Shown: positions 1-64,000 of the stretch, one piece after another | Numbering within the stretch: the first letter of the stretch is position 1 | Layout of the letters: every line of letters begins with the position of its first letter | Origin: Desulfovibrio aminophilus | GTDB taxonomy: Bacteria > Desulfobacterota > Desulfovibrionia > Desulfovibrionales > Desulfovibrionaceae | Assembly: GCF_023660105.1 (NCBI RefSeq) | Contig: NZ_JAMHGA010000018.1 | Location: 62,001 to 126,000, forward strand | Direction: 5' to 3' | Length of the DNA stretch: 64,000 nucleotides | Position numbers and translations under genes: made by a program | Notes under the pieces: generated by a model | Told to the model about the DNA's origin: nothing | The model's input: the letters and a program-made list of their open reading frames with translations, nothing else | Databases searched by the model: none

Positions 1-900
1 ACCCGGGGCTATCGCGCCCGGCCCAAGTCCCATCCCTATCATGTCCAGCCCGGGGCCCTGGCCGAGGAGGCCGGGGACGAGCCCTTGCTTCTCGCCCGCC
101 AGCATCCCCGCGCGGCCGTGGTGGTGGATCCGCTGCGCTCCCGGGGCGGCCGCTTCGCCTGCGAACGCTTCAACCCCAGCCTGATCGTCCTGGACGACGG
201 CTTCCAGCACTTGGCCGTGGAGCGGGACATGAACCTCGTGCTCCTGCGGGCCGAGGACCTGGCCGACCAATGGGACCGGGTGCTGCCCGCGGGTTCCTGG
301 CGCGAGGGCCGCTCGGCCCTGTCCCGCGCCGACGCCTTTCTGCTCAAGGTCGGGCCCAAGACCTTCCGGGCCCTGGAACCGCTGCTTCGCGAGCGCCTGG
401 AGCCCCTGGGCAAGCCGGTGTTCAGCTTCTCCCTGACGCCCGTCGGCTTGCGGGCCCTGTCCGGCGGCGCGCAGCCGGAGCCCGTGGAGGGCGGCTACCT
501 TCTCGTCTCGGGCGTGGGCAACCCGGCCCAGGTGGAACGCACGGCCGCCGCGCTTCTGGGGAAGCCTCCGGCGCGGCACCTCGTCTTTCCGGATCACCAC
601 CTCTTCACCAAGCGGGACGTGACCCGCATCCAGATGGAGGCCGGGAGCCTGGGCTGTTCACGCGTGATCTGCACGCCCAAGGACGCGGTCAAGCTCGGGC
701 CCATGGCCGACGAGACCTTTTCGTCCCTGGACCTGCGGCTGTCCTTCGGGCCGTCGTTGTTCACCCCGGCCCGTTTCGACGAGTGGTTCGGCCGCCGCTG
801 GGAGACCCTGGAGGTGCGCCGGACGGAACGTCTGGCCCGGGCCGCGCAATCCGCCAAGCCCGGACGGCGTGGAGCCGGAGGAGGGGAGCATGGGGCGTAG
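1..900 (+). CDS. lpxK: Tetraacyldisaccharide 4'-kinase LpxK, 5' truncated by the window edge
   Basis: This inner-membrane-associated kinase phosphorylates the 4' position of the tetraacyldisaccharide in lipid A synthesis. Frame 1 is open from base 1, so the true start and the Walker A region lie outside the window. The first visible residues (TRGYRARP) fit the part just after the P-loop, followed by the GDEPLLLA segment. The LpxK hallmark DDGFQH is encoded at about 196-213, followed by ERDMNLVLL. The C-terminal FPDHHLFTKRDV segment is typical of the family. The TAG stop at 898-900 overlaps the start of the RNase R gene, so the two are probably translationally coupled. The gene implies an outer membrane with LPS. 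Confidence 0.93.
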   Translation, partial: TRGYRARPKSHPYHVQPGALAEEAGDEPLLLARQHPRAAVVVDPLRSRGGRFACERFNPSLIVLDDGFQHLAVERDMNLVLLRAEDLADQWDRVLPAGSWREGRSALSRADAFLLKVGPKTFRALEPLLRERLEPLGKPVFSFSLTPVGLRALSGGAQPEPVEGGYLLVSGVGNPAQVERTAAALLGKPPARHLVFPDHHLFTKRDVTRIQMEAGSLGCSRVICTPKDAVKLGPMADETFSSLDLRLSFGPSLFTPARFDEWFGRRWETLEVRRTERLARAAQSAKPGRRGAGGGEHGA

Positions 901-3109
901 ACGCGGCAAGAAGGTCGAGAAGGAGCGCAGGTCGAACGTGGAGGCCGGGGAACTGCTGGCGCTGTTCCGCGCGAGCAAGAAGCCCTTGTCCGGCCGTGAG
1001 ATTTTCAAGGCCCTGGGCGTGGACAAGTCCGGCCGGGGCAGCGTGCGCGACGGGCTGGCGGAGCTCCTGGAGTCCGGGACCATCATCCAGATCCGCAACG
1101 CCTTCGGCCTGGCCGAGCGCATGCGCCTGGTCACCGGCCGCATGGAGGTCCACCGGGGCGGCATCGGCTTCGTCCTGCCCGACGATCCTCGGCGCAAGGA
1201 CGTCTTCGTTCCGGCCCACGACATGGCCGGGGCCTGGCACGGCGACCGGGTGGTGGCGGCCATCGTGCGCGAGCGCAAGGACCGCCGGGCCGAGGGCCGG
1301 GTGGTGCGCATCCTGGAGCGCGGCCGCAAGACCCTCACGGCCAAGGTGCTCAAGCGCATGGGCCAGGTCTTCCTCTGCCGCCCCACGGACCCGCGCCTGG
1401 ACTTCGGGGTCATGGCCGCGCCCAAAAACAAGGGACTCAAGCCCGAGCCGGGCCTGATCGTGACCCTGGAGCCCGGCGAGCAGGTGGAGTTCCGCCTCTG
1501 GGAGGGCGAAATCCTGGACGTGCTCGGCCCGGAGCATGACGTGGCGGTCCAGGAGGCTCTGGTCAAGACGAACCACTCCATCCCCACGCGCTTTCCGTCC
1601 CCGGCCCTGGACCAGGCCGAGTCCCTGCCCGAGGCCCCCGGCCCCGAGGATTTCCGCGACCGCGAGGACCTGCGCGCGCTGCCCTTCGTGACCATCGACG
1701 GGGCCACGGCCCGGGACTTCGACGACGCGGTCTACGTGGAGACGCGCGGCCGGGGCTTCCGGCTCTGGGTGGCCATCGCGGACGTGGCCCACTATGTCCG
1801 GCCCGGCACGCCCCTGGACCGCGAGGCCGAGGAGCGCGGCAACTCCTACTATTTCCCCCGCTCGGTGGAGCCCATGTTCCCGGAGCGGCTGTCCAACGGC
1901 CTGTGCAGCCTGAACCCGGACACGCCCCGGCTGGCCATGGCCGTGCGCCTGGACTGCTCGGCCAAGGGCGTTCCCGGCGACTTCAGCGTTTTTCCGGCGG
2001 TGATCGAGAGCCACGGGCGGCTGACCTACGGTCAGGTGAAGCGGGCCCTGTTGGACAAGGATGAGGAGGAGGGCAAGGGACTGGGGCCCCTGCTGCCCAT
2101 GCTGGAGCGGGCCGAGCGCCTGGCCCGGCTCATGAACGCCCGCCGGAACGAGCGCGGCAGCCTGGACTTCGACCTGCCCGAGCCGGAAATCCTCTTCAAC
2201 CTCTCGGGCGAGACCGAGGACATCCGGCCCAAGGTCCGCCACTTCGGCCACCAGATCATCGAGGAATTCATGATCGCGGCCAACGAGGCCGTGGCCACCT
2301 TCCTCTCCGAGCGCGAGCTGCCCTGCCTCTATCGCGTGCACCCGGAGCCGGACGCGGACAAGCTCAAGAACCTCCTTCAGCTCCTGGCCCGCACGGACGG
2401 CGAGAAGGCGGGCAGGCGCGCCCTGCCCAAGGAGATCACGCCCCGCGACCTTCAGGCCCTTCTGGAGGAGGTGGCGGGCACGGAGCGGGAGTTCCTGGTG
2501 AACCGGCTCCTGCTGCGCTCCATGATGCAGGCCCGCTACTCCCCGGTGAACGAGGGCCACTTCGGCCTGGCCTCGGAGTGCTACTGCCACTTCACCTCGC
2601 CCATCCGGCGCTACGCCGACCTGGTGGTCCATCGGCTGGTCAAGACCGCCCTGCGCGGCGTGGGCCAGACCCGCGACCCCATCCCGGCGCACAAGGCCCT
2701 GGCCGCCCTGGGCACGCACCTGAGCCGCCGGGAGCGCACGGCCATGGAGGCCGAGCGCGAGATCCTCAAGCGCGTCACCGTGCTCTTCCTCAAGGACAAG
2801 GTGGGCCGGACCTTCTCCGGGGTCATCTCCTCGCTCATGGACTTCGGCTTCTGGGTCGAGCTGGGCGACGTGCTGGCCGAGGGCATGGTCCGCCTCTCCA
2901 GCCTGGACGACGACTACTACACCTACATGTCGGACCGGGAGATGATCGTGGGCGGCCGCACCGGGCGGGTTTTCCGCCTGGGCCAGGCCGTGGAGGTGGT
3001 CCTGGAGGACGTGAACCTGGAGCGGCTGGAGGTCAACCTGGTCCTGGCCCGGGGGGCCGGACGCGGGAAGACGCCGCGCCGGGGAGGAAAGTGGACCTCG
3101 CGGGCCTGA
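890..3109 (+). CDS. rnr: Ribonuclease R (RNB-family 3'-5' exoribonuclease)
   Basis: This is a processive hydrolytic 3'-5' exonuclease that degrades structured RNA. I chose ATG 890 over the in-frame GTG 869 because GGAGGAGGGG sits just before it; this gives 739 aa. The order is an N-terminal winged-helix segment (about residues 15-70), cold-shock/OB domains (about 75-240), the RNB catalytic domain with the metal-binding motif ARDFDDAVY (Asp near residue 276) and GNSYYFPR, and a C-terminal S1 domain (about 640-720; GVISSLMDFGFWVEL). The tail is basic, as in RNase R. It overlaps lpxK by 11 bases and the next gene by 19. A long reverse-strand reading frame across it is a GC artefact. Confidence 0.95.
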   Translation: MGRRRGKKVEKERRSNVEAGELLALFRASKKPLSGREIFKALGVDKSGRGSVRDGLAELLESGTIIQIRNAFGLAERMRLVTGRMEVHRGGIGFVLPDDPRRKDVFVPAHDMAGAWHGDRVVAAIVRERKDRRAEGRVVRILERGRKTLTAKVLKRMGQVFLCRPTDPRLDFGVMAAPKNKGLKPEPGLIVTLEPGEQVEFRLWEGEILDVLGPEHDVAVQEALVKTNHSIPTRFPSPALDQAESLPEAPGPEDFRDREDLRALPFVTIDGATARDFDDAVYVETRGRGFRLWVAIADVAHYVRPGTPLDREAEERGNSYYFPRSVEPMFPERLSNGLCSLNPDTPRLAMAVRLDCSAKGVPGDFSVFPAVIESHGRLTYGQVKRALLDKDEEEGKGLGPLLPMLERAERLARLMNARRNERGSLDFDLPEPEILFNLSGETEDIRPKVRHFGHQIIEEFMIAANEAVATFLSERELPCLYRVHPEPDADKLKNLLQLLARTDGEKAGRRALPKEITPRDLQALLEEVAGTEREFLVNRLLLRSMMQARYSPVNEGHFGLASECYCHFTSPIRRYADLVVHRLVKTALRGVGQTRDPIPAHKALAALGTHLSRRERTAMEAEREILKRVTVLFLKDKVGRTFSGVISSLMDFGFWVELGDVLAEGMVRLSSLDDDYYTYMSDREMIVGGRTGRVFRLGQAVEVVLEDVNLERLEVNLVLARGAGRGKTPRRGGKWTSRA

Positions 3110-3642
3110 TCGCGGCACACGGCTACTGGGCCCTGGCCCTGGGCACGTTCCTGGAGGGCGAAACCATCCTGGTCCTGGCCGGGGTGGCCGCGCACCGGGG
3201 CTACCTGGACCTGGGCACGGTCATCCTGGTGGCCTTCGCGGGCAGCCTCCTGGGCGACCAGTTCTTCTTTCTCATGGCCCGGCGGCACGCGGGCTGGCTC
3301 CTGCGGCGGCTGGATGCTTGGCGCTCCAAGGTGGACGCCGTGCATCGCCACCTGGAACGGCGCCAACTCCTCATCATGCTCGGCTTCCGCTTCGTCTACG
3401 GCATCCGGGTGGTCACGCCCGTGGTCATCGGTCTGAGCCGCATTCCGGCCTGGCGCTTCGCCGTGTGCAACGCGGCGGGCGCGGCGGTCTGGGCCGCGGC
3501 CGTGGGCTGGTGCGGCTATCTGCTGGGCAATGCCGTGAACGTGTTCCTGGAGAACGCCCGCGCGGCCGAACTGGCCGCCTTCGGCTTGGCGGCCGTCCTG
3601 GGTCTGGGGCTCTGGCTCCGGCGGCGGCTGCGCCGCCGCTAG
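3091..3642 (+). CDS. DedA/VTT-family inner membrane protein
   Basis: This is a small polytopic membrane protein of 183 aa. DedA/VTT proteins are linked to lipid-carrier flipping and membrane homeostasis; the substrate of this one cannot be told. It starts at GTG 3091 behind GGGAGGAAA, inside the last codons of rnr. The family features are the early acidic FLEGE motif, GSLLGDQFFF followed by an Arg-rich turn, and RFVYGIRVVTPVVIG followed by a last hydrophobic helix and a basic tail (RRRLRRR). The family is often about 200 aa, so this copy is complete but short. Its TAG stop (3640-3642) shares bases with the stop of the convergent cheV gene in the palindrome CTAG. Confidence 0.85.
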   Translation: MDLAGLIAAHGYWALALGTFLEGETILVLAGVAAHRGYLDLGTVILVAFAGSLLGDQFFFLMARRHAGWLLRRLDAWRSKVDAVHRHLERRQLLIMLGFRFVYGIRVVTPVVIGLSRIPAWRFAVCNAAGAAVWAAAVGWCGYLLGNAVNVFLENARAAELAAFGLAAVLGLGLWLRRRLRRR

Positions 3643-4625
3643 CAGGCCTTCTTGGCTAGGTCCAGCGGACCCTGGCGCGCCTCGATGAGCTCATAGGCCC
3701 GGTTCGTCAGGGTCGTGATGTCCGGCTTGGAGACCTGGTCGTCCGCGCCCACGGACTCGCCCTTGTGGCGCAGCCGGTCGGTGATGAGCGAGGAGAACAG
3801 GATCACCGGCAGATCCTTGAGCACCGGGTCGTCCTTGATGCGCTTGGTCAGGTTGTGGCCGTCCATGATCGGCATCTCGATGTCCGAGACCACGATGTCC
3901 ACGTAGTCGAAGAGAGGGCGGCCGTCCCGGGCGGCCTGTGATTTGTATTGTTCGAGCACTTCCCAGGCCTCCCGGCCGGTGGTGGTCTGGGCCACCTGGA
4001 ATCCCGCCTTCTCCAGCATGGAGGCGATCATTCGGCGGATGGAGGCCGAGTCGTCGGCGATGAGGGCCTTGAGGCACTCCTTGGGCGGGTGCTCCTTGCG
4101 CACCTCCTCGGGATTCAGACGCATGGCCAGGTTCGGGTTCAGATCCCCGAGCACCTTCTCCATGTCCAGGATGAGCAGGATGCGGTCCTCGAAGCGCACC
4201 ACGCCGGTCACGGAGTCGTTGGAGAAGGCGGTGATGTGCGTGTCCGGCGGCTCCACCTCCTGCCAGCTGATGCGGTGGATGCGGGTCACGCCCGAGACCA
4301 TGAAGGCCGAGATGGTGCGGTTGAATTCCGAGACGATGACCTTGGCGTCGTCCGAGGCCTTGATCGTCTTCTTCAGCCAGCGCGAGAGGTCCACCAGGGG
4401 GATGACCTTGGAGCGCAGGTTGAACGTGCCGAGCACCGCCGGGTTGGAGCGGCCGGGCATCTTGGTCACGGCGGGCATGCGGATGATCTCCAGGACCTTG
4501 GCCACGTTCACGCCGTAATAGCCGCGGTAGGGCTCGCCGCCCCCGGCTCCCTCCTCGTCGATGTAGAACTCCACCAGTTCCAGTTCGTTGGTGCCGGATT
4601 CCAGGAGAATGTTGGTCTGGGCCAT
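3639..4625 (-). CDS. cheV: Chemotaxis coupling protein CheV (CheW domain plus receiver)
   Basis: CheV couples chemoreceptors to CheA and carries a phosphorylatable receiver that adapts the signal. In 328 aa it has a CheW-like domain (about 15-165: ygVNVAKVLEII, LGTFNLRSKVIPLVDL) and a receiver (about 187-318). The receiver has the acidic pair ADDS, phosphoacceptor Asp248 in VVSDIEMP and the conserved Lys300 in QVSKPD. The start is ATG 4625 behind a G-rich Shine-Dalgarno stretch. The gene stands alone and convergent to the DedA gene. The nearest chemoreceptor in the window is at 43.0 kb. Confidence 0.92.
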   Translation of the reverse strand: MAQTNILLESGTNELELVEFYIDEEGAGGGEPYRGYYGVNVAKVLEIIRMPAVTKMPGRSNPAVLGTFNLRSKVIPLVDLSRWLKKTIKASDDAKVIVSEFNRTISAFMVSGVTRIHRISWQEVEPPDTHITAFSNDSVTGVVRFEDRILLILDMEKVLGDLNPNLAMRLNPEEVRKEHPPKECLKALIADDSASIRRMIASMLEKAGFQVAQTTTGREAWEVLEQYKSQAARDGRPLFDYVDIVVSDIEMPIMDGHNLTKRIKDDPVLKDLPVILFSSLITDRLRHKGESVGADDQVSKPDITTLTNRAYELIEARQGPLDLAKKAC

Positions 4626-4748
4626 GGCCGGTCGTCCCCCCTCGGCGGCTCCGCCGCATTTTTCTCATGTAATACGCTAGGGAAGATCATCCTGAATGTA
4701 AATGGAAAGGGCGGACCGGCACGAAAATAATAAAAGCGGCCAGGATGC

Positions 4749-4777
4749 TTGACATGGTGTTTAGGTGAAGTTAAGCA
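4749..4777 (+). promoter_or_regulatory. Candidate promoter of the XRE-S24 repressor gene
   Basis: A perfect -35 hexamer TTGACA (4749-4754) is followed after 17 bases by TAAGCA, a weak -10. An imperfect dyad TGTTTA (4759-4764) and TAAGCA (4772-4777) lies within it and could be an autoregulatory operator. This is inferred from sequence only. Confidence 0.4.
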
Positions 4778-4796
4778 AAAGACAACAGGAGGCCAC

Positions 4797-5453
4797 ATGG
4801 GCCGAGCGGATGGTTTCGAAGCGTTTTTCCAGCGGCTGACCGAGGAGACGGGCATCGCCTCCCAGTCCGACTTGGCCCGGGCCCTTGGCCTGGGGCGGGC
4901 CGCCGTGTCCCTGGCCAAGCGCAAGGACCAGGTTCCGCCCCGCTGGGTCCTCGACCTGGCTCAGGCCTACGGGCTGAACCCCGCTTGGCTGGGCGGCGGG
5001 CGCGGGATCCCCCGGCTCGGCCCGGCGACGCGCGCGGACGACGGCTTCGAGCGGGTGCCCAAGGTGCGGGCCCGGCTCTGCGCCGGGAGCGGCTCCTTCG
5101 AGACCGAGGGCCAAGTGGAGGGATGGTATTCCTTCCGCTCGGACTGGCTGCGCGCCCGGGGCAATCCGGCCGGCATGGTGCTCATGTCCGTTGTGGGCAA
5201 CAGCATGGAGCCGGAGATCCGCGAAGGCGACACCGTGCTCGTGGACCAGTCCCGTTCGGACGTGCTCGCGGGAGGCATCTACGCCGTGGGCGTCGAGGAT
5301 ACGGTCATGGTCAAACGCATTGAGAAGCTGCCCGGCCAGCTCGTGCTGCGCAGCGACAACCCGGACTACGATCCGATCCTGCTTTCCGGGGACCAGCTCG
5401 ACAGCGTGCGGGTCATCGGCCGCGTGCTCTGGGTTTCGCGGGAGTATCGCTGA
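4797..5453 (+). CDS. CI/LexA-like repressor: XRE helix-turn-helix plus S24 peptidase
   Basis: This 218-aa protein looks like a phage CI-type repressor with a self-cleaving C-terminal domain. Residues 8-70 hold a helix-turn-helix (SQSDLARALGLGRAAVSLAKR). The S24 domain follows, with catalytic Ser136 in VGNSMEP and Lys173 in MVKR. Ala96-Gly97 in CAGSGS is a likely autocleavage site. ATG 4797 is chosen over upstream TTG/ATG codons because AGGAGG lies 3 bases before it. There are no integrase, capsid or lysis genes nearby, so this looks like a chromosomal regulator and not a prophage. The inducing signal and targets are unknown; RecA-dependent cleavage is possible but only inferred. Confidence 0.9.
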   Translation: MGRADGFEAFFQRLTEETGIASQSDLARALGLGRAAVSLAKRKDQVPPRWVLDLAQAYGLNPAWLGGGRGIPRLGPATRADDGFERVPKVRARLCAGSGSFETEGQVEGWYSFRSDWLRARGNPAGMVLMSVVGNSMEPEIREGDTVLVDQSRSDVLAGGIYAVGVEDTVMVKRIEKLPGQLVLRSDNPDYDPILLSGDQLDSVRVIGRVLWVSREYR

Positions 5454-5475
5454 GAGGGATTTTTTTTCTTGAGTA

Positions 5476-5494
5476 TGTCAACTTTATATTGACA
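5476..5494. promoter_or_regulatory. 19-bp dyad TGTCAA-N7-TTGACA (possible operator / -35)
   Basis: TGTCAACTTTATATTGACA is a perfect 6-7-6 inverted repeat between the repressor gene and the small Cys gene, preceded by a T-rich run. Its right arm is also a perfect -35 hexamer. A dimeric repressor such as the adjacent XRE-S24 protein could bind here. This is inference. Confidence 0.4.
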
Positions 5495-5597
5495 GTTTGC
5501 GCGGGGTAGTTTAGTCATGAACAACATTTGCGTTGATGGTGGTCGCTCGGGGTATCGCGGTTTCGCCTTTGAGAACTACGAGGCAAGGAGAACGTCC

Positions 5598-5765
5598 ATG
5601 CAAAAGAGATTCTGTTCCTGCGGCGCGCCGGTCCTGGTGGAGTACAAGCTCAACAGCGCCCGTCCCTGGGAGACCCGCTTCTGGGGCCAGGGCGGCTCGG
5701 AACGGCGCACTCTCGCGGTCTGCCCCTGCTGCGGCCGCAGGCTGGACATCCACTCCCTGCGCTGA
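5598..5765 (+). CDS. Small Cys-rich (zinc-ribbon-like) protein
   Basis: This 55-aa protein is encoded from ATG 5598 behind AAGGAG. An in-frame ATG at 5520 would add 26 residues but has no Shine-Dalgarno sequence. It has CSCG near the N-terminus and CPCCGRR near the C-terminus, a spacing that could bind one zinc. No transmembrane segment is seen. I do not recognise a named family. It lies downstream of the XRE-S24 repressor and the 5476-5494 dyad and may be its target. Coding status rests on the ribosome site and the paired Cys motifs. Confidence 0.55.
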   Translation: MQKRFCSCGAPVLVEYKLNSARPWETRFWGQGGSERRTLAVCPCCGRRLDIHSLR

Positions 5766-6258
5766 TCCTCCGTCCGTTTCCGCTCCGTTCTTTCCCATCC
5801 TTTCCCGCTCCCTCTCCCGTGGGGCCTGGATCGTCTCTCCGCAGGCACGATCCGGGCCCCATCCCATCCTCGCGACGGGGACCGGCCCCTACACTGAAAA
5901 CATTTTTCCATGCGTCCGCCGGGCCCCGCGTACCGCCGCTTTTTCCGCTTCACCTCCCGCTGACCGTTGGAGTCAACGGAGAAGCGGCGCAGCCGTTATA
6001 ATCTCAACGATTCGGCCTTTCCATCTCCAGCGAAATTGGCTATGGACTAAAAAATGTCTAAAGAATGTCCCAAGCCGCGCCGTCATTGCCTTGCGCGGGT
6101 TTCGGGCCACAGGGCCGGAGAGAGACGGAAAATAATGAGCAACCCATTGTGATGATTTGGTTATCCGCCATGACGGCGGAGGGGAACGGTTCAGGTCTTT
6201 CGGAGGGATGGGCCACGGTGACGCCTGAAGCGGCGGCCGGAACGCGGAAGGACATCGG
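5766..6258. other. 493-base non-coding region before the pilus operon
   Basis: No convincing gene is seen. The region holds a long inverted repeat (5820-5861), the dyad CCGTTG-N4-CAACGG (5964-5979), a perfect TATAAT (5997-6002) with no good -35, and a leader hairpin TCCGCC-N5-GGCGGA (6164-6180). If transcription starts near 6010, the operon has an mRNA leader of about 250 bases. I looked for a GEMM c-di-GMP riboswitch and did not find its conserved core. Confidence 0.5.
5820..5861. terminator. Inverted repeat, possible terminator of the small Cys gene
   Basis: A 15-base arm (5820-5834) pairs with 5847-5861 at 14 of 15 positions around a 12-base loop, about 55 bases after the stop. No U-tract follows on either strand, so an intrinsic terminator is uncertain. 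Confidence 0.4.
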
Positions 6259-8106
6259 GTGAAGAAGCGGGACAGACTCGACTCCACGGAAGCCTTGTTG
6301 CAGGTCATCCGGGAAGGCGCTTCGCCGCAAGGCGCACCTGATCTCGTGTCCCCGGCCGCTCCCGCCGCCCCGTCGCGCAAGGTGCGCATCCGGCGTTCGC
6401 GATTTTCCCTCGGACTGGGCGGACTGCGGCGCGGCGCCGTGCTCGGCGTGGATCTGCGCGAGGACAGCCTGGCCCTGGTCAAGATGTCGCGCGGAGACTC
6501 GCCGCGGGTGCTGGACGCCGCGCGCATGCCCTATCCGCCCGGCCTGACCCCGGACTCTCCCGATTTCCCGCAGTTTCTCGGCGGCTGCCTGAGCCGCATG
6601 AACGGCGGCCTGGCCCAGGCCGAGATCTGGGCCCTCATCCGCGGCAGCGACTTCGACCTCATCCCCGTGCTCATCCCCAAGGTGCCTCCGCGCCGGGTGG
6701 AGGAGAGCGCCTACTGGAAACTGCAGAAGGAACGCAAGTTCTCCGACGAGGACTCGGTGCTCGACCTGCGCGTCCAGGGGCCGGTGAGCGACAAGGGCGT
6801 GGACAAGATCGAGGTCCTGGCCTGCCTGGCCCGCCGGGAGGACGTGGATGCGGTCGCGCGGCTCTTCTCCCGCGCCGGAGTGCAGTTGGCCGGAATGACC
6901 GCCATCCCCGGGGTGCAGCTCAACGCCCTGCGCCGCTCGACGGACTCCTCGGACGGCATCGCCGCGATCCTGCACATGGACGCTGGTTTTTCCTGCATCA
7001 CCATCAGCGAGGGCCGCAAGCTCCTCTTCTGCCGGACCATCAAGTCCGGGGCCAACAGCATGGCCGAAGCTCTGATGGAGTCCATGACCGACGCCGTTCA
7101 GGTCCAGTCCCTGGACCTGGCCGCGGCCCGCAGGCTGGTGTCGGCCAAGCTTCTCGGGCAGGAGTGCGCCGACGCCTCCTCCGGGACGGACCCCGAGGCG
7201 GTCTTCCAGGTCGTGGAGCCCGCCCTGGGCCGCCTGGCGCGCCAGGTGGAGCGCACCCTGGACTATTTCTTCGCCAACTTCGGCCAGCGCGTGGACCGGC
7301 TGGTCTTTTCCGGCGAGCTCTTCGCCTGCGCCCAGGTGCGCAACTTCATGGCCGGCCAGCTGGGCCTGCGCGAGGAGACCTTCGACCCCCTGCTTCACCG
7401 GGGCGACCTGGCCCGCTGGGGACTGGCGGAGGAGCCGGACCGCCTGGACATGGCCCTGGCCGGGGCCCTGACCATGTCCGACGACGCCTTCACGCTCAAC
7501 CTGCACCGCAACTACCGGGGCCGCGCCGAGGCGCGTCGCCGCGCCCGGCTCAACGACATGGTGGCCGCCGCCGCGGCCCTGCTCATCGTCCTGGTGGGCG
7601 GGCTGTATTTCGTCGAGCAGGCCCAGGTGCGCGGACGGGAGGCCGAGCTTCGGCGCATGGAGCAGACCCTGGCCCGCTTCCAGCCGCCGCTGGAGGCCCC
7701 GGCCCTGCTCAAGCTGGCCGGGGAGGTCGGGGTGCTGCGGCGCGACCTCAAGGACGCCGGGGAGCGCCTGGAGACCTTGGCCGTGCTGGCCGAGCTGTCC
7801 ACCATCCTGCCGCCCAACGTGAAGGTCCTCAACCTGACCCTGGATTTCGGCAAGGCCGCGGCGCTGGCCCCGGCGGGTCAGCCCGCCCAGGGGGCGGCGG
7901 CCAAGAGCGCCTCCACCCGGCTCATGGTGGTGGACGCCATGATCCTGGGCGATCCCGGCGAGTTCGACACCACCCTGTCGCGCTTCCTCATCGAACTGGA
8001 CGCCTCGCCCCTGTTCGGGGCCCCGGTGATCCACTCCAACTCGGTCCAGGACTTCGTTCCCGAGGGCAAGGTCATGCACGTGGTCCTGCACATCGGGCTG
8101 GCGTAG
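6259..8106 (+). CDS. GspL-like / PilM-PilN fusion, pilus assembly platform protein
   Basis: This protein links the cytoplasmic ATPase ring to the periplasmic alignment complex. It is 615 aa from GTG 6259. The N-terminal 45 residues are basic and disordered. An actin-like PilM domain follows (about 48-425, beginning AVLGVDLREDSLALVKM). One transmembrane helix (about 434-453, AAAALLIVLVGGLYF) is followed by a PilN-like periplasmic part with a coiled coil (REAELRRMEQTLARF). PilM and PilN are usually two proteins; here one chain carries both, as in GspL of type II secretion. It is the first gene of a run with PilO, PilP, secretin, ExeA, PilB and PilC homologues. GTG is the only good start in the region. 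Confidence 0.82.
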   Translation: MKKRDRLDSTEALLQVIREGASPQGAPDLVSPAAPAAPSRKVRIRRSRFSLGLGGLRRGAVLGVDLREDSLALVKMSRGDSPRVLDAARMPYPPGLTPDSPDFPQFLGGCLSRMNGGLAQAEIWALIRGSDFDLIPVLIPKVPPRRVEESAYWKLQKERKFSDEDSVLDLRVQGPVSDKGVDKIEVLACLARREDVDAVARLFSRAGVQLAGMTAIPGVQLNALRRSTDSSDGIAAILHMDAGFSCITISEGRKLLFCRTIKSGANSMAEALMESMTDAVQVQSLDLAAARRLVSAKLLGQECADASSGTDPEAVFQVVEPALGRLARQVERTLDYFFANFGQRVDRLVFSGELFACAQVRNFMAGQLGLREETFDPLLHRGDLARWGLAEEPDRLDMALAGALTMSDDAFTLNLHRNYRGRAEARRRARLNDMVAAAAALLIVLVGGLYFVEQAQVRGREAELRRMEQTLARFQPPLEAPALLKLAGEVGVLRRDLKDAGERLETLAVLAELSTILPPNVKVLNLTLDFGKAAALAPAGQPAQGAAAKSASTRLMVVDAMILGDPGEFDTTLSRFLIELDASPLFGAPVIHSNSVQDFVPEGKVMHVVLHIGLA

Positions 8107-8115
8107 GGGGCGGCG

Positions 8116-8649
8116 GTGGACGTGCGGCTCAAACCCGAGGACACCCGGCTCCTGATCAAGGCGCTCATCGCGCTGGCGCTCACCGGGGTGGTGGCCGCCG
8201 TTCTGGTTCTCCCGTCGCGCTCGCGGCTGAAGGCGCTGGACGAGGCGATCGCCGGAGTCCAGGGGAAGATCTCCAGCCAGGAGGCCTTCGCGCCGGTGTT
8301 CGCGGACCTGCGCCGGGCCGCCGACCGGGAGGCGGGCGCGAGCTTCGGTTTTCCGGCCCGCGCGCCCCTGGACCGGCAGCATCTCCAGGAACTGCCGGGC
8401 ATGGTGCAGGACAAGGCGCAGGCCGCCGGTTTGGGCGTGCTGGAGATGAATCTGGATGTGAACTCGGTGCTCATGGACCGTTCCCGGGTCATGCTCCAGG
8501 GAGTCTTTTCCGGGCAATTGGCGCAGTTCCGCCTGTTCTATCTGGAGCTGCAGAGCCTGCCGAGCCTCAACCGGGTGGAGCGGGTGGAGATCCGGGCCGT
8601 GCCCGAGGGATTGGAATTCTTCGTTCAGATGCGTTTCGCCCTGACGTGA
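8116..8649 (+). CDS. pilO: PilO/GspM-like alignment protein
   Basis: A 177-aa bitopic membrane protein starting at GTG 8116. It has a short cytoplasmic N-terminus, one transmembrane helix (about 17-33, ALALTGVVAAVLVL), a coiled coil (SRLKALDEAIAGVQGKI) and a ferredoxin-like periplasmic domain ending FFVQMRFALT. PilO pairs with the PilN part of the preceding protein and sets the periplasmic alignment complex. It follows that gene by 9 bases. Identification rests on topology, size and position. Confidence 0.72.
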   Translation: MDVRLKPEDTRLLIKALIALALTGVVAAVLVLPSRSRLKALDEAIAGVQGKISSQEAFAPVFADLRRAADREAGASFGFPARAPLDRQHLQELPGMVQDKAQAAGLGVLEMNLDVNSVLMDRSRVMLQGVFSGQLAQFRLFYLELQSLPSLNRVERVEIRAVPEGLEFFVQMRFALT

Positions 8650-8665
8650 GAAAAGGTGTTGGTGC

Positions 8666-9199
8666 GTGTTGCAGAAACGGCAGGCCATACTGGTGGGGCT
8701 CATGATCCTGGCCTTGTGCTACGCGGCGTTCGACCTGCTTTCCGGCAAGTCCGGGACGCCCGCCCCCGGCCGCCCGGGTGTCGAGGACGCGCGCCAGGAG
8801 GCCGCCCGGACCGTACAGGCGGCGCGGCAGATGCTGGAAAAGACGCCCATGAGCGAGGTGGAGCAGTACCGTGTGGACTTGCTGCGCCGGGAGCCGGCGC
8901 CGTCTCCGTTCTACGTCTCGGACGGAGAATTCTATTTTCCCGGCTCCTCCGGGGTGGCCGAGGGTGACGGCTTGAGCTACAAGGGGTTCGTGCGCGCGGG
9001 CGACCGTCTGCTGGCGGTGATCAGCGGCGTGGAATACGCCGTGGGCGAGGAGATCGAAGGCACGGGATTCGTGTTGTCGAGCATCCAGCCGAGCTACGTC
9101 GAGCTCGTGCGCAAGGACGGCAACGGCCGCGTGGGCGCGCGCAAGCTGCCCCTGGTGGAGGACCCCGTCAAAACCGTGGACGTGAAGGTGGGCAGGTAG
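8666..9199 (+). CDS. PilP/GspC-like inner membrane linker to the secretin
   Basis: A 177-aa protein from GTG 8666 (first residues MLQKRQ). It has one N-terminal transmembrane helix (about 6-25, AILVGLMILALCYAAFDLL), a Pro/Gly linker with a charged helix, and a C-terminal beta domain (about 100-165) of the PilP/GspC homology-region kind: SYKGFVRAGDRLLAVISG and VGEEIEGTGFVLSSIQPSYVEL. Such proteins connect PilN/PilO to the secretin. It stops 3 bases before the secretin gene. PilP is normally a lipoprotein; this copy has a membrane anchor as in GspC, which fits the GspL-like first gene. Confidence 0.7.
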   Translation: MLQKRQAILVGLMILALCYAAFDLLSGKSGTPAPGRPGVEDARQEAARTVQAARQMLEKTPMSEVEQYRVDLLRREPAPSPFYVSDGEFYFPGSSGVAEGDGLSYKGFVRAGDRLLAVISGVEYAVGEEIEGTGFVLSSIQPSYVELVRKDGNGRVGARKLPLVEDPVKTVDVKVGR

Positions 9200-9202
9200 G
9201 GC

Positions 9203-10894
9203 ATGGGCATTTTCATCCGACATCGCGTGTTCCGAGCCGCCGCGCTGCTTCTCTGCCTGATCCCGCTGTCGTGCGCCGAGAAGAAGGCCCCGGAGACCGA
9301 CCCGGGCATCGACAAGTACAAGGTCATGGCCGAGCAGTCCCAGGGCCATTCCGTGCCCAAGTCCGCGAGCGTGGACCCGGACCGCCGCGAGGTGGTCCAC
9401 CAGCAGAAGATAGTGGCCCGGCCCACCGAGGAGACCGAGCGCCCCCTGCCGTCGATCAAGGTCTCGCTGCGCATGCACAACGCCGACGTGGTGGCCGTGA
9501 TCCAGGCCCTGGCCCGGGCCGCGCGCCAGAGCATCGTGGTCAGCCCCAAGGTCGAGGGCGCGGTCAGCGTGAACATCCAGGACATGCCCTGGGACCAGGT
9601 CTTCCGGGGCGTGCTGCGCTCCAACAAGCTGGCCTTCGCCTGGGAGGGCGACATCATCCGGGTCATGACCCTGGAGGACATGGAGTCCGACCTCCAGTTC
9701 GACGTGCTGCGCAAGAAGCGCCTCACCGAGCGCCTGTCCATGGAGAAGACCTCGCCCCTGACCACCAGCGTGATCAAGGTCAAGTTCGCGGACGTGAAGA
9801 GTCTCAAGGAGAGCCTGGAGAAATTCCTGACCAAGGACCCCGAGGGCAAGGTGCTCGGCTCCATCGACGTGGACGCCAACACCAACTCGGTCATCGTCCA
9901 GACCATCGCCACGGACCAGGACAAGTTCCTCCGGCTGGTGGAGAACCTGGACCGGCCGCGTTCCCAGATCAAGCTGCGGGCGCACATCGTGGAGACCACC
10001 CAGGACACCGCCCGGGCCCTGGGCGTGCAGTGGGGCGGTTCCTATGCCGGCAACGTGAGCAACGGCAACAAGGCCTGGATCGTCCCGGGCGGCTCGAACA
10101 CCTCGGCCACGGACCCGCAGAAGGGCGGAAGCAAGTACAACCTGGGCACGGGTATGTCCGGCCTGGGCTACGGCCTGGACTTCACGCCGAGCATCTATCC
10201 GAAGCAGGGCGGCACCGGCGCCACGGCCCTGGGCCTCATGTTCGGCAAGATCGGCGGCAATATCCTGGAGCTCCAGCTCAAGGCCCTGCAGGACGAGGGC
10301 AAGCTGAACATCATCTCCAGCCCATCGATCACCACCCTGGACAACCAGAAGGCCTACACCGAGAGCGGCGAACGCGTGCCCTACCAGACCATCGAGGGCA
10401 CGGGCACGGACCAGACCACCTCCGTGGAGTTCCAGGACGTGGTCCTTCGCCTGGAGATCACCCCGCACATCATCGACACGAATTTCCTCAAGCTGGCCGT
10501 GCTCATCAAGAAGGACGAGGTGGACTCCTCCCGCAACGTGGACGGCAATCCGTACATCATCAAGAAGCAGACCGAGACCACGCTCATCGCCCGCGACGGC
10601 GAGACCGTGGTCATCTCCGGCCTGACCAAGCAGCGCACGTCCAAGACCAGCGCGGGCGTGCCCGGCCTGAAGAACGCGCCCGGCGTGGGCTGGCTCTTCG
10701 GCAGCAAGGAGAACACCGAGACCCTGGACGAGTACCTCATCTTCATCACCCCCGAGGTGCTGGCCGAGTGGCGGCCGGGCGAAGTGCAGAAGACCTTCTC
10801 CGAAATCGAGCGGGAGCTGGAGGACAAGCGGCGGCGCGAGGCCGCCGAGGCCGAAAATCCCTCCGGCGCGCGCCCGGCGGAGGTTCGCCAGTGA
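9203..10894 (+). CDS. pilQ: Secretin (PilQ/GspD/PulD family), probable lipoprotein
   Basis: This protein forms the outer membrane channel for the pilus. It is 563 aa from ATG 9203. The signal peptide ends in a lipobox-like LSCA (Cys near residue 25). An N-terminal STN-like domain (SLRMHNADVVAVIQALARAA) and one N1-type domain (about 190-265) come before the C-terminal secretin domain (about 340-525), which has LKALQDEGKLNIISSPSI and VPGLKNAPGVGWLFG. It has fewer N domains than typical PilQ. Its TGA stop overlaps the next gene's GTG start (GTGA at 10891-10894). Confidence 0.9.
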   Translation: MGIFIRHRVFRAAALLLCLIPLSCAEKKAPETDPGIDKYKVMAEQSQGHSVPKSASVDPDRREVVHQQKIVARPTEETERPLPSIKVSLRMHNADVVAVIQALARAARQSIVVSPKVEGAVSVNIQDMPWDQVFRGVLRSNKLAFAWEGDIIRVMTLEDMESDLQFDVLRKKRLTERLSMEKTSPLTTSVIKVKFADVKSLKESLEKFLTKDPEGKVLGSIDVDANTNSVIVQTIATDQDKFLRLVENLDRPRSQIKLRAHIVETTQDTARALGVQWGGSYAGNVSNGNKAWIVPGGSNTSATDPQKGGSKYNLGTGMSGLGYGLDFTPSIYPKQGGTGATALGLMFGKIGGNILELQLKALQDEGKLNIISSPSITTLDNQKAYTESGERVPYQTIEGTGTDQTTSVEFQDVVLRLEITPHIIDTNFLKLAVLIKKDEVDSSRNVDGNPYIIKKQTETTLIARDGETVVISGLTKQRTSKTSAGVPGLKNAPGVGWLFGSKENTETLDEYLIFITPEVLAEWRPGEVQKTFSEIERELEDKRRREAAEAENPSGARPAEVRQ

Positions 10895-12522
10895 ACTACT
10901 ACGCGCCGTTGGGTCTGGCCCGCGAGCCCTTTTCCAACTCGCCGGACCCCAATTTCCTCTATGATTCGGTCCAGCACGCCTCCTGCCTCCAGCAACTGGA
11001 GATTTCGGTGCGCCTGCGCCGGGGCCTGTGCGTGGTCACCGGCGAGATCGGCACGGGCAAGACCACGCTCTGCCGCCGCTTCGTCCGGCATCTGGCCCAG
11101 AGCCCCGAGGTCGCCGTCAACCTCCTGCTGGACCCCTTCTTCCCCTCGGCCGAGGCCTTCCTGCGCGTGCTCTTCGGCTTCTTCACCGGCCGCGAGGCCG
11201 CGCCCGGCCTGGACGTCTGGCGGCTCAAGGAGGGCATCAAGAAGGCCCTCTTCCGCCTGGGCGTGCGCGAGGGCCGGCTGCCGGTGCTCATCATCGACGA
11301 GGGCCAGAAGCTCACGGCCGAATGCCTGGAGCTGTTGCGCGAGCTGCTGAACTACGAGACCAACGCCCAGAAGCTCTTGCAGATCGTGGTCTTCGCCCAG
11401 CGCGAGATCGAGCCCGTGCTGGAGGAGATGCGGAACCTCCTGGACCGGGTCAACTGCTACCACCGCCTGCGGCCCCTGGACTTCTCCGAGACGCGGGCCA
11501 TGATCCGCTTCCGCCTGACCGAGGCCGCCGCTGACAAGGGCGCGCCGCCGGACCTCTTCTCCGACTTGGCCTGCTGGGCCGTGCACCGCGCCAGCGGCGG
11601 CTACCCCCGGCGCATCGTGCGGCTCTGCCACAAGGTCGTCCTGGAACTGCTCATCCGGCGCAAGAGCCGCGCCTCCTGGCGGCTGGTGCGCGCCTGCGTG
11701 GGCCAGGAGCGGCGGCAGGTCCGGCGGGCCTTCAGCCACGCGGTCATCGCCCTGTCCGTGTTTTTCCTGGCCTGCGCCGGTGTCTGGGCCATGTACCGCT
11801 TCGATCTGGGCGGCGTCCGCCAGAACCGGACCATCGCCGGGCTCACCGAGGCCGCCGCGCGCATCCTGCCCGCCGAGCCCGGCCGGGAGGTGCGCCGTCC
11901 GGTGGTCGAGCAGCCCGCCGCGCCAGCGCCCGCCCCGGTCGCCGAGGTCCGGCCCGCGCCCATCCCGTCGGCCGCCCCTGCCGCGGCCGCAGCCCCCGCG
12001 ACGCGGCCGGAGGAGCCCGCCATGCTCGGCGGCGTGCGCCTGGAGCAGGGCGAACTGGTCCGGGAGGTGGTCCGCGACGTGTACGGCGCGGCCGGCGACG
12101 ATCTCCTGGCCCTGGTGCTGGCCGCCAACCCCGGCCTGAAATCCGCGGACGAGTTCCGGCCCGGCCTGGAACTCCGCCTGCCCGAGCCGCCGGAGAACCG
12201 CGATCCGGCCTTCAAACGGCTCATCTGGGTGCAGGTGGCCCGCGCCGCGAACCTGGACAAGGCCTACGCCGAGCTGCGCAAGCTGGGGCATCTCTCCGCG
12301 CCCCTGCGGATCCTGGCCTGGCGCGGCAAGGGACAGGACGCCGAGTTTTCCGTGGTCGCGGAGACGCCGTTTTTGAGCGAGGCCCCGGCCCTGGCCCTCA
12401 TCGGCTCGCTGCCCGGCAAGCTGAAGGACGAGGCCCGCATGCTCCAGTTCGCCCGCAAGGACGGACGCTTCCTGGGCAGCCTGGACGCGACCACCCTGCG
12501 CCTGGCCAAGGGCGGCCAATAG
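10891..12522 (+). CDS. ExeA/GspA/MshM-like AAA ATPase with membrane helix and LysM-like tail
   Basis: ExeA-type ATPases help insert the secretin through the cell wall. This 543-aa protein starts at GTG 10891, overlapping the secretin stop. The N-terminus (YYAPLGLAREPFSNSPDP) is diagnostic of the ExeA/MshM family. Walker A is GEIGTGKTT (residues 51-59) and Walker B LIIDEGQ (about 134-140). A transmembrane helix lies near 283-304. The periplasmic part has an Ala/Pro-rich linker, a LysM-like stretch (about 385-430) that may bind peptidoglycan, and a SPOR-like C-terminus. The family role in secretin assembly is known; the tail functions are inferred. Confidence 0.85.
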   Translation: MNYYAPLGLAREPFSNSPDPNFLYDSVQHASCLQQLEISVRLRRGLCVVTGEIGTGKTTLCRRFVRHLAQSPEVAVNLLLDPFFPSAEAFLRVLFGFFTGREAAPGLDVWRLKEGIKKALFRLGVREGRLPVLIIDEGQKLTAECLELLRELLNYETNAQKLLQIVVFAQREIEPVLEEMRNLLDRVNCYHRLRPLDFSETRAMIRFRLTEAAADKGAPPDLFSDLACWAVHRASGGYPRRIVRLCHKVVLELLIRRKSRASWRLVRACVGQERRQVRRAFSHAVIALSVFFLACAGVWAMYRFDLGGVRQNRTIAGLTEAAARILPAEPGREVRRPVVEQPAAPAPAPVAEVRPAPIPSAAPAAAAAPATRPEEPAMLGGVRLEQGELVREVVRDVYGAAGDDLLALVLAANPGLKSADEFRPGLELRLPEPPENRDPAFKRLIWVQVARAANLDKAYAELRKLGHLSAPLRILAWRGKGQDAEFSVVAETPFLSEAPALALIGSLPGKLKDEARMLQFARKDGRFLGSLDATTLRLAKGGQ

Positions 12523-12531
12523 GCGGAGCGC

Positions 12532-14229
12532 ATGGCCATACGCGAACGCAAGCGCCTGGGCGAACTGCTCCTCGAGGCCGGGATGATCTCCCAGTCCCAG
12601 CTGGAGCAGGCCCTGGCCGGACAAAAGGAGTCCGGCCTCAAGCTCGGCCAGTACCTCATCCAGTCCGGCCTGCTCAAGGAACAGCAGATCGTCGATCTGG
12701 TCAGCCGCCAGCTGAACATCCCCAAGTATTCTCCCGACAAGTACCCCTATGAGGACGGGGCCTCGGCCCTGGTCTCCGAGGAGCTGGCCCAGAAGAGCCG
12801 CCTCGTGCCCCTGGCGCGCAAGGGCAACCGGCTGCTCATCGCCATGCCCGACCCCATGGACATCAACGCCCTGGACACCGTGGAGATCGCCACCAACCTC
12901 GAGGTGGAGCCGATCATCTGCTCGGAGAACGACTTCGATCTGCTCTTCGACTCCATCTACGGCCGGGGCGGCCTGTCCGAGGACGTCTACGACGGCATGG
13001 AGGACGAGGAAGCCGGGGCCAAGGCAGAGGAATCCGGGGACATCGCGGTGGACACCCTGCAGGACGAGGCCGACCAGGCCCCGATCATCCGCATGGTCAA
13101 CTCCATCCTGAACCAAGCCGTGCGCGAGAAGGCCAGCGACATCCACCTGAGCCCCGAGCGGGAATACGTCCACGCCCGCTTCCGCGTGGACGGCAAGCTC
13201 CGGCCCGTGCCCGCGCCGCCCCGGAACGCCTTCCTGCCCCTGGTCTCGCGCATCAAGATCATGGCCAACATGGACATCGCGGTGAGCAAGATTCCGCAGG
13301 ACGGCCGCTTCTCCTTCAAGGCCCAGAACAAGGAGTTCAACGTCCGCGTCTCGTCGCTGCCCACCATCCACGGCGAGAACCTCGTTCTCCGGCTCCTGGA
13401 CCGCAACGCCCACGGCCTGACCCTGCCCGAGCTCGGGCTGGCCGAGGCGGACATGGCCAAGATCCGCAAGGCCGTGGAGAAGCCCTACGGCCTCATCGTT
13501 TCCGCCGGGCCCACGGGCTCGGGCAAGACCACCACGCTGTACTCCATCCTGCGCCACATCAACCGGCCGGACATCAACATCATCACCCTGGAAGACCCGG
13601 TGGAATACCGCATCCAGGGCATCCGCCAGGTGCAGCTCAACCGCCGCGCGGGCATGACCTTCGCCTCGGGCCTGCGCTCCATCCTGCGCCAGGACCCGGA
13701 CGTCATCCTGGTGGGCGAAATCCGCGACCAGGAGACCGCCTCCATCGCCACCCAGGCGGCCCTCACCGGCCACAAGGTGCTGACCACCCTGCACACCAAC
13801 GACGCGGCCTCGGCCGCCGTGCGGCTCATCGACATGGGCGTGGAGCCCTTCCTCGTCTCCTCGGTCATGCTCGTCACGGTGAGCCAGCGCCTCGTGCGCC
13901 GCAACTGCCCGCATTGCCTGGAGGAGTATTCGCCGTCCGAGGAACTCCAGCGGACCCTGGGCCTGCAGCCGGGCAAGTACGCCTTCAAGCGCGGGGCGGG
14001 CTGCCGCAAGTGCATGCAGACCGGTTTCTCCGGCCGCATGGCCCTGTTCGAGGTCCTGGCCGTGGACGACGCCATCCAGGATCTCATCCTGAAGCGCGCC
14101 TCGGGCCGGGAGATATCCAAGGCCGCCGTGGCCTCCAAACGCATGCGCCTGTTGCGCGTGGACGCCCTGACCAAGGCCGTGCGGGGCCTGACCACCCTGG
14201 AAGAGGCCGCCACGGCGGTGATGGTCTGA
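12532..14229 (+). CDS. pilB: Type IV pilus extension ATPase PilB/GspE
   Basis: This hexameric ATPase powers pilin polymerisation. It is 565 aa. The order is an N-terminal MshEN/GspE-N domain (about 1-150, KRLGELLLEAGMISQSQLEQAL), a second N domain (RFRVDGKLRPV), and the ATPase core with Walker A GPTGSGKTT (from residue 326), Asp box (ITLEDPVEY), Walker B (VILVGEIRD) and His box (TGHKVLTTLHTNDA). A tetracysteine zinc site (CPHC and CRKC) follows, as in PilB and GspE. It lies 9 bases after the ExeA gene and 13 before pilC. Confidence 0.95.
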   Translation: MAIRERKRLGELLLEAGMISQSQLEQALAGQKESGLKLGQYLIQSGLLKEQQIVDLVSRQLNIPKYSPDKYPYEDGASALVSEELAQKSRLVPLARKGNRLLIAMPDPMDINALDTVEIATNLEVEPIICSENDFDLLFDSIYGRGGLSEDVYDGMEDEEAGAKAEESGDIAVDTLQDEADQAPIIRMVNSILNQAVREKASDIHLSPEREYVHARFRVDGKLRPVPAPPRNAFLPLVSRIKIMANMDIAVSKIPQDGRFSFKAQNKEFNVRVSSLPTIHGENLVLRLLDRNAHGLTLPELGLAEADMAKIRKAVEKPYGLIVSAGPTGSGKTTTLYSILRHINRPDINIITLEDPVEYRIQGIRQVQLNRRAGMTFASGLRSILRQDPDVILVGEIRDQETASIATQAALTGHKVLTTLHTNDAASAAVRLIDMGVEPFLVSSVMLVTVSQRLVRRNCPHCLEEYSPSEELQRTLGLQPGKYAFKRGAGCRKCMQTGFSGRMALFEVLAVDDAIQDLILKRASGREISKAAVASKRMRLLRVDALTKAVRGLTTLEEAATAVMV

Positions 14230-14242
14230 CGGGGAGCGCGGC

Positions 14243-15475
14243 GTGCCGACCTTCGCATACAAGGCCATCACCGAGAGCGGCTCGCGGGTCTCCGGCAGCC
14301 TGGAGGCCGAGAGCGCCGAGGCCGCGCGCATGCTCGTGGCGGAAAAGGGACTCATTCCCTCCTCGGTGCGCCAGTCGCGGAGCAGCGGCGGCCAGGCCAA
14401 GGTGGGCGGAGGCTGGGCGGCCCGGTTCACGGCGGTCAAGCCCCAGGACGTGATCCTCTTCACCAAGCAGTTCCGAACCATGCTTTCGGCGGGCATCGCC
14501 GTGGTCCAGACCCTGGAGGTCCTGGAGAACCAGACCGAGAACCCCAGGCTGCGGGCCGCGATCATCGACATCGCCCAGGACATCCGCCAGGGCGCCTCGC
14601 TCTACCGGGCCTTCTTCAAGCATTCAGCGGTGTTCACGCCACTCTACTGCAACATGATCCGCGCGGGCGAGATCTCGGGCACGCTCATCGACGTGCTCGG
14701 GCGGCTCATCTACATCGTGGAGCACGAGTTCAAGGTCAAGAAGGACATCAAGAGCGCCCTGACCTACCCGGTCATCGTGATCGTGGCCCTGGTCATCGCC
14801 TTCTTCGTCCTGGTCCTGTTCGTCTTTCCCAACTTCATCAGTCTGTTCAAGAACGCGGGCGTGGTCCTGCCCATGCCCACCCGGGTCATGCTCGGCATCC
14901 ACGGCGTCCTGACCCACTATTGGGCCCTGGTCCTGCCCCTGTTCGCGGGCGGGCTCTTCGGCCTGGCGTTCTGGTTCCGCACGCCCCGGGGCAGATTCTG
15001 CCGCGACGCCATGCTTCTGCGCCTGCCCATCCTGGGCAAGGTCTTCGCCAAGGCGGCCATGGCCCGCTTCGCCAGCATCTTCGCCATTCTCCAGGCCAGC
15101 GGCATCACGGTGCTGGAGTCCGTGGAGATCATCTCCGGGACCATCGGCAACTCGGCCATCGCGGCCCAGTTCGACACGCTCCGGGAGAAGCTGGAGCAGG
15201 GCCGGGGACTGGCCGAGCCCCTGCGCTCGGCGCGCTACTTCACGCCCATGATGATCACCATGATCGCCATCGGCGAGGAGTCGGGCCAGCTGGAGGAGAT
15301 GCTCAAGGAGGCGGCCCAGCACTATGACGACGAGGTGGAGTACTCGGTGTCCAAGATGAGCGAACTCATCGGGCCGGTGCTCGTGGCGGGGCTCACGGGC
15401 GTGGTGGGCTTCTTCGCCCTGGCCGTGTTCCTGCCCCTGGTGGACCTCATGCAGAAGTCCATGAGCGGGATATGA
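14243..15475 (+). CDS. pilC: Inner membrane platform protein PilC/GspF
   Basis: A 410-aa integral membrane platform on which PilB works. GTG 14243 starts the usual MPTFAYKAIT N-terminus. It contains two T2SSF domains (about 65-190 and 270-395), each with a cytoplasmic helical bundle (LFTKQFRTMLSAGI and FASIFAILQASGITVL) and followed by transmembrane helices; the last ends PLVDLMQKSMSGI. Length matches the family. It is the last gene of the co-directional pilus run; the pilin follows after 227 bases with its own promoter. Confidence 0.95.
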   Translation: MPTFAYKAITESGSRVSGSLEAESAEAARMLVAEKGLIPSSVRQSRSSGGQAKVGGGWAARFTAVKPQDVILFTKQFRTMLSAGIAVVQTLEVLENQTENPRLRAAIIDIAQDIRQGASLYRAFFKHSAVFTPLYCNMIRAGEISGTLIDVLGRLIYIVEHEFKVKKDIKSALTYPVIVIVALVIAFFVLVLFVFPNFISLFKNAGVVLPMPTRVMLGIHGVLTHYWALVLPLFAGGLFGLAFWFRTPRGRFCRDAMLLRLPILGKVFAKAAMARFASIFAILQASGITVLESVEIISGTIGNSAIAAQFDTLREKLEQGRGLAEPLRSARYFTPMMITMIAIGEESGQLEEMLKEAAQHYDDEVEYSVSKMSELIGPVLVAGLTGVVGFFALAVFLPLVDLMQKSMSGI

Positions 15476-15582
15476 GCGCGACGGAAAACCGACTCGCCGG
15501 AACCGGGCGCGTGCGCCTTTGATCCGGCGGATGATATAGAACGGCAAGGGGTTGCGGGCGGACCATGATTATGTCGCCCGGC

Positions 15583-15597
15583 TGGCACGGAACTTGT
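15583..15597 (+). promoter_or_regulatory. Sigma54 (-24/-12) promoter of the pilin gene
   Basis: TGGCAC-N5-TTGT matches the sigma54 consensus TGGCAC-N5-TTGC at all but the last base, 105 bases before the pilin start. Sigma54 control of pilin genes by PilR-type activators is well known. No PilS/PilR pair adjoins it; the nearest NtrC-type activator is at 22.4 kb. Confidence 0.72.
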
Positions 15598-15702
15598 AGT
15601 TTTTTGCTGGAAGCCCGCGTCTTCTTTGGGTATGAGAATCAAGACAGGCAGGGCTGAAAAAAACGATCCGCCCCATGGGCGGGCACACAGGAGGGAGACT
15701 TC

Positions 15703-16101
15703 ATGTCCCGCGAAAACAAGAGGAAGCAGGGCGGTTTCACGCTCATCGAACTCATTTCCGTCATCATTATTTTGGGCATCCTGGCGGCCGTGCTGACGCC
15801 GAAGTATTTCGACATGAGCACCCAGGCGGAGAACGCGGCAAAGAAGGGCGCAGCCTCCGAAGCCGTCGCGCGTTTCAACATGTCGTACGCCAAGTATGTT
15901 CTCGACAATGGCCCCTTGGGCAACTCGACATCCGCTCTCACCTCGCTTCAGACTGCCAACTATCTGGGTGTCAACCCCGTGGATGTGGGGGACTACAACT
16001 TCATTTACTCCGCGAACGGCACCGACAACGTCGGCGTGGTCGTTCGGAAGGAAGGCAGCTCGGACGATTGGACGACCGTGTCCATCCCGTGGCCCAAGTA
16101 A
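15703..16101 (+). CDS. pilA: Type IV major pilin-like protein
   Basis: A 132-aa prepilin from ATG 15703 behind AGGAGGGAG. The basic leader (11 residues) ends in GG and is followed by FTLIELISV, so PilD would cut between Gly11 and Phe12. Glu16 is the invariant +5 Glu. A hydrophobic helix and a small globular domain of about 90 residues follow. There are no Cys residues and hence no D-region disulfide, making it a short minimal pilin closer to MshA or Geobacter-type than to long PilA. A sigma54 promoter precedes it and a strong terminator follows, as expected for an abundant pilin made on its own mRNA. Confidence 0.92.
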   Translation: MSRENKRKQGGFTLIELISVIIILGILAAVLTPKYFDMSTQAENAAKKGAASEAVARFNMSYAKYVLDNGPLGNSTSALTSLQTANYLGVNPVDVGDYNFIYSANGTDNVGVVVRKEGSSDDWTTVSIPWPK

Positions 16102-16124
16102 TATGCCGTCACTGGCCTGACCCC

Positions 16125-16151
16125 AAAGGGAGCCTCCGGGCTCCCTTTTTT
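16125..16151 (+). terminator. Intrinsic terminator after the pilin gene
   Basis: AAAGGGAGCC pairs perfectly with GGCTCCCTTT around a TCCG loop, followed by a T-run to 16151. Confidence 0.93.
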
Positions 16152-16239
16152 CATGGTGATTCCGTCCGGTCTTGCCTTGGCTGATCCGGCCGGATAAGGT
16201 GTCTGAAATTCGAATCTTTCGCTTGGAAGCGGAGGCCCG

Positions 16240-17319
16240 ATGGCCCAGATCAACGCCTTCTTCAAGATGCTCCACGAGCACGGCGGCTCGGACCTGCACC
16301 TGTCCAGCGGCTCCCAGCCCATGATGCGCCTGCGCGGCGAGCTGCACCGCTTCAAGTTCAAGGTGCTGGGCCACGACGAGCTGGTGCGCATGCTCTACGA
16401 GATCACCCCGGAGAACAAGGTCAAGCTCTTCGAGGAGACCGGGGACGTGGACTTCGGCTACGACGTGCCGGGCCTGGCCCGCTACCGGGTGAACTTCTTC
16501 CGCCAGATGAACGGCATCTCGGCCGTGTTCCGCCAGATTCCCGAGACCATCCTCACCCTGGAGGACCTCGGCCTGCCGGAGAAGCTCCAGGACCTGGCCC
16601 TGCTGCCCAAGGGGCTCGTGCTCGTCACCGGGCCCACGGGCTCGGGCAAGTCCACCACCCTGGCGGCGATCCTGAACTACGCCAACAAGGTCCGCAAGGA
16701 CCACATCATCACCATCGAGGACCCCATCGAGTTCGTGCACAAGCCCATGAACTGCCTGGTGAACCAGCGCGAGGTGGGCCGCGACACGAAGAGCTTCAAG
16801 GCCGCCCTGCGCGGGGCCCTGCGCGAGGACCCGGACATCATCCTGGTGGGCGAGATGCGCGACTACGAGACCATCGCCCTGGCCCTGGAGGCCGCGGAGA
16901 CCGGCCACCTCGTGCTCTCCACCCTGCACACGGTCTCGGCCGCCAAGACCGTGGACCGGGTCATCGAGGTCTTTCCCGAGGAGATGCAGGCCCAGGTCCG
17001 GGCCAGCTTCGCGGATTCCCTGCGGGCGGTCGTGTCCCAGACCCTGTTCCGCCGCGTGGACCGGCCCGGCCGGGTGGCCGCGCTGGAGATCCTCATCGGC
17101 GTGCCCTCGGTGCGCAACCTCATCCGCGAGGGCAAGAACCACCAGATCGCCTCCATGATCCAGACCGGCCGGGAACACGGCATGCAGTCCGTGGACGACG
17201 ACATCCTGCGCTACCTCCAGAAGGGCATGATCGACCCGGACGCGGCTTACGTCTACGCCCAGAACAAGGACCGGGTGCGGCCCTTCATGAAGAACGGCGG
17301 CCCGCGCAAGGAGGTCTGA
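16240..17319 (+). CDS. pilT: Twitching motility retraction ATPase PilT
   Basis: This hexameric ATPase drives pilus retraction. It is 359 aa from ATG 16240. The N-terminal PAS-like domain holds GGSDLHLSSG. The core has Walker A GPTGSGKST (from residue 131), ITIEDPIEF, Walker B IILVGEMRD and the His box TGHLVLSTLHT. The C-terminal region has the PilT signature around GREHGMQSVDDDI. It lacks the PilB zinc Cys motif. A second retraction-type ATPase follows after one base. Confidence 0.95.
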   Translation: MAQINAFFKMLHEHGGSDLHLSSGSQPMMRLRGELHRFKFKVLGHDELVRMLYEITPENKVKLFEETGDVDFGYDVPGLARYRVNFFRQMNGISAVFRQIPETILTLEDLGLPEKLQDLALLPKGLVLVTGPTGSGKSTTLAAILNYANKVRKDHIITIEDPIEFVHKPMNCLVNQREVGRDTKSFKAALRGALREDPDIILVGEMRDYETIALALEAAETGHLVLSTLHTVSAAKTVDRVIEVFPEEMQAQVRASFADSLRAVVSQTLFRRVDRPGRVAALEILIGVPSVRNLIREGKNHQIASMIQTGREHGMQSVDDDILRYLQKGMIDPDAAYVYAQNKDRVRPFMKNGGPRKEV

Positions 17320-17320
17320 G

Positions 17321-18487
17321 ATGACGCGCCAGGACTTCGACGCCCTCATGGCCCGGCTGGTGGCCGCCCAGCCCAAGGTCTCGGACGTGATCATCACCTC
17401 GGGCCGGGCCGTGCAGGCCGAGGTGGACGGCGCGCTCGCCGACGTGGACCTGGGCCCGGAGTTCGCCCGCCTGAGCCCGGCGCAGACCAAGCTCATGGCC
17501 GCCGCGCTCATGGACAACAGCCCCCGGCTCATCAAGACCCTGGGGGCCAAGGGCTCGTGCGACCTGTCCTACGCCCTGCCGGGCAAGGCCCGCTTCCGGG
17601 TGAACATCTTCAGCCAGCGCGGCACCCTGGCCGCGATCCTGCGCCGCCTGCCCACCGGCATCCCGAGCATGGAGGACCTGGGCCTGCCCGAGGCCTTCCG
17701 CGAGATGGCCAAGGAGAAGTACGGGCTGATCCTCGTCACCGGCGGCACGGGCTCGGGCAAGTCCAACTCCCTGGCCGCCCTGGTGGACGCCATCAACACG
17801 GACCAGGCCGTGCACATCATCACCCTGGAGGACCCGGTGGAGTTCACCCACCGGCACAAGAAGGGCACGGTGAACCAGCGCGAGCTGGGCGTGGACTTCG
17901 ACACCTTCGCCTCGGGCCTGCGCGCGGCCTTCCGCCAGGCCCCCAAGGTCATCCTGGTGGGCGAGATCCGCGACCGCGAGACCATGGAGATCGCGCTCCA
18001 GGCCGCGGCCACCGGCCACCTCGTGCTCTCCACCCTGCACACCACGGACTGCGGTCAGACCATCAACCGCATCATCGGGCTCTTCGACCCCTCGGAGGAA
18101 CGGCTCATCCGCATGCGCCTGGCCGAGAGCCTGAAATGGGTCGTGTCCCAGCGGCTTCTGCCCAAGGCCGAGGGCCACGGCCGGGTGGCGGCCTTCGAGA
18201 TCATGCGCAACACGTTGCGGGTCAAGGAACTCATTCTGGGCGGCGAGACCCTGGACAAGACCTATTACGGCGTGCTCGAAGAGGGCGGCCCGCACGGCAT
18301 GAACACCTTCGACCAGTGCTTCTTCCAGCTCTTCCAGAAGGGCCTGGTCACCGAGGAGACGGCCACGCTCTCGGCCGGCGACCGCTCCAAGCTCGTGCAG
18401 ATGATCGACAAGCTCAAGACGGACCGGGGCGAGGCCGCCGACGAGCTCATCCTGGAGGGCCTGGAGGACGATTCTCCGGCCAAGTGA
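17321..18487 (+). CDS. pilU: PilT/PilU-like second retraction ATPase
   Basis: A 388-aa PilT paralogue from ATG 17321, one base after the pilT stop. The core keeps ITLEDPVEF, VILVGEIRD and TGHLVLSTLHTTD. The P-loop reads GGTGSGKSN, with Asn where PilT has Thr or Ser, and the N-terminus has SDVIITSGR in place of SDLHLSSG. PilU works as an accessory to PilT in other bacteria; that role is inferred here from tandem order. The C-terminus is longer and acidic, as in PilU. The symbol is tentative. Confidence 0.82.
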   Translation: MTRQDFDALMARLVAAQPKVSDVIITSGRAVQAEVDGALADVDLGPEFARLSPAQTKLMAAALMDNSPRLIKTLGAKGSCDLSYALPGKARFRVNIFSQRGTLAAILRRLPTGIPSMEDLGLPEAFREMAKEKYGLILVTGGTGSGKSNSLAALVDAINTDQAVHIITLEDPVEFTHRHKKGTVNQRELGVDFDTFASGLRAAFRQAPKVILVGEIRDRETMEIALQAAATGHLVLSTLHTTDCGQTINRIIGLFDPSEERLIRMRLAESLKWVVSQRLLPKAEGHGRVAAFEIMRNTLRVKELILGGETLDKTYYGVLEEGGPHGMNTFDQCFFQLFQKGLVTEETATLSAGDRSKLVQMIDKLKTDRGEAADELILEGLEDDSPAK

Positions 18488-18503
18488 CCCTGAAGGAGGC
18501 GCC

Positions 18504-19865
18504 ATGCCCCGCATCCCGTTCCTGCCCGCGTTCCTTTTCGTCCTCATCCTGGCCCTGCCCGCCCGGGCCGCCGACAGCCTCTCCCTGACCGTCACCTCCG
18601 GCGGCGCCCTGGTGCGCGAGGTCCGTTCCGTGGAGCCGGCCAAGGGCGCGGCGGTCGTGCCCGGCCTGCCCCGGACCGTGGACCCGTCCTCGATCCAGGC
18701 CCGCTTCGAGGGCGGCAAGCCCTCCGTGGAGATGCTGCGCTTCCAGGCCGACCCTTTCCAGGGCCGGAGCCTGCTCCAGCGGCTCGTGGGCCGGGAGGTC
18801 CAGGCCCTGCTGCCCGACCCGGCCGACGCCTCGCGCCGCGTTCCGCGCGCGGCCGTGCTCCTCTCCGCCGACGCGCCGTCGAGCGTGCTGGCGGATGGGC
18901 GGATTTTTCTCGTCGCGCCGGAATTCCTGATCCTGCCCGCCGTGGAGGGGGCCCCTGGCCCGCTGTTGACCGTGGAGACCTCGGGCCGCTCCTCCGGCCC
19001 CCGCGACCTGGAGCTGTCCTATCTCGCCGGGGGCCTGGGCTGGAGCGCGGACTACGCCCTGGAGCTGGATTCCTCGGGCCCCTCGGCCCGGCTCTCGGGC
19101 TGGATCACGCTGGAGAACGAATCGGGCCGCGACTTTCGGGGGGCCGATGTGCGCCTCCTGGCCGGGGACCAGAACCGGGCCGCGCCCAGGGCCTACGGCA
19201 TGCGCAAGGAGATGGCCCTCGGGGCGGCCGTGGCGGACATGGCCCCCGAGGAAGTGGGCGAGAGCCACGTCTATACCCTGCCGAAAGCCGTGGACCTGCC
19301 GGACGGCCAGTCCGTGCGGGTGAGCCTGCTGCACGCCGGGAACGTGCCCGTGATCCGGGAGTTGCGCAGCCGGACCCATGCCTCGCCGGGCGACCTGGGC
19401 CGCAGGCAGCCCCAGCCCCTGGAGGCCGTGCTGACCTTCAAGAACACCAGGGACGGCGGCCTGGGCCTGCCCCTGCCCGCGGGCGTGATGCGGGTCTTCG
19501 AGCCCGCCCAGGGAGGACTGGTCCCGGCCGGGGAGGACCGCATCGGCCACACCCCGCGCGGCCGCGAGTTGACCCTGTCCCTGGGCCGGTCCTTCGGCGT
19601 CTCGGCCGAGCGCCGCACGGTCTCCTACGAGCGCAAGGGCGAGCACCGCTACCGGGCGGGCTTCGAGATCGTCCTGCGCAACGGCTCGTCGGAGAAGCGC
19701 CGGGTGGTCCTGGATGAAATCCAGCCCGGCGAGTGGAAACTGGTGGAGGCGGGCAGGCCGCATTCCCGGCCCGAGGCCGGGGTGCTGCGCTTCGAGCTGG
19801 AGCTTCCGCCCACGGGCGACGGGCCGGGAGTGCCCGTGACCTACACCGTGGACGTGGAGCGGTAG
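18504..19865 (+). CDS. Exported DUF4139-like protein of unknown function
   Basis: A 453-aa protein with a Sec signal peptide (about 1-22, ending ARAA). The mature part is beta-rich. It holds the segment LSYLAGGLGWSADYAL, typical of DUF4139 (mucoidy inhibitor / tight-junction-like) proteins, and ends with a family-like C-terminus (PVTYTVDVER). Only one Cys-free domain chain is seen; no catalytic motif is recognised. It starts 16 bases after the PilU-like gene and may be cotranscribed with pilTU, but a role in pili is not shown by sequence. Confidence 0.75.
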   Translation: MPRIPFLPAFLFVLILALPARAADSLSLTVTSGGALVREVRSVEPAKGAAVVPGLPRTVDPSSIQARFEGGKPSVEMLRFQADPFQGRSLLQRLVGREVQALLPDPADASRRVPRAAVLLSADAPSSVLADGRIFLVAPEFLILPAVEGAPGPLLTVETSGRSSGPRDLELSYLAGGLGWSADYALELDSSGPSARLSGWITLENESGRDFRGADVRLLAGDQNRAAPRAYGMRKEMALGAAVADMAPEEVGESHVYTLPKAVDLPDGQSVRVSLLHAGNVPVIRELRSRTHASPGDLGRRQPQPLEAVLTFKNTRDGGLGLPLPAGVMRVFEPAQGGLVPAGEDRIGHTPRGRELTLSLGRSFGVSAERRTVSYERKGEHRYRAGFEIVLRNGSSEKRRVVLDEIQPGEWKLVEAGRPHSRPEAGVLRFELELPPTGDGPGVPVTYTVDVER

Positions 19866-19875
19866 CGCCGCGTCC

Positions 19876-21402
19876 TCAGGGGGCGGGGGCGGCCTCGGAG
19901 CGCACCGCCAGCATGGGCGGCAGATAGAGGGTCACGGCCGTGCCCTCGCCCAGGCGGCTCTGGATGTCGATGCGCCCGCCGAACTCCTCGACGATCTTCT
20001 TGATCATGGCCAGTCCCAGGCCGTAGCCCTGCTCCTTGGTGGTGTAGAAGGGGCTGCAGGCCTTTTCCAGGTCCTGGCTGGACATGCCCTGGCCCCGGTC
20101 CGCGACGCGCAGGAAGACGAAGTCGCCCTCCAGGCCGCAGTCCGTGGTGATGATTCCGCCCTGGGGCATGGCCTCGATGGAGTTCTTGTAAAGGTTCACC
20201 AGGCACTGCTTGATGAGTTCGGCCTCGCCGCTGACCTTGGGCAGCGCGGCCGGGCAGTTGACCTGGAACTCGTAGCCCCGGCGGGCGTAGCCGATCTCCA
20301 TGAGCTCCGCCGTGTCGGCCGCCAGGCGGCTGATGTCCACGCTGCCCGTGGGCGCGCCGGTGGGCCGGGCGAAGTTCAGGATGCTCGTGAGCATGTGGTC
20401 CAGCCGCTTGGTCTCCTCGGCGATGATGGTCAGCTTCTCGCGGTTGGGCCCGGAGAACTCCGGGGAGCGGAGCAGGGCGTTGGTGAACCCGCCGATGGCG
20501 AAGAGCGGGTTGCGGATTTCGTGGGCCAGGTAGGTGGACATCTCGCCGATGACGGAGAGCCGGTCGGCCTGCTGCTGGTGCTTCTCGCGGTAGGTCCGGG
20601 AGGTGATGTCGCGCTGCATGACCATGATGTGGGTCATGGAGCCCAGGGCGTCCAGGATGGGATAGGCGTAGATGCGGAAATAGAGCAGGCGGCCCTCGGC
20701 GTTGACCCGGGTCATGAGGGTCTCGGCCGCCTCGCGGCCGGCCAGGGTCTTGTGGAACGGGCACTCCCTGTCCATGACCCGGCAGAAGGGCAGGCCGTCG
20801 CGCAGGGTCATGACCTCAAAGCAGGGCTTGCCGAGCAGGTCCTCCTTTGGCCGTCCGGTGCGCTGCCAGACGTTGCGGTTCATGTCCACCACGCGGCCCC
20901 GGAGGTCCAGCACGAGGATGTCCTCGCGGACCTCGTCGATGATGGCCTGCAGGAGGTTGCGCTGGCGGTCCAGGCTGACCTCGCAGTGGGTCTTCATCTT
21001 GGCCATGTCCCGCAGGCCGCAGAAGAACACGGCCGCGGCGTGGTCCACCAGGGAGACCGTGGGCGGCAGGATGCGCCGCAGATCCTCGATCCGCTGCGTC
21101 CTGCCGGTGAGCTCCACGAGGTAGCGGATGTCCGGGTGCGCGGCCCACATGGCCTCGAAGCTCGGATAGACGGGAACCCTGGCGGCCTCCACCTGGCGCA
21201 GGCGCGAGGGGTCCGGGCCCGGCTCGGCCACGGCCACCAGCTGGAATCCGGGCAGGAAATCATGGAAGTCCGGACTGGTGAGCAGATCAACGATGGAGAG
21301 AAAGCCCGGACCCGTGCCGAGCACGGCCACGCGGTATTCTCCCTCGCCGCTTTCGTAGAGGCAGTAGTCCTCGCGCAGGGCCTTTTCTTCGGCGTCGCTC
21401 AT
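19876..21402 (-). CDS. Histidine kinase with N-terminal Rossmann-like domain and PAS
   Basis: A 508-aa cytoplasmic sensor kinase. I chose ATG 21402 (MSDAEEKA); an ATG at 21422 is out of frame and the in-frame TTG 21429 lacks support. Residues about 18-125 look like a dinucleotide-binding fold (VLGTGPGF, then a Glu in VAVAEPG, then LVELTGR). A PAS domain (about 155-265) has CFEVM and a Cys pair CRVMDRECPF. The kinase core has the phospho-acceptor His294 in HEIRNP and ATPase boxes NSIEA, DRGQGM and GYGLGLAMIKKI. There is no transmembrane segment. It is divergent from the Usp and NtrC-type genes, which may form its pathway. The ligand of the Rossmann domain is unknown. Confidence 0.85.
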   Translation of the reverse strand: MSDAEEKALREDYCLYESGEGEYRVAVLGTGPGFLSIVDLLTSPDFHDFLPGFQLVAVAEPGPDPSRLRQVEAARVPVYPSFEAMWAAHPDIRYLVELTGRTQRIEDLRRILPPTVSLVDHAAAVFFCGLRDMAKMKTHCEVSLDRQRNLLQAIIDEVREDILVLDLRGRVVDMNRNVWQRTGRPKEDLLGKPCFEVMTLRDGLPFCRVMDRECPFHKTLAGREAAETLMTRVNAEGRLLYFRIYAYPILDALGSMTHIMVMQRDITSRTYREKHQQQADRLSVIGEMSTYLAHEIRNPLFAIGGFTNALLRSPEFSGPNREKLTIIAEETKRLDHMLTSILNFARPTGAPTGSVDISRLAADTAELMEIGYARRGYEFQVNCPAALPKVSGEAELIKQCLVNLYKNSIEAMPQGGIITTDCGLEGDFVFLRVADRGQGMSSQDLEKACSPFYTTKEQGYGLGLAMIKKIVEEFGGRIDIQSRLGEGTAVTLYLPPMLAVRSEAAPAP

Positions 21403-21488
21403 GCGGGACCCCCCGGTTCCATCTTGCAATACGGGCCAAAAAAGGCAACTAATACGGTCAGCTCATACGCGGTCGGAAGGAGGTCGGC

Positions 21489-22358
21489 ATGGACAGACAT
21501 CTTCTCGTCACGATCAGCAACGATCCCCAACACCTGCATGGCATCCGCTATGTCGCCTACTTTTTCCAGGACAAGCGGGACATCCGGCTGACCCTGTTCA
21601 ACGTGGTGGCCGGGGCCCCGGCCGTCTGGGCCGAGGAGAAGTCCTTCGAAACCCTGGCCCAGGGCGAGGAGATGGCCAAGCGCAACCTGGACCGCAGCCT
21701 GCAGACCCTGTCGGAATGCAAGCGCATCCTGGTGCAGCACGGTTTCCTGCCTGACAATATCGACACCAAGCACAGCTCGCAGGGAATGTCCAGGGCCATG
21801 ACCATCCTCCGCGAGGGCGAGGAGGGGCTCTACGACGCCGTGGTCCTGGGGCGGCGCGCCACCATGCGGCTGGCCGAGATCCTGGACGACAGCGTGAGCA
21901 AGGGCCTGCTCATGGAGGAGGTCACCTTTCCGCTCTGGATCTGCCGGGAGCCCGAGTGGGGGCGGCGCAACGTGCTGCTCTGCGCCGACGGCTCGGAGCC
22001 GAGCCTGCGCATGGCCGACCACGTGGGGTTCATGCTGGCCAAGGAGATCGAGCACAACGTGACCATGCTGCACGTGGCCCGGCCCGGCGGCTCGGACGAC
22101 CCGGCCCCGATCTTCGCCGCCACCCGCGAGGCCCTGGAACGCAACGGCGTGGCCCCGGAGCGCATCGAATCGCGCGTCCTGGAGGCCGCCAAGGTGGCCC
22201 CGGCCATCCTGCGCGAGGCCTCGGACCGGCGCTACGCAGCCGTGGCCGTGGGCCGCACCGGCGCGGGGGAGGGGCTGCTCGGCCGCCTGTTCATGGGCTC
22301 GGTGAGCATGTCCCTGTTCCGCGAAATCCGCGAGGCCGCCCTCTGGACCTGCCGTTAG
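21489..22358 (+). CDS. Universal stress protein family, tandem domains
   Basis: A 289-aa cytoplasmic protein from ATG 21489 behind GGAAGGAGG. The N-terminal half (about 1-145) has the start (LLVTISNDPQHLHGIRYVA) and a VVLGRRA turn of Usp domains. The second half (about 155-285) repeats the fold (NVLLCADGSEPSLRMADHV, AVAVGRTGAGE). The GxGxxG nucleotide motif is only partly kept, so ATP binding is uncertain. It sits 13 bases before the NtrC-type activator, so the two are probably cotranscribed. Confidence 0.78.
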   Translation: MDRHLLVTISNDPQHLHGIRYVAYFFQDKRDIRLTLFNVVAGAPAVWAEEKSFETLAQGEEMAKRNLDRSLQTLSECKRILVQHGFLPDNIDTKHSSQGMSRAMTILREGEEGLYDAVVLGRRATMRLAEILDDSVSKGLLMEEVTFPLWICREPEWGRRNVLLCADGSEPSLRMADHVGFMLAKEIEHNVTMLHVARPGGSDDPAPIFAATREALERNGVAPERIESRVLEAAKVAPAILREASDRRYAAVAVGRTGAGEGLLGRLFMGSVSMSLFREIREAALWTCR

Positions 22359-22371
22359 GCGCGGCGAGGCA

Positions 22372-23745
<1,374 letters not shown>

Positions 23746-23811
23746 TCCCGTCGTCCCGGGCCGTCCCCGGGCCGGTTGGAGCTGTCCGGGTGTCGCCCTG
23801 TCTTGAAACAG

Positions 23812-23842
23812 ATGTGTCGCTACACATGTGTCTCATAGACAC
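23812..23842. promoter_or_regulatory. Two abutting palindromes, candidate activator-binding sites
   Basis: ATGTGT-CGCT-ACACAT (23812-23827) is directly followed by GTGTCT-CAT-AGACAC (23828-23842). Both are perfect. Their centres lie about 125 and 109 bases before the -24 element at 23943, the usual place for NtrC-type enhancer sites. Further TGTC words lie just upstream and downstream (23783-23847). Confidence 0.7.
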
Positions 23843-23942
23843 TGTCCAACCGGTTTGTTTCCGTTTCGTAACAGAAGTATTTTTCATTATAACATATTAA
23901 TATATTGTCATGATTTGCTGATCATCCGGGATTAGAACCCGT

Positions 23943-23957
23943 TGGCACGGCTGTTGC
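23943..23957 (+). promoter_or_regulatory. Consensus sigma54 promoter
   Basis: TGGCAC-N5-TTGC, followed by T, matches the consensus at every conserved base, 68 bases before the CII-like gene. The surrounding AT-rich run (23881-23925) is unusual for this GC-rich window. Confidence 0.9.
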
Positions 23958-24024
23958 TCTTTTTCTAAAGCACAATGGCCGAACTGGCCCATTCCCGGGC
24001 CAGGGGACCAAGGGGGGACCATTC

Positions 24025-24339
24025 ATGTACCGCAAGAGCATCACCAAGATCGTGCAGGACATGGTGCTGGAGGGCGAACGCCCGGCCAAGCAGCTGGCCG
24101 CCGACCTCGGCAAGCCCTATTCCACGCTGCTGCGCGAGGTGAATCCCTTTGACAAGAACGCCAAGCTCGGCGTGGAAACGCTGATGCAGATCATGAAGCT
24201 GACCAAGAACGAGGCCCCGTTGCGCTACATGGCCCAGGAGCTGGGCTTCACGCTCGTGCCCTCGGCCAAGACCGCGCGCGCGGAGCTTTCGTTCTGCAGC
24301 ACCAAGGGATCCGAAGCCCGGGCCAAGGCCGCGGGCTGA
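24025..24339 (+). CDS. CII-like (CP76 family) small regulatory protein
   Basis: A 104-aa protein from ATG 24025. The first 75 residues (ITKIVQDMVLEGERPAKQLA, LGKPYSTLLREVNP, LGVETLMQIMKLT) match the phage CII / CP76 helix-turn-helix family. Desulfovibrio relatives often carry chromosomal members of this family, to my knowledge. It is driven by the consensus sigma54 promoter at 23943 and closed by the terminator at 24394, so it is a monocistronic, tightly regulated gene. No other phage genes are near. Its targets are unknown. Confidence 0.78.
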   Translation: MYRKSITKIVQDMVLEGERPAKQLAADLGKPYSTLLREVNPFDKNAKLGVETLMQIMKLTKNEAPLRYMAQELGFTLVPSAKTARAELSFCSTKGSEARAKAAG

Positions 24340-24393
24340 TCGCCGGGACGGGGGAGAGCGCGGGGCGTTGATCGACGCTCCGTTCCGTTCCTT

Positions 24394-24429
24394 GCCGGCG
24401 CCCCGGGGGGGGGCGCCGGCTTCATTTTT
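24394..24429 (+). terminator. Intrinsic terminator after the CII-like gene
   Basis: GCCGGCGCCC (24394-24403) pairs perfectly with GGGCGCCGGC (24411-24420) around a C/G loop, followed by TTCATTTTTC. Confidence 0.85.
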
Positions 24430-24492
24430 CTTGATGCGGCCTGGGGGCGGGTGTAGCCTTCCGAAATTCAATCCCATTGCCCGGAGTATCGC

Positions 24493-26097
24493 ATGGCCAG
24501 TGCGGCTTTGCCGAGAAAAGCGCCCACCCCGCCGCCCCTGCCCCTGCTCGTGGTGGCCCGCGAGCCCGACGACCTGCGGCTGGTGGACGCCGCGCTGTCC
24601 GGCCTGAATTTCGCGCCCGAACCGTTTCCCGATCTGTCTGCCGCCCAGGAGCGGTTGGACGGCGGGCCCTTCCGGGCGGCCGTGGTCTTCACCGCCGATG
24701 ACGATCCCCTGAAGCTGGCCCGCGCCGTCCGGGCGCTCCCCGGCGAGCCGCCCGTGCTCCTGCTGGTCCCGGAGGACTGGTCCGCCGAGGGTTGCGTCTT
24801 TCCCGCCCGCGGCGCCTACCTGCCGCGCCGCGCCGCCGCCCCGGAACTGCGCCGGGTCCTGCTGGACCTGCTGGAGGAGCCCGGCCGCGAGGATCGCGGG
24901 GCGGGCCGCTTCTTCCGCTCCCTGCTCGACTTCCTGGGCGGCGCGCTCGTGCTGGCCTCGGCCGACGACCTGCGCATCCTGGAGTGGTCGGCGGGAGCCG
25001 GACGGCTCTTCGGCTTTTCCGCCGCCCAGGTCCTGGGCAGGCCCTTTCCCGAGGTCCTGGAGCCCCTGCTGGGAGCCGCCGGAGGCCGGGACGGACTGCC
25101 GAGGGAGGGCGGCCTGCTGCACGAGGAGACGCCCATGCTCCGGCAGGACGCCCCGCCGGTCCTGCTCCTGCGCAGCGTGTTCCCCTCGGAGATCGGTGGA
25201 ACCCGGGTCCTGGCCCTGTTCTTCTACGACGTGTCCGCGCGGCGGAACCGGGAGCGGCTCATGGGCATCGCCCAGCGCCTGGAGTCCATCGGCCGCCTGG
25301 CCTCGGGCATCGCCCACGAGATCAATACGCCGATCCACTACATCGGTGACAACATGCGCTTCCTGGAGCAGTCCTTCGCGGGCATGGACGGGGTGCTGCG
25401 GCTGTTCCTCTCCTGCCTGGAGCAGGTGCGCCGGGGCGCTGATCCGACGACCCACCTGGAGCGCATCGAGGCGGCCATCCGGGCCGCTGACCTCGATTTC
25501 CTGGAAACCGAGATCCCCCTGGCCATCAGCCAATCCATGGAAGGCGTGGAGCGCGTGGCCGCCATCGTGCGCGGGATGAAGAAGTTCGCCCATCCCGAGC
25601 AGGAGGAGCGCCGCCACGTGGACGTCAACCAGGCCCTGCGCGACGCCCTGCTCGTGGCGCGCAACGAGTGGAAGTACGTGGCCGACCTGGCCACGGACTT
25701 CGACGAGGGCCTGCCCCTGGTGAGCTGCCTGGCCGGGGACCTGAACCAAGTCTTCCTGAACATCATCGTCAACGCGGCCCAGGCCGTGGAGGAGACGGTG
25801 CGCGGGCGCGGCGGCAAGGGCCGGATCACGGTCTCCACCCGTCGCGACGGCGAGTGGGTCGAAATCCGGGTGGCCGACACCGGCCCGGGCATCCCGGCGG
25901 CCAGCCAGGGCCGCGTCTTCGATCCCTTCTTCACCACCAAGGAGGTCGGCCGGGGCACGGGCCAGGGCCTGGCCATCGCCCATTCCATCGTGGTGGACAA
26001 GCACGGCGGGACCATCTCCTTCACCACCGAGGAGGGGCGGGGAACCTGCTTCATCGTCCGCCTGCCCCTGAATCCCGCCGTGGAGGCCCGGTCCTGA
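24493..26097 (+). CDS. PAS-domain histidine kinase
   Basis: A 534-aa soluble kinase from ATG 24493. Residues about 15-125 look like a degenerate receiver (LLVVAREPDDLRLVDAAL; no clear phospho-Asp). A PAS domain (about 145-255) is followed by a dimerisation helix with His275 in GIAHEINTP and a long insertion before the ATPase boxes (NIIVNAAQAV, DTGPGIP, GTGQGLAIAHSI). The HEINTP box and insert place it with DctB-like group 4 kinases. Its stop overlaps the next start (TGATG at 26095-26099), so it is coupled to the REC-HDOD protein, its probable partner. Confidence 0.88.
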   Translation: MASAALPRKAPTPPPLPLLVVAREPDDLRLVDAALSGLNFAPEPFPDLSAAQERLDGGPFRAAVVFTADDDPLKLARAVRALPGEPPVLLLVPEDWSAEGCVFPARGAYLPRRAAAPELRRVLLDLLEEPGREDRGAGRFFRSLLDFLGGALVLASADDLRILEWSAGAGRLFGFSAAQVLGRPFPEVLEPLLGAAGGRDGLPREGGLLHEETPMLRQDAPPVLLLRSVFPSEIGGTRVLALFFYDVSARRNRERLMGIAQRLESIGRLASGIAHEINTPIHYIGDNMRFLEQSFAGMDGVLRLFLSCLEQVRRGADPTTHLERIEAAIRAADLDFLETEIPLAISQSMEGVERVAAIVRGMKKFAHPEQEERRHVDVNQALRDALLVARNEWKYVADLATDFDEGLPLVSCLAGDLNQVFLNIIVNAAQAVEETVRGRGGKGRITVSTRRDGEWVEIRVADTGPGIPAASQGRVFDPFFTTKEVGRGTGQGLAIAHSIVVDKHGGTISFTTEEGRGTCFIVRLPLNPAVEARS

Positions 26098-27308
26098 TGA
26101 AAAAGACCGTTCTTTTCGTGGACGACGAGCAGAACATGCTCGACGCCCTGCGCCGCATGCTCCGGCCCATGACCGGGGAGTGGGACATGCACTTCGCCCG
26201 CAGCGGCGACGACGCCCTGGCGCTCCTGGCCCGGCACCCGGTGGACGTGGTCATCACGGATCTGCGCATGCCGGTCATGGACGGCGGCGAGCTGCTCAAG
26301 GTCATCCAGGAGTCCCGGCCGGACGTGGTGCGCATCGTGCTCTCCGGCCACGCGGACTACAACATGGTCATGCGCTCGGTGAAGCAGGCCCACCAGTTCC
26401 TGACCAAGCCCTGCTCCACGGACGTCATCCGCGAGGCCCTGGAGAAGGCCTACAACCTGCGCCGCATCCTGACCAACGAGGCGGCCAAGGCCATCGTCTC
26501 GCGCATCGAGAGCCTGCCGAGCCTGCCGGACCTCTACGTGCGGGTGGTGGAGGAAGTGCGCCGGGAGAACTCCTCCCTGGGCCGCATCGGCGGGATCATC
26601 TCCGAGGACCCGGCCATGACCGCGGCCATCCTCAAGATGGTCAACTCCTCCTTCTTCGGCTTCTTCCGGCCGGTGACCAATCCGGCCCAGGCCGTGAGCC
26701 TCCTCGGCATCGAGATCGTCAAGGGCCTGATCCTCTCGGCCCACCTCTTCTCGGTCTTCGACTTCAGCCGTTTCCCGCGCTACTCCATGGACGTGCTCGT
26801 GGACCACAGCCTGGCCAGCGGCCGCATCGCCTCGGCCATCGCCAAGTTCGAGGGCATGCCCCCGGAGATGGTGGACGAGTGCTTCATCGCGGGCATGCTC
26901 CACGACATCGGCAAGCTCATCCTGGCCTCGCGCTTCGAGAAGGAGTACCTGGGCGTGCTGAACGCCGTGCGGCGGGAGAACCGCACGGTCTGGGAGGTGG
27001 AGCGCGAGGTGCTGAAGACCTCGCACGCCGAGTTGGGGGCCTATCTCCTGGGCCTCTGGAACCTGCCCGGGGCCGTGGTCGACGCCCTGGCCTTCCACCA
27101 CGAGCCCATGCTCGCGGGCGTGGGCCGCGACTTCAGCCCGCTCACCGCCGTGCACGCGGCCAACGCCCTGGAGCACGACCTGCGGGTCATCAACCGCGAG
27201 TACGCGCCGCACCCCCCTGATCCCGAATACCTGGAACACATGGGCCTGACCGGGCACCTTCCCCAGTGGAAGGAGCTCTGCGCCCAGATCTACGAGCCCA
27301 AGCTCTAG
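26097..27308 (+). CDS. Receiver-HDOD response regulator
   Basis: A 403-aa protein from ATG 26097, coupled to the kinase by TGATG. The receiver (1-120) has the acidic pair VDDEQ, phospho-Asp55 in VVITDLRMP and Lys in FLTKPCS. The HDOD domain (about 140-335) has IESLPSLPDLYVRV and the degenerate HD site AGMLHDIGKLIL. HDOD proteins act in regulatory signalling, and a hydrolase activity is not assured. With the kinase it forms a two-component pair without a DNA-binding output. Confidence 0.9.
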   Translation: MKKTVLFVDDEQNMLDALRRMLRPMTGEWDMHFARSGDDALALLARHPVDVVITDLRMPVMDGGELLKVIQESRPDVVRIVLSGHADYNMVMRSVKQAHQFLTKPCSTDVIREALEKAYNLRRILTNEAAKAIVSRIESLPSLPDLYVRVVEEVRRENSSLGRIGGIISEDPAMTAAILKMVNSSFFGFFRPVTNPAQAVSLLGIEIVKGLILSAHLFSVFDFSRFPRYSMDVLVDHSLASGRIASAIAKFEGMPPEMVDECFIAGMLHDIGKLILASRFEKEYLGVLNAVRRENRTVWEVEREVLKTSHAELGAYLLGLWNLPGAVVDALAFHHEPMLAGVGRDFSPLTAVHAANALEHDLRVINREYAPHPPDPEYLEHMGLTGHLPQWKELCAQIYEPKL

Positions 27309-27641
27309 CCGTCCCGCCCGCGTCCCGTCCCTTTCCGGCCTCGCGCCGGGTCTTTCCCGTCGTGGTGCCAAAATCTGCCGAAGATCGGAATAGTTGCCTC
27401 CGCGCGGAATATCGCTAGGTTCATCATATAGTCATATGCATTTTTTCGAATTTCTTTGAAAACAACGAGTTATATTTTTAACAAGGGGGTTCGAGAGCTT
27501 CTTTACGGTCATTATGTCTATTTTGGCACAAACCTTGGCGGATGCCGCGCGTTGTTCCGTGGCGCGGCGCATCCCGGGGAGGGCGGAAGAGGGGTCCGCC
27601 GCCCAGGGGTTGTCGAGAAACCTTCATGCTTGGAGGAGATC
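27309..27641. other. 333-base AT-rich regulatory gap before fdhA
   Basis: No gene is seen. It holds a short GC hairpin CCGGC-N5-GCCGG (27335-27349) that may end the HDOD mRNA, then an AT-rich stretch (27401-27480) with an imperfect dyad TTTTCGAA-N4-TTTGAAAA (27443-27462), and a sigma54-like element at 27524. Confidence 0.5.
27524..27538 (+). promoter_or_regulatory. Candidate sigma54 promoter of fdhAB
   Basis: TGGCAC-N5-TTGG has a perfect -24 half and one mismatch in the -12 half (TTGG for TTGC), 104 bases before fdhA. The 27443-27462 dyad lies about 75 bases upstream and could be an activator site. Confidence 0.5.
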
Positions 27642-30600
27642 ATGCCAGTCACGCGAAGGGACTTCCTCAAGATCAGCGCCGCCACGGCCGTGACCACGGC
27701 CTTCGGCGGCCTGGGCCTCGGCTGCGCGGCCCGGGGCAAGGCCCAGGGGCCCGCGCCCCTGCCCGCCGACCGCATCCAGGCCCTGAAGCCGGAGTGGAGC
27801 AAGCGGAGCACGTCGGTTTGCTGCTACTGCGCCGTGGGCTGCGGCCTCATCGTCAACACCTCCCTGGCCACCCGCAAGGCCGTCAACGTGGAGGGCGACC
27901 CGGACCATCCCATCAACCAGGGCGCGCTCTGCGCCAAGGGCGCCAGCATCTGGCAGCTGGGCGACAACGACAAGCGCCCCAAGACCGTGCTCTACCGCGC
28001 GCCATACTCCGACAAGTTCGAGGCCAAGCCCTGGGACTGGGCGCTCAAGCGCATCGCCCGGCTGGTCAAGGACGCCCGCGACAAGGATTTCGAGAAGGCC
28101 AACGCCAAGGGCGAGTCCGTGAACCGGGTGACCAGCATCGCCTCGGTGGGCTCGGCGGCCATGGACAACGAGGAGTGCTGGGCCTACCAAGCCATGCTGA
28201 GGAGCCTCGGCCTGGTCTATATCGAGCACCAGGCCCGTATCTGACACAGCGCTACTGTGGCGGCTCTGGCAGAGTCGTTCGGACGCGGCGCGATGACCAA
28301 TCACTGGACCGACCTGGCCAACAGTGATTGCATTCTCATCATGGGCAGCAACGCTGCCGAAAACCACCCCATCTCGTTCAAATGGGTGACCAAGGCCCAG
28401 GAGCGGGGGGCCACCGTGATCCATGTGGATCCGCGCTTCACCCGCACCTCGGCCAAGTCGGACATGTACTTCGGCCTGCGCTCGGGCACGGACATCGCCG
28501 TTCTCGGCGGCATGATCAACTACATCCTGTCCAACAACCTGATCTTCAAGGACTATGTGGTGGAGTACACCAACGCCTCCTTCATCGTGGGCGAGGGATA
28601 CTCCTTCAAGGACGGCCTGTTCGGCGGCTACGACGCCCAGAAACAGGCCTACGACAAGAGCGGCTGGGCCTTCGAGAACGACGGGAACGGCGTTCCGAAG
28701 AAGGATCCCACGCTCAAGCATCCCCGCTGCGTGTACCAGCTGCTCAAGAAGCACTATTCGCGCTACGACCTGAAGAAGGTCGCCGGGATCAGCGGCATGC
28801 CCGAGGCGGACCTGAGGAAGTTCTACAAGACCTTCTCGGCCACGGGCAAACCCGACAAGGCCGGGACCATCATGTACGCCATGGGCTGGACCCAGCACAC
28901 CGTGGGCGTGCAGAACATCCGGGCCATGGCCATGATCCAGCTCCTGCTGGGCAACATCGGCATCGCCGGCGGCGGGGTGAACGCCCTGCGCGGCGAGTCC
29001 AACGTGCAGGGCTCCACGGACCACGCCCTGCTGTTCCACATCCTGCCCGGCTACCTGCCCACCCCGGCCGCGTCCCTGGCCACGCTGGCGGACTACAACG
29101 CCAAGAACACGCCCGTGTCCAAGGACCCCAGGAGCGCCAACTGGTGGCAGAACCGGCCCAAGTACATGGCCAGCTTCCTCAAGTCCATGTGGGAGGACGC
29201 GGACCTGGACCAGGCCTATTCCTGGCTGCCCAAGCTCGATCCGGGCGGGTCGCGGGAGTATTCCTGGCTGGCCCTGTTCGACAAGATGGTCCAGGGCCGC
29301 TTCAAGGGCTTCTTCGCCTGGGGCATGAACCCGGCCTGCTCCGGGGCCAACGCCAACAAAACCCGCAAGGCGCTCGGCACGCTCGACTGGATGGTCAACG
29401 TGAACATCTTCGAGAACGAGACCGGCTGGTTCTGGCAGGGCCCGGGCATGGACCCCAAGAGCATCAAGACCGAGGTCTTCTTCCTGCCCTGCAGCGTGTC
29501 CATCGAGAAGGAGGGCTCGGTGAGCAACTCCGGCCGCTGGATGCAGTGGCGCTACGCCGGACCGGCCCGCTACGGCGAAACCCGCCCGGACGGCGACATC
29601 ATGCTCGGCCTGTTCCGCGAAATCCAGGCCCTGTACAAGAAGGAGAAGGGCGTCCTGCCGGAGCCCATCCTCAAGGCCACCTGGGCCAAGACGGACAAGC
29701 ACGGCGAGTTCGATCCGCACGCCACGGCCAAGCTCATCAACGGCGCGTTCCTCAAGGACGTGACGATCGGCGACAAGGTCTACAAGAAGGGCGAGCAGGT
29801 GCCGAGCTTCGCCATGCTCCAGGCCGACGGCTCCACCAGCTCGGGCAACTGGGTCTACGCGGGCTCGTACACCGACAAGGGCAACATGGGCGCGCGCCGC
29901 GACGCCACCCAGACCCCGGCCCAGGCCGCCATCGGGCTCTATCCCAACTGGACCTGGTGCTGGCCGGTGAACCGCCGCATCCTCTACAACCGCGCCTCCT
30001 GCGACCCCGCGGGCAAGCCCTGGAATCCGGCCAAGGCGGTCATCGCCTGGAACGCCGGGGACAAGAAGTGGGTCGGCGACGTGCCGGACGGCGGTTGGGC
30101 CCCGGGCGAGAAGTATCCCTTCATCATGCTCAAGGAGGGGCACGGGCAGATCTACGGCCCGGGCCTCAACGACGGACCCTTCCCCGAGTACTACGAGCCG
30201 CTGGAGTGCCCGGTGTCCGCGCACCCGTTCTCCGGTCGGCTGCACAACCCCACGGCCCTGACCTTCGCGGGCGAGGAGCGGAACTCCTGCGACCTGCGCT
30301 ACCCCTACGTCTGCTCCACCTACCGGGTGACGGAGCACTGGCAGACCGGCGTCATGACCCGCTGGACGCCCTGGCTGCTTGAGGCCGAGCCGCAGATGTT
30401 CTGCGAAATCTCGGCCGAGCTGGCCAAGCTCAAGGGCATCGCCAACGGCGAGAAGGTCATCCTGGAGAATTCCCGGGGTTCGCTTTGGGCCGTGGCCATC
30501 GTCACGACCCGGCTCAAGCCCTTCAGGATCCAGGGCCGGACCCTGCATCAGGTGGGCATTCCCTGGCACTTCGGCTGGGTGCATCCGAAGGACGGCGGCG

Positions 30601-30692
30601 ACGCCGCCAACCTGCTCTCGCCCTCGGTGGGCGATCCCAACACCGGCATCCCCGAGACCAAGGCCTTCATGGTCAACGTCCGGAAAGCCTGA
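27642..30692 (+). CDS. fdhA: Formate dehydrogenase alpha subunit, selenocysteine-containing, Tat-exported
   Basis: This is the periplasmic Mo/W-bis-PGD catalytic subunit that oxidises formate to CO2. It is 1016 residues from ATG 27642 behind GGAGGAG; the in-frame upstream extension lacks a ribosome site. A Tat signal (TRRDFLK, residues 4-10) comes first. A [4Fe-4S] motif follows with Cys60, Cys63 and Cys67 and a fourth in GALCAKG. The in-frame TGA at 28242-28244 encodes Sec201: the flanks (HQARI before, HSATVAALAESFGRGAM after) match the FdnG/FdhA active site. Reading it as stop would split the protein. Molybdopterin oxidoreductase and C-terminal dinucleotide-binding domains follow. The beta subunit is 11 bases downstream. 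No gamma subunit is present, so this is the soluble FdhAB type. Confidence 0.95.
28259..28279 (+). promoter_or_regulatory. Bacterial SECIS-like hairpin after the Sec codon
   Basis: Bases 28259-28267 pair with 28271-28279 (9 pairs including G-U) around a GGC loop, 14 bases after the in-frame TGA. SelB-binding elements in bacteria lie in this place within the reading frame. Confidence 0.72.
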
Positions 30693-30703
30693 GGAGGTCG
30701 GAC

Positions 30704-31429
30704 ATGAACGGTAAGAGCTTCCTTGTCGACCTGACCCGCTGCACGGCCTGCCGGGGCTGCCAGATCGCCTGCAAGCAGTGGAAGAAGCTGCCCGCGGAAA
30801 AGACGGTCAACCAGGGTTCGCACCAGAACCCGGCGGACCTCTCCTTCAACACCATCCGGCTGGTGCGCTTCTCCGAGCCGCCGGTCAAGGGGCCCGTGCA
30901 GTGGCTGTTCCTCCCGGAGCAGTGCCGCCACTGCGTGGAGCCGCCCTGCAAGATGGCCTCCGCCGTGGAGGGCTCCATCATCCATGACGAGGCCACCGGC
31001 GCGGTGGTCTACACCGAGCTGACCGCCCAGGAGGACTTCGACGTCATCCGGGGGGCCTGCCCCTACGACATCCCGCGCCAGGACCCGGTGACCAAGCGCA
31101 TCTCCAAGTGCGACATGTGCCTCGACCGGGTGCGGGCCGGGATGCTTCCGGCCTGCGTCACGTCCTGTCCCACCGGGACCATGAACTTCGGCGACCGGGA
31201 GGCCATGCTCACGCTCGGCGCGGAGCGCCTGGCCCAGGTCAGGAAGAAGTGGCCCAAGGCCCAGCTGGTGGACGCCCAGGACGTGCGGGTGATCTACCTG
31301 ACGTCCCAGCCGCCGGAGTACTACTTCAAGAACCTCGGCGTGGGGGCCGTGGAGGGAAGCCGCTTCGCCAGCCGGCGCGACTTCCTGGCCCAGTTCCTGC
31401 GGCCCGTGAAAGGCATGACCTCCGTTTAA
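30704..31429 (+). CDS. fdhB: Formate dehydrogenase beta subunit (four [4Fe-4S] clusters)
   Basis: A 241-aa electron-transfer subunit from ATG 30704 behind GAGGAGG. It holds four Cys groups for [4Fe-4S] clusters: CTACRGCQIACK near residue 12, CRHCVEPPCK near 74, ACPYDIPRQ near 120, and CDMCLDRVRAGMLPACVTSCPTG. It has no signal peptide, so it would be exported together with the Tat-bearing alpha subunit. It lacks the C-terminal transmembrane anchor of FdnH and no cytochrome subunit follows. In related sulfate reducers such FdhAB pairs pass electrons to periplasmic cytochrome c3; none is in this window. Confidence 0.94.
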   Translation: MNGKSFLVDLTRCTACRGCQIACKQWKKLPAEKTVNQGSHQNPADLSFNTIRLVRFSEPPVKGPVQWLFLPEQCRHCVEPPCKMASAVEGSIIHDEATGAVVYTELTAQEDFDVIRGACPYDIPRQDPVTKRISKCDMCLDRVRAGMLPACVTSCPTGTMNFGDREAMLTLGAERLAQVRKKWPKAQLVDAQDVRVIYLTSQPPEYYFKNLGVGAVEGSRFASRRDFLAQFLRPVKGMTSV

Positions 31430-31490
31430 GGGGCTTGGAGCCCCGCCTGTGCGCGGCCGCCGGGGATCCTGCCCCCCGGCGGCCAAAAGA

Positions 31491-31524
31491 AAAGCCCCCG
31501 GAGCGGAGTCCGGGGGCTTTTTCG
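31491..31524. terminator. Bidirectional terminator between fdhB and glnS
   Basis: AAAGCCCCCGGA (31491-31502) pairs perfectly with TCCGGGGGCTTT (31509-31520) around GCGGAG, with T-runs on both strands. It serves the two convergent genes. Confidence 0.93.
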
Positions 31525-31544
31525 TGCCGTGTCGCGGGTCGCGC

Positions 31545-33233
31545 TCAGCCCTTCTTCTCGATCTTGGCCCAGGTGTCGCGCAGGGTGGCCGTGCGGTTGA
31601 AGACCAGCACCCCGGGCCCGCAGTCCCTGGCGTCGGCCGTGAAGTAGCCCAGGCGCTCGAACTGGAAGCGGTCCCCGGGCCGGGCGTCGGCCAGGGCGGG
31701 CTCCAGCTTGCAGTCCGCGAGGGTCTCCAGGGAGTCGGGGTTGAGGTGGGTCTTGAAGTCCTTGTCCGCGCCGGGATTCTCCACGGTGAACAGGAAGTCG
31801 TAGAGCCGGACCTCGGCCTCCACGGCGTGGGCCGCGCTGACCCAGTGGATGGTGCCCTTGACCTTGCGGCCGTCCTGGGACCAGCCGCCCCTGGTGGCCG
31901 GGTCGTAGGTGCAGCGGACCTCCGTGATCTCGCCGGAGTCGTCGGTGGAGAAGCCGGTGCAGGTCACGTAGTAGGCCCCGCGCAGGCGCACCTCCTGGCC
32001 GGGAGCCAGGCGGAAGTACTTGGGCGGCGGGGTCTGGCGGAAGTCGTCGCGCTCGATCCAGAGCACCTTGGAGAAGGGCGCGGCGCGGGTTCCGGCGCGC
32101 TCGTCCTCGGGGTTGTTCTGGAGCGCGAACTCCTCCACCTGGCTCTCGGGGTAGTTCTCGATGACCAGCTTGAGCGGCCGCAGCACGGCCATGCGCCGGG
32201 CCGCGCGGCGGTTCAGGTCCTCCCGCAGGCAGTGCTCCAGCAGGGCCACGTCCACGGTGTTCTCGGAGCGGGCCACGCCGATGCGTTCACAGAAGTCGCG
32301 CACGGCCTCCGGGGTGTAGCCCCGGCGGCGCAGGCCGGAGATGGTCGGCATGCGCGGGTCGTCCCAGCCGGAGACGATGCCCTCCTGCACGAGTTGGATG
32401 AGCTTGCGCTTGGAGAGCACGGTGCGGGTGAGGTTCAGGCGGGCGAACTCGTACTGCCGGGGCCGGGGGTCGAAGCCCAGGGTGTCCAGGACCCAGTCGT
32501 AGAGCTCGCGGTTGTTCTCGAACTCCAGGGTGCAGAGGGAGTGGGTCACGCCCTCGACGGCGTCGGACAGGCAGTGGGCGAAGTCGTACATGGGGTAGAT
32601 GCACCACGCGTCGCCCGTGCGGTGGTGGTGGGCCTTCTTGATGCGGTAGAGCGCGGGGTCGCGCATGACCACGTTGGCGGCGGCCATGTCGATCTTGGCC
32701 CGCAGCACCCGCGAGCCCTCCTCGAACTCGCCCGCGCGCATGCGCCGGAAGAGGTCCAGGTTCTCCTCCGGGGTGCGCTCGCGCCAGGGGCTGTCCACCC
32801 CAGGGGCGGTGAGGGTGCCCCGGTTCTCGCGGATCTGCTCGGCGCTCTGGTCGTCCACGTAGGCCTTGCCCATCCCGATGAGCCGCTCGGCGCAGGCGTA
32901 GATGCGCTCGAAGTAGTCCGAGGCGAAGCAGCGGTTCGTGCCCCAGTCCGCGCCGAGCCAGCGGGCGTCCTCCTCGATGCTCTCGACGTACTCCATCTCT
33001 TCCTTGGACGGGTTGGTGTCGTCGAAGCGCAGGCTGCACACCCCGTTGTAGTCCCGGGCGATGCCGAAGTTCAGGCAGATGGACTTGGCGTGCCCGATGT
33101 GCAGGTAGCCGTTGGGCTCGGGGGGGAAGCGGGTCTGCACGCGGCCGCCGTTCTTGCCGGCCTTGATGTCGGCCTCCACGATGGCGCGGATGAAGTTGAG
33201 CGGAGCTTCGGGCTTCTGGATCACGTCGGTCAT
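31545..33233 (-). CDS. glnS: Glutaminyl-tRNA synthetase
   Basis: This enzyme charges tRNA-Gln with glutamine. It is 562 aa; ATG 33233 starts [15 protein letters not shown] behind GAGGTG. The class I motifs are present: HIGH as LHIGHAKS (preceded by PPEPNGY) and the KMSKS variant VLSKRKL. The catalytic domain is followed by two anticodon-binding beta-barrels. A longer upstream frame has no start support and would read through the neighbouring reductase. Direct Gln-tRNA charging means the GatCAB route is not the only source. A tRNA-Gln(CUG) gene is at 61.8 kb. Confidence 0.96.
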
Positions 33234-33358
33234 ATGGGCACCTCGAAAGGGGAAGTCTTGGGAATGCTGGGTTCTCGGCCAGGCAAGCACATACGGCAAA
33301 ACCCGGGGCCGGTCAAAGGGGGCTTGCCGCAACCCCCGCCGGGCGGTAGGTTCCGGCC

Positions 33359-33499
33359 ATGAGTTCCCCGCGCGGCTCCACCCGTCTCCTGCTCCTGGGC
33401 CTGGGGCTGCTCCTGGGCGGCTTGGCCTACGGCGTCTGGGAGTGGCTGCCCCGGCTCTCCCGGCTGGCCGAGCGCGCATTGCGGACGTGGCTGCCCTGA
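33359..33499 (+). CDS. Tiny single-helix membrane protein
   Basis: A 46-aa reading frame ([20 protein letters not shown] onward) with one transmembrane helix and an amphipathic basic tail, ending TWLP. There is no clear Shine-Dalgarno sequence. It is in the same frame as the DUF2905-like ORF that starts 12 bases after its TGA. It may be a separate small gene or the cut-off N-terminal helix of that ORF. Confidence 0.35.
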
Positions 33500-33511
33500 G
33501 GGAGACGGCGC

Positions 33512-33658
33512 ATGTCTCCCGAACCCCTGCCCGTCCTGGGCCGCCTGCCCGGGGACGTCGTCGTCGAACGCCCGGGCTTCCGGCCGTATTTCCCGCTAGG
33601 CGCCGGGCTTCTGCTGAGCGTCGTGTTGAGTCTGCTGTTCTGGCTCTTCCGGCGCTGA
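33512..33658 (+). CDS. DUF2905-like short membrane protein, apparently lacking the first helix
   Basis: A 48-aa product from ATG 33512 behind [21 protein letters not shown], then [20 protein letters not shown] and FRR, matches the C-terminal two thirds of DUF2905 membrane proteins, which usually have about 65-75 residues and two helices. The missing N-terminal helix could be supplied by the ORF at 33359-33499, separated only by an in-frame TGA and four codons. The 3' end overlaps the convergent reductase gene by 63 bases. Confidence 0.55.
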
Positions 33659-35305
33659 CCCCTCCTTCCAGTACGGCTTGCCCAGGTCCTCGAAGGCCGA
33701 GAGCGCGGCCAGGGAGCCTTCGCTCACGGCCGTGACGATCTGCATGCTTCCGCCGGTGAGGTCGCCCGCGGCGTAGACGCGCGGCCTGCCGGTCCGCATG
33801 GCCCGGTCCACGCTCACGAACCCGCCCCCGTCCAGGGCCAGGCCCAGATCCTTGGCCAGGCCGTTGTTCGGCACGTGGCCCACGGCGACGAACACCGCAT
33901 CCGTGGGCAGGTCCGCCGTGGTTCCGGCGACGTTGTCGCGCACGCTCACGGCCGTGACCTTCTTGCCGTCGCCCGTGATCTCGGCCACCTCGCTGTTGAA
34001 GCGCACCGCGATGCCCTCGCGCGCCACGGAATCCTGGAGGTGTTTCTCGGCCCGGAAGGCGTCCCGGCGGTGGATGATGGTCGTCTCCACGCCCAGGTGC
34101 TTGAGGTGCAGGGCGTCGGTGAGCGCGGTATTGCCGCCGCCCACGACCACGGCCCGTTTGCCCTTGTAGAGGTAGCCGTCGCAGGAGGAGCAGAAGCTCA
34201 CGCCGAAGCCCCGGTAGCGGTCCTCGCCGGGCGCGCCCAGGGCCCGGTAGGTCGCGCCGGTGGCCAGAAGCACGGCCCGGGCCGAAAAGGTCCCCTTGAG
34301 CGTGCGCAGCTCGAAGCGGCCGTCCCGCTCCTCCAGGACCTCCACCTGGGCGTCGCTCACGATGTGCGCGTATTCCCGGGCGTGGGCGGCCATGATCTCC
34401 ATGAGTTTCTTGCCCGGCACCGAGGCGAAGCCGGGGTAGTTCTCCACCGTGGGGGTCAGGCTCACCTGGCCGCCGATGGGCCCGCCCTCCAGGACCACGG
34501 CCGACAGGCCGCTGCGCGCGGCGTAGATGGCCGCCGAGAGCCCGGCCGGGCCCGCGCCCACGATGGCCAGGTCCACCTGCTCCGGGGCCGGGCCCTGGGC
34601 CTGGGCCGCCATTTCGCCCAGGAACTCCGAGGCGTCCTGGAGCGTCACCAACTCGACCACGAAGCGCTCCTCGGGCATGAGCCCCAGGGCGGCGTGTTCC
34701 CCGCCGAACAGGGTGTGGGGCACGGAGCCCACGTTGTGGCGCTCGGCCAAGTCCGGGTTTTCGTCGATCTCCACGATTTCGGCCGAGACGAGGTCCGGCC
34801 GCTCCACCGCGCATTTGATCGCGGCCAGGGCCTGGCCCGGGCAGTAGGGGCAGGCCGGGGTGACGAAGACGCGCGGGGCGCGTTTTTCCGTGAGCTTGGC
34901 CAGGAGTTCGCGTGACAGCTCCGAGAGGCTGCTCTTGCCCGTCGAGGCCAGGATCAGGGCGGTCATGAAGGTCCGGCCCTCCTCTCCGGCCGGGGCCCCG
35001 GTGAAGCGCACGGAGAGGCGGTCCGGGGCCAGGAGGATCGTGGGCGAGCGGTCCACGCCGCGTTTCCGGGCCTCGTCCGAGTCCAGGCCGAGGAAGCGGG
35101 CCCGGACCTTCGGCGAGAGCCGGGTCAGGTCGGTGATGAACTTGCGCGCGAAGTCGTTGTAGGCCTCGTTCGCGCCCGGGGCGGTGAAGACCTCCAGGTC
35201 CACCGGCGTCTGGAATGCGGCGAAGAGTTCGGTCAGGGACGTGCGCGTGTCCTCGGGCAGGAACCAGTCTTGGGGGTCCTTCGTGGTCTCGATCTGCGGC
35301 GACAT
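33596..35305 (-). CDS. AhpF-like / thioredoxin reductase fused to a glutaredoxin-like domain
   Basis: A 569-aa FAD oxidoreductase. ATG 35305 (MSPQIETT) is preferred to the in-frame ATG 35311 because GAGG lies at the right distance. Residues 1-120 form a thioredoxin-like fold without a Cys pair. A second one has redox pair Cys152-Cys155 (ACPYCPG). Then comes a thioredoxin-reductase core: FAD site GAGPAG (250-255), NAD(P) site GGGNTA (389-394) and active-site Cys372-Cys375 (CSSCDG). This order is that of AhpF, which passes electrons to peroxiredoxin AhpC; no ahpC is near. The exact partner is unknown. The gene is divergent from the SRAP gene. Confidence 0.85.
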
Positions 35306-35413
35306 GGGCATCCTCGCGGGTTTGGGGGCTGTGCTCCAAGATATTGCAGGATCGGCGGACCCCGTCAAGGAAGCGGCCTTGCGCGGGGCTTTCGGCGGAC
35401 GTACATTCGGGCC

Positions 35414-36118
35414 ATGTGCGGACGATTCGCCCTGCGGGCCCCCAGGCCCCGGCTGGCCGAGCACTTCGGCCTGGACAAGGTTCCCGGCGCTCCCGAGCGC
35501 CACAACATCGCCCCGGGCCAGCTGGTGGAGATCGTGGCCGCCGAGGCCTCGGGCCGTCGCCACATGCGCCTGACCCGCTGGGGCCTCGTGCCGTTCTGGG
35601 CCAAGGACGCCTCGATCGGCGCGCGGCTCATCAACGCCCGCTGCGAGACCGCCCCGGCCAAGTCCGCCTTTCGCGCGGCCTATCGCCACCGCCGCTGCCT
35701 CATCCCGGCGGACGGGTTCTACGAGTGGCGGGCGCTGTCCGGCCGCAAGCAGCCCTGGCTCTTCCAGTCGGAGGGCGGCGGCCTGTTCGCCCTGGCCGGG
35801 CTCTGGGAGTCCTGGCAGGGGCCGGGCGGCGAAATCCTGGAGACCTGCGTGGTGCTCACCCGCGAGGCCGTGGGCCCCGCCCGGGAGGTCCACGAGCGCA
35901 TGCCCGTGATCCCGCCGCCCTCGGCCTACGGCGACTGGCTGGCTCCGAACCTCCAGACCGACTCGCGCATCGCCGCGCTCCTGGAGTCCTTTCCGCCGCC
36001 GAAACTGGCGGCTTGCCGCGTCGGCTCGGCGGTGAACAACCCTCGCCAGGACGGGCCGGAGTGCTCCCGGCCCCTGGACGGGGAGGGCTGCGCGCCGGGC
36101 GGGATTTTTTTGACCTGA
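35414..36118 (+). CDS. SRAP/YedK (HMCES-like) abasic-site crosslinking protein
   Basis: A 234-aa protein that caps abasic sites in single-stranded DNA through its N-terminal Cys. Cys2 follows the initiator Met at ATG 35414 (MCGRFAL), Asn31 lies in RHNIAPGQ, Glu104 in DGFYEW and His159 in EVHERMP; all four are conserved in the family. The C-terminus keeps [15 protein letters not shown]. Length fits YedK. It is divergent from the AhpF-like reductase and ahead of nifU; both neighbours relate to oxidative stress, but co-regulation is only inferred. Confidence 0.94.
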
Positions 36119-36192
36119 GTCGTTGTCTTTTCCCCGGGCCGCACTATGTTGGAACGACGCGCGGAGGACAAAACCGCGCGCGGAGGATCAGC

Positions 36193-37029
36193 ATGTGGGA
36201 ATACACCGATAAGGTCATGGACCACTTCCTCAATCCCCGCAACGCGGGCGAGATGGAGAATCCGAGCGCGATGGGCGAGGTGGGCAGCCTGGCCTGCGGC
36301 GACGCCCTGCGGCTTTTCTTGAAGATCGACGACACGGGCGTGATCCAGGACGCGAAATTCCAGACCTTCGGCTGCGCCAGCGCCATCGCCTCCAGTTCGG
36401 TGCTCACCGAGCTGCTCAAGGGCAAGACCGTGGCCGAGGCCGAGAAGCTCACCAACAAGGACATCGCCGCCTATCTGGGCGGCCTGCCCAAGGAGAAGAT
36501 GCACTGCTCGGTCATGGGCGAGGAGGCCCTGGCCGCCGCGCTGAAGAACTGGCGCGGCGAGGCCGCCCCGGCCCCGGCCGCCGAGGGCCGCCTGGTCTGC
36601 AAGTGCTTCGGCGTCACCGAGGAGACCATCCGTCGGGCCATCCGCGAGAACGACCTGAAGACCGTGGAGGACATCACCAACTTCACCAAGGCGGGCGGCG
36701 GCTGCGGCGAGTGCGCGCCGGAGCTGGAGGAGATTCTGGCCGACGAGCGGGCGCGCATGGCCTCGGCCGCACCGGGCGGCAAGCGGATGACCAACATCCA
36801 GCGCGTGATGCTCGTGACCAAGGTCATCGACGAGGAAATCCGCCCGGCGCTCAAAAAGGACGGCGGGGACATCGAGCTGGTGGACATCGAGGGGACCAAG
36901 GTGGTGGTCTCGCTGCGCGGGGCCTGCGTGGGCTGCCCGTCCAGCCAGCTGACCCTCAAGGGCCTGGTGGAGAAGCGGCTCCAGGAGGCCGTGGACCCGG
37001 ACATCCGAATCGAGGAGGTGCGCCCGTGA
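36193..37029 (+). CDS. nifU: Fe-S cluster scaffold NifU, three-domain form
   Basis: A scaffold on which clusters are built from NifS sulfur. It is 278 aa from ATG 36193. All three NifU domains are present: the IscU-like N-terminus (Cys35, Cys61, Cys105), the central [2Fe-2S] domain (Cys136, Cys138, Cys171, Cys174) and the C-terminal Nfu domain (CVGC, Cys245-Cys248). A full NifU outside a nitrogenase cluster is usual in anaerobic Desulfobacterota and Campylobacterota as the housekeeping system. The stop overlaps the nifS start in GTGA. Confidence 0.95.
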   Translation: MWEYTDKVMDHFLNPRNAGEMENPSAMGEVGSLACGDALRLFLKIDDTGVIQDAKFQTFGCASAIASSSVLTELLKGKTVAEAEKLTNKDIAAYLGGLPKEKMHCSVMGEEALAAALKNWRGEAAPAPAAEGRLVCKCFGVTEETIRRAIRENDLKTVEDITNFTKAGGGCGECAPELEEILADERARMASAAPGGKRMTNIQRVMLVTKVIDEEIRPALKKDGGDIELVDIEGTKVVVSLRGACVGCPSSQLTLKGLVEKRLQEAVDPDIRIEEVRP

Positions 37030-38222
37030 AGCCGGCCTATCTCGACAACAACGCCACCACCCGGGTGGCTCCCGAGGTGCTCTCGGCCATGCTGCCGTTC
37101 CTCTCCGAACAGTACGGCAACCCCTCCAGCATGCACTCCTTCGGCGGCGCCGTGGGCGGGCATCTGCGCGAGGCCCGGGCCCGGGTGGCCCGGGGCCTTT
37201 CCTGCGACCCCTCGGAGATCATCTTCACCTCCTGCGGCACGGAGTCCGACAACGCGGCCATCCGTTCGGCCCTGGAATCCCAGCCCGAGAAGCGGCACAT
37301 CGTGACCACCCGGGTGGAGCACCCGGCCGTGCTGAGCCTCTGCCAGCACCTGGAGACCAAGGGCTATGAGGTGACCTCTCTCGGCGTGGACGAGGAGGGC
37401 CGCCTGGACCTGGAGGAGCTGGAGAAGAGCCTCCGCAAGGACACGGCCATCGTCTCGGTGATGTACGCCAACAACGAGACCGGCGTGGTCTTCCCCCTGC
37501 CGGAGATCGCCGGGATCGTGAAGTCGCGCGGCGTGCTCCTGCACACCGACGCGGTGCAGGCCGTGGGCAAGCTGCCCATCGACCTTTCAAAATTGCCGGT
37601 GGACTTCCTGGCCCTCTCCGGCCACAAGCTGCACGCGCCCAAGGGCGTGGGCGTGCTCTACGTGCGCAAGGGCACGCCGTTCCGGCCCTTCCTGGTGGGC
37701 GGCCATCAGGAGCACGGCCGCCGCGCGGGCACCGAGAACACGGCCTCCATCGTGGCCCTGGGCCGCGCCGTGGAGCTGGCCACCGAAAGGATCGGCGAGG
37801 AGAACACCCGCGTGCGCGCCCAGCGCGACCGCCTGGAGCGGGGGCTGCTGGAGGCCGTCCCGGACTCCCGGATCAACGGCGGCGGGGCCGAGCGCCTGCC
37901 CAACACCCTGTCCATCGCCTTCAAGTACGTGGAGGGCGAGGCCATCCTCCTGCTCATGGACCGCTTCGGCATCTGCGCCAGCTCGGGCTCGGCCTGCACC
38001 TCGGGCAGCCTGGAACCCTCGCACGTGCTGCGGGCCATGGGCGTGCCCTTCACCTTCGCCCACGGCTCCATCCGTTTCTCGCTCTCGCGCTACACCACCG
38101 ACGCGGACGTCGATCTGGTGCTCAAGGAACTGCCGCCGATCATCGCCCGGCTGCGGGCCCTTTCGCCCTTCTCCGGCAAGGAGGGCGAAGCCGCGGCCTT
38201 CTGCTCCACCCACAGTCACTGA
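37026..38222 (+). CDS. nifS: Cysteine desulfurase NifS
   Basis: A PLP enzyme that takes sulfur from cysteine for Fe-S assembly. It is 398 aa from GTG 37026, overlapping the nifU stop. PLP Lys201 lies in [11 protein letters not shown]. The catalytic loop Cys324 lies in SSGSACTSG, of the short-insertion group I (NifS/IscS) type. The N-terminus YLDNNATT is diagnostic. It is followed by cysteine synthesis genes, so substrate supply and desulfuration are encoded together. Confidence 0.95.
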
Positions 38223-38236
38223 ATCGGAGAAAGGAC

Positions 38237-39160
38237 ATGCGCATCGCCGCCGACATGACCGAACTGGTGGGCCGCACCCCGCTGGTCTTCCTGAACCGCC
38301 TGAACGAGGGCTGCGCGGCCCGCGTGGCGGCCAAGCTGGAGTTCTTCAATCCCTGTTCCTCGGTCAAGGACCGCATCGGCCTGGGCATGATCCGCGCGGC
38401 CGAGGCCGAGGGCCGCGTCAAACCCGGGGCAACGATCATCGAGCCCACCAGCGGCAACACCGGCGTGGGCCTGGCCTTCGTCTGCGCCGTGCGCGGCTAC
38501 CGTCTCATCCTGACCATGCCTGAGAACATGAGCCGGGAGCGCCAGGTGCTGCTCAAGGGTTTCGGGGCGGAACTCGTGCTCACTCCGGCGGCCCAGGGCA
38601 TGTCCGGGGCCGTGGTCCGGGCCGAGGAGCTGGTCGCTGAAATCCCGGGCTCGTTCATGCCCCAGCAGTTCAAGAACCCGGCCAACCCAGCGGCGCACCG
38701 CGCGACCACGGCCGAGGAACTCTGGGCCGACACGGACGGGACCATCGGCGTCTTCGTGGCCGGGGCGGGTTCCGGCGGCACCATTACCGGCGTGGCCCAG
38801 GGCCTCAAGGCCCGCAATCCCGGCATCCGGGCCGTGGCCGTGGAGCCGGACGCCTCGCCCGTGCTCTCGGGCGGCAAGGCCGGACCGCACGCCATCCAGG
38901 GCATCGGCCCGGGCTTCGTGCCCGAGGTGCTCGACCGCTCGGTGCTCGACGAGATCGTCCGCGTGACCAACGAACAGGCCGTGTCCACGGCCCGACGGCT
39001 CATCCGCGAGGAGGCCATTCTCTGCGGCATCTCCTCCGGGGCCAACGCCTTCGCCGCCCTGGAACTGGCGCGGCGGCCGGAGAACGCGGGCAAGCTCGTG
39101 GTCTTCGTGGTCTGCGACACGGCCGAGCGCTACCTCTCCACCGCCCTCTACCAGGACTGA
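38237..39160 (+). CDS. cysK: Cysteine synthase (O-acetylserine sulfhydrylase)
   Basis: This PLP enzyme makes cysteine from O-acetylserine and sulfide. It is 307 aa from ATG 38237 behind GGAGAAAGG. PLP Lys44 lies in CSSVKDRIG. The substrate loop is [13 protein letters not shown] and the PLP phosphate loop [10 protein letters not shown]. It is 14 bases after nifS and 4 before cysE. Sulfide is plentiful in a sulfate reducer, so this pathway needs no separate sulfide source. Confidence 0.95.
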
Positions 39161-39164
39161 GAAC

Positions 39165-40103
39165 ATGACCACGAACGGAAACGGCCGCCCGGCCCTGGCC
39201 AAGGTCGTCGAGCGGCTCTGCGACCCCGCCTCCTACTCGGCGGTCTACCACCGGCCCCTGCACGACCAGCCCATGCCCTCCATCCCGGCCCTGCGGGAGA
39301 TCGTGGAGCGCTTGCGGGCCGTGCTCTTCCCCGGCTACTTCGGGGACTCGGACGTGAGCCAGGACTCCATGCGCTACCACATCGGGGCCAACCTGGACAT
39401 CGTGGGCCGGCTGCTTTCGGAGCAGGTCAAGCGCGGCCACTGCTTCTTCTGCGACCGCGACGAGGGCGGCGGCTGCGCAGATTGCGAGGAGCGGGCCAAC
39501 ACCCTGGCCGGGAAGTTCCTGGACCGGCTGCCGGAGATCCGCGCCCTGCTGGCCATGGACGTGCAGGCGGCCTATACCGGCGACCCGGCCTCGCGCAGCC
39601 CGGGCGAGACCATCTTCTGCTACCCGAGCATCACCACGCTGACCCACTACCGCATCGCCCACGAGCTGTTCGTGCTGGGCGTGGACCTCATCCCGCGCAT
39701 CCTCACGGAGATGGCCCATTCGGCCACGGGCATCGACATCCACCCGGGCGCGAGCATCGGGGAGCACTTCTTCATCGACCACGGCACGGGAGTGGTCATC
39801 GGCGAAACCTGCGTCATCGGCCGCAACGTGCGCCTCTACCAGGGCGTGACCCTGGGGGCCAAGAGCTTCCCCAAGGACCCCAGCGGCGCGCTCATCAAGG
39901 GCCAGCCCCGGCACCCCATCGTGGAGGACGACGTGATCGTCTACTCCGGGGCGACCATCCTCGGCCGGGTGACCATCGGCAAGGGCGCGGTCATCGGCGG
40001 CAACGTCTGGCTCACCCGCGACGTGCCCGCCGGGGCCCGGGTGATCCAGAGCCGCGAACAGGACGCGGTCTTCGAGGTCCCGCCCGGAGGGGCGGGGGTG
40101 TAA
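39165..40103 (+). CDS. cysE: Serine O-acetyltransferase
   Basis: This enzyme acetylates serine for CysK. It is 312 aa. The C-terminal left-handed beta-helix of hexapeptide repeats (about 180-290) holds HSATGIDIHPGASIGEHFFI, DHGTGVVIGETCVIG and GVTLGAKSF. The N-terminal helical part is longer than in E. coli and carries a Cys cluster (CFFCDR, CADCEE, residues about 93-106) that I do not know from standard CysE and that could bind metal. It ends the nifU-nifS-cysK-cysE run; a terminator follows. Confidence 0.93.
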   Translation: MTTNGNGRPALAKVVERLCDPASYSAVYHRPLHDQPMPSIPALREIVERLRAVLFPGYFGDSDVSQDSMRYHIGANLDIVGRLLSEQVKRGHCFFCDRDEGGGCADCEERANTLAGKFLDRLPEIRALLAMDVQAAYTGDPASRSPGETIFCYPSITTLTHYRIAHELFVLGVDLIPRILTEMAHSATGIDIHPGASIGEHFFIDHGTGVVIGETCVIGRNVRLYQGVTLGAKSFPKDPSGALIKGQPRHPIVEDDVIVYSGATILGRVTIGKGAVIGGNVWLTRDVPAGARVIQSREQDAVFEVPPGGAGV

Positions 40104-40111
40104 GAGATGGC

Positions 40112-40139
40112 AAGGGCGTCCGAACGGACGCCCTTTTTT
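40112..40139. terminator. Terminator between cysE and azlD
   Basis: AAGGGCGTCC (40112-40121) pairs perfectly with GGACGCCCTT (40126-40135) around GAAC, then a T-run. It abuts the stop of the convergent azlD gene. Confidence 0.92.
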
Positions 40140-40463
40140 TCAGATGAACAGCCGGGCCGCGGCCAGCAGGCCCATGCCCAGGGCCACCACGCCGAAGAAG
40201 CTCTTGGTCCTGATGGCCAGGATGAAGCAGGGCACGGCGATCCAGAGGAAGAGGTTGTCGGCCGAGGCCTGGATGCGGCCCTCCGGGGCCAGCAGCGAGG
40301 GGGCCAGCAGGGCCGCCAGGATGGCCGCCGGGACGTGCGAGAGCCAGCGCTCCGCCAGCGGGTTGAGCCTCCGGCTGGACAGGGCCATGGCCGGGATCAT
40401 GCGCGGCAGGTAGGTCACCAGGGCCATGCCCGTGATGATCAGGGCGATCACTTTCTGTTCCAT
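40140..40463 (-). CDS. azlD: AzlD, small subunit of branched-chain amino acid exporter
   Basis: A 107-aa membrane protein with four hydrophobic helices, starting at ATG 40463 (MEQKVIALIITGMALVTYLP). The LPRMIPAM motif is typical of AzlD. It overlaps azlC by 16 bases. AzlC and AzlD together export branched-chain amino acids and analogues. Its stop abuts the cysE terminator. Confidence 0.9.
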   Translation of the reverse strand: MEQKVIALIITGMALVTYLPRMIPAMALSSRRLNPLAERWLSHVPAAILAALLAPSLLAPEGRIQASADNLFLWIAVPCFILAIRTKSFFGVVALGMGLLAAARLFI

Positions 40464-41161
40464 GTCTCCACTCCGCAGCCGAGGGTGGCGGCCAGGACGC
40501 AGGCCGCGATGACGCCCCAGTGGCCGAACCCGAGGCAGAGGAAGAGGGTCGAGAAGCCGGCGGCCGCCACGGCCGTGGCCTGGCGGGGCCGGGTGCCGAC
40601 CTGTCCGGCCAGCAGGGCCAGGAACATGGCCGAGAGGGCGAAGTCCAGGCCCAGGGGCTTCACGTCGCCGATGAGCCCGCCGCAGAACGCGCCGAGGATC
40701 GAGCCGGTGATCCAGGCCGAATGGGCCGTGGCGTTGATGGCCAGGGTCTCGGCCTTGGACGTCTGGCTTCTGGCGAAGCGCGAGGCGTGCAGGGCGAAGG
40801 TCTCGTCCGTGAGCTGGGCGCAGAACCAGGCCACGCCCGGGCGGCTCCAGTCGCGCAGGTGCGGGGCCAGGGCCGCGGACATGAGCACGTGGCGCAGGTT
40901 GACCACGAAGGTGGTCAGCACGATGGTCGCGGGCGCGGCGCCCACGGCCAGCAGACCCACGGCGATGAGCTGCGCCGATCCGGCGAAGACGAATACGGAC
41001 ATGAGCGCGGCCGCCAGGGGCGTCATCCCGGCCTTGAGGGCCAGGACGCCGAAGGCGAAGCCCACCGGCAGGTAGCCGAGGACGATGGGCAGGGCCTGGC
41101 GCGCGCCGGACAGGATGTCCGGCCAGAAGCCGGGGGCGGGCAGGGCGCGGGCGTCGTTCAT
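40448..41161 (-). CDS. azlC: AzlC, large subunit of branched-chain amino acid exporter
   Basis: A 237-aa polytopic membrane protein. ATG 41161 (MNDARALP) is chosen because GGAGG precedes it; an upstream in-frame TTG would add 14 residues. AzlC motifs are GYLPVGFAFGVLA, FAGSAQ and VNLRHVLMS near the middle. It is divergent from the MocR regulator across a 114-base gap that holds a perfect dyad, which suggests control by that regulator. Confidence 0.92.
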   Translation of the reverse strand: MNDARALPAPGFWPDILSGARQALPIVLGYLPVGFAFGVLALKAGMTPLAAALMSVFVFAGSAQLIAVGLLAVGAAPATIVLTTFVVNLRHVLMSAALAPHLRDWSRPGVAWFCAQLTDETFALHASRFARSQTSKAETLAINATAHSAWITGSILGAFCGGLIGDVKPLGLDFALSAMFLALLAGQVGTRPRQATAVAAAGFSTLFLCLGFGHWGVIAACVLAATLGCGVETWNRK

Positions 41162-41214
41162 CTGGTGCTTCCTCCGAAATCGTGTGGCGTCCACGGCTTG
41201 CACTCAACCATGAA

Positions 41215-41233
41215 ATCTGTCACCAGAACAGAT
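41215..41233. promoter_or_regulatory. 19-bp dyad in the azlC-mocR gap, candidate operator
   Basis: ATCTGT-N7-ACAGAT is a perfect dyad 42 bases before the MocR start and 53 bases before azlC. A second partial repeat (ATACAGTTTACAGA, 41232-41245) follows. MocR-type regulators commonly bind such repeats between divergent genes. Confidence 0.62.
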
Positions 41234-41275
41234 ACAGTTTACAGAAAAAAGGACCATAACAGTTTGGGGGGCGGC

Positions 41276-42724
41276 ATGGCCGGAGCAGGGCAGGGCGGCG
41301 AGTTCCGCTACCGGGCGGTGGAGCGGCGCATCCTGGACATGATCGAGTCCGGGCGACTCGTTCCGGGCGGCCGCGCGCCGTCGCTGCGGGCCATGAGCCG
41401 GGCCGCCGGGGTCAGCCTGGCCACGGTGGGCCACGCCTACGAAGAACTGGAGCGCCGGGGCGTGCTCCGTTCCCGGCCGCGCTCGGGCTATTTCCTGCGC
41501 GAGGGCCGGGCCCAGCTCTCGGCCCCGGCGCGGCCCTCGGCCCCGCCCCAGGAGCCCCGGCCGGTGAACCGCCAGGCGCTCATCCGCATGGTGCTCACCG
41601 TGGTCGGCGACCGCGAGCTTCTGCCCTTCGGCGTGGCCGGGCCCGAGGAGCGCCTGCTGCACGAGGCCCATCTCACCCGCGTCCTGGGCCGGGTGCTGCG
41701 CGACGATCCCCTGGCGGCCCTGAACTACACCCCGGTGCACGGGCTCACGGCCCTGCGCCGCCAGATCGCCTACCGGGCCCAGGAGTGGGGCGCGGAGGTC
41801 CGGCCCGAGGACGTGCTCGTCACCTCCGGGGCCATCGAGGCCCTGCACATCGCGCTACGGGCCCTGACCCGGCCGGGCGACGCCGTGCTGGTCCAGTCGC
41901 CCACCTACCACTGTTTCCTGCAATTGCTGGAAAACCTCGGTCTGCGGGTCATCGAGGCCCCGTCCTCTCCGGACACGGGCATCAGCCCGGCCCAGGTGCG
42001 CGAGGCCGTGGACCGCTTCGACCTGCGCTGCTGCATCCTGACCCCGAACTTCAACAACCCCGACGGCGCGCTCCTGCCCGAGGAGGCCAAGGCCGAGATC
42101 GTGGACATCCTGGCCGAACGGGACATCCCGCTGGTGGAGGACGACGTGTACGGCGACCTGCACTTCGGACCCGTCCGCCCGGCGGGTTTCAAGAAGTGGG
42201 ACCGCCGGGGCCTCGTGCTCCAGTGCTCCTCGTTCTCCAAGACCCTCTGCCCGGGCTGGCGCGTGGGCTGGATCCTGCCGGGTCGCTTCCTGGAGCGGGC
42301 CCTGGACGTGAAGTTCAGTTCCAGCGTGGCCACGGCCACCCCGAACCAGATGGCCGTGGCCCAGTACCTGGCCGAAGGCCGCTATGACCGCCACCTGCGC
42401 CGCCTGCGCTCGGCCCTGGAGGCCCAGACCCGGACCATCCGGCACCTGCTCTCGCGCTACTTTCCGGCGGGCACGCGCGTCACCCGGCCCCAGGGCGGCT
42501 GCGTGCTTTGGCTGGAGCTGCCCGGCGGCGTGGACTCCGTGGACCTGTTCTACCGCGCCCGGGCCGAGGGCATCGGCATCTCCCCGGGCAACGTCTTCTC
42601 CACTCAGGACCGCTTCAGCAACTACATCCGCCTCAACGCCGGGGCGCTCATCGACGAGCGCGCCGACGCGGGCCTGCGCCGCCTGGGTCGGTTGGCCGCC
42701 CAGTGCGCCACCCGCCGCTCCTGA
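41276..42724 (+). CDS. MocR-type regulator: GntR helix-turn-helix plus aminotransferase-like domain
   Basis: A 482-aa PLP-dependent transcription factor from ATG 41276. The winged helix (about 10-78) has GRAPSLRAMSRAAGVS and RGVLRSRPRSGYFL. The fold-type I aminotransferase domain (about 110-475) has Asn259-Asn261 in TPNFNNPDG and PLP Lys322 in SFSKTLCPGWRVGW. The divergent azlCD exporter suggests it senses an amino acid or its imine. Whether it also has transaminase activity cannot be told. Confidence 0.9.
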   Translation: MAGAGQGGEFRYRAVERRILDMIESGRLVPGGRAPSLRAMSRAAGVSLATVGHAYEELERRGVLRSRPRSGYFLREGRAQLSAPARPSAPPQEPRPVNRQALIRMVLTVVGDRELLPFGVAGPEERLLHEAHLTRVLGRVLRDDPLAALNYTPVHGLTALRRQIAYRAQEWGAEVRPEDVLVTSGAIEALHIALRALTRPGDAVLVQSPTYHCFLQLLENLGLRVIEAPSSPDTGISPAQVREAVDRFDLRCCILTPNFNNPDGALLPEEAKAEIVDILAERDIPLVEDDVYGDLHFGPVRPAGFKKWDRRGLVLQCSSFSKTLCPGWRVGWILPGRFLERALDVKFSSSVATATPNQMAVAQYLAEGRYDRHLRRLRSALEAQTRTIRHLLSRYFPAGTRVTRPQGGCVLWLELPGGVDSVDLFYRARAEGIGISPGNVFSTQDRFSNYIRLNAGALIDERADAGLRRLGRLAAQCATRRS

Positions 42725-42835
42725 GTCCCGCGACCCGCTTCCCGCCGCTTTCGACGCCCCGGGCGCGCTTGCGCCGGATGATTATAATCCCCGGTCCCGA
42801 CTCCTTCCGATATTCATGGAGGATAGGATACCCAG

Positions 42836-42872
42836 CCTCCAAGCGGCATGTGCCCGTCGGCACAAGCGGAGG
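42836..42872 (+). other. Nested hairpin in the chemoreceptor leader
   Basis: CCTCC (42836-42840) can pair with GGAGG (42868-42872), enclosing TGTGCC-CGTC-GGCACA (42849-42864). A TATAAT with no good -35 lies upstream (42783-42788). I do not recognise a riboswitch class. Confidence 0.3.
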
Positions 42873-43005
42873 GCCGAAACGGGAAGGGGCTCGCCCATTT
42901 TCGCCTCCCTGTTTGTGAAAAGCATGACGACGCTTGCGGGGGCGCGGGGGGGCCGCTAGGGAGGGACAATCGGAGAGATTTGATCGGATAAACGGTGAGT
43001 CGATA

Positions 43006-45435
43006 ATGAATGTAAGTATCCGGTATAAAATTTTCGGTCCGCTCGTGGCTTGCGCGGTGCTCTTCGGCATTCTCGGATTCTGGTACTTCCAGAACCGCCT
43101 GGAGGCCCTGCAGACGGCCTTCCTGGGCCAGATGGCCGAGGACAAGGAGTCCCAGGTGCTTTCGGGCATCGAGAGCCAGGCCCGCCGGGCGGTGGAGACC
43201 GCGGCCCTGTTCTCCAATGACCCGGCCGTGCTGGAGGCCTTCGCCGTGGCCCACTCGGGCGACATGGGCGACGAGAACGACCCCAAGGCCCAGGAAGCCC
43301 GGGAGATGCTGCGCCGGTCCCTGGCCCCGGCCATCAAGGGTTTCAAGGAGAGCGGCGGCGGCAAGTTCCAGCTGCACTATCACCTGCCCAACGGCCGCAG
43401 CCTGGTGCGCCTCTGGCGCGAGAAGCAGATCCAGCGTGACGGGGCCTGGCTGGACGTGTCCGACGACATCTCGGCCTTCCGCAGCACGGTCATGGAGGTG
43501 AACAAGACCGGCAAGCCGGTCATGGGCATCGAGCTGGGCCGGGGCGGCTTCGCCATCCGCGGCGTGGCCCCGGTCAAGGGGCCGGACGGTCGCCAGCTGG
43601 GCTCCGTGGAGCTCCTGGCCGAGCTGTCCCCCGTGCTCGACGGCGCGGCTCGGGGCAAGGACCGGGACATCGCCCTGTTCCAGGACGCGGCCCTGCAGAG
43701 CATCACCGGCAAGCCCAAGGAGGGGCAGGCCGTGATCGGCGACTTCATCAACGTGGTTCCGCCCAGGAACAAGGAGTTCACGGCCCGGGTTTCGCCGGAG
43801 TTCCTGGCCCGGGCCAAGGCCGGGCTGGCCATGAACCTCAGGGGCGACCTGGCCCTCACCGGCTTCCCGCTCAAGGACTACAAGGGCGACGTGGTCGGCG
43901 TGGTCGTGAGCTTCGAGAACATCGCCGGGGCCAACGCCCTGGTGGCCCGCCTGGGCGGGGTGCTCGGAATCGGCCTGTTCCTCATCCTCGGCCTGTCCAT
44001 CGGCATCGGTTCGATCATCTTCTGGCGCAGCGTGCAGCGGCCCACCCGCATGGTCGTGGAGCGGATCAAGGACATCGCCGAGGACCGCGCGGACCTGAGC
44101 CAGGAACTGCCGGTGCGCACCAGGGACGAGATCGGCGAGCTCTGCCGCTGGTTCAACACCCTCATGGCCAAGATCAACAGCATCCTCTGCGAGACCCAGA
44201 CCTACGCCAACATCCTCAACGCCCTGCCGGATCCGGTCTTCGCCGTGGACGACCAGTGGAAGATCATCGTGGCCAACGACGCCACGGCCCGGATCGCGGG
44301 CGTGCCCCGCGACCAGACGCGCGGCATGCGCTGCCGGGACATCTTCAAGACCCAGGTCTGCGGCACCGAGTCCTGCCCCATCGAGCAGGCCCGCAGGATC
44401 GGCGGACGCTTCCAGACCGAGATCATCCCGTTGAACCTCCACGGCGAGGAGGTCTTCATCCGGCCTTACGGCGACGTGCTCCTGGACTGCGACGGCAAGC
44501 GCGCGGGCTTCTTCGAGGTGGCCGCCATCGTCACGGACATGGTCCACTCCGAGCAGCGGGCCAAGGACGGGCTCCAGCGCGTGGAGCGGCTCAACGCCGA
44601 GGTGGGCGAGACGGCGGGCCGCATGGCCGGACTGGCCTCGGAGGTCTCCGGCAAGGTGGAGGGCGTGCGCGCCGGGGCCGAGGCCCAGAGCGACCGCGTC
44701 ACCGAGACGGCCCACTCCATGGAGCAGATGAACGACGCCATCCTGGAGGTGGCCAAGAGCGCGGGCGGGGCCTCGGAGCAGGCCGCCCTGGCCATGAGCC
44801 GGGCCCGCGACGGGGCCGAGGTGGTGGGCCGCGCCGTGTCGGCCATCGCCACGGTGCAGGAGATGACCACGGCCCTCAAGACCGACATGGAGACCCTCGG
44901 CGGCCAGGCCCGGGACATCGGCCGGATCATGACCGTGATCGAGGACATCGCGGACCAGACGAACCTCCTGGCGCTCAACGCGGCCATCGAGGCGGCCCGC
45001 GCGGGCGAGGCAGGACGCGGCTTCGCCGTGGTGGCCGACGAGGTGCGCAAGCTGGCCGAGAAGACCATGACCGCCACCAAGGAGGTGGGCCAGTCCATCG
45101 CCGCCATCCAGGAGGGTGTGTCGCGCAACATCTCGGGCATGGAGCAGGCCGCCGGGGCCGTGGACCAGGCCACCGAGCTGGCCCGCAACTCCGGGACCTC
45201 CCTGAGCGAGATCGTGGACCTCGTGGAGGGCACCTCGGACCGCATGCGCGGCATCGCCACCGCCGCCGAGGAGCAGTCCGCGGCCAGCGAGCAGATCAAC
45301 CGCGCCGTGGAGGAGACCCACCGGGTGGCCCGAGAGACCGCCGAGAGCATGGAGTCCACCGCCCGCTCCATGCGCGACCTGGCCGACCTGGCCCACGGTC
45401 TGGAGAACCTGGCCTCGGGGCGGGGCGGGGGCTGA
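43006..45435 (+). CDS. Methyl-accepting chemotaxis protein with periplasmic sensor and PAS domain
   Basis: An 809-aa chemoreceptor from ATG 43006 ([11 protein letters not shown]) behind GGTGAG; upstream in-frame codons lack a ribosome site. Transmembrane helices lie at about 9-24 and 316-340. The large periplasmic domain (about 30-310) is of the dCache-like kind ([18 protein letters not shown]). HAMP (about 341-395) and PAS (about 405-520) domains follow; the PAS has a Cys cluster (CRDIF, CGTESC) that could bind heme or metal or sense redox. The signalling hairpin tip reads [27 protein letters not shown]. The ligand is unknown. A terminator follows. Confidence 0.92.
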
Positions 45436-45460
45436 ATCCCGCCCCGGACGGCGACAACCG

Positions 45461-45495
45461 GGCCCCCTGGGAAGCGATTCCCGGGGGGCCTTCCT
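45461..45495 (+). terminator. Terminator after the chemoreceptor gene
   Basis: A 13-base arm (45461-45473) pairs with 45478-45490 at 12 of 13 positions around GCGA, followed by TTCCTTTC. Confidence 0.75.
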
Positions 45496-45629
45496 TTCGC
45501 GTCCCGCGTCGCCGCCAGTGGAAGCCTTCGCCGACCGCCTTGTTTCCACGGGTCCGCTCGTGCTATGCGGCGGGAAAGGCTCGGAAAACCCTCGAACAAG
45601 ACCGCCGGGCGGCGGAAAGGGGTCGGCGC

Positions 45630-46766
45630 ATGGCTGAGCGGCGGCGGATGCTGTACGTGGACAATCTGCGGCTGGCCATGATCGTCCTGGTGGTCCTGGT
45701 CCATTGCTCCGTGACCTACAGCGGCGTGGGCAGCTGGTACTTCAAGGACCCCGTGGCCAAGGGGCCGGTCTCGCTCCTGGCCTTCATCCTGTTCCAGGCG
45801 TTCTGCCAATCCTTCTTCATGGGCCTGCTCTTCTTCCTGGCCGGGTACTACGCCCGGGCCTCCCTGGTCCGAAAGGGGCCGCGCGAGTTCATCCTCGGCC
45901 GCCTCGGCCGCCTGGGCCTGCCCTCGCTCTTCTACATGGTCGTCATCAACCCGTTCATCGTCCACACCCTGGCGGACATGGACGGGGTCCGGGCCGGATA
46001 CACGCTGCCGGAGTTCTGGCTGGGCTACATGAAAGGCCTGTACGTGCTCGGCGGCAGCGGCCCGATGTGGTTCGCCCTGGCCCTGATCGTGTTCTGCGCC
46101 GCCTACGCGGCGCTGCGCGCGATCCGTCCTTCGGCGGCCCAGGCGCCGGCCCGGGCCTTCCGGCCGGGCCTGGCCGTGGGCCTGGCCCTGATCTGCGCGG
46201 CCGGAACCTTCCTCGTCCGCCTGCGCTGGCCCATGGGGACCGCGGTGCTGAACATGCAGCTCTGCTTCTTCACCCAGTACATCCTGCTCTTCGCCCTCGG
46301 CCTGGCGGCCCACAAGAACGACTGGCTGCGGACCCTGGACGAGCGCCTGGGCCGCTGGTGCCTGCTGGTGGCCGCGGCCGGGATTCCCGTGCTGGCCGTG
46401 GCGGTTTGGGACTCGCTGAAGCCGGGCGGGCTGGAGTCGTATTTCGGCGGGTTCACCTGGCGGAGCCTGTTCCTGTCCACCTGGGAGTCCGTGTCCGGGG
46501 TCTGCATGACCGTGGGGCTCGTCGCCGTGCTGCGCGGCAGGTGGGAGAAGACCGGATCGCTGCTCAAGTGGCTCGCCGACAGCGCCTTTGCGGTCTATGT
46601 GTTTCACTCCCCGCTGGTGGTCGGGCTCGGCCGCCTGTTGGAGCCGGTGCAGGCTCCGGCCCTGGCGAAGTTCCTGCTTCTGGGCGGGTTGGCCCTGCCG
46701 CTCAGCTTCGGCTTGGCCTGGGTCATACGACGTACGCCGCTGCTGCGTGAACTGGTCAAGGCCTGA
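45630..46766 (+). CDS. Acyltransferase-3 family integral membrane protein
   Basis: A 378-aa membrane protein with about ten hydrophobic helices, starting at ATG 45630. The family start is YVDNLRLAMIVLVVLVHCSV, with the His of the first helix kept, then RLGRLGLPSLFYM. This family O-acylates sugars or other extracytoplasmic targets. The substrate is unknown and no polysaccharide genes adjoin it. Confidence 0.85.
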   Translation: MAERRRMLYVDNLRLAMIVLVVLVHCSVTYSGVGSWYFKDPVAKGPVSLLAFILFQAFCQSFFMGLLFFLAGYYARASLVRKGPREFILGRLGRLGLPSLFYMVVINPFIVHTLADMDGVRAGYTLPEFWLGYMKGLYVLGGSGPMWFALALIVFCAAYAALRAIRPSAAQAPARAFRPGLAVGLALICAAGTFLVRLRWPMGTAVLNMQLCFFTQYILLFALGLAAHKNDWLRTLDERLGRWCLLVAAAGIPVLAVAVWDSLKPGGLESYFGGFTWRSLFLSTWESVSGVCMTVGLVAVLRGRWEKTGSLLKWLADSAFAVYVFHSPLVVGLGRLLEPVQAPALAKFLLLGGLALPLSFGLAWVIRRTPLLRELVKA

Positions 46767-46844
46767 GCGCCCGGGCCGCCGCATCGACAACGGCCGGGCC
46801 ATGACGTAACAGGCTCACCTCGGGAATTATCCGCCGGGGGATTC

Positions 46845-47648
46845 ATGCTCTTCGAGGTCCTGCGCTATCTCTGCACGCCCTGCCCGCGCCGGGTGAGGGC
46901 CCTGGGCCATCTCTCCGGGCTCATCTCCCTGGGCGCGCGCCACCGCCGCTGCCGCCGCGCCTGGGCCCCGCACCTGGAGCGCTGCCGTGCGCTCATGCTC
47001 GACGCCGCCCGCGCCTGCTCCCGGCGGCGGACCCTGCTGGTGGCTGGTTCCGGCCTGCTCCTGGACGTGCCCCTGGAGGAGTTGTCCGGGCTCTTCGAAC
47101 GGGTGATCCTCTGCGACGTGCTGCACCTGCCCGCGATCCGCCGCCGGGCGCGCCGTCTGTCCAACGTGGATTTGGCGGCCGTGGACCTCACGGACCTGGG
47201 GGCGCGGGTCTGGGCCGACCTGCGCGCGGGCCGGGTCTCGGACCTGGCCGTGCCCGCGCCGACGCATTTCCTGGACCGCCGCGACCTGGATCTGGTGGTC
47301 TCCGACAATCTTCTCTCGCAGCTGCCCCTGCCGTTCCTGGAGCGCATCGCCGACCGTTTTCCCGGCCTGGACGCCGGGGAGCTGGAGGACTTCGCCCGCC
47401 GGATCGTGGAGGCGCACCTCGCCTGGCTGGGCGGCTTTCGCGCCCGGGTCTGCCTCCTCGCCGACGTGGAGCGGCGCAAACTCCGGGGCGGCACGGTCCT
47501 GGAGTGCGAGGATCCGCTCTTCGGCGCGGCCCTGCCCGAGCCCGAACGGGCCTGGGACTGGGACATCGCGCCCCAGCCCGAGCTCTGGCCGGACGCCGAT
47601 GCCCGCCACCGGGTCTGGGGCTATTCGGACTTCAGGGCCGGGGACTGA
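46845..47648 (+). CDS. Conserved unknown protein with a Rossmann-like segment
   Basis: A 267-aa soluble protein from ATG 46845. The N-terminus is very Arg/Cys-rich (YLCTPCPRRVRALG). Residues about 65-100 (RTLLVAGSGLLLDVPLEEL, then VILCDVLHLPAIRRRARR) resemble the first beta-alpha-beta of an SAM-dependent methyltransferase, and LDLVVSDNLLSQLPL resembles motif IV. No catalytic motif is clear. The last 28 bases overlap the convergent permease gene. Confidence 0.6.
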   Translation: MLFEVLRYLCTPCPRRVRALGHLSGLISLGARHRRCRRAWAPHLERCRALMLDAARACSRRRTLLVAGSGLLLDVPLEELSGLFERVILCDVLHLPAIRRRARRLSNVDLAAVDLTDLGARVWADLRAGRVSDLAVPAPTHFLDRRDLDLVVSDNLLSQLPLPFLERIADRFPGLDAGELEDFARRIVEAHLAWLGGFRARVCLLADVERRKLRGGTVLECEDPLFGAALPEPERAWDWDIAPQPELWPDADARHRVWGYSDFRAGD

Positions 47649-49027
47649 GCGTTCCGGCCGGGGCGCGCCAGCAGGATGTGCAGGAGCGCGGCCAGGGCCA
47701 GGGCCGGGAAGATGCAGCCCGGCCCGTCGGTCATGGCCGGAATCTGTTTGAACACGAGGAACCCGCCCACGGCCAGGGCCCAGGCAAGGACCGCCGAACG
47801 CCGCACCCCGCGCTGGTAGCGGTAGGGGCCGTCCGGGTTGGTCAGTTCCGCGGCGAGGTAGGGCCGCCGGAGCAGGAAGTAGTCGGCCAGCAGGATGCCG
47901 AAGAGCGGGCCGAAGAGCATGCCGATGGCGTCCAGGAAGAGGATGAAGGAGTCCAGGAACGAGGCCAGGAAGAGCGGCACGAGGCTCAGGGCCACGGAGA
48001 GCAGGGCGGTGATCCAAAGCGCGGGCATGGCCCGCAGCCGGGGCAGGCAGTTGGTCATGGAGATGCCCGCGCCCATGATGTTGATGGCGTTGGTGGTCAC
48101 GCTGGCCAGCAGGATGATGACGAAGGCCAGGCCTCCCAGGCCCAGGCGCGCGGCCGTGGAGCTGGGGTCCGAGAGGTTGGGATCGTAGACGCCGGTGGTC
48201 ACGGCCGCGGCGATGGTGCAGATGATGCCCACGAAGGCGAACCAGAACAGGCCCAGGTTGGCCCCCAGGATGGGCGCCAGGGTGGCCGCGCCCCGGGTCC
48301 TGCAGTAGCGGGTGAAGTCCGCGATCACCGGCGCCCAGCCCAGGCTGAAGGCGGCCATGGCGTCCACGGCCCGGCCCACGGGCATGACTTGGCCCCCGGG
48401 CGGGCTCCAGCTCCAGATGGCGGCCAGGGGCACCTCGCGCAGCACGAGCACGGTCTCCCACAGTCCCAGCGCCAGGATGGCCACGGTGCCCAGGCATTCC
48501 ATGACCTTCACCGAGCGGTGCCCGTAGAGGATGGAGAGCATGTTGAGCAGGGCCATGAGGCCCAGGCCGATGAGCAGCGGGCCCGTGTCCCCGGGCGAGC
48601 CGAAAGGCGGGGTGCCGACCCAGTAGTGCAGGATGTAGGTCACGGAGATGGCCGCGATGAAGGTGTTCACCGCGTTCCAGCCCACGAGCTGGACCACGTT
48701 GAGCAGCGAGGGCAGCATGCTGCCCGAGAGCCCCAGGGCCGGGCGGGTCAGGGCCATGGTCGAGACGCCGGTGCGGAAGCCGATGAGTCCCACCAGGGCC
48801 ATGACGAGGTAGGCCAGGGGGTTGGCCGTGAGCGTGGCCAGGGCCGCGCCGCCGAAGGCCGCCCCGGCCACCACGCCGCCCACGTACCAGGTGCCGTTGT
48901 TGGCGTTGGCCCCGGTCCAGATGGCCAGCATGTGGCCGAAGCCGATGGTCCGGGCCCCGGGCGGCACCGGCTCGCAGGCCGCGTATTCGTGAGGCGGCGT
49001 GGGCGAGGCGCCCGCCTCCCGGCTCAC
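47621..49027 (-). CDS. NCS1-family nucleobase/cation symporter
   Basis: A 468-aa membrane protein with about 12 helices, starting at GTG 49027. The NCS1 signature is near helix 1 (FGHMLAIWTGANANNGTWYVGG), followed by VGWNAVNTF and SLGWAPVIADFTRY. NCS1 members move cytosine, purines, allantoin, hydantoins or thiamine; the substrate here is unknown. The start overlaps the upstream YCII gene's stop (GTGA). It may supply substrate to the cyclic-ureide locus at 51.5-61.3 kb, but it is not in that operon. Confidence 0.9.
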   Translation of the reverse strand: MSREAGASPTPPHEYAACEPVPPGARTIGFGHMLAIWTGANANNGTWYVGGVVAGAAFGGAALATLTANPLAYLVMALVGLIGFRTGVSTMALTRPALGLSGSMLPSLLNVVQLVGWNAVNTFIAAISVTYILHYWVGTPPFGSPGDTGPLLIGLGLMALLNMLSILYGHRSVKVMECLGTVAILALGLWETVLVLREVPLAAIWSWSPPGGQVMPVGRAVDAMAAFSLGWAPVIADFTRYCRTRGAATLAPILGANLGLFWFAFVGIICTIAAAVTTGVYDPNLSDPSSTAARLGLGGLAFVIILLASVTTNAINIMGAGISMTNCLPRLRAMPALWITALLSVALSLVPLFLASFLDSFILFLDAIGMLFGPLFGILLADYFLLRRPYLAAELTNPDGPYRYQRGVRRSAVLAWALAVGGFLVFKQIPAMTDGPGCIFPALALAALLHILLARPGRNAQSPALKSE

Positions 49028-49317
49028 GCCTCTTCCCGCAGGGAGGAGAGCTCCGGCGCGGCGCGCGAGACCACGAAGCGGGTGATGTCGTAGGTGGCCG
49101 CGCCCTCCACGGCGAAGGGGTCGCGGGCCAGGATGGCCTCCAGCTCCTCGCGGCTCGCGGCGCGGGCCAGGATGACGCCGCCGGTGCGCGGCTCCTGGCG
49201 TCCGGCGGCCAGGAACACGCCGCCCTGGAAATGTTCTTCCAGGAAGCGGATGTGGGCGTCCAGCAGGGAGTCGATGACGGACAGGGGCTTCACGTAGCGG
49301 ACCAGGACGACGAACAT
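49024..49317 (-). CDS. YCII-related small protein
   Basis: A 97-aa protein from ATG 49317 behind GGAGG. It has the YCII fold pattern (FVVLVRYVKP, HIRFLEEHFQGGVFLAAGR, DPFAVEGAATYDITRF). A His/Asp pair typical of the family is kept (AHIRFLEEHF and ARDPF). Its catalytic role in most members is unclear. Translationally coupled to the NCS1 permease by GTGA, so it may act on the imported compound. Confidence 0.82.
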   Translation of the reverse strand: MFVVLVRYVKPLSVIDSLLDAHIRFLEEHFQGGVFLAAGRQEPRTGGVILARAASREELEAILARDPFAVEGAATYDITRFVVSRAAPELSSLREEA

Positions 49318-49390
49318 GGGGCCTCCTCTGGGTCGGCCTCCTGTAGCGCAGCCGGGGCGCGGACGCAACGTCCGGGGCGGCTTCTCCGGT

Positions 49391-49401
49391 TTGTTTAACA
49401 A
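49391..49401. promoter_or_regulatory. Dyad TTGTT-T-AACAA in the YCII-tetR gap
   Basis: A perfect 5-1-5 palindrome in an AT-rich patch (49388-49428) between the divergent YCII and TetR genes; TTGACT (49415-49420) may be a -35. A TetR autoregulatory site is possible but the dyad is short. Confidence 0.35.
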
Positions 49402-49467
49402 TTTATTCATTCGCTTGACTTGTTTTTTGGGCGGGCGTAGTCCAGCTCCCTGGAACCGGAGGAACGC

Positions 49468-50130
49468 ATGGAGATACGGGAGCAACGGGACGGCCGTCTG
49501 GCCCGGGGAGGGCAGACCCGCGCGCGCCTGCTGGACGAGGGGCTGCGCCTTTTCGCGCTCAAGGGATACGACGCCGTGACCACCCGGGAGATCGCCGCCG
49601 CCGCCGGGGTCAACCAGGCCGCCATCCACTTTCATTTCCAGGGCAAGGACGGGCTCTACGAGGCGGTCATCGACCATGTGGCCCGGCTGCTCCTGGACCT
49701 GCACGCGGCTTCGGCCGAGTCCTCCGGACCGGACGCTCCCGGGGCCCGCGAGCATCTGGCCGCCCGCGCGGCCTCGCTCCTGCGCACGCCCCGTTCACGC
49801 TGGATGACGCTGCTGCTCCAGCGCGAGTGCATCATGCCCACGCCCGGCTTCGAACGGCTCTACGACAAGGCCCTGCGGCCGATCCTGGAGGGGCTGTCGG
49901 AGGTGGCCGAGGACGCGGCCGGGTGCCCGCGCGGCGGCTTCGAGAACACGGCCCTGTCCTTCTGCCTGTTCATCCTGCTGAGCGCCTTCGCCCGCAACCG
50001 GAGCACCTTCCTGCGCTGGGCCGGAAAGGACGACTACTCCTCCTCGGACATCCAGGCCGTCAGCGGCCTCGTGGCGGATTTCCTGCTGGCCGGGCTGCGG
50101 CGGGACCGGGGAGCGGCTCCCCGCGACTGA
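49468..50130 (+). CDS. TetR-family transcriptional regulator
   Basis: A 220-aa repressor from ATG 49468. The TetR helix-turn-helix (about 15-65) has GYDAVTTREIAAAAGVNQAAIHFHFQGK. The C-terminal ligand domain is of the CecR/YbiH type by its overall look (DUF1956-like: LLLQRECIMPTPGFERLYDKA). It lies 31 bases before the MFS gene and divergent from YCII-NCS1, and could control both. Confidence 0.9.
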   Translation: MEIREQRDGRLARGGQTRARLLDEGLRLFALKGYDAVTTREIAAAAGVNQAAIHFHFQGKDGLYEAVIDHVARLLLDLHAASAESSGPDAPGAREHLAARAASLLRTPRSRWMTLLLQRECIMPTPGFERLYDKALRPILEGLSEVAEDAAGCPRGGFENTALSFCLFILLSAFARNRSTFLRWAGKDDYSSSDIQAVSGLVADFLLAGLRRDRGAAPRD

Positions 50131-50161
50131 TCTTCCGCCTTTTCCCCACGAAGGAGACGCC

Positions 50162-51367
50162 ATGAACGAGACGGCCCGCACGCCGGCGTTGTTCACGCCG
50201 GAGTTCATCGGCCTGTGTCTGCTGGTCTTTCTGATCTACTGCAACATCACGGTCTTCTACAACCTCTACGGCTTTCTCGCGGGCATCGGCATCGCGCCGG
50301 AGTGGCGGGGCTTCCTCATCGGCTGCTCGTCGCTGTCCACCATCGCCCTGTTCCTCGTGACGGGCCCGTTCCTCACCCGCCGCAACGCCCCGCGTTGGGC
50401 CTGCCTCGGGGCCTTTCTGCTCCTGGCCTGCGGCCTCTCCTACGGCCTCGCGCGCGGGGTCGCGGCGATCCTGGCCGTCCGCCTGGTCCACGGGGCGGCC
50501 ATCTCGCTCCTGACCGCCTCCTGCATGACGCTGCTCGTGTCGAGCATCCCGCCGGAGCGCGGGGGCCAGGCCTTCAGCTTCTATTCCGTGGCCATTCTCC
50601 TGCCCTATTCCATCGTGCCCCTGGTCTTCGACCTTCTCGCGCCGCTTCTGCCCTCCCCGGCCTGGGGCTACGGGCTGATGGCCCTCCTGCTGCTCCCGGC
50701 CACGGCCGTGATCCGGGGCATCGACCGCCGTTCGCGCGGCGGGGGCCCGGCTTCGGCCTCGGCCCCGATGGGTTTCCGGGACATGTTCGCCAACGCCCGG
50801 CGGCCGCCGGTGGCCCTGCTGCTCACCGGCAACGCCGTGTACCTGGTGACCTTCTCGTCCCTGTTCTTCATGGCCAAGAGCCTGTTCCAGCACCTCGGCC
50901 ACGCCAACGTGGGCTCCTTCTTCACCATCCAGATGTGCGGCATGATCGCGGTGCGGGTCCTGGCCAACCGCGTTTTCGACCGGATTCCCAAGGCGCGGCT
51001 CATCCGGGTGAGCTTCGCCCTGTCCGCCGCGAGCTTCGGCGTGATGGCCGCGGCCACGAGCCTGGCCATGCTCTACCTGGCGGCCCTGGTCATGGGCCTG
51101 GGCATGGGGTTGGGCTCCCCGGCGCTCTACGGCCTCATGTTCAGCGTGTCCGAACCCCGCTTCAAGGCCGTGAACTCCAACCTGATGATGGTCGCCCTGC
51201 AGATCGGCAACTTCCTGGGGCCCATGCTGGGCGCGTTCTCGGTCCACCAGCTGGGCTTCTCCGGCTTCCTGGCGGTGGACGCGTTGGTCAGCCTGCTCGG
51301 GGTCCTGCTCGGCTTCCTGCTCGTCTCGCGGCGCGTGGACCCGGAGGGCCGGATCGCGGCGTTCTGA
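50162..51367 (+). CDS. Major facilitator superfamily transporter
   Basis: A 401-aa protein with 12 predicted hydrophobic segments, from ATG 50162 behind AAGGAG. The MFS features are an N-terminal six-helix half ending RGIDRRSRGGG, a central cytoplasmic loop, and a second half. Likely in one mRNA with tetR. A role as an efflux pump is suggested by that pairing; the substrate is unknown. Confidence 0.85.
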   Translation: MNETARTPALFTPEFIGLCLLVFLIYCNITVFYNLYGFLAGIGIAPEWRGFLIGCSSLSTIALFLVTGPFLTRRNAPRWACLGAFLLLACGLSYGLARGVAAILAVRLVHGAAISLLTASCMTLLVSSIPPERGGQAFSFYSVAILLPYSIVPLVFDLLAPLLPSPAWGYGLMALLLLPATAVIRGIDRRSRGGGPASASAPMGFRDMFANARRPPVALLLTGNAVYLVTFSSLFFMAKSLFQHLGHANVGSFFTIQMCGMIAVRVLANRVFDRIPKARLIRVSFALSAASFGVMAAATSLAMLYLAALVMGLGMGLGSPALYGLMFSVSEPRFKAVNSNLMMVALQIGNFLGPMLGAFSVHQLGFSGFLAVDALVSLLGVLLGFLLVSRRVDPEGRIAAF

Positions 51368-51484
51368 CCGGGGCGCTTCGGAGGGGCGGCGGGGCATCCC
51401 CGGCTGGACGAGCGGGCGGGGCACGACGTATACAGGAGGCCGTTTCCGGGCGCCCGAAAGGGCCATTTCGGGCGACGAAGGGCC

Positions 51485-53365
51485 GTGGAAGCGGAAATCC
51501 GGCCCCGGTTCCGCGCATTCCGGCCGCCGGGAGACCAGGACGACGGGAGGACCGCCATCACCAGAAAGACCGCCACCCTGGCCGACATGCAGGCCTACGT
51601 CCAGTCCCACGCCGACGTCATCTCCCACGTCACGGGCATCGACGTGGAGATCATGGACAGCGACATGGTGCGCATCGCGGGCACGGGCATGTATGCGCCC
51701 GGCGTGGGCGACAGCATGGAGCAGGCCGGAGAGGTCTACAAGGAGGTCATGCGGACGCACGAGACCATCCTCGTGGATTCCCCGCGCCGACACGCCATCT
51801 GCGCCCGCTGCCCGGACCGGGGGAACTGCCGGGAGCGCTGCTCCCTCGCCACCCCCATCGTGGACGGCGACGCCCTCTACGGGGTCATCGGGCTGGTCTG
51901 CTTCAACGACGCCGACCGCAAGCGCGTGCTCGACTCCCTGGACAGCTACACGGCCTTCATCTCCTTCCTGGCCGACGCCCTGGCCCGCAAGGTGGGCGAC
52001 CAGAACCGGCTCAACCGCGTGACCCGTTTCCTGGATCTCATGCTGCAGGTGGTGGACGTCCCGGGCCAGGGGCTCATGCTCTTCGACGAGAACGGCCTGC
52101 TCACCTACTGCAACACCCCGGCCCGGGAACTCTTCGAACTCATGCCCGAGACCGGCATGGACCTCTCCGCCGTGCAGCGCAGCGGCCAGGGAATCTACGG
52201 ATTCGAGGAGTTCGAGGTGCGGGCCCCGAACGGCCGCGGCCACTCCCTCCAGGGCCGTTTGCGGGAACTGGACGCCGGGCCCCACGCCAAGGCCACGCTG
52301 TTCGTTTTCGAGCTGCCCTCGCGCCTCGCCCAGTTCGTGGGCGATCTCTCGGCCGGGGGCACGGCCGCCGACTTCGGCAACCTCATCGGCGGCTCCCAGG
52401 CCATCCGCAAGCTCAAGAGCCAGGCCATGAAGGTGGCGGACTCCAACTCCACAGTGCTCATCACCGGCGAGTCGGGCACGGGCAAGGAACTGCTGGCCCG
52501 CGCCATCCACCAGGCCAGCCCGCGCCGCGACTTCCCCTTCATCGCCATCAACTGCGGAAGCATCCCGGAGACGCTCCTGGAGAGCGAGCTGTTCGGCTAT
52601 GTCGGCGGAGCCTTCACCGGCGCCTCCAACAAGGGCCGCATGGGCAAGTTCGAGCTGGCCGGTGGCGGGGTGATCTTCCTGGACGAAATCTCCTCCACGC
52701 CCTTGTACGTGCAGGTCAAGCTCCTGCGCGTCCTGCAGGAGCGCGTCATCGTGCGCCTCGGGTCCAACCGCCAGATCCACGTGGACGTGCGCGTCATCGC
52801 CGCCACCAACGAGAACCTGCAGGACTGCATCCGGCGCAACGCCTTCCGCGAAGACCTCTACTACCGCCTCAACGTCATCCCCCTGGACATCCCGCCCCTG
52901 CGCGAACGAGCGGGCGACGTGGCCATCCTGGCCGACTTCTTCCTGGACAAGTACTGTGCGCTGTTCCAGAAGCGCAAGCCGCGCCTGCGTTCCTCGGTGC
53001 TGCGCGTGCTGGAGGACTACTCCTGGCCCGGCAACGTGCGCGAACTGGAGCACGTGGTGGAATACGCCGTGAACATGATGCCCGAGGACGGCTCCCTGGG
53101 GCTCGACTGCCTGCCCGCCCAGTTCCTGGAGGCCCGCCAGGGGACGGAGGGCGCACAGCGCCACCGCGAAGCGCCGCCGGACGGCGACGTGGCCCATCCC
53201 TCTCGGGAGCCCGCCGTGGAACCCCTGCGGCTTCTGGAGGAACGGGCCATCCGGGCCGCCCTTGAACGCTATGGCGACAACACGGAGGGCAAGAAGCAGG
53301 CAGCCCGGGCATTGGGGCTCAGTCTGGCCACGCTCTACCGGAAAATGGCTGCTTTCTCATTTTGA
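51485..53365 (+). CDS. ygeV: YgeV-like sigma54-dependent activator
   Basis: An enhancer-binding protein that probably drives the catabolic operon to its right. It has an N-terminal sensor (DVEIMDSDMVRIAGTGMY) with a Cys group C-x2-C-x5-C-x3-C (CARCPDRGNCRERC), then a PAS-like domain, an AAA+ core with GESGTGKE (near residue 328) and GAFTGA (near 375), and a Fis-type helix-turn-helix (QAARALGLSLATLYRKM). I annotate from GTG 51485 (626 aa) as the first legal start. A better ribosome site GGGAGG lies before ATC 51557, which would give a start that fits the family length as I recall it. The stop lies inside the first of three operator-like palindromes. Confidence 0.88.
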   Translation: MEAEIRPRFRAFRPPGDQDDGRTAITRKTATLADMQAYVQSHADVISHVTGIDVEIMDSDMVRIAGTGMYAPGVGDSMEQAGEVYKEVMRTHETILVDSPRRHAICARCPDRGNCRERCSLATPIVDGDALYGVIGLVCFNDADRKRVLDSLDSYTAFISFLADALARKVGDQNRLNRVTRFLDLMLQVVDVPGQGLMLFDENGLLTYCNTPARELFELMPETGMDLSAVQRSGQGIYGFEEFEVRAPNGRGHSLQGRLRELDAGPHAKATLFVFELPSRLAQFVGDLSAGGTAADFGNLIGGSQAIRKLKSQAMKVADSNSTVLITGESGTGKELLARAIHQASPRRDFPFIAINCGSIPETLLESELFGYVGGAFTGASNKGRMGKFELAGGGVIFLDEISSTPLYVQVKLLRVLQERVIVRLGSNRQIHVDVRVIAATNENLQDCIRRNAFREDLYYRLNVIPLDIPPLRERAGDVAILADFFLDKYCALFQKRKPRLRSSVLRVLEDYSWPGNVRELEHVVEYAVNMMPEDGSLGLDCLPAQFLEARQGTEGAQRHREAPPDGDVAHPSREPAVEPLRLLEERAIRAALERYGDNTEGKKQAARALGLSLATLYRKMAAFSF

Positions 53366-53368
53366 GAA
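53354..53368. promoter_or_regulatory. Operator copy 1: TTCTCA-TTT-TGAGAA, overlapping the ygeV stop codon
   Basis: A perfect 6-3-6 palindrome that also encodes the last residues of the activator (codons TTC TCA TTT TGA). Copies 2 and 3 follow 42 and 59 bases downstream (centre to centre). Confidence 0.85.
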
Positions 53369-53395
53369 TTCCGTCGGACGTCTTGCTTTCTTCTC

Positions 53396-53427
53396 TTCTC
53401 ATTTTGAGAAAATTCTCAATTTGAGAA
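53396..53427. promoter_or_regulatory. Operator copies 2 and 3: TTCTCA-N3-TGAGAA
   Basis: Copy 2 (53396-53410) is identical to copy 1; copy 3 (53413-53427) differs only in the spacer (ATT). Their centres lie about 104 and 87 bases before the -24 element at 53507, typical for sigma54 enhancer sites. The region is AT-rich. Confidence 0.9.
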
Positions 53428-53506
53428 GAACGCCCTTGCTCCTCGCCTTAAAACAAAATCTAAAAAAATCAAATTATTGCACGGCACGGCAGAGCGGCCC
53501 AACGTC

Positions 53507-53521
53507 TGGCCCCGTTTTTGC
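53507..53521 (+). promoter_or_regulatory. Sigma54 promoter of the ygeX operon
   Basis: TGGCCC-N5-TTGC, followed by T, keeps the invariant GG and GC with correct spacing and lies 86 bases before ygeX. Confidence 0.83.
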
Positions 53522-53607
53522 TCATTGCCTGAAACGCGGAGGAGGGGATCCGAGAAGGCGGTTCCCGTCGGCTCCGCGACCATTCAACCTGTTACCCTGA
53601 GGCGATA

Positions 53608-54828
53608 ATGTCGATTTGGATGCATGCGAATCCCGACCCCAAACCCGCGGGCGAGGGCGCTGACCTTGACGGACTCTCTCCCGCCACCGCCGAGGCCGTG
53701 CGCCGCTTTCACACCTCGTTCAAGGAGTACAAGCCGACCCCGCTGACCTCGCTGCCCGGCCTCGCCGAGGCCCTCGGACTCAAGCGCTTCCTGGTCAAGG
53801 ACGAGTCCTTCCGTTACGGCCTGAAGGCCTTCAAGGTGCTCGGCGCGTCCTTCGCCATGGGCCGCTACCTCGCCGGGAAGCTGGGCCGGGACATGTCCGG
53901 GATGACGCGCGCCGAGCTGTGCTCGCCGGAGACCCGCGCCAAGGTCGGGGAGATCACCTTCATCACCACCACGGACGGCAACCACGGGCGCGGCCTCGCC
54001 TGGACGGCCCGCGAGCTCGGCTACAAGGCCATCGTCTACATGCCCAAGGGCTCCGCCCGGACCCGCATGGAGAACATCAGGGCCGAGGGCGCGGAATGCA
54101 TGGTCACGGAACTCAACTATGACGAGGCCGTACGCATGAGCTGGGAGCTGGCTCAGAAGAACGGCTACGTGATGGTCCAGGACACCGCCTGGGAAGGCTA
54201 CACGGAAATCCCCACCTGGATCATGCAGGGCTACATGACCCTGGCCCTGGAAGCCCTGGAGCAGATGAAGGCCATGCGGGTCCTGCCCACCCACTGCTTC
54301 CTGCAGGCGGGCGTGGGCTCCTTCGCCGGCGCGGTCGTGGGCTTCCTCACCGCCGCCCTGGGCGACGCCGCGCCCAAGTTCATCATCGTCGAGCCCCACA
54401 GGGCCAACTGCATCTATTCCTCGGCCGTGGCGGGCGACGGCAAGCCCCACAACGTCACGGGCGACCTGCAGACCCTCATGGCCGGTCTCGCCTGCGGCGA
54501 ACCCAACACCGTGAGCTGGGGAATCCTGCGCGACTACGCCCACGCCTACTTCTCCTGCCCGGACTATGTGGCCGCCAACGGCATGCGCATCCTGGCGGCT
54601 CCCGCGCCCGGGGACGCGCCCGTGGTCTCCGGCGAGTCCGGCGCGGTCACCACCGGCCTCGTGCATTGGCTCATGCGGCATCCGGCCGCCCGGGCCCAGC
54701 GCGACGCCCTGGGCCTCGGCGCGGATTCCACCGTGCTGGTCGTCAGCACCGAGGGCGACACGGCCCCCGACATCTACAGGAACGTGGTCTGGTGCGGCGC
54801 GCACCCCGACGAGGACAGTTGCTGCTGA
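53608..54828 (+). CDS. ygeX: 2,3-Diaminopropionate ammonia-lyase
   Basis: This PLP enzyme splits 2,3-diaminopropionate into pyruvate and two ammonia. It is 406 aa (E. coli YgeX is about 398) from ATG 53608 behind GAGGCG. PLP Lys76 lies in [10 protein letters not shown]. The PLP and substrate segments are [29 protein letters not shown] and [10 protein letters not shown]. It begins the operon behind the sigma54 promoter and operators, which suggests diaminopropionate or a precursor is the compound being broken down. Confidence 0.93.
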
Positions 54829-54907
54829 CGGGCGCGCGGAAAGCGGCGCGGCCGAGGCGCGACCCCGAACACACGCATCCCACATGAAAGTTCAAGGAGA
54901 GCATGTC

Positions 54908-56122
54908 ATGGACGCCGGAAAGATCAATGAGCTGAGCAGGAAATACGCCCCCAGGATGACCAGGTTCCTGCGCGACATGATCGCCATCCCCTCGGAGAGC
55001 TGCCGGGAGGAGGGGGTGGTCAAGCGCATCAAGCAGGAAATGGAGGCCGTGGGCTACGACCGGGTCGAGATCGACAAGATGGGCAACGTCATCGGCTACC
55101 TGGGAAACGGTCCCCGGCTCATCGCCTTTGACGCCCACGTGGACACCGTGGGCGTGGGCGAACGCGCCAACTGGAGCTTCGACCCCTACGAGGGCTACGA
55201 GGACGAGGAAAACATCGGCGGCCGCGGCGCCTCCGACCAGGAGGGCGGCATGGCCTCCATGGTCTACGGCGGCCTGATCATGAAGGAGCTGGGGCTCATT
55301 CCGCCCGACTTCACCGTGGCCATGGTGGGCACCGTCCAGGAGGAGGACTGCGACGGCCTGTGCTGGCAGTACCTGATCAAGGAGCATGGGCTGAAGCCCG
55401 AGTTCGTGGTCTCCACCGAGCCCACGGACGGCGGCATCTATCGCGGCCAGCGCGGCCGCATGGAAATCCGCGTCGACGTGCGCGGCGTCTCCTGCCACGG
55501 GTCGGCCCCCGAGCGCGGCGACAACGCCATCTTCCGCATGGGGCACATCCTCACCGAGCTGGAGCTGTTGAACCACAGGCTCACGGACGATGCCTTCCTG
55601 GGCAAGGGCACGCTCACCGTCTCCCAGATATTCTACTCCTCACCCTCGCGCTGCGCCGTGGCCGACGGCTGCTCCATCTCCATCGACCGCCGCCTGACCG
55701 TGGGCGAGGACAAGGACCTGGCCCTCGGCCAGATCCGCGACCTGCCCTCGGTCAAGGCCGCCGGCGACCGCGTGAAGGTCTCCATGTACACCTACGAGGC
55801 CCCTTCCTGGACGGGCCTCGTGTACCCCACGGACTGCTACTTCCCCACCTGGGTGCTGCCCAGGGAGTCCCCGGTGTGCGCGTCCGCCGAGCAGGCCTAC
55901 CGCGCGCTCTTCAACGCCGAGCCGCGCACCGACAAGTGGACCTTCTCCACCAACGGCGTGTCCATCATGGGCATGTTCGGCATCCCGGTGGTGGGCTTCG
56001 GCCCGGGCAAGGAGAAGGAGGCCCACGCCCCCAACGAGAAGACCTGGAAGGCCGACCTGGTGCATTGCGCGGCCCTGTACGCCGCACTGCCCGGGGCCTA
56101 CGCGGCCCTGAGCGGAAAGTAG
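54908..56122 (+). CDS. ygeY: YgeY-like M20 amidohydrolase/peptidase
   Basis: A cytoplasmic zinc hydrolase of the ArgE/DapE family, 404 aa (E. coli YgeY about 403). ATG 54908 is chosen because AAGGAG lies 8 bases before it. Metal and base residues are visible: His in FDAHVDTVG, Asp in [12 protein letters not shown], Glu-Glu in VQEEDCDG, Glu in STEPTDGG, and His near the end in [10 protein letters not shown]. By analogy it removes an acyl or carbamoyl group from an amino acid intermediate. The exact substrate is not set by sequence. Confidence 0.92.
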
Positions 56123-56160
56123 ATCAACAGGCGAGGACGCCATTGTCCGAGGAAGAATCC

Positions 56161-57135
56161 ATGAGCGGCACGCGAAACGAACTGGCGGTCATCGCCATCG
56201 GCGGCAACTCGCTGATCCGCGCGAGGAACAGGCAGAGCGTCACGGACCAGTACGAGGCCATCTGCGAAACCGTGCGCCACATCGCCGATGTCGTCGAATC
56301 GGGCCGTCAGGTCTGCATCACCCACGGCAACGGCCCGCAGGTGGGCTTCATCCTGCTGCGTTCGGAAGTGGCCCGCAAGCAGACCGGCATGCATCCCGTG
56401 CCCCTGGTCTCCTGCGTGGCCGACGTGCAGGGCGCGGTCGGCTGGCAGATCCAGCTGGCCCTGTCCAATGAACTCCACGCGCGGGGCATCGACGGCGTGA
56501 ACCGAGGCCGGGTGGTCAGCCTGGTGACCCAGTCGCGGGTCGACGCCGACGATCCCGGCTTCAGGACCCCGACCAAGTATGTCGGCGAGTTCTATGACGA
56601 GAGCGAGGTTCCGGCGCTCCAGGCCCAGAACCCGGAATGGGTGCTCAAGCAGGACGCCAACCGGGGCTGGCGCCGCGTGGTGCCGTGCCCCGCGCCCAGG
56701 CAGATCATCGAGATCGACGCCATCCGCGCCCTGCTGGCGGACGGCTTCAACGTGGTCACCGTCGGCGGGGGCGGCATTCCGGTGGTCGCCGACGAGAACG
56801 GCCGCCTGCGCGGCGTGGACGCCGTCATCGACAAGGACTTGGCCTCGAGCCTGCTGGCCACGGAACTGAAGGCGGGCGTCCTGGTCATCTCCACCGCGGT
56901 GGAGAAGGTCTGCATCAACTTCGGCAAGCCCGGGCAAAAGGCCCTTTCCCGCGTGACGGCCGCCGAAATGCGCGCCCACCTCGACGCGGGCCAGTTCCCG
57001 GACGGAAGCATGGGGCCCAAGATACGGGCCGCCCTCGGCTTCCTGGACAACGGGGGGGAAGAGGTCATCATCACCAACCCCGAGAACATGAAGATCGCCA
57101 TGACCGCCGACGGCGGCACCCATATCGCGAAGTGA
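56161..57135 (+). CDS. yqeA: Carbamate kinase (YqeA/ArcC)
   Basis: This enzyme turns carbamoyl phosphate and ADP into ATP, ammonia and CO2. It is 324 aa. ATG 56161 is preferred to the in-frame TTG 56144 because GAGGAAG precedes it. Family motifs are AIGGNSLI, ITHGNGPQVG, VGGGGIPVV, GVDAVIDKDLASSLLA and the C-terminal GSMGPKI with NPENMKIA. In this operon it would collect the carbamoyl phosphate made by YgeW and yield ATP. Confidence 0.95.
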   Translation: MSGTRNELAVIAIGGNSLIRARNRQSVTDQYEAICETVRHIADVVESGRQVCITHGNGPQVGFILLRSEVARKQTGMHPVPLVSCVADVQGAVGWQIQLALSNELHARGIDGVNRGRVVSLVTQSRVDADDPGFRTPTKYVGEFYDESEVPALQAQNPEWVLKQDANRGWRRVVPCPAPRQIIEIDAIRALLADGFNVVTVGGGGIPVVADENGRLRGVDAVIDKDLASSLLATELKAGVLVISTAVEKVCINFGKPGQKALSRVTAAEMRAHLDAGQFPDGSMGPKIRAALGFLDNGGEEVIITNPENMKIAMTADGGTHIAK

Positions 57136-57170
57136 GACACGGACCGCAACACGTCATTGAGGAGCACACA

Positions 57171-58367
57171 ATGGATCGCACCCGCATTCACGAGATGATC
57201 GCAGCCCTTGCCCAGCACAACTACAACGGCATGTACCAGCGCGACTTCCTGGAGACCTGGCGCAAGACCGACGACGAAATCGCCGCCACCTTCAAGGTGG
57301 CCGACATCCTGCGCGGCCTGCGCGAAGCCGGGATCTCCGCCCGCGTCTTCGACTCGGGCCTCGGCATCTCGATCTTCCGCGACAACTCCACCCGCACCCG
57401 CTTCTCCTTCGCCTCGGCCTGCAACATGCTCGGCCTGACCGTCCAGGACCTGGATGAGGGCAAGTCCCAGATGGCCCACGGCGAGACCGTGCGCGAGACG
57501 GCCACCATGGTCTCCTTCATGGCCGAGACCCTGGGCATCCGCGACGACATGTTCATCGGCAAGGGCAACAGCTACATGCGCGAAGTGTCGCAGGCCCTGG
57601 AGGAGGGCTACCGCGACGGCGTGCTCGCCCAGCGGCCCACCATCGTCGACCTCCAGTGCGACATCGACCACCCCACCCAATGCATGGCCGACATGCTGCA
57701 CATCATCAACCATTACGGCGGGGTGGACAATCTCAAGGGCAAGAAGGTGGCCATGACCTGGGCCTACTCCCCGTCCTACGGCAAGCCCCTTTCCGTGCCC
57801 CAGGGAGTCATCGGCCTCATGACCCGCTTCGGCATGGACGTGACCCTGGCCCACCCCAAGGGCTACGAGGTGATGCCCGAGGTGGAGGCCATCGCCACGG
57901 AGAACGCCACGGCGTGCGGCTGCACCTATTCGCGCACCAACTCCATGGAGGAGGCCTTCGAGTCCGCCGACATCGTCTATCCCAAGAGCTGGGCCCCCTT
58001 CGCGGCCATGGAGGAGCGCTCCAAGCTCTACGAGAAGAGCGACCAGGACGGGATCAAGAAGCTGGAGAAGGAGCTCCTGGGCCAGAACGCCAGGTTCAAG
58101 GACTGGGAATGCACCGAAAAGCTCATGCGCTCCACCAACCAGGGCAAGGCCCTGTACATGCACTGCCTGCCCGCGGACATCTCCGGCGTCTCCTGCAAGG
58201 AGGGCGAGGTGGAGGCGTCCGTCTTCGACCGCTACCGCGTGCCCCTCTATCGGGAGGCCAGCTACAAGCCCTACGTCATCGCAGCCATGATCCTGCTCGC
58301 CCGCAAGGCGGACCCGGCCGATACCCTCTCGCGCCTGCTGGAAAACGGCTGCCCCAGGGTCCGGTAG
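57171..58367 (+). CDS. ygeW: YgeW-type transcarbamylase
   Basis: A member of the aspartate/ornithine carbamoyltransferase fold, 398 aa (E. coli YgeW about 396), from ATG 57171 behind GAGGAG. The carbamoyl phosphate site is DNSTRTRFSF and the second is MHCLPAD (HCLP). The amino acid loop differs from OTC and ATC, as in the YgeW subgroup. By context it would run in reverse: phosphorolysis of a ureido amino acid to carbamoyl phosphate plus diaminopropionate. That direction and substrate are inferred. Confidence 0.93.
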   Translation: MDRTRIHEMIAALAQHNYNGMYQRDFLETWRKTDDEIAATFKVADILRGLREAGISARVFDSGLGISIFRDNSTRTRFSFASACNMLGLTVQDLDEGKSQMAHGETVRETATMVSFMAETLGIRDDMFIGKGNSYMREVSQALEEGYRDGVLAQRPTIVDLQCDIDHPTQCMADMLHIINHYGGVDNLKGKKVAMTWAYSPSYGKPLSVPQGVIGLMTRFGMDVTLAHPKGYEVMPEVEAIATENATACGCTYSRTNSMEEAFESADIVYPKSWAPFAAMEERSKLYEKSDQDGIKKLEKELLGQNARFKDWECTEKLMRSTNQGKALYMHCLPADISGVSCKEGEVEASVFDRYRVPLYREASYKPYVIAAMILLARKADPADTLSRLLENGCPRVR

Positions 58368-58453
58368 CCACCGCATGGGCCACAGTCCGGCGGGCGAACC
58401 CCGGGCTGTGGCCCCAACAAGGAGCCGACAGGGACAAACCAAGGGAGCTGGCA

Positions 58454-59851
58454 ATGTTCGACACCGTCATCCGCAACGGCATACTGGTCTTCCCCGAGGG
58501 CGATATCGCCGCCGACCTGGCCCTATCCGACGGCCGGATAGCCGGACTGCTCAAGCCGGGCGAGGAAGCGCCGAGCGGCAAGGTGATCGACGCCACGGGC
58601 CTGATGGTCCTGCCCGGCCTCATCGACGCGCACATGCACGTGCGGGCTCCCTTCCAGGGAGTCACCCCGCAGCTCACCTTCCATCAGCAGAGCATCTGCG
58701 CGGCCTTCGCGGGAGTCACCACCTTCATGGACTTCACCAACACCTGGCGCGGCACCTGGGTGCCGGAGGCCCTGGACCGGCGGGTGGAGGAAATGGCCGA
58801 GTCCATGGTGGACTACAGCGTCCACGGCAAGTTCGTGGAGGCGGGGGAGGAATACGAGCGCCAGGTGCGCGAACTGGCCGACAAGGGGTGCCCGACCTTC
58901 AAGCTCTTCATGACCTACCGCAAGGAAGGGGTCATGGCCGACGACCTCACCCTGGTCAAGATTTTCCGGGCGGCGGCGGAGAACGGCTGCATGCCCATGG
59001 TCCACGCCGAGAGCAACCCCATCGCCGAAACCAACATGGACCGTTGCCTGGCGGGGAACCGGCTCACCTGGCGGGACTTCGCCGCGAGCAAGCCGGTGCT
59101 CTGCGAGGCCGAGGCCTTCGCCCGGGCCGTGGCCCTGGCCGAATACGCCGAATCGCCCCTGCTGGTGGTGCACACCACCAACGGCCGTTGCCTGGACATC
59201 GCCAGGAAGGCCCTGGATCGCGGCCAGCGGCTGCTGGTGGAGACCTGCCCCAGCTACCTCACCCTGTTCGACGACCTCTATGACGACCCGGACAACGGGC
59301 ATCTGGCCGTCTGCTCCCCGCCGCTGCGCACGCCCAGGGAGCGCGACGAGATCTGGAAGGGTATCGAGAACGGCGTGATCACCCTCGTCGGCTCGGACGA
59401 CTGCGCCTTCACCCGCGAGGAAAAAGAGGCCGGTCTCCAGCGCGACGCCTCCGGCAGACTCATCCCGGACTTCACCAAGGTGGTCAACGGCGTGGCCGGG
59501 CTGGAGCTGCGCTTCGTCATTCTGCACACCGAGGGCGTGGCCGCCGGACGCATCACGCTGAACCAGCTGGTCGGTCTCTGCAGCGCCAACGTGGCCAAGG
59601 CTTCGGGCTGTTGGCCGCGCAAGGGCTCGCTCCTGCCCGGCGCGGACGCGGACATCGCCCTGTTCGATCCGAACGAGGAGTGGACCGTTTCCGCGTCCAA
59701 CCAGCACAACGGCATCGGCTACTGCCTGCACGAAGGGTACAGGGCCAGGGGCCGGGTCAAGACAACGATCCTGCGCGGGCGGGTCATCATGGAAAACAAC
59801 GCGATCACGGGCTCGAGGGGCCAGGGGGAATTCGTCAGAAGGAAATTGTAG
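58454..59851 (+). CDS. hyuA: Dihydropyrimidinase / hydantoinase-like cyclic amidohydrolase
   Basis: A metal-dependent enzyme that opens cyclic ureides, 465 aa (E. coli HyuA about 461), from ATG 58454 behind AAGGGAG. Metal ligands are visible: HMH in LIDAHMHVRAPF, the Lys for carbamylation in FKLFMTYR, His in HAES and HTTN, and Asp in VGSDDCAF. This order fits D-hydantoinase and dihydropyrimidinase. Ring opening would produce the ureido acid used by YgeW. Confidence 0.92.
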   Translation: MFDTVIRNGILVFPEGDIAADLALSDGRIAGLLKPGEEAPSGKVIDATGLMVLPGLIDAHMHVRAPFQGVTPQLTFHQQSICAAFAGVTTFMDFTNTWRGTWVPEALDRRVEEMAESMVDYSVHGKFVEAGEEYERQVRELADKGCPTFKLFMTYRKEGVMADDLTLVKIFRAAAENGCMPMVHAESNPIAETNMDRCLAGNRLTWRDFAASKPVLCEAEAFARAVALAEYAESPLLVVHTTNGRCLDIARKALDRGQRLLVETCPSYLTLFDDLYDDPDNGHLAVCSPPLRTPRERDEIWKGIENGVITLVGSDDCAFTREEKEAGLQRDASGRLIPDFTKVVNGVAGLELRFVILHTEGVAAGRITLNQLVGLCSANVAKASGCWPRKGSLLPGADADIALFDPNEEWTVSASNQHNGIGYCLHEGYRARGRVKTTILRGRVIMENNAITGSRGQGEFVRRKL

Positions 59852-59909
59852 CGCCATACACCGTGGGGAGACGACAACGCGAACGCTCACACCTTGCTAG
59901 GAGAGACAT

Positions 59910-61274
59910 ATGAGCCAACCTTTGGAATACGCGGCCGATGGTTCCATCTCAAGCGCGCATGTGGAGAATCCAGAACTCTTGCCGTCCCTGGCCAAGGACC
60001 GGACCCTGAGCATGTGGGACATCATCGTCCTCTGCGCGGGCATGGTGGTCAACGTGGTCGGCCTGGTCATCCCGGGCCAGTTGCTCCTGCGGGGGGCCTA
60101 CTCTCCCTACGAAATCCTCATCGCCTGCTTCTGGGGCTTCTCGCTGGTGGCCGTGCTCATCGTGCTCACGGGAGACATCGGCACGAAATACGGCCTGCCC
60201 TTCACGGTCATCATCCGCGACTGCTTCGGCAAGAAGGGCGCCCTGGTGGGCTCGCTCTGCCGCGCCGTGGTCTGCATGACCTGGACCGGCGTGCTGCTCT
60301 TCTTCGGCACCGAGGCCATCAACACCGTGCTGCAGACCCTGACGGGCATTTCGGCCTTCTGGGTGGTTTTCGCGGTCTTCGCCGCCCTGCAGCTCTTCAA
60401 CGCCAGCCGCAACGTCAAGAGCATGAGCCGCTTCGGCTGGGTCGCCATCCCCATCCTCGCGGTGGCCCTGGTGTTCCTGGTTGCCTGGCTGCTCAGCGCA
60501 TACTCCGTGAGCCTGCCCGCCGTCCTCGCGGCCAGTCCGCTGCCGGGCGAGGGTTTCCCCTTCATCACCGTGGTGGCCATCTTCAGCGGCGGCTGGCTCT
60601 CCGAGGCCCTGAACGGGAGCGACCTGAGCCGGAAGATCCGTCTGCCGGAGCACCCGGAGCAGATGACCTTCCTCGCGCGCAACTCCCGGCTGATGGCGGG
60701 CTTCGGCATCGGCTTCATCGGGACGGGCGTCATGCTCAGCCTGGCGGGCCTGGTCTGCGCCTACCTGACCAACAGCGCCGACCCGGTGGGCGTGGTCAAG
60801 GCGGCCTTCGTCTCCAAGCCGGTGGTGCTCATCTTCAGCTGTCTCGTCATCGTGATGGCCCAGTGGAGCACCAACACCGCGGCCAACATCTTCCCGGCCA
60901 CGCTGATCTTTCTGAACGCCTTCCCACGGCTGAGCTTCGCCAGGGCCACCTGGCTGGTGGGCCTGGTCAGCTGCTGCATGATGCCCTGGCTTCTGGCCAG
61001 CTACCTGGACTACGTCCAGATGGTCTTCTCGGCCCTGCTGGCCCCGCTCCTCGGCATCATGCTGGTGCACTACTACGTCATCAGGAAGGGAAAGCTGGAC
61101 GTGGACAGCCTCTATGACGCGGACATGCCCGACTGGAAGACGCCCGGCCTGGTTTCGCTCGTGGCCGGACTCGCCGCCGGAGCCGTGTTCCATGACTGGG
61201 CCTTCTTCGCGGCCTTCCCCGTGGCCGCGATCTGTCACCTCCTCCTGATGCGGAGAACGCAACAGGCGCGGTGA
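59910..61274 (+). CDS. NCS1-family permease of the ygeX operon
   Basis: A 454-aa membrane protein with about 12 helices, from ATG 59910 behind AGGAGA. The NCS1 features are the first helix (MWDIIVLCAGMVVNVVGLVIPG), the conserved FTVIIRDCFGKKG loop, and WSTNTAANIFPA. It is CodB-like in general form. Placed last in the operon, it is the likely importer of the cyclic ureide or nucleobase that feeds HyuA. E. coli uses UraA-type permeases in the matching region, so the transporter family has been exchanged. Confidence 0.9.
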   Translation: MSQPLEYAADGSISSAHVENPELLPSLAKDRTLSMWDIIVLCAGMVVNVVGLVIPGQLLLRGAYSPYEILIACFWGFSLVAVLIVLTGDIGTKYGLPFTVIIRDCFGKKGALVGSLCRAVVCMTWTGVLLFFGTEAINTVLQTLTGISAFWVVFAVFAALQLFNASRNVKSMSRFGWVAIPILAVALVFLVAWLLSAYSVSLPAVLAASPLPGEGFPFITVVAIFSGGWLSEALNGSDLSRKIRLPEHPEQMTFLARNSRLMAGFGIGFIGTGVMLSLAGLVCAYLTNSADPVGVVKAAFVSKPVVLIFSCLVIVMAQWSTNTAANIFPATLIFLNAFPRLSFARATWLVGLVSCCMMPWLLASYLDYVQMVFSALLAPLLGIMLVHYYVIRKGKLDVDSLYDADMPDWKTPGLVSLVAGLAAGAVFHDWAFFAAFPVAAICHLLLMRRTQQAR

Positions 61275-61669
61275 CGCCCCCTTCCTCCGGCCCGTTGCCC
61301 GACGGACCCGCTCGTCCCGGTCTGAAGGGCCGGGCCGGAGGATGCCCCGGCCCGAAATGACGTGAAGGCCGGGGCGGAAACATATCGTAGCTCCCCGGCG
61401 CATCCCGGTTCCGGCCACGGACGATTCCGACACCTTCACCCACGAACGCACCGGCCACACGCTCGCCGCGTGGGCTGGTGCGCGTTTCCGATGGGGGCGG
61501 CACCTTGGAGCGGGGGGACAACCAGTGCGGCGGGGAAGAAGGCGAGGATGATCCTCTTCGTTCAAAACAGCCGAACCCCCGGAGGGATCAACTCCGGGGG
61601 TTCGGTATATCCATCAGTATATCCACCGATGGCGCTGATGGCTACGAGGTTGTAACCACTTAGAATCGT
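61275..61669. other. 395-base non-coding gap between the permease and the tRNA genes
   Basis: No gene is seen. It has GGGCCGGG-N11-CCCGGCCC (61327-61353; possible operon end, no T-tract), an imperfect inverted repeat near 61446-61482, the 14-bp hairpin at 61571-61605, and a direct repeat TATATCCA (61606-61613 and 61618-61625). Confidence 0.5.
61571..61605. terminator. 14-bp hairpin, likely terminator of the tRNA transcript
   Basis: CCGAACCCCCGGAG (61571-61584) pairs perfectly with 61592-61605 around a 7-base loop. On the reverse strand CTGTTTTG follows, which suits the reverse-strand tRNA genes; on the forward strand no T-run follows. Confidence 0.7.
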
Positions 61670-61747
61670 TGGCGTCCCCAAGGGGATTTGAACCCCTGTT
61701 ATCGGCGTGAAAGGCCGACGTCCTGGACCGGGCTAGACGATGGGGAC
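61670..61747 (-). tRNA. tRNA-Glu (anticodon UUC)
   Basis: A 78-base cloverleaf on the reverse strand. The acceptor arms GTCCCCA and TGGGGAC pair, the T arm has GGTTCAAATCC, and the anticodon loop reads CTTTCAC, so the anticodon is UUC. The 3' CCA is encoded. Confidence 0.96.
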
Positions 61748-61761
61748 ACACCGGAAAAAAT

Positions 61762-61836
61762 TGGCTGGGGGACAAGGACTCGAACCTTGATTAGCGGAGC
61801 CAGAATCCGCCGTCCTGCCAATTGAACGATCCCCCA
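61762..61836 (-). tRNA. tRNA-Gln (anticodon CUG)
   Basis: A 75-base cloverleaf on the reverse strand, 14 bases upstream of tRNA-Glu. The acceptor starts TGGGGGA with the U1-A72 pair typical of tRNA-Gln. The anticodon loop is TTCTGGC and the T arm has GGTTCGAGTCC. The 3' CCA is encoded. Confidence 0.96.
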
Positions 61837-61909
61837 GCAGCGAGGCACAGCCTTTAGCGGCTCCGGGCACGGAAGTCAAGTCCCGGTCGGAGCCTTTGCA
61901 TCCACTGCC

Positions 61910-62266
61910 TTAGGCAGCGGCGGCCAGACGGCGGGTGCGCTTCTTGAGCTTGTTGATCTTGCGGCGCATGATTTCCTTGTCCTTGCGCGAGGCCAGCTCG
62001 GTCTTCTTCACCCGCAGTTCGCGGATGGTCCGCTTGATGCTCCGCACCTGATCCTTGTAGGGGCTGACCGCGCCTTCCTCGTCCTGGATGCCGAAGGTGG
62101 TCTTGATGGTGGACACGAGGTCTTCCTTGCTCATGCCCGAAGCGCCCTGGATCTGCGGGATCTTGTCCATGCAGAGCTGGCGCAGCTCCTTGGCGGTCAT
62201 CTTCTCGAGGGGCTTGGTCAGGCCCAGGCTCTCAAAGGAAATCTCAATGGTCTTGTCGTCGCTCAT
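61910..62266 (-). CDS. Conserved small protein with a Rho N-terminal-like (SAP/LEM-type) segment
   Basis: A 118-aa protein from ATG 62266 behind GGAGG. Residues about 20-60 (LEKMTAKELRQLCMDKIPQIQGASGMSK) resemble the helix-extended-loop-helix of Rho N-terminal domains. The C-terminal half is a very basic helical region (IKRTIRELRVKKTEL, RRKINKLKKRTRRL) that could bind nucleic acid. Function unknown. It overlaps the preceding DUF721 gene by 23 bases and is probably cotranscribed with it and perhaps with the tRNA genes. Confidence 0.75.
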   Translation of the reverse strand: MSDDKTIEISFESLGLTKPLEKMTAKELRQLCMDKIPQIQGASGMSKEDLVSTIKTTFGIQDEEGAVSPYKDQVRSIKRTIRELRVKKTELASRKDKEIMRRKINKLKKRTRRLAAAA

Positions 62267-62780
62267 TCTGTCCTCCTGCCCCGCTCGGGGTCGGGTCGTT
62301 CTCCTGCGCGGCGAAGAGCCGCAAGTAGGCCCGGTAGCACCGGGCCACGGGCGTGTCCTCGCGCAGCAGCCGCGCCAGATTGCCCAAATTTTCCGGCCGC
62401 TTGGGCCGTGCCGGCGGGGGCGTGGGCCGTTCGGCCCGTTGCTCACCCAACGGAATCCTGCCGCTTAGCAGCTCGAAGTGCACTTTGTCAAAGACTTCTT
62501 CATTGAAAAATTCATTGATCCGCTCCAGGACGAGCGGGGCCAGGAAGCTCGCCTCCTGGGCCACCACCGGGTCGCCGGTGGACACGAGCAGGGTCCGGCC
62601 TCGGTGCCCCAGCGGCCGCATGATTCCGGCCATCTCCGGCCCGAGCAGTTCGTCCCAGGCCCGCCAGAGCCGCACGAGACGCAGGCCGCCCTTCTGGTCC
62701 ATGCGCCCGAGCAGGCGGCCCACGGCCGCGCCGATGCGTTTGGGGCCGCCCTTGCGGCGGAAGGGAATTCGGTCCGACAT
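62244..62780 (-). CDS. DUF721 / DciA-like protein
   Basis: A 178-aa protein from ATG 62780 behind GGAGG. The DUF721 core (about 20-110) has LVRLWRAWDELLGPEMAGIMRPLGHRGRTL and a following segment LVSTGDPVVAQEASFL. DciA members help load the replicative helicase; whether this one does is not shown. The C-terminal third is proline-rich and not conserved. It overlaps the next gene and is divergent from sahR. Confidence 0.82.
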   Translation of the reverse strand: MSDRIPFRRKGGPKRIGAAVGRLLGRMDQKGGLRLVRLWRAWDELLGPEMAGIMRPLGHRGRTLLVSTGDPVVAQEASFLAPLVLERINEFFNEEVFDKVHFELLSGRIPLGEQRAERPTPPPARPKRPENLGNLARLLREDTPVARCYRAYLRLFAAQENDPTPSGAGGQNERRQDH

Positions 62781-62883
62781 GGTCCTCCGTGCCGGCAACG
62801 CCGCCGGGCACTCTTCCTTATAGTAGGTCCGACCGCCTCCGGGCAACCCCCGGCTTCGCCGAGTCATGGAAAGCGGGGGAGGG

Positions 62884-62944
62884 TTGACGTTTGGCCCCGG
62901 CTTGGCTACATGGAGTTCATGCCTGCATCAAGATATCCAGATAT
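62884..62944 (+). promoter_or_regulatory. Promoter and operator-like dyad of sahR-ahcY
   Basis: TTGACG (62884-62889) and TACATG (62907-62912) with a 17-base spacer form a promoter. The dyad ATATC-CA-GATAT (62933-62944) follows, 12 bases before the start codon. It resembles the SahR-type motif known in Desulfovibrionales, as I recall it. Confidence 0.65.
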
Positions 62945-62956
62945 AGGCGGACGTCC

Positions 62957-63868
62957 GTGGACTTGGTGACGCTCTGCAAGGCCCTGGGCGACCCCACGCG
63001 CGCCCGGCTGGCCAACATCCTGCTGCGCCACGAACTGAACGTGGGCGAGATCGTCCAGATCCTGGACATGGGGCAGTCCCGCGTCTCGCGCCACCTCAAG
63101 GTGCTGGTGGACTCCGGCCTGCTGACCATGCGCCGGGAGGGCCTGTGGTCCTTCTATCGCGCGGTGGAGACCGGCCAGGGCCGTGCCTTTCTGGATGCCG
63201 TGCGGGCTCTGCTGGCCGGGCGCGAGGACGCTGCCACGGACCTGGACGAGGCCGCCGCCGTGGTGCGCGAGCGGGCCACGGCCACGCGCCGCTTCTTCGA
63301 CTCCATCGCCCCGGACTGGGACCAGCTCCAGGCCGACATCCTGGGCGACTTCGACCTGGCCGCCGAAATCCTCAAGCGCATGCCCGGCCGGGGCGTCATG
63401 GCCGACCTGGGCTGCGGCACGGGCGAACTGCTGGCCCTGCTGGCCCCGCGCGCGACCAAGGCCATCGGCGTGGACAACTCCCCGCGCATGCTGGACATCG
63501 CGGCCCGCCGCTTCCGCGACAACGGCTCGGTGAGCCTGCGCATCGGCGAGTTGACGCACCTGCCCCTGCGCGACTGGGAGGCCGATTTCGCGGTCATGTC
63601 CATGGTCCTGCACCACCTGGCCGAGCCCCGCGAGGCCTTGGCCGAGGCCGCCAGGGCGCTCAAGCTCGGCGGCCGCCTCGTGGTGGCGGACTTCGACGAG
63701 CACGGCGACGAGCACATGCGCGCGGCCTACGGCGACCACCGCCTGGGCTTTTCGCCGGAGACCGTGCGCCAATGGCTGGAGCAGGCCCGTTTCAATCTGG
63801 TGGAGAGCAGGAGTTTTCCCGTGAACAGGGATTTGACCGTCGTGGTCTACGAAGCCGTGAAAAAATAA
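62957..63868 (+). CDS. sahR: SahR-type regulator: ArsR helix-turn-helix plus SAM/SAH-binding methyltransferase-like domain
   Basis: A 303-aa regulator of the S-adenosylmethionine cycle. GTG 62957 (MDLVTLCKALGDPTR) behind AGGCGG is chosen; an in-frame GTG or TTG farther up would run into the promoter. The ArsR domain (1-90) has MGQSRVSRHLKVLVDSGLL. The methyltransferase fold (about 120-290) has motif I ADLGCGTGELLALL and VDNSPRMLDIA. In known SahR proteins this domain senses S-adenosylhomocysteine. The ahcY start follows 57 bases downstream, and the dyad at 62933 is an apt autoregulatory site. Confidence 0.88.
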   Translation: MDLVTLCKALGDPTRARLANILLRHELNVGEIVQILDMGQSRVSRHLKVLVDSGLLTMRREGLWSFYRAVETGQGRAFLDAVRALLAGREDAATDLDEAAAVVRERATATRRFFDSIAPDWDQLQADILGDFDLAAEILKRMPGRGVMADLGCGTGELLALLAPRATKAIGVDNSPRMLDIAARRFRDNGSVSLRIGELTHLPLRDWEADFAVMSMVLHHLAEPREALAEAARALKLGGRLVVADFDEHGDEHMRAAYGDHRLGFSPETVRQWLEQARFNLVESRSFPVNRDLTVVVYEAVKK

Positions 63869-63924
63869 TGCCGCGCCGCGCCGCCATGGCGCACAATCGC
63901 GCGAGAACCCCGAGGAGGACGAAC

Positions 63925-64000
63925 ATGCCCGCGAAGAAGACCGAGATCATGCCCGTGGAGGCCAAGCTCAAGCACAAGGTCAAGGACATCTCCCTGGCCG
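63925..64000 (+). CDS. ahcY: Adenosylhomocysteinase, 3' truncated by the window edge
   Basis: Only the first 25 codons are present, from ATG 63925 behind GAGGAGG. The visible KLKHKVKDISLA matches the N-terminus of S-adenosylhomocysteine hydrolase, which splits SAH to adenosine and homocysteine. The position after sahR supports this call. Confidence 0.8.
   Translation, partial: MPAKKTEIMPVEAKLKHKVKDISLA

Follow-up and report, generated by a model that had tools for sequence, protein, structure and literature searches.

In this study, a window of 64,000 nucleotides of the Desulfovibrio aminophilus genome (contig NZ_JAMHGA010000018.1; "the window" is the whole stretch of DNA analysed, and positions are counted within it) was observed to carry an NtrC-type activator gene followed by two abutting dyads, a full-consensus sigma-54 promoter, a single small gene of the CP76, or phage 186 CII, type and a terminator. 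We consider it likely that this locus forms a sigma-54 cascade in which a two-component system has a domesticated phage-type regulator as its output, and the activator/CP76 arrangement is recurrent in Desulfovibrionaceae, not a one-off. A circuit of this kind had been proposed in an initial annotation of the window, and the proposal is supported here, as its sequence-testable parts all hold; it gains further support because the locus is conserved in three species and because four further genera show the same gene order with different activators. The features of the locus are as follows.

19876-21429, minus strand: histidine kinase with PAS domain and GxGxxG-bearing N-terminus, candidate partner of the activator (Pfam PAS, HisKA, HATPase_c)
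21489-22358, plus strand: two-domain universal stress protein (Pfam Usp; synteny in three species)
22372-23745, plus strand: NtrC-type response-regulator activator, presumed activator of the CP76 promoter (Pfam Response_reg, Sigma54_activat, HTH_8)
23798-23811: third, weaker dyad, CTGT-N6-ACAG, adjoining dyad 1 on its left
23812-23827: dyad 1, ATGTGT-CGCT-ACACAT, putative upstream activating site
23828-23842: dyad 2, GTGTCT-CAT-AGACAC, putative upstream activating site
23890-23907: two overlapping predicted IHF-like sites in the A+T-rich linker, each with 8 of 9 consensus positions
23942-23958, plus strand: sigma-54 promoter, TTGGCACG-GCTG-TTGCT, full consensus
24025-24339, plus strand: short CP76 / 186-CII-type helix-turn-helix regulator of 104 aa (PF06892, PHROG 101, dN/dS, predicted fold)
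24394-24420, plus strand: intrinsic terminator, a strong G+C-rich stem-loop with T-run (terminator scan)
24493-26097, plus strand: PAS histidine kinase, candidate partner of the activator (Pfam PAS, HATPase_c)
26097-27308 (start approximate), plus strand: receiver-HDOD response regulator behind the kinase (Pfam Response_reg, HDOD)

The two abutting palindromes that the initial annotation had described upstream of the promoter were confirmed by direct sequence reading, and the sigma-54 consensus promoter, the single small gene and the terminator behind it were all recovered as well. In dinucleotide shuffles of the intergenic stretch, one 6-bp dyad arose in 26% of cases and two neighbouring ones in 0.5%, so that a single dyad of this length is ordinary and the neighbouring pair is unusual. 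The 20-base dyad core, searched with up to 3 mismatches, has one copy per genome in three congeneric genomes, each at the CP76 locus. Dyad 1 is conserved across the three species of the genus, dyad 2 takes the form GTGTC-N5-GACAC or close to it in the other two, and the form of the third dyad is partly kept in the other species. Dyads 1 and 2 have different spacers (N4 and N3), which makes it hard to derive one binding rule for the activator. That the dyads terminate transcription of the activator gene was considered and rejected, as the terminator scan calls none there.

The promoter displays GG at -24 and GC at -12 at the fixed spacing, within the full consensus YTGGCACG-N4-TTGCW. Our genome-wide scans were pattern and family searches, and this pattern returned three matches in the whole 3.54-Mb genome, against none for the reversed control pattern. 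Of the other two sites, one (L171, G000:C19) immediately follows an activator gene and precedes Flp-pilin-like and prepilin-peptidase-like genes, and the other precedes a TSUP-type permease gene, these genes being named by eye; since both pili and TSUP permease belong to the established targets of sigma-54 in D. vulgaris (PMC4641369), the scan appears to be specific. The orthologous promoter has the full consensus in G001 and reads ATGGCATG-N4-TTGCT in G002. The IHF-like sites were scored against the consensus WATCARNNNNTTR (PMC3897727), and a match at 9 of 9 positions was noticed in the orthologous linker of G001. Stem-loops similar to the terminator were seen by eye in both G001 and G002.

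The activator gene just upstream, also named by the initial annotation, is intact. Its product comprises a receiver with a phospho-acceptor aspartate, a sigma-54 AAA+ domain with Walker motifs and GAFTGA, and a Fis-type helix-turn-helix, the constituents of an NtrC-type bEBP; residues D52, T80 and K103 and the GAFTGA motif are intact by eye. Two congeneric genomes have an orthologue at the corresponding position, with 95% and 85% identity, and synteny across the three species takes in the activator, dyads, promoter, CP76 gene, terminator, kinase and HDOD gene. The universal stress protein gene is probably co-transcribed with the activator gene. Both flanking kinases are conserved across the three species, the 19876-21429 gene being divergently oriented. 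They stood up as two PAS kinases in Pfam, whereas the "Rossmann" sensor that had been attributed to the 19876-21429 kinase corresponds to a GxGxxG motif seen by eye in its N-terminus and is kept as a candidate. The start of the receiver-HDOD gene was estimated from its receiver domain, and the Pfam matches sit in the ORF 25668-27308. Downstream of this gene, 27456-30692 encodes a formate-dehydrogenase-like molybdopterin oxidoreductase that has a TAT signal; its frame contains a TGA codon at 28242-28244, within QARI*HSATVA, as the genes of selenocysteine enzymes do.

The small gene had been called CII/CP76-like, and this designation stands for the CP76/186-CII family, of which it is a short form, but not for lambda CII. 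Its 104-aa product matches PF06892 with 46.2 bits (cut-off 26) over profile positions 6-81 of 146, so the N-terminal helix-turn-helix scores above the profile cut-off and the C-terminal region (profile positions about 85-146) is absent; it also matches PHROG 101 (CII-like activator). The ORF is, judging from its substitution pattern, coding and under purifying selection: dN/dS is about 0.12-0.18, third-position changes dominate, the frame is kept in all three species and homologues occur across Desulfovibrionaceae. The AlphaFold model (pLDDT 82, built with 47 sequences) has the same fold as the DNA-binding domain of 186 CII. In a Foldseek search against the PDB, 186 CII structures rank first with probability 1.00, though with an E-value of 0.05, and in structure comparison 186 CII is the best match with Z 9.2 over 72 residues, the next family reaching Z 8.0. 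The lead of 186 CII over general XRE-type domains thus appears modest in the model, and profile and fold nonetheless agree; when the family profile was searched against PDB sequences, chance matches alone came up, and 186 CII surfaced only through fold comparison. A lambda-type CII identity was rejected, since 186 CII and lambda CII have no relation (PMC7708051) and the fold search leads to 186 CII. The helix-turn-helix domain is common, by profile and predicted fold, to the window protein and phage 186 CII (PF06892; PDB 6vli, 6vmh, 6vpe), whereas the window protein lacks the C-terminal part and is encoded in a host locus behind a sigma-54 promoter. The C-terminal stretch of 186 CII recruits proteases (PMC7708051), and the short form ends well before the part that matches this stretch. 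Nor is the gene phage- or prophage-encoded, its locus being syntenic in three species and lying among kinase genes; a search of 50,697 phage records gave one weak match to the short form, and the plasmids searched gave 0 matches. The window protein is hence a short, host-borne offshoot of CP76 without its C-terminal domain, and is unrelated to lambda CII.

The CP76 profile search in Desulfovibrionaceae disclosed both long forms of about 150-190 aa, which cover the whole profile, and short forms, which cover the first half only. Short CP76 genes (profile A1) were found in 131 of 288 Desulfovibrionaceae genomes; among 247 genomes sampled from the phylum, mostly of other families, the window's own genome was the only one with a match (E 1e-8). 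The surroundings of 101 short-CP76 copies from 18 genera were compared, and a sigma-54 activator gene lies directly upstream on the same strand in 13 copies belonging to five genera (g1, that of the window, and g22, g24, g25 and g47). The window's genome has 33 clear sigma-54 activator genes, about 1% of its genes at an assumed number of about 3,300, and because activators make up so small a share the adjacency is far above chance, even with one count per genus. The order of activator, dyad, sigma-54-like site and CP76 is found in g22, g24, g25 and g47, with activators that differ from that of g1. Several activator-linked loci have a non-canonical -12 element (TTGAT, TTGTA), seen before CP76 in g22, g24 and g47. 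Outside g1, TGTAAA...TTTACA is the prevailing type of intergenic dyad. In g22, g24 and g47 the activator C-terminus has the sequence SRQRLY..LRKHG or one like it, and that of g25 (SRPTLYRKMREFG) is nearer to that of g1; the recognition helices of g22 and g47 differ from that of g1. Throughout the copies compared, the CP76 helix GKPYSTLLRE.NP.D..AKLG is nearly invariant. The link of CP76 with HDOD and kinase genes also recurs, as G026 has the gene order activator, CP76, Hpt, HDOD and hybrid kinase, and an HDOD gene lies near CP76 in G258 too. In the short-CP76 protein tree, built from few columns, the groups separate on a backbone without resolution, so that the number of sigma-54 acquisitions is not fixed by it.

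Activator adjacency is not general, because in genus g5 no activator gene was found within reach in the surroundings of the CP76 copies. Most g5 genomes have two short CP76 copies, a few kb apart. In each of the 18 genomes examined, which are related species and not independent events, one copy has a near-consensus sigma-54 site with a score of 25.5-28.5 out of 28.5, and the other copy has such a site in none of them; in random 250-bp windows a score of at least 25 is reached in 1.2% and of at least 27.5 in 0.3%. The region upstream of the promoter contains an array of half-sites, TGTCGC/GCGACA and also TGTTGC/GCAACA. Their mean number from -170 to -75 is 5.7, as compared with 0.07 in mononucleotide shuffles, and they are helically phased, with a mean resultant of 0.66 at 10.0-10.25 bp (103 sites). 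Across 19 g5 genomes, TGTCGC-N(2-5)-GCGACA is clustered only at the CP76 promoter, with scattered single copies elsewhere. By analogy with NorR, six half-sites would seat one activator hexamer. Between array and promoter, a conserved TATAACC(A/G)TTAGA element, which comes close to an IHF site when read on the opposite strand, was also noticed.

The sequence elements, their conservation and uniqueness, the gene order and the predicted fold are direct observations, and the cascade that we propose from them would work in the following way. One of the two flanking kinases would phosphorylate the response-regulator activator, which would then bind the 23812-23842 dyads, some 100-130 bases upstream of the -24 element. 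Probably through bending by IHF, the A+T-rich linker would bring the activator to the sigma-54 polymerase at 23942-23958, and the resulting transcription would yield the short CP76 protein alone, presumably as the only output of the activator. This protein may in turn act as a second-tier DNA-binding regulator of further genes.

Alternatively, the dyads may be bound by CP76 itself, in autoregulation, or by another activator, with the adjacent activator working elsewhere. The g5 array, which has no activator next door, agrees with this, as does the fact that activator and promoter are separate units; yet from genus to genus the dyads change along with the activator next to them while the CP76 helix hardly does, which makes the activator the likelier dyad binder. 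The dyad core, moreover, has no second genomic copy, which a regulator having only itself as target would not explain, and we regard this alternative as unlikely. It is also conceivable that CP76 mediates host-phage cross-talk, acting on the lysogeny promoters of resident prophages whose full-length CP76 (CII) resembles it, since full-length forms occur in many Desulfovibrionaceae genomes and the DNA-binding domain is common to both. The short form, however, is a host-conserved group seen only in Desulfovibrionaceae, practically missing from the phage and plasmid records and placed among signalling genes, and we hold such cross-talk to be quite improbable. The least credible reading, and one that we disfavour, is that the promoter mainly yields a regulatory RNA and that the ORF is incidental: ncRNAs are indeed listed for DVU0653 and DVU0679 in the same layout, with the output just behind the activator gene (PMC4641369), but the coding constraint and the homologues across the family speak clearly against it. 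The two-component cascade with CP76 as its output is our preferred reading.

With reference to the literature, the sigma-54 regulons of D. vulgaris Hildenborough have been mapped by DAP-chip and comparative analysis (PMC3333781, PMC4641369). There, too, response-regulator activators act on few, often neighbouring, sigma-54 promoters, and activators with a single neighbouring output are known already (PMC3333781, PMC4641369), the outputs including regulators (DVU0744 acting on DVU0682) and, immediately downstream of the activator, ncRNAs (DVU0653, DVU0679). The target just behind DVU0653 was marked as a gene missing from the annotation (PMC3333781), which made DVU0653 a candidate for the D. vulgaris counterpart of this system. 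What differs at the window locus is that the output is a phage-type regulator. A CII or CP76-type sigma-54 output is absent from the main texts of both studies, and our literature searches, which covered openly licensed papers only and so make its absence weak evidence, found no sigma-54-driven CII/CP76 output; a copper-stress paper with a "phage regulatory" match was set aside, as it concerns the Rha protein. No short CP76 was found in genome G017. At norVW, three NorR enhancer sites upstream of the sigma-54 promoter are a scaffold for the activator oligomer (PMC2941729), which resembles the multi-site arrays at the window locus and in g5; NorR, however, senses nitric oxide via a GAF domain, whereas the window activator has a receiver domain and a different output. 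The D. vulgaris orp promoters have an activator site, an IHF site in the linker and a sigma-54 site (PMC3897727), the same order of elements as at the window locus, where the use of IHF is a prediction.

Taken across the family, we see about an even chance that Desulfovibrionaceae domesticated a phage CII-type domain into small host regulators and plugged them several times, with different activators and enhancers, into sigma-54 two-component circuits as dedicated outputs, and that in one genus the enhancer grew into about six helically phased half-sites, enough for every DNA-binding domain of an activator hexamer. If true, this would be a route from phage switch proteins to host regulators. 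A family with such natural variants, in which activators and enhancers vary and the output is constant, would offer a test of the co-evolution of activator, enhancer and output, and the phased arrays of g5 a natural test of the half-site number and spacing that a sigma-54 activator ring needs.

Other short CP76 types were also encountered. One paralogue (L057/L064/L065; G000:C1, G001:C6, G002:C52) has a conserved TTGGCAYGGG(T/A)TTTGAT box about 130 bases before it, which is sigma-54-like with TTGAT in place of TTGCT, and no adjoining activator gene. A third paralogue (L058, L068; G000:C31, G001:C23) lies between a divergent activator gene and an HDOD gene, and no recognisable sigma-54 promoter was found before it. 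The second g5 copy (for example L106:3245-3556 and L124:10379-10684) lies beside class II fructose-bisphosphate aldolase genes, and in L063 and L070 this type seems by eye to follow a gapdh-like C-terminus. This second short type may have a regulatory role connected with central carbon metabolism.
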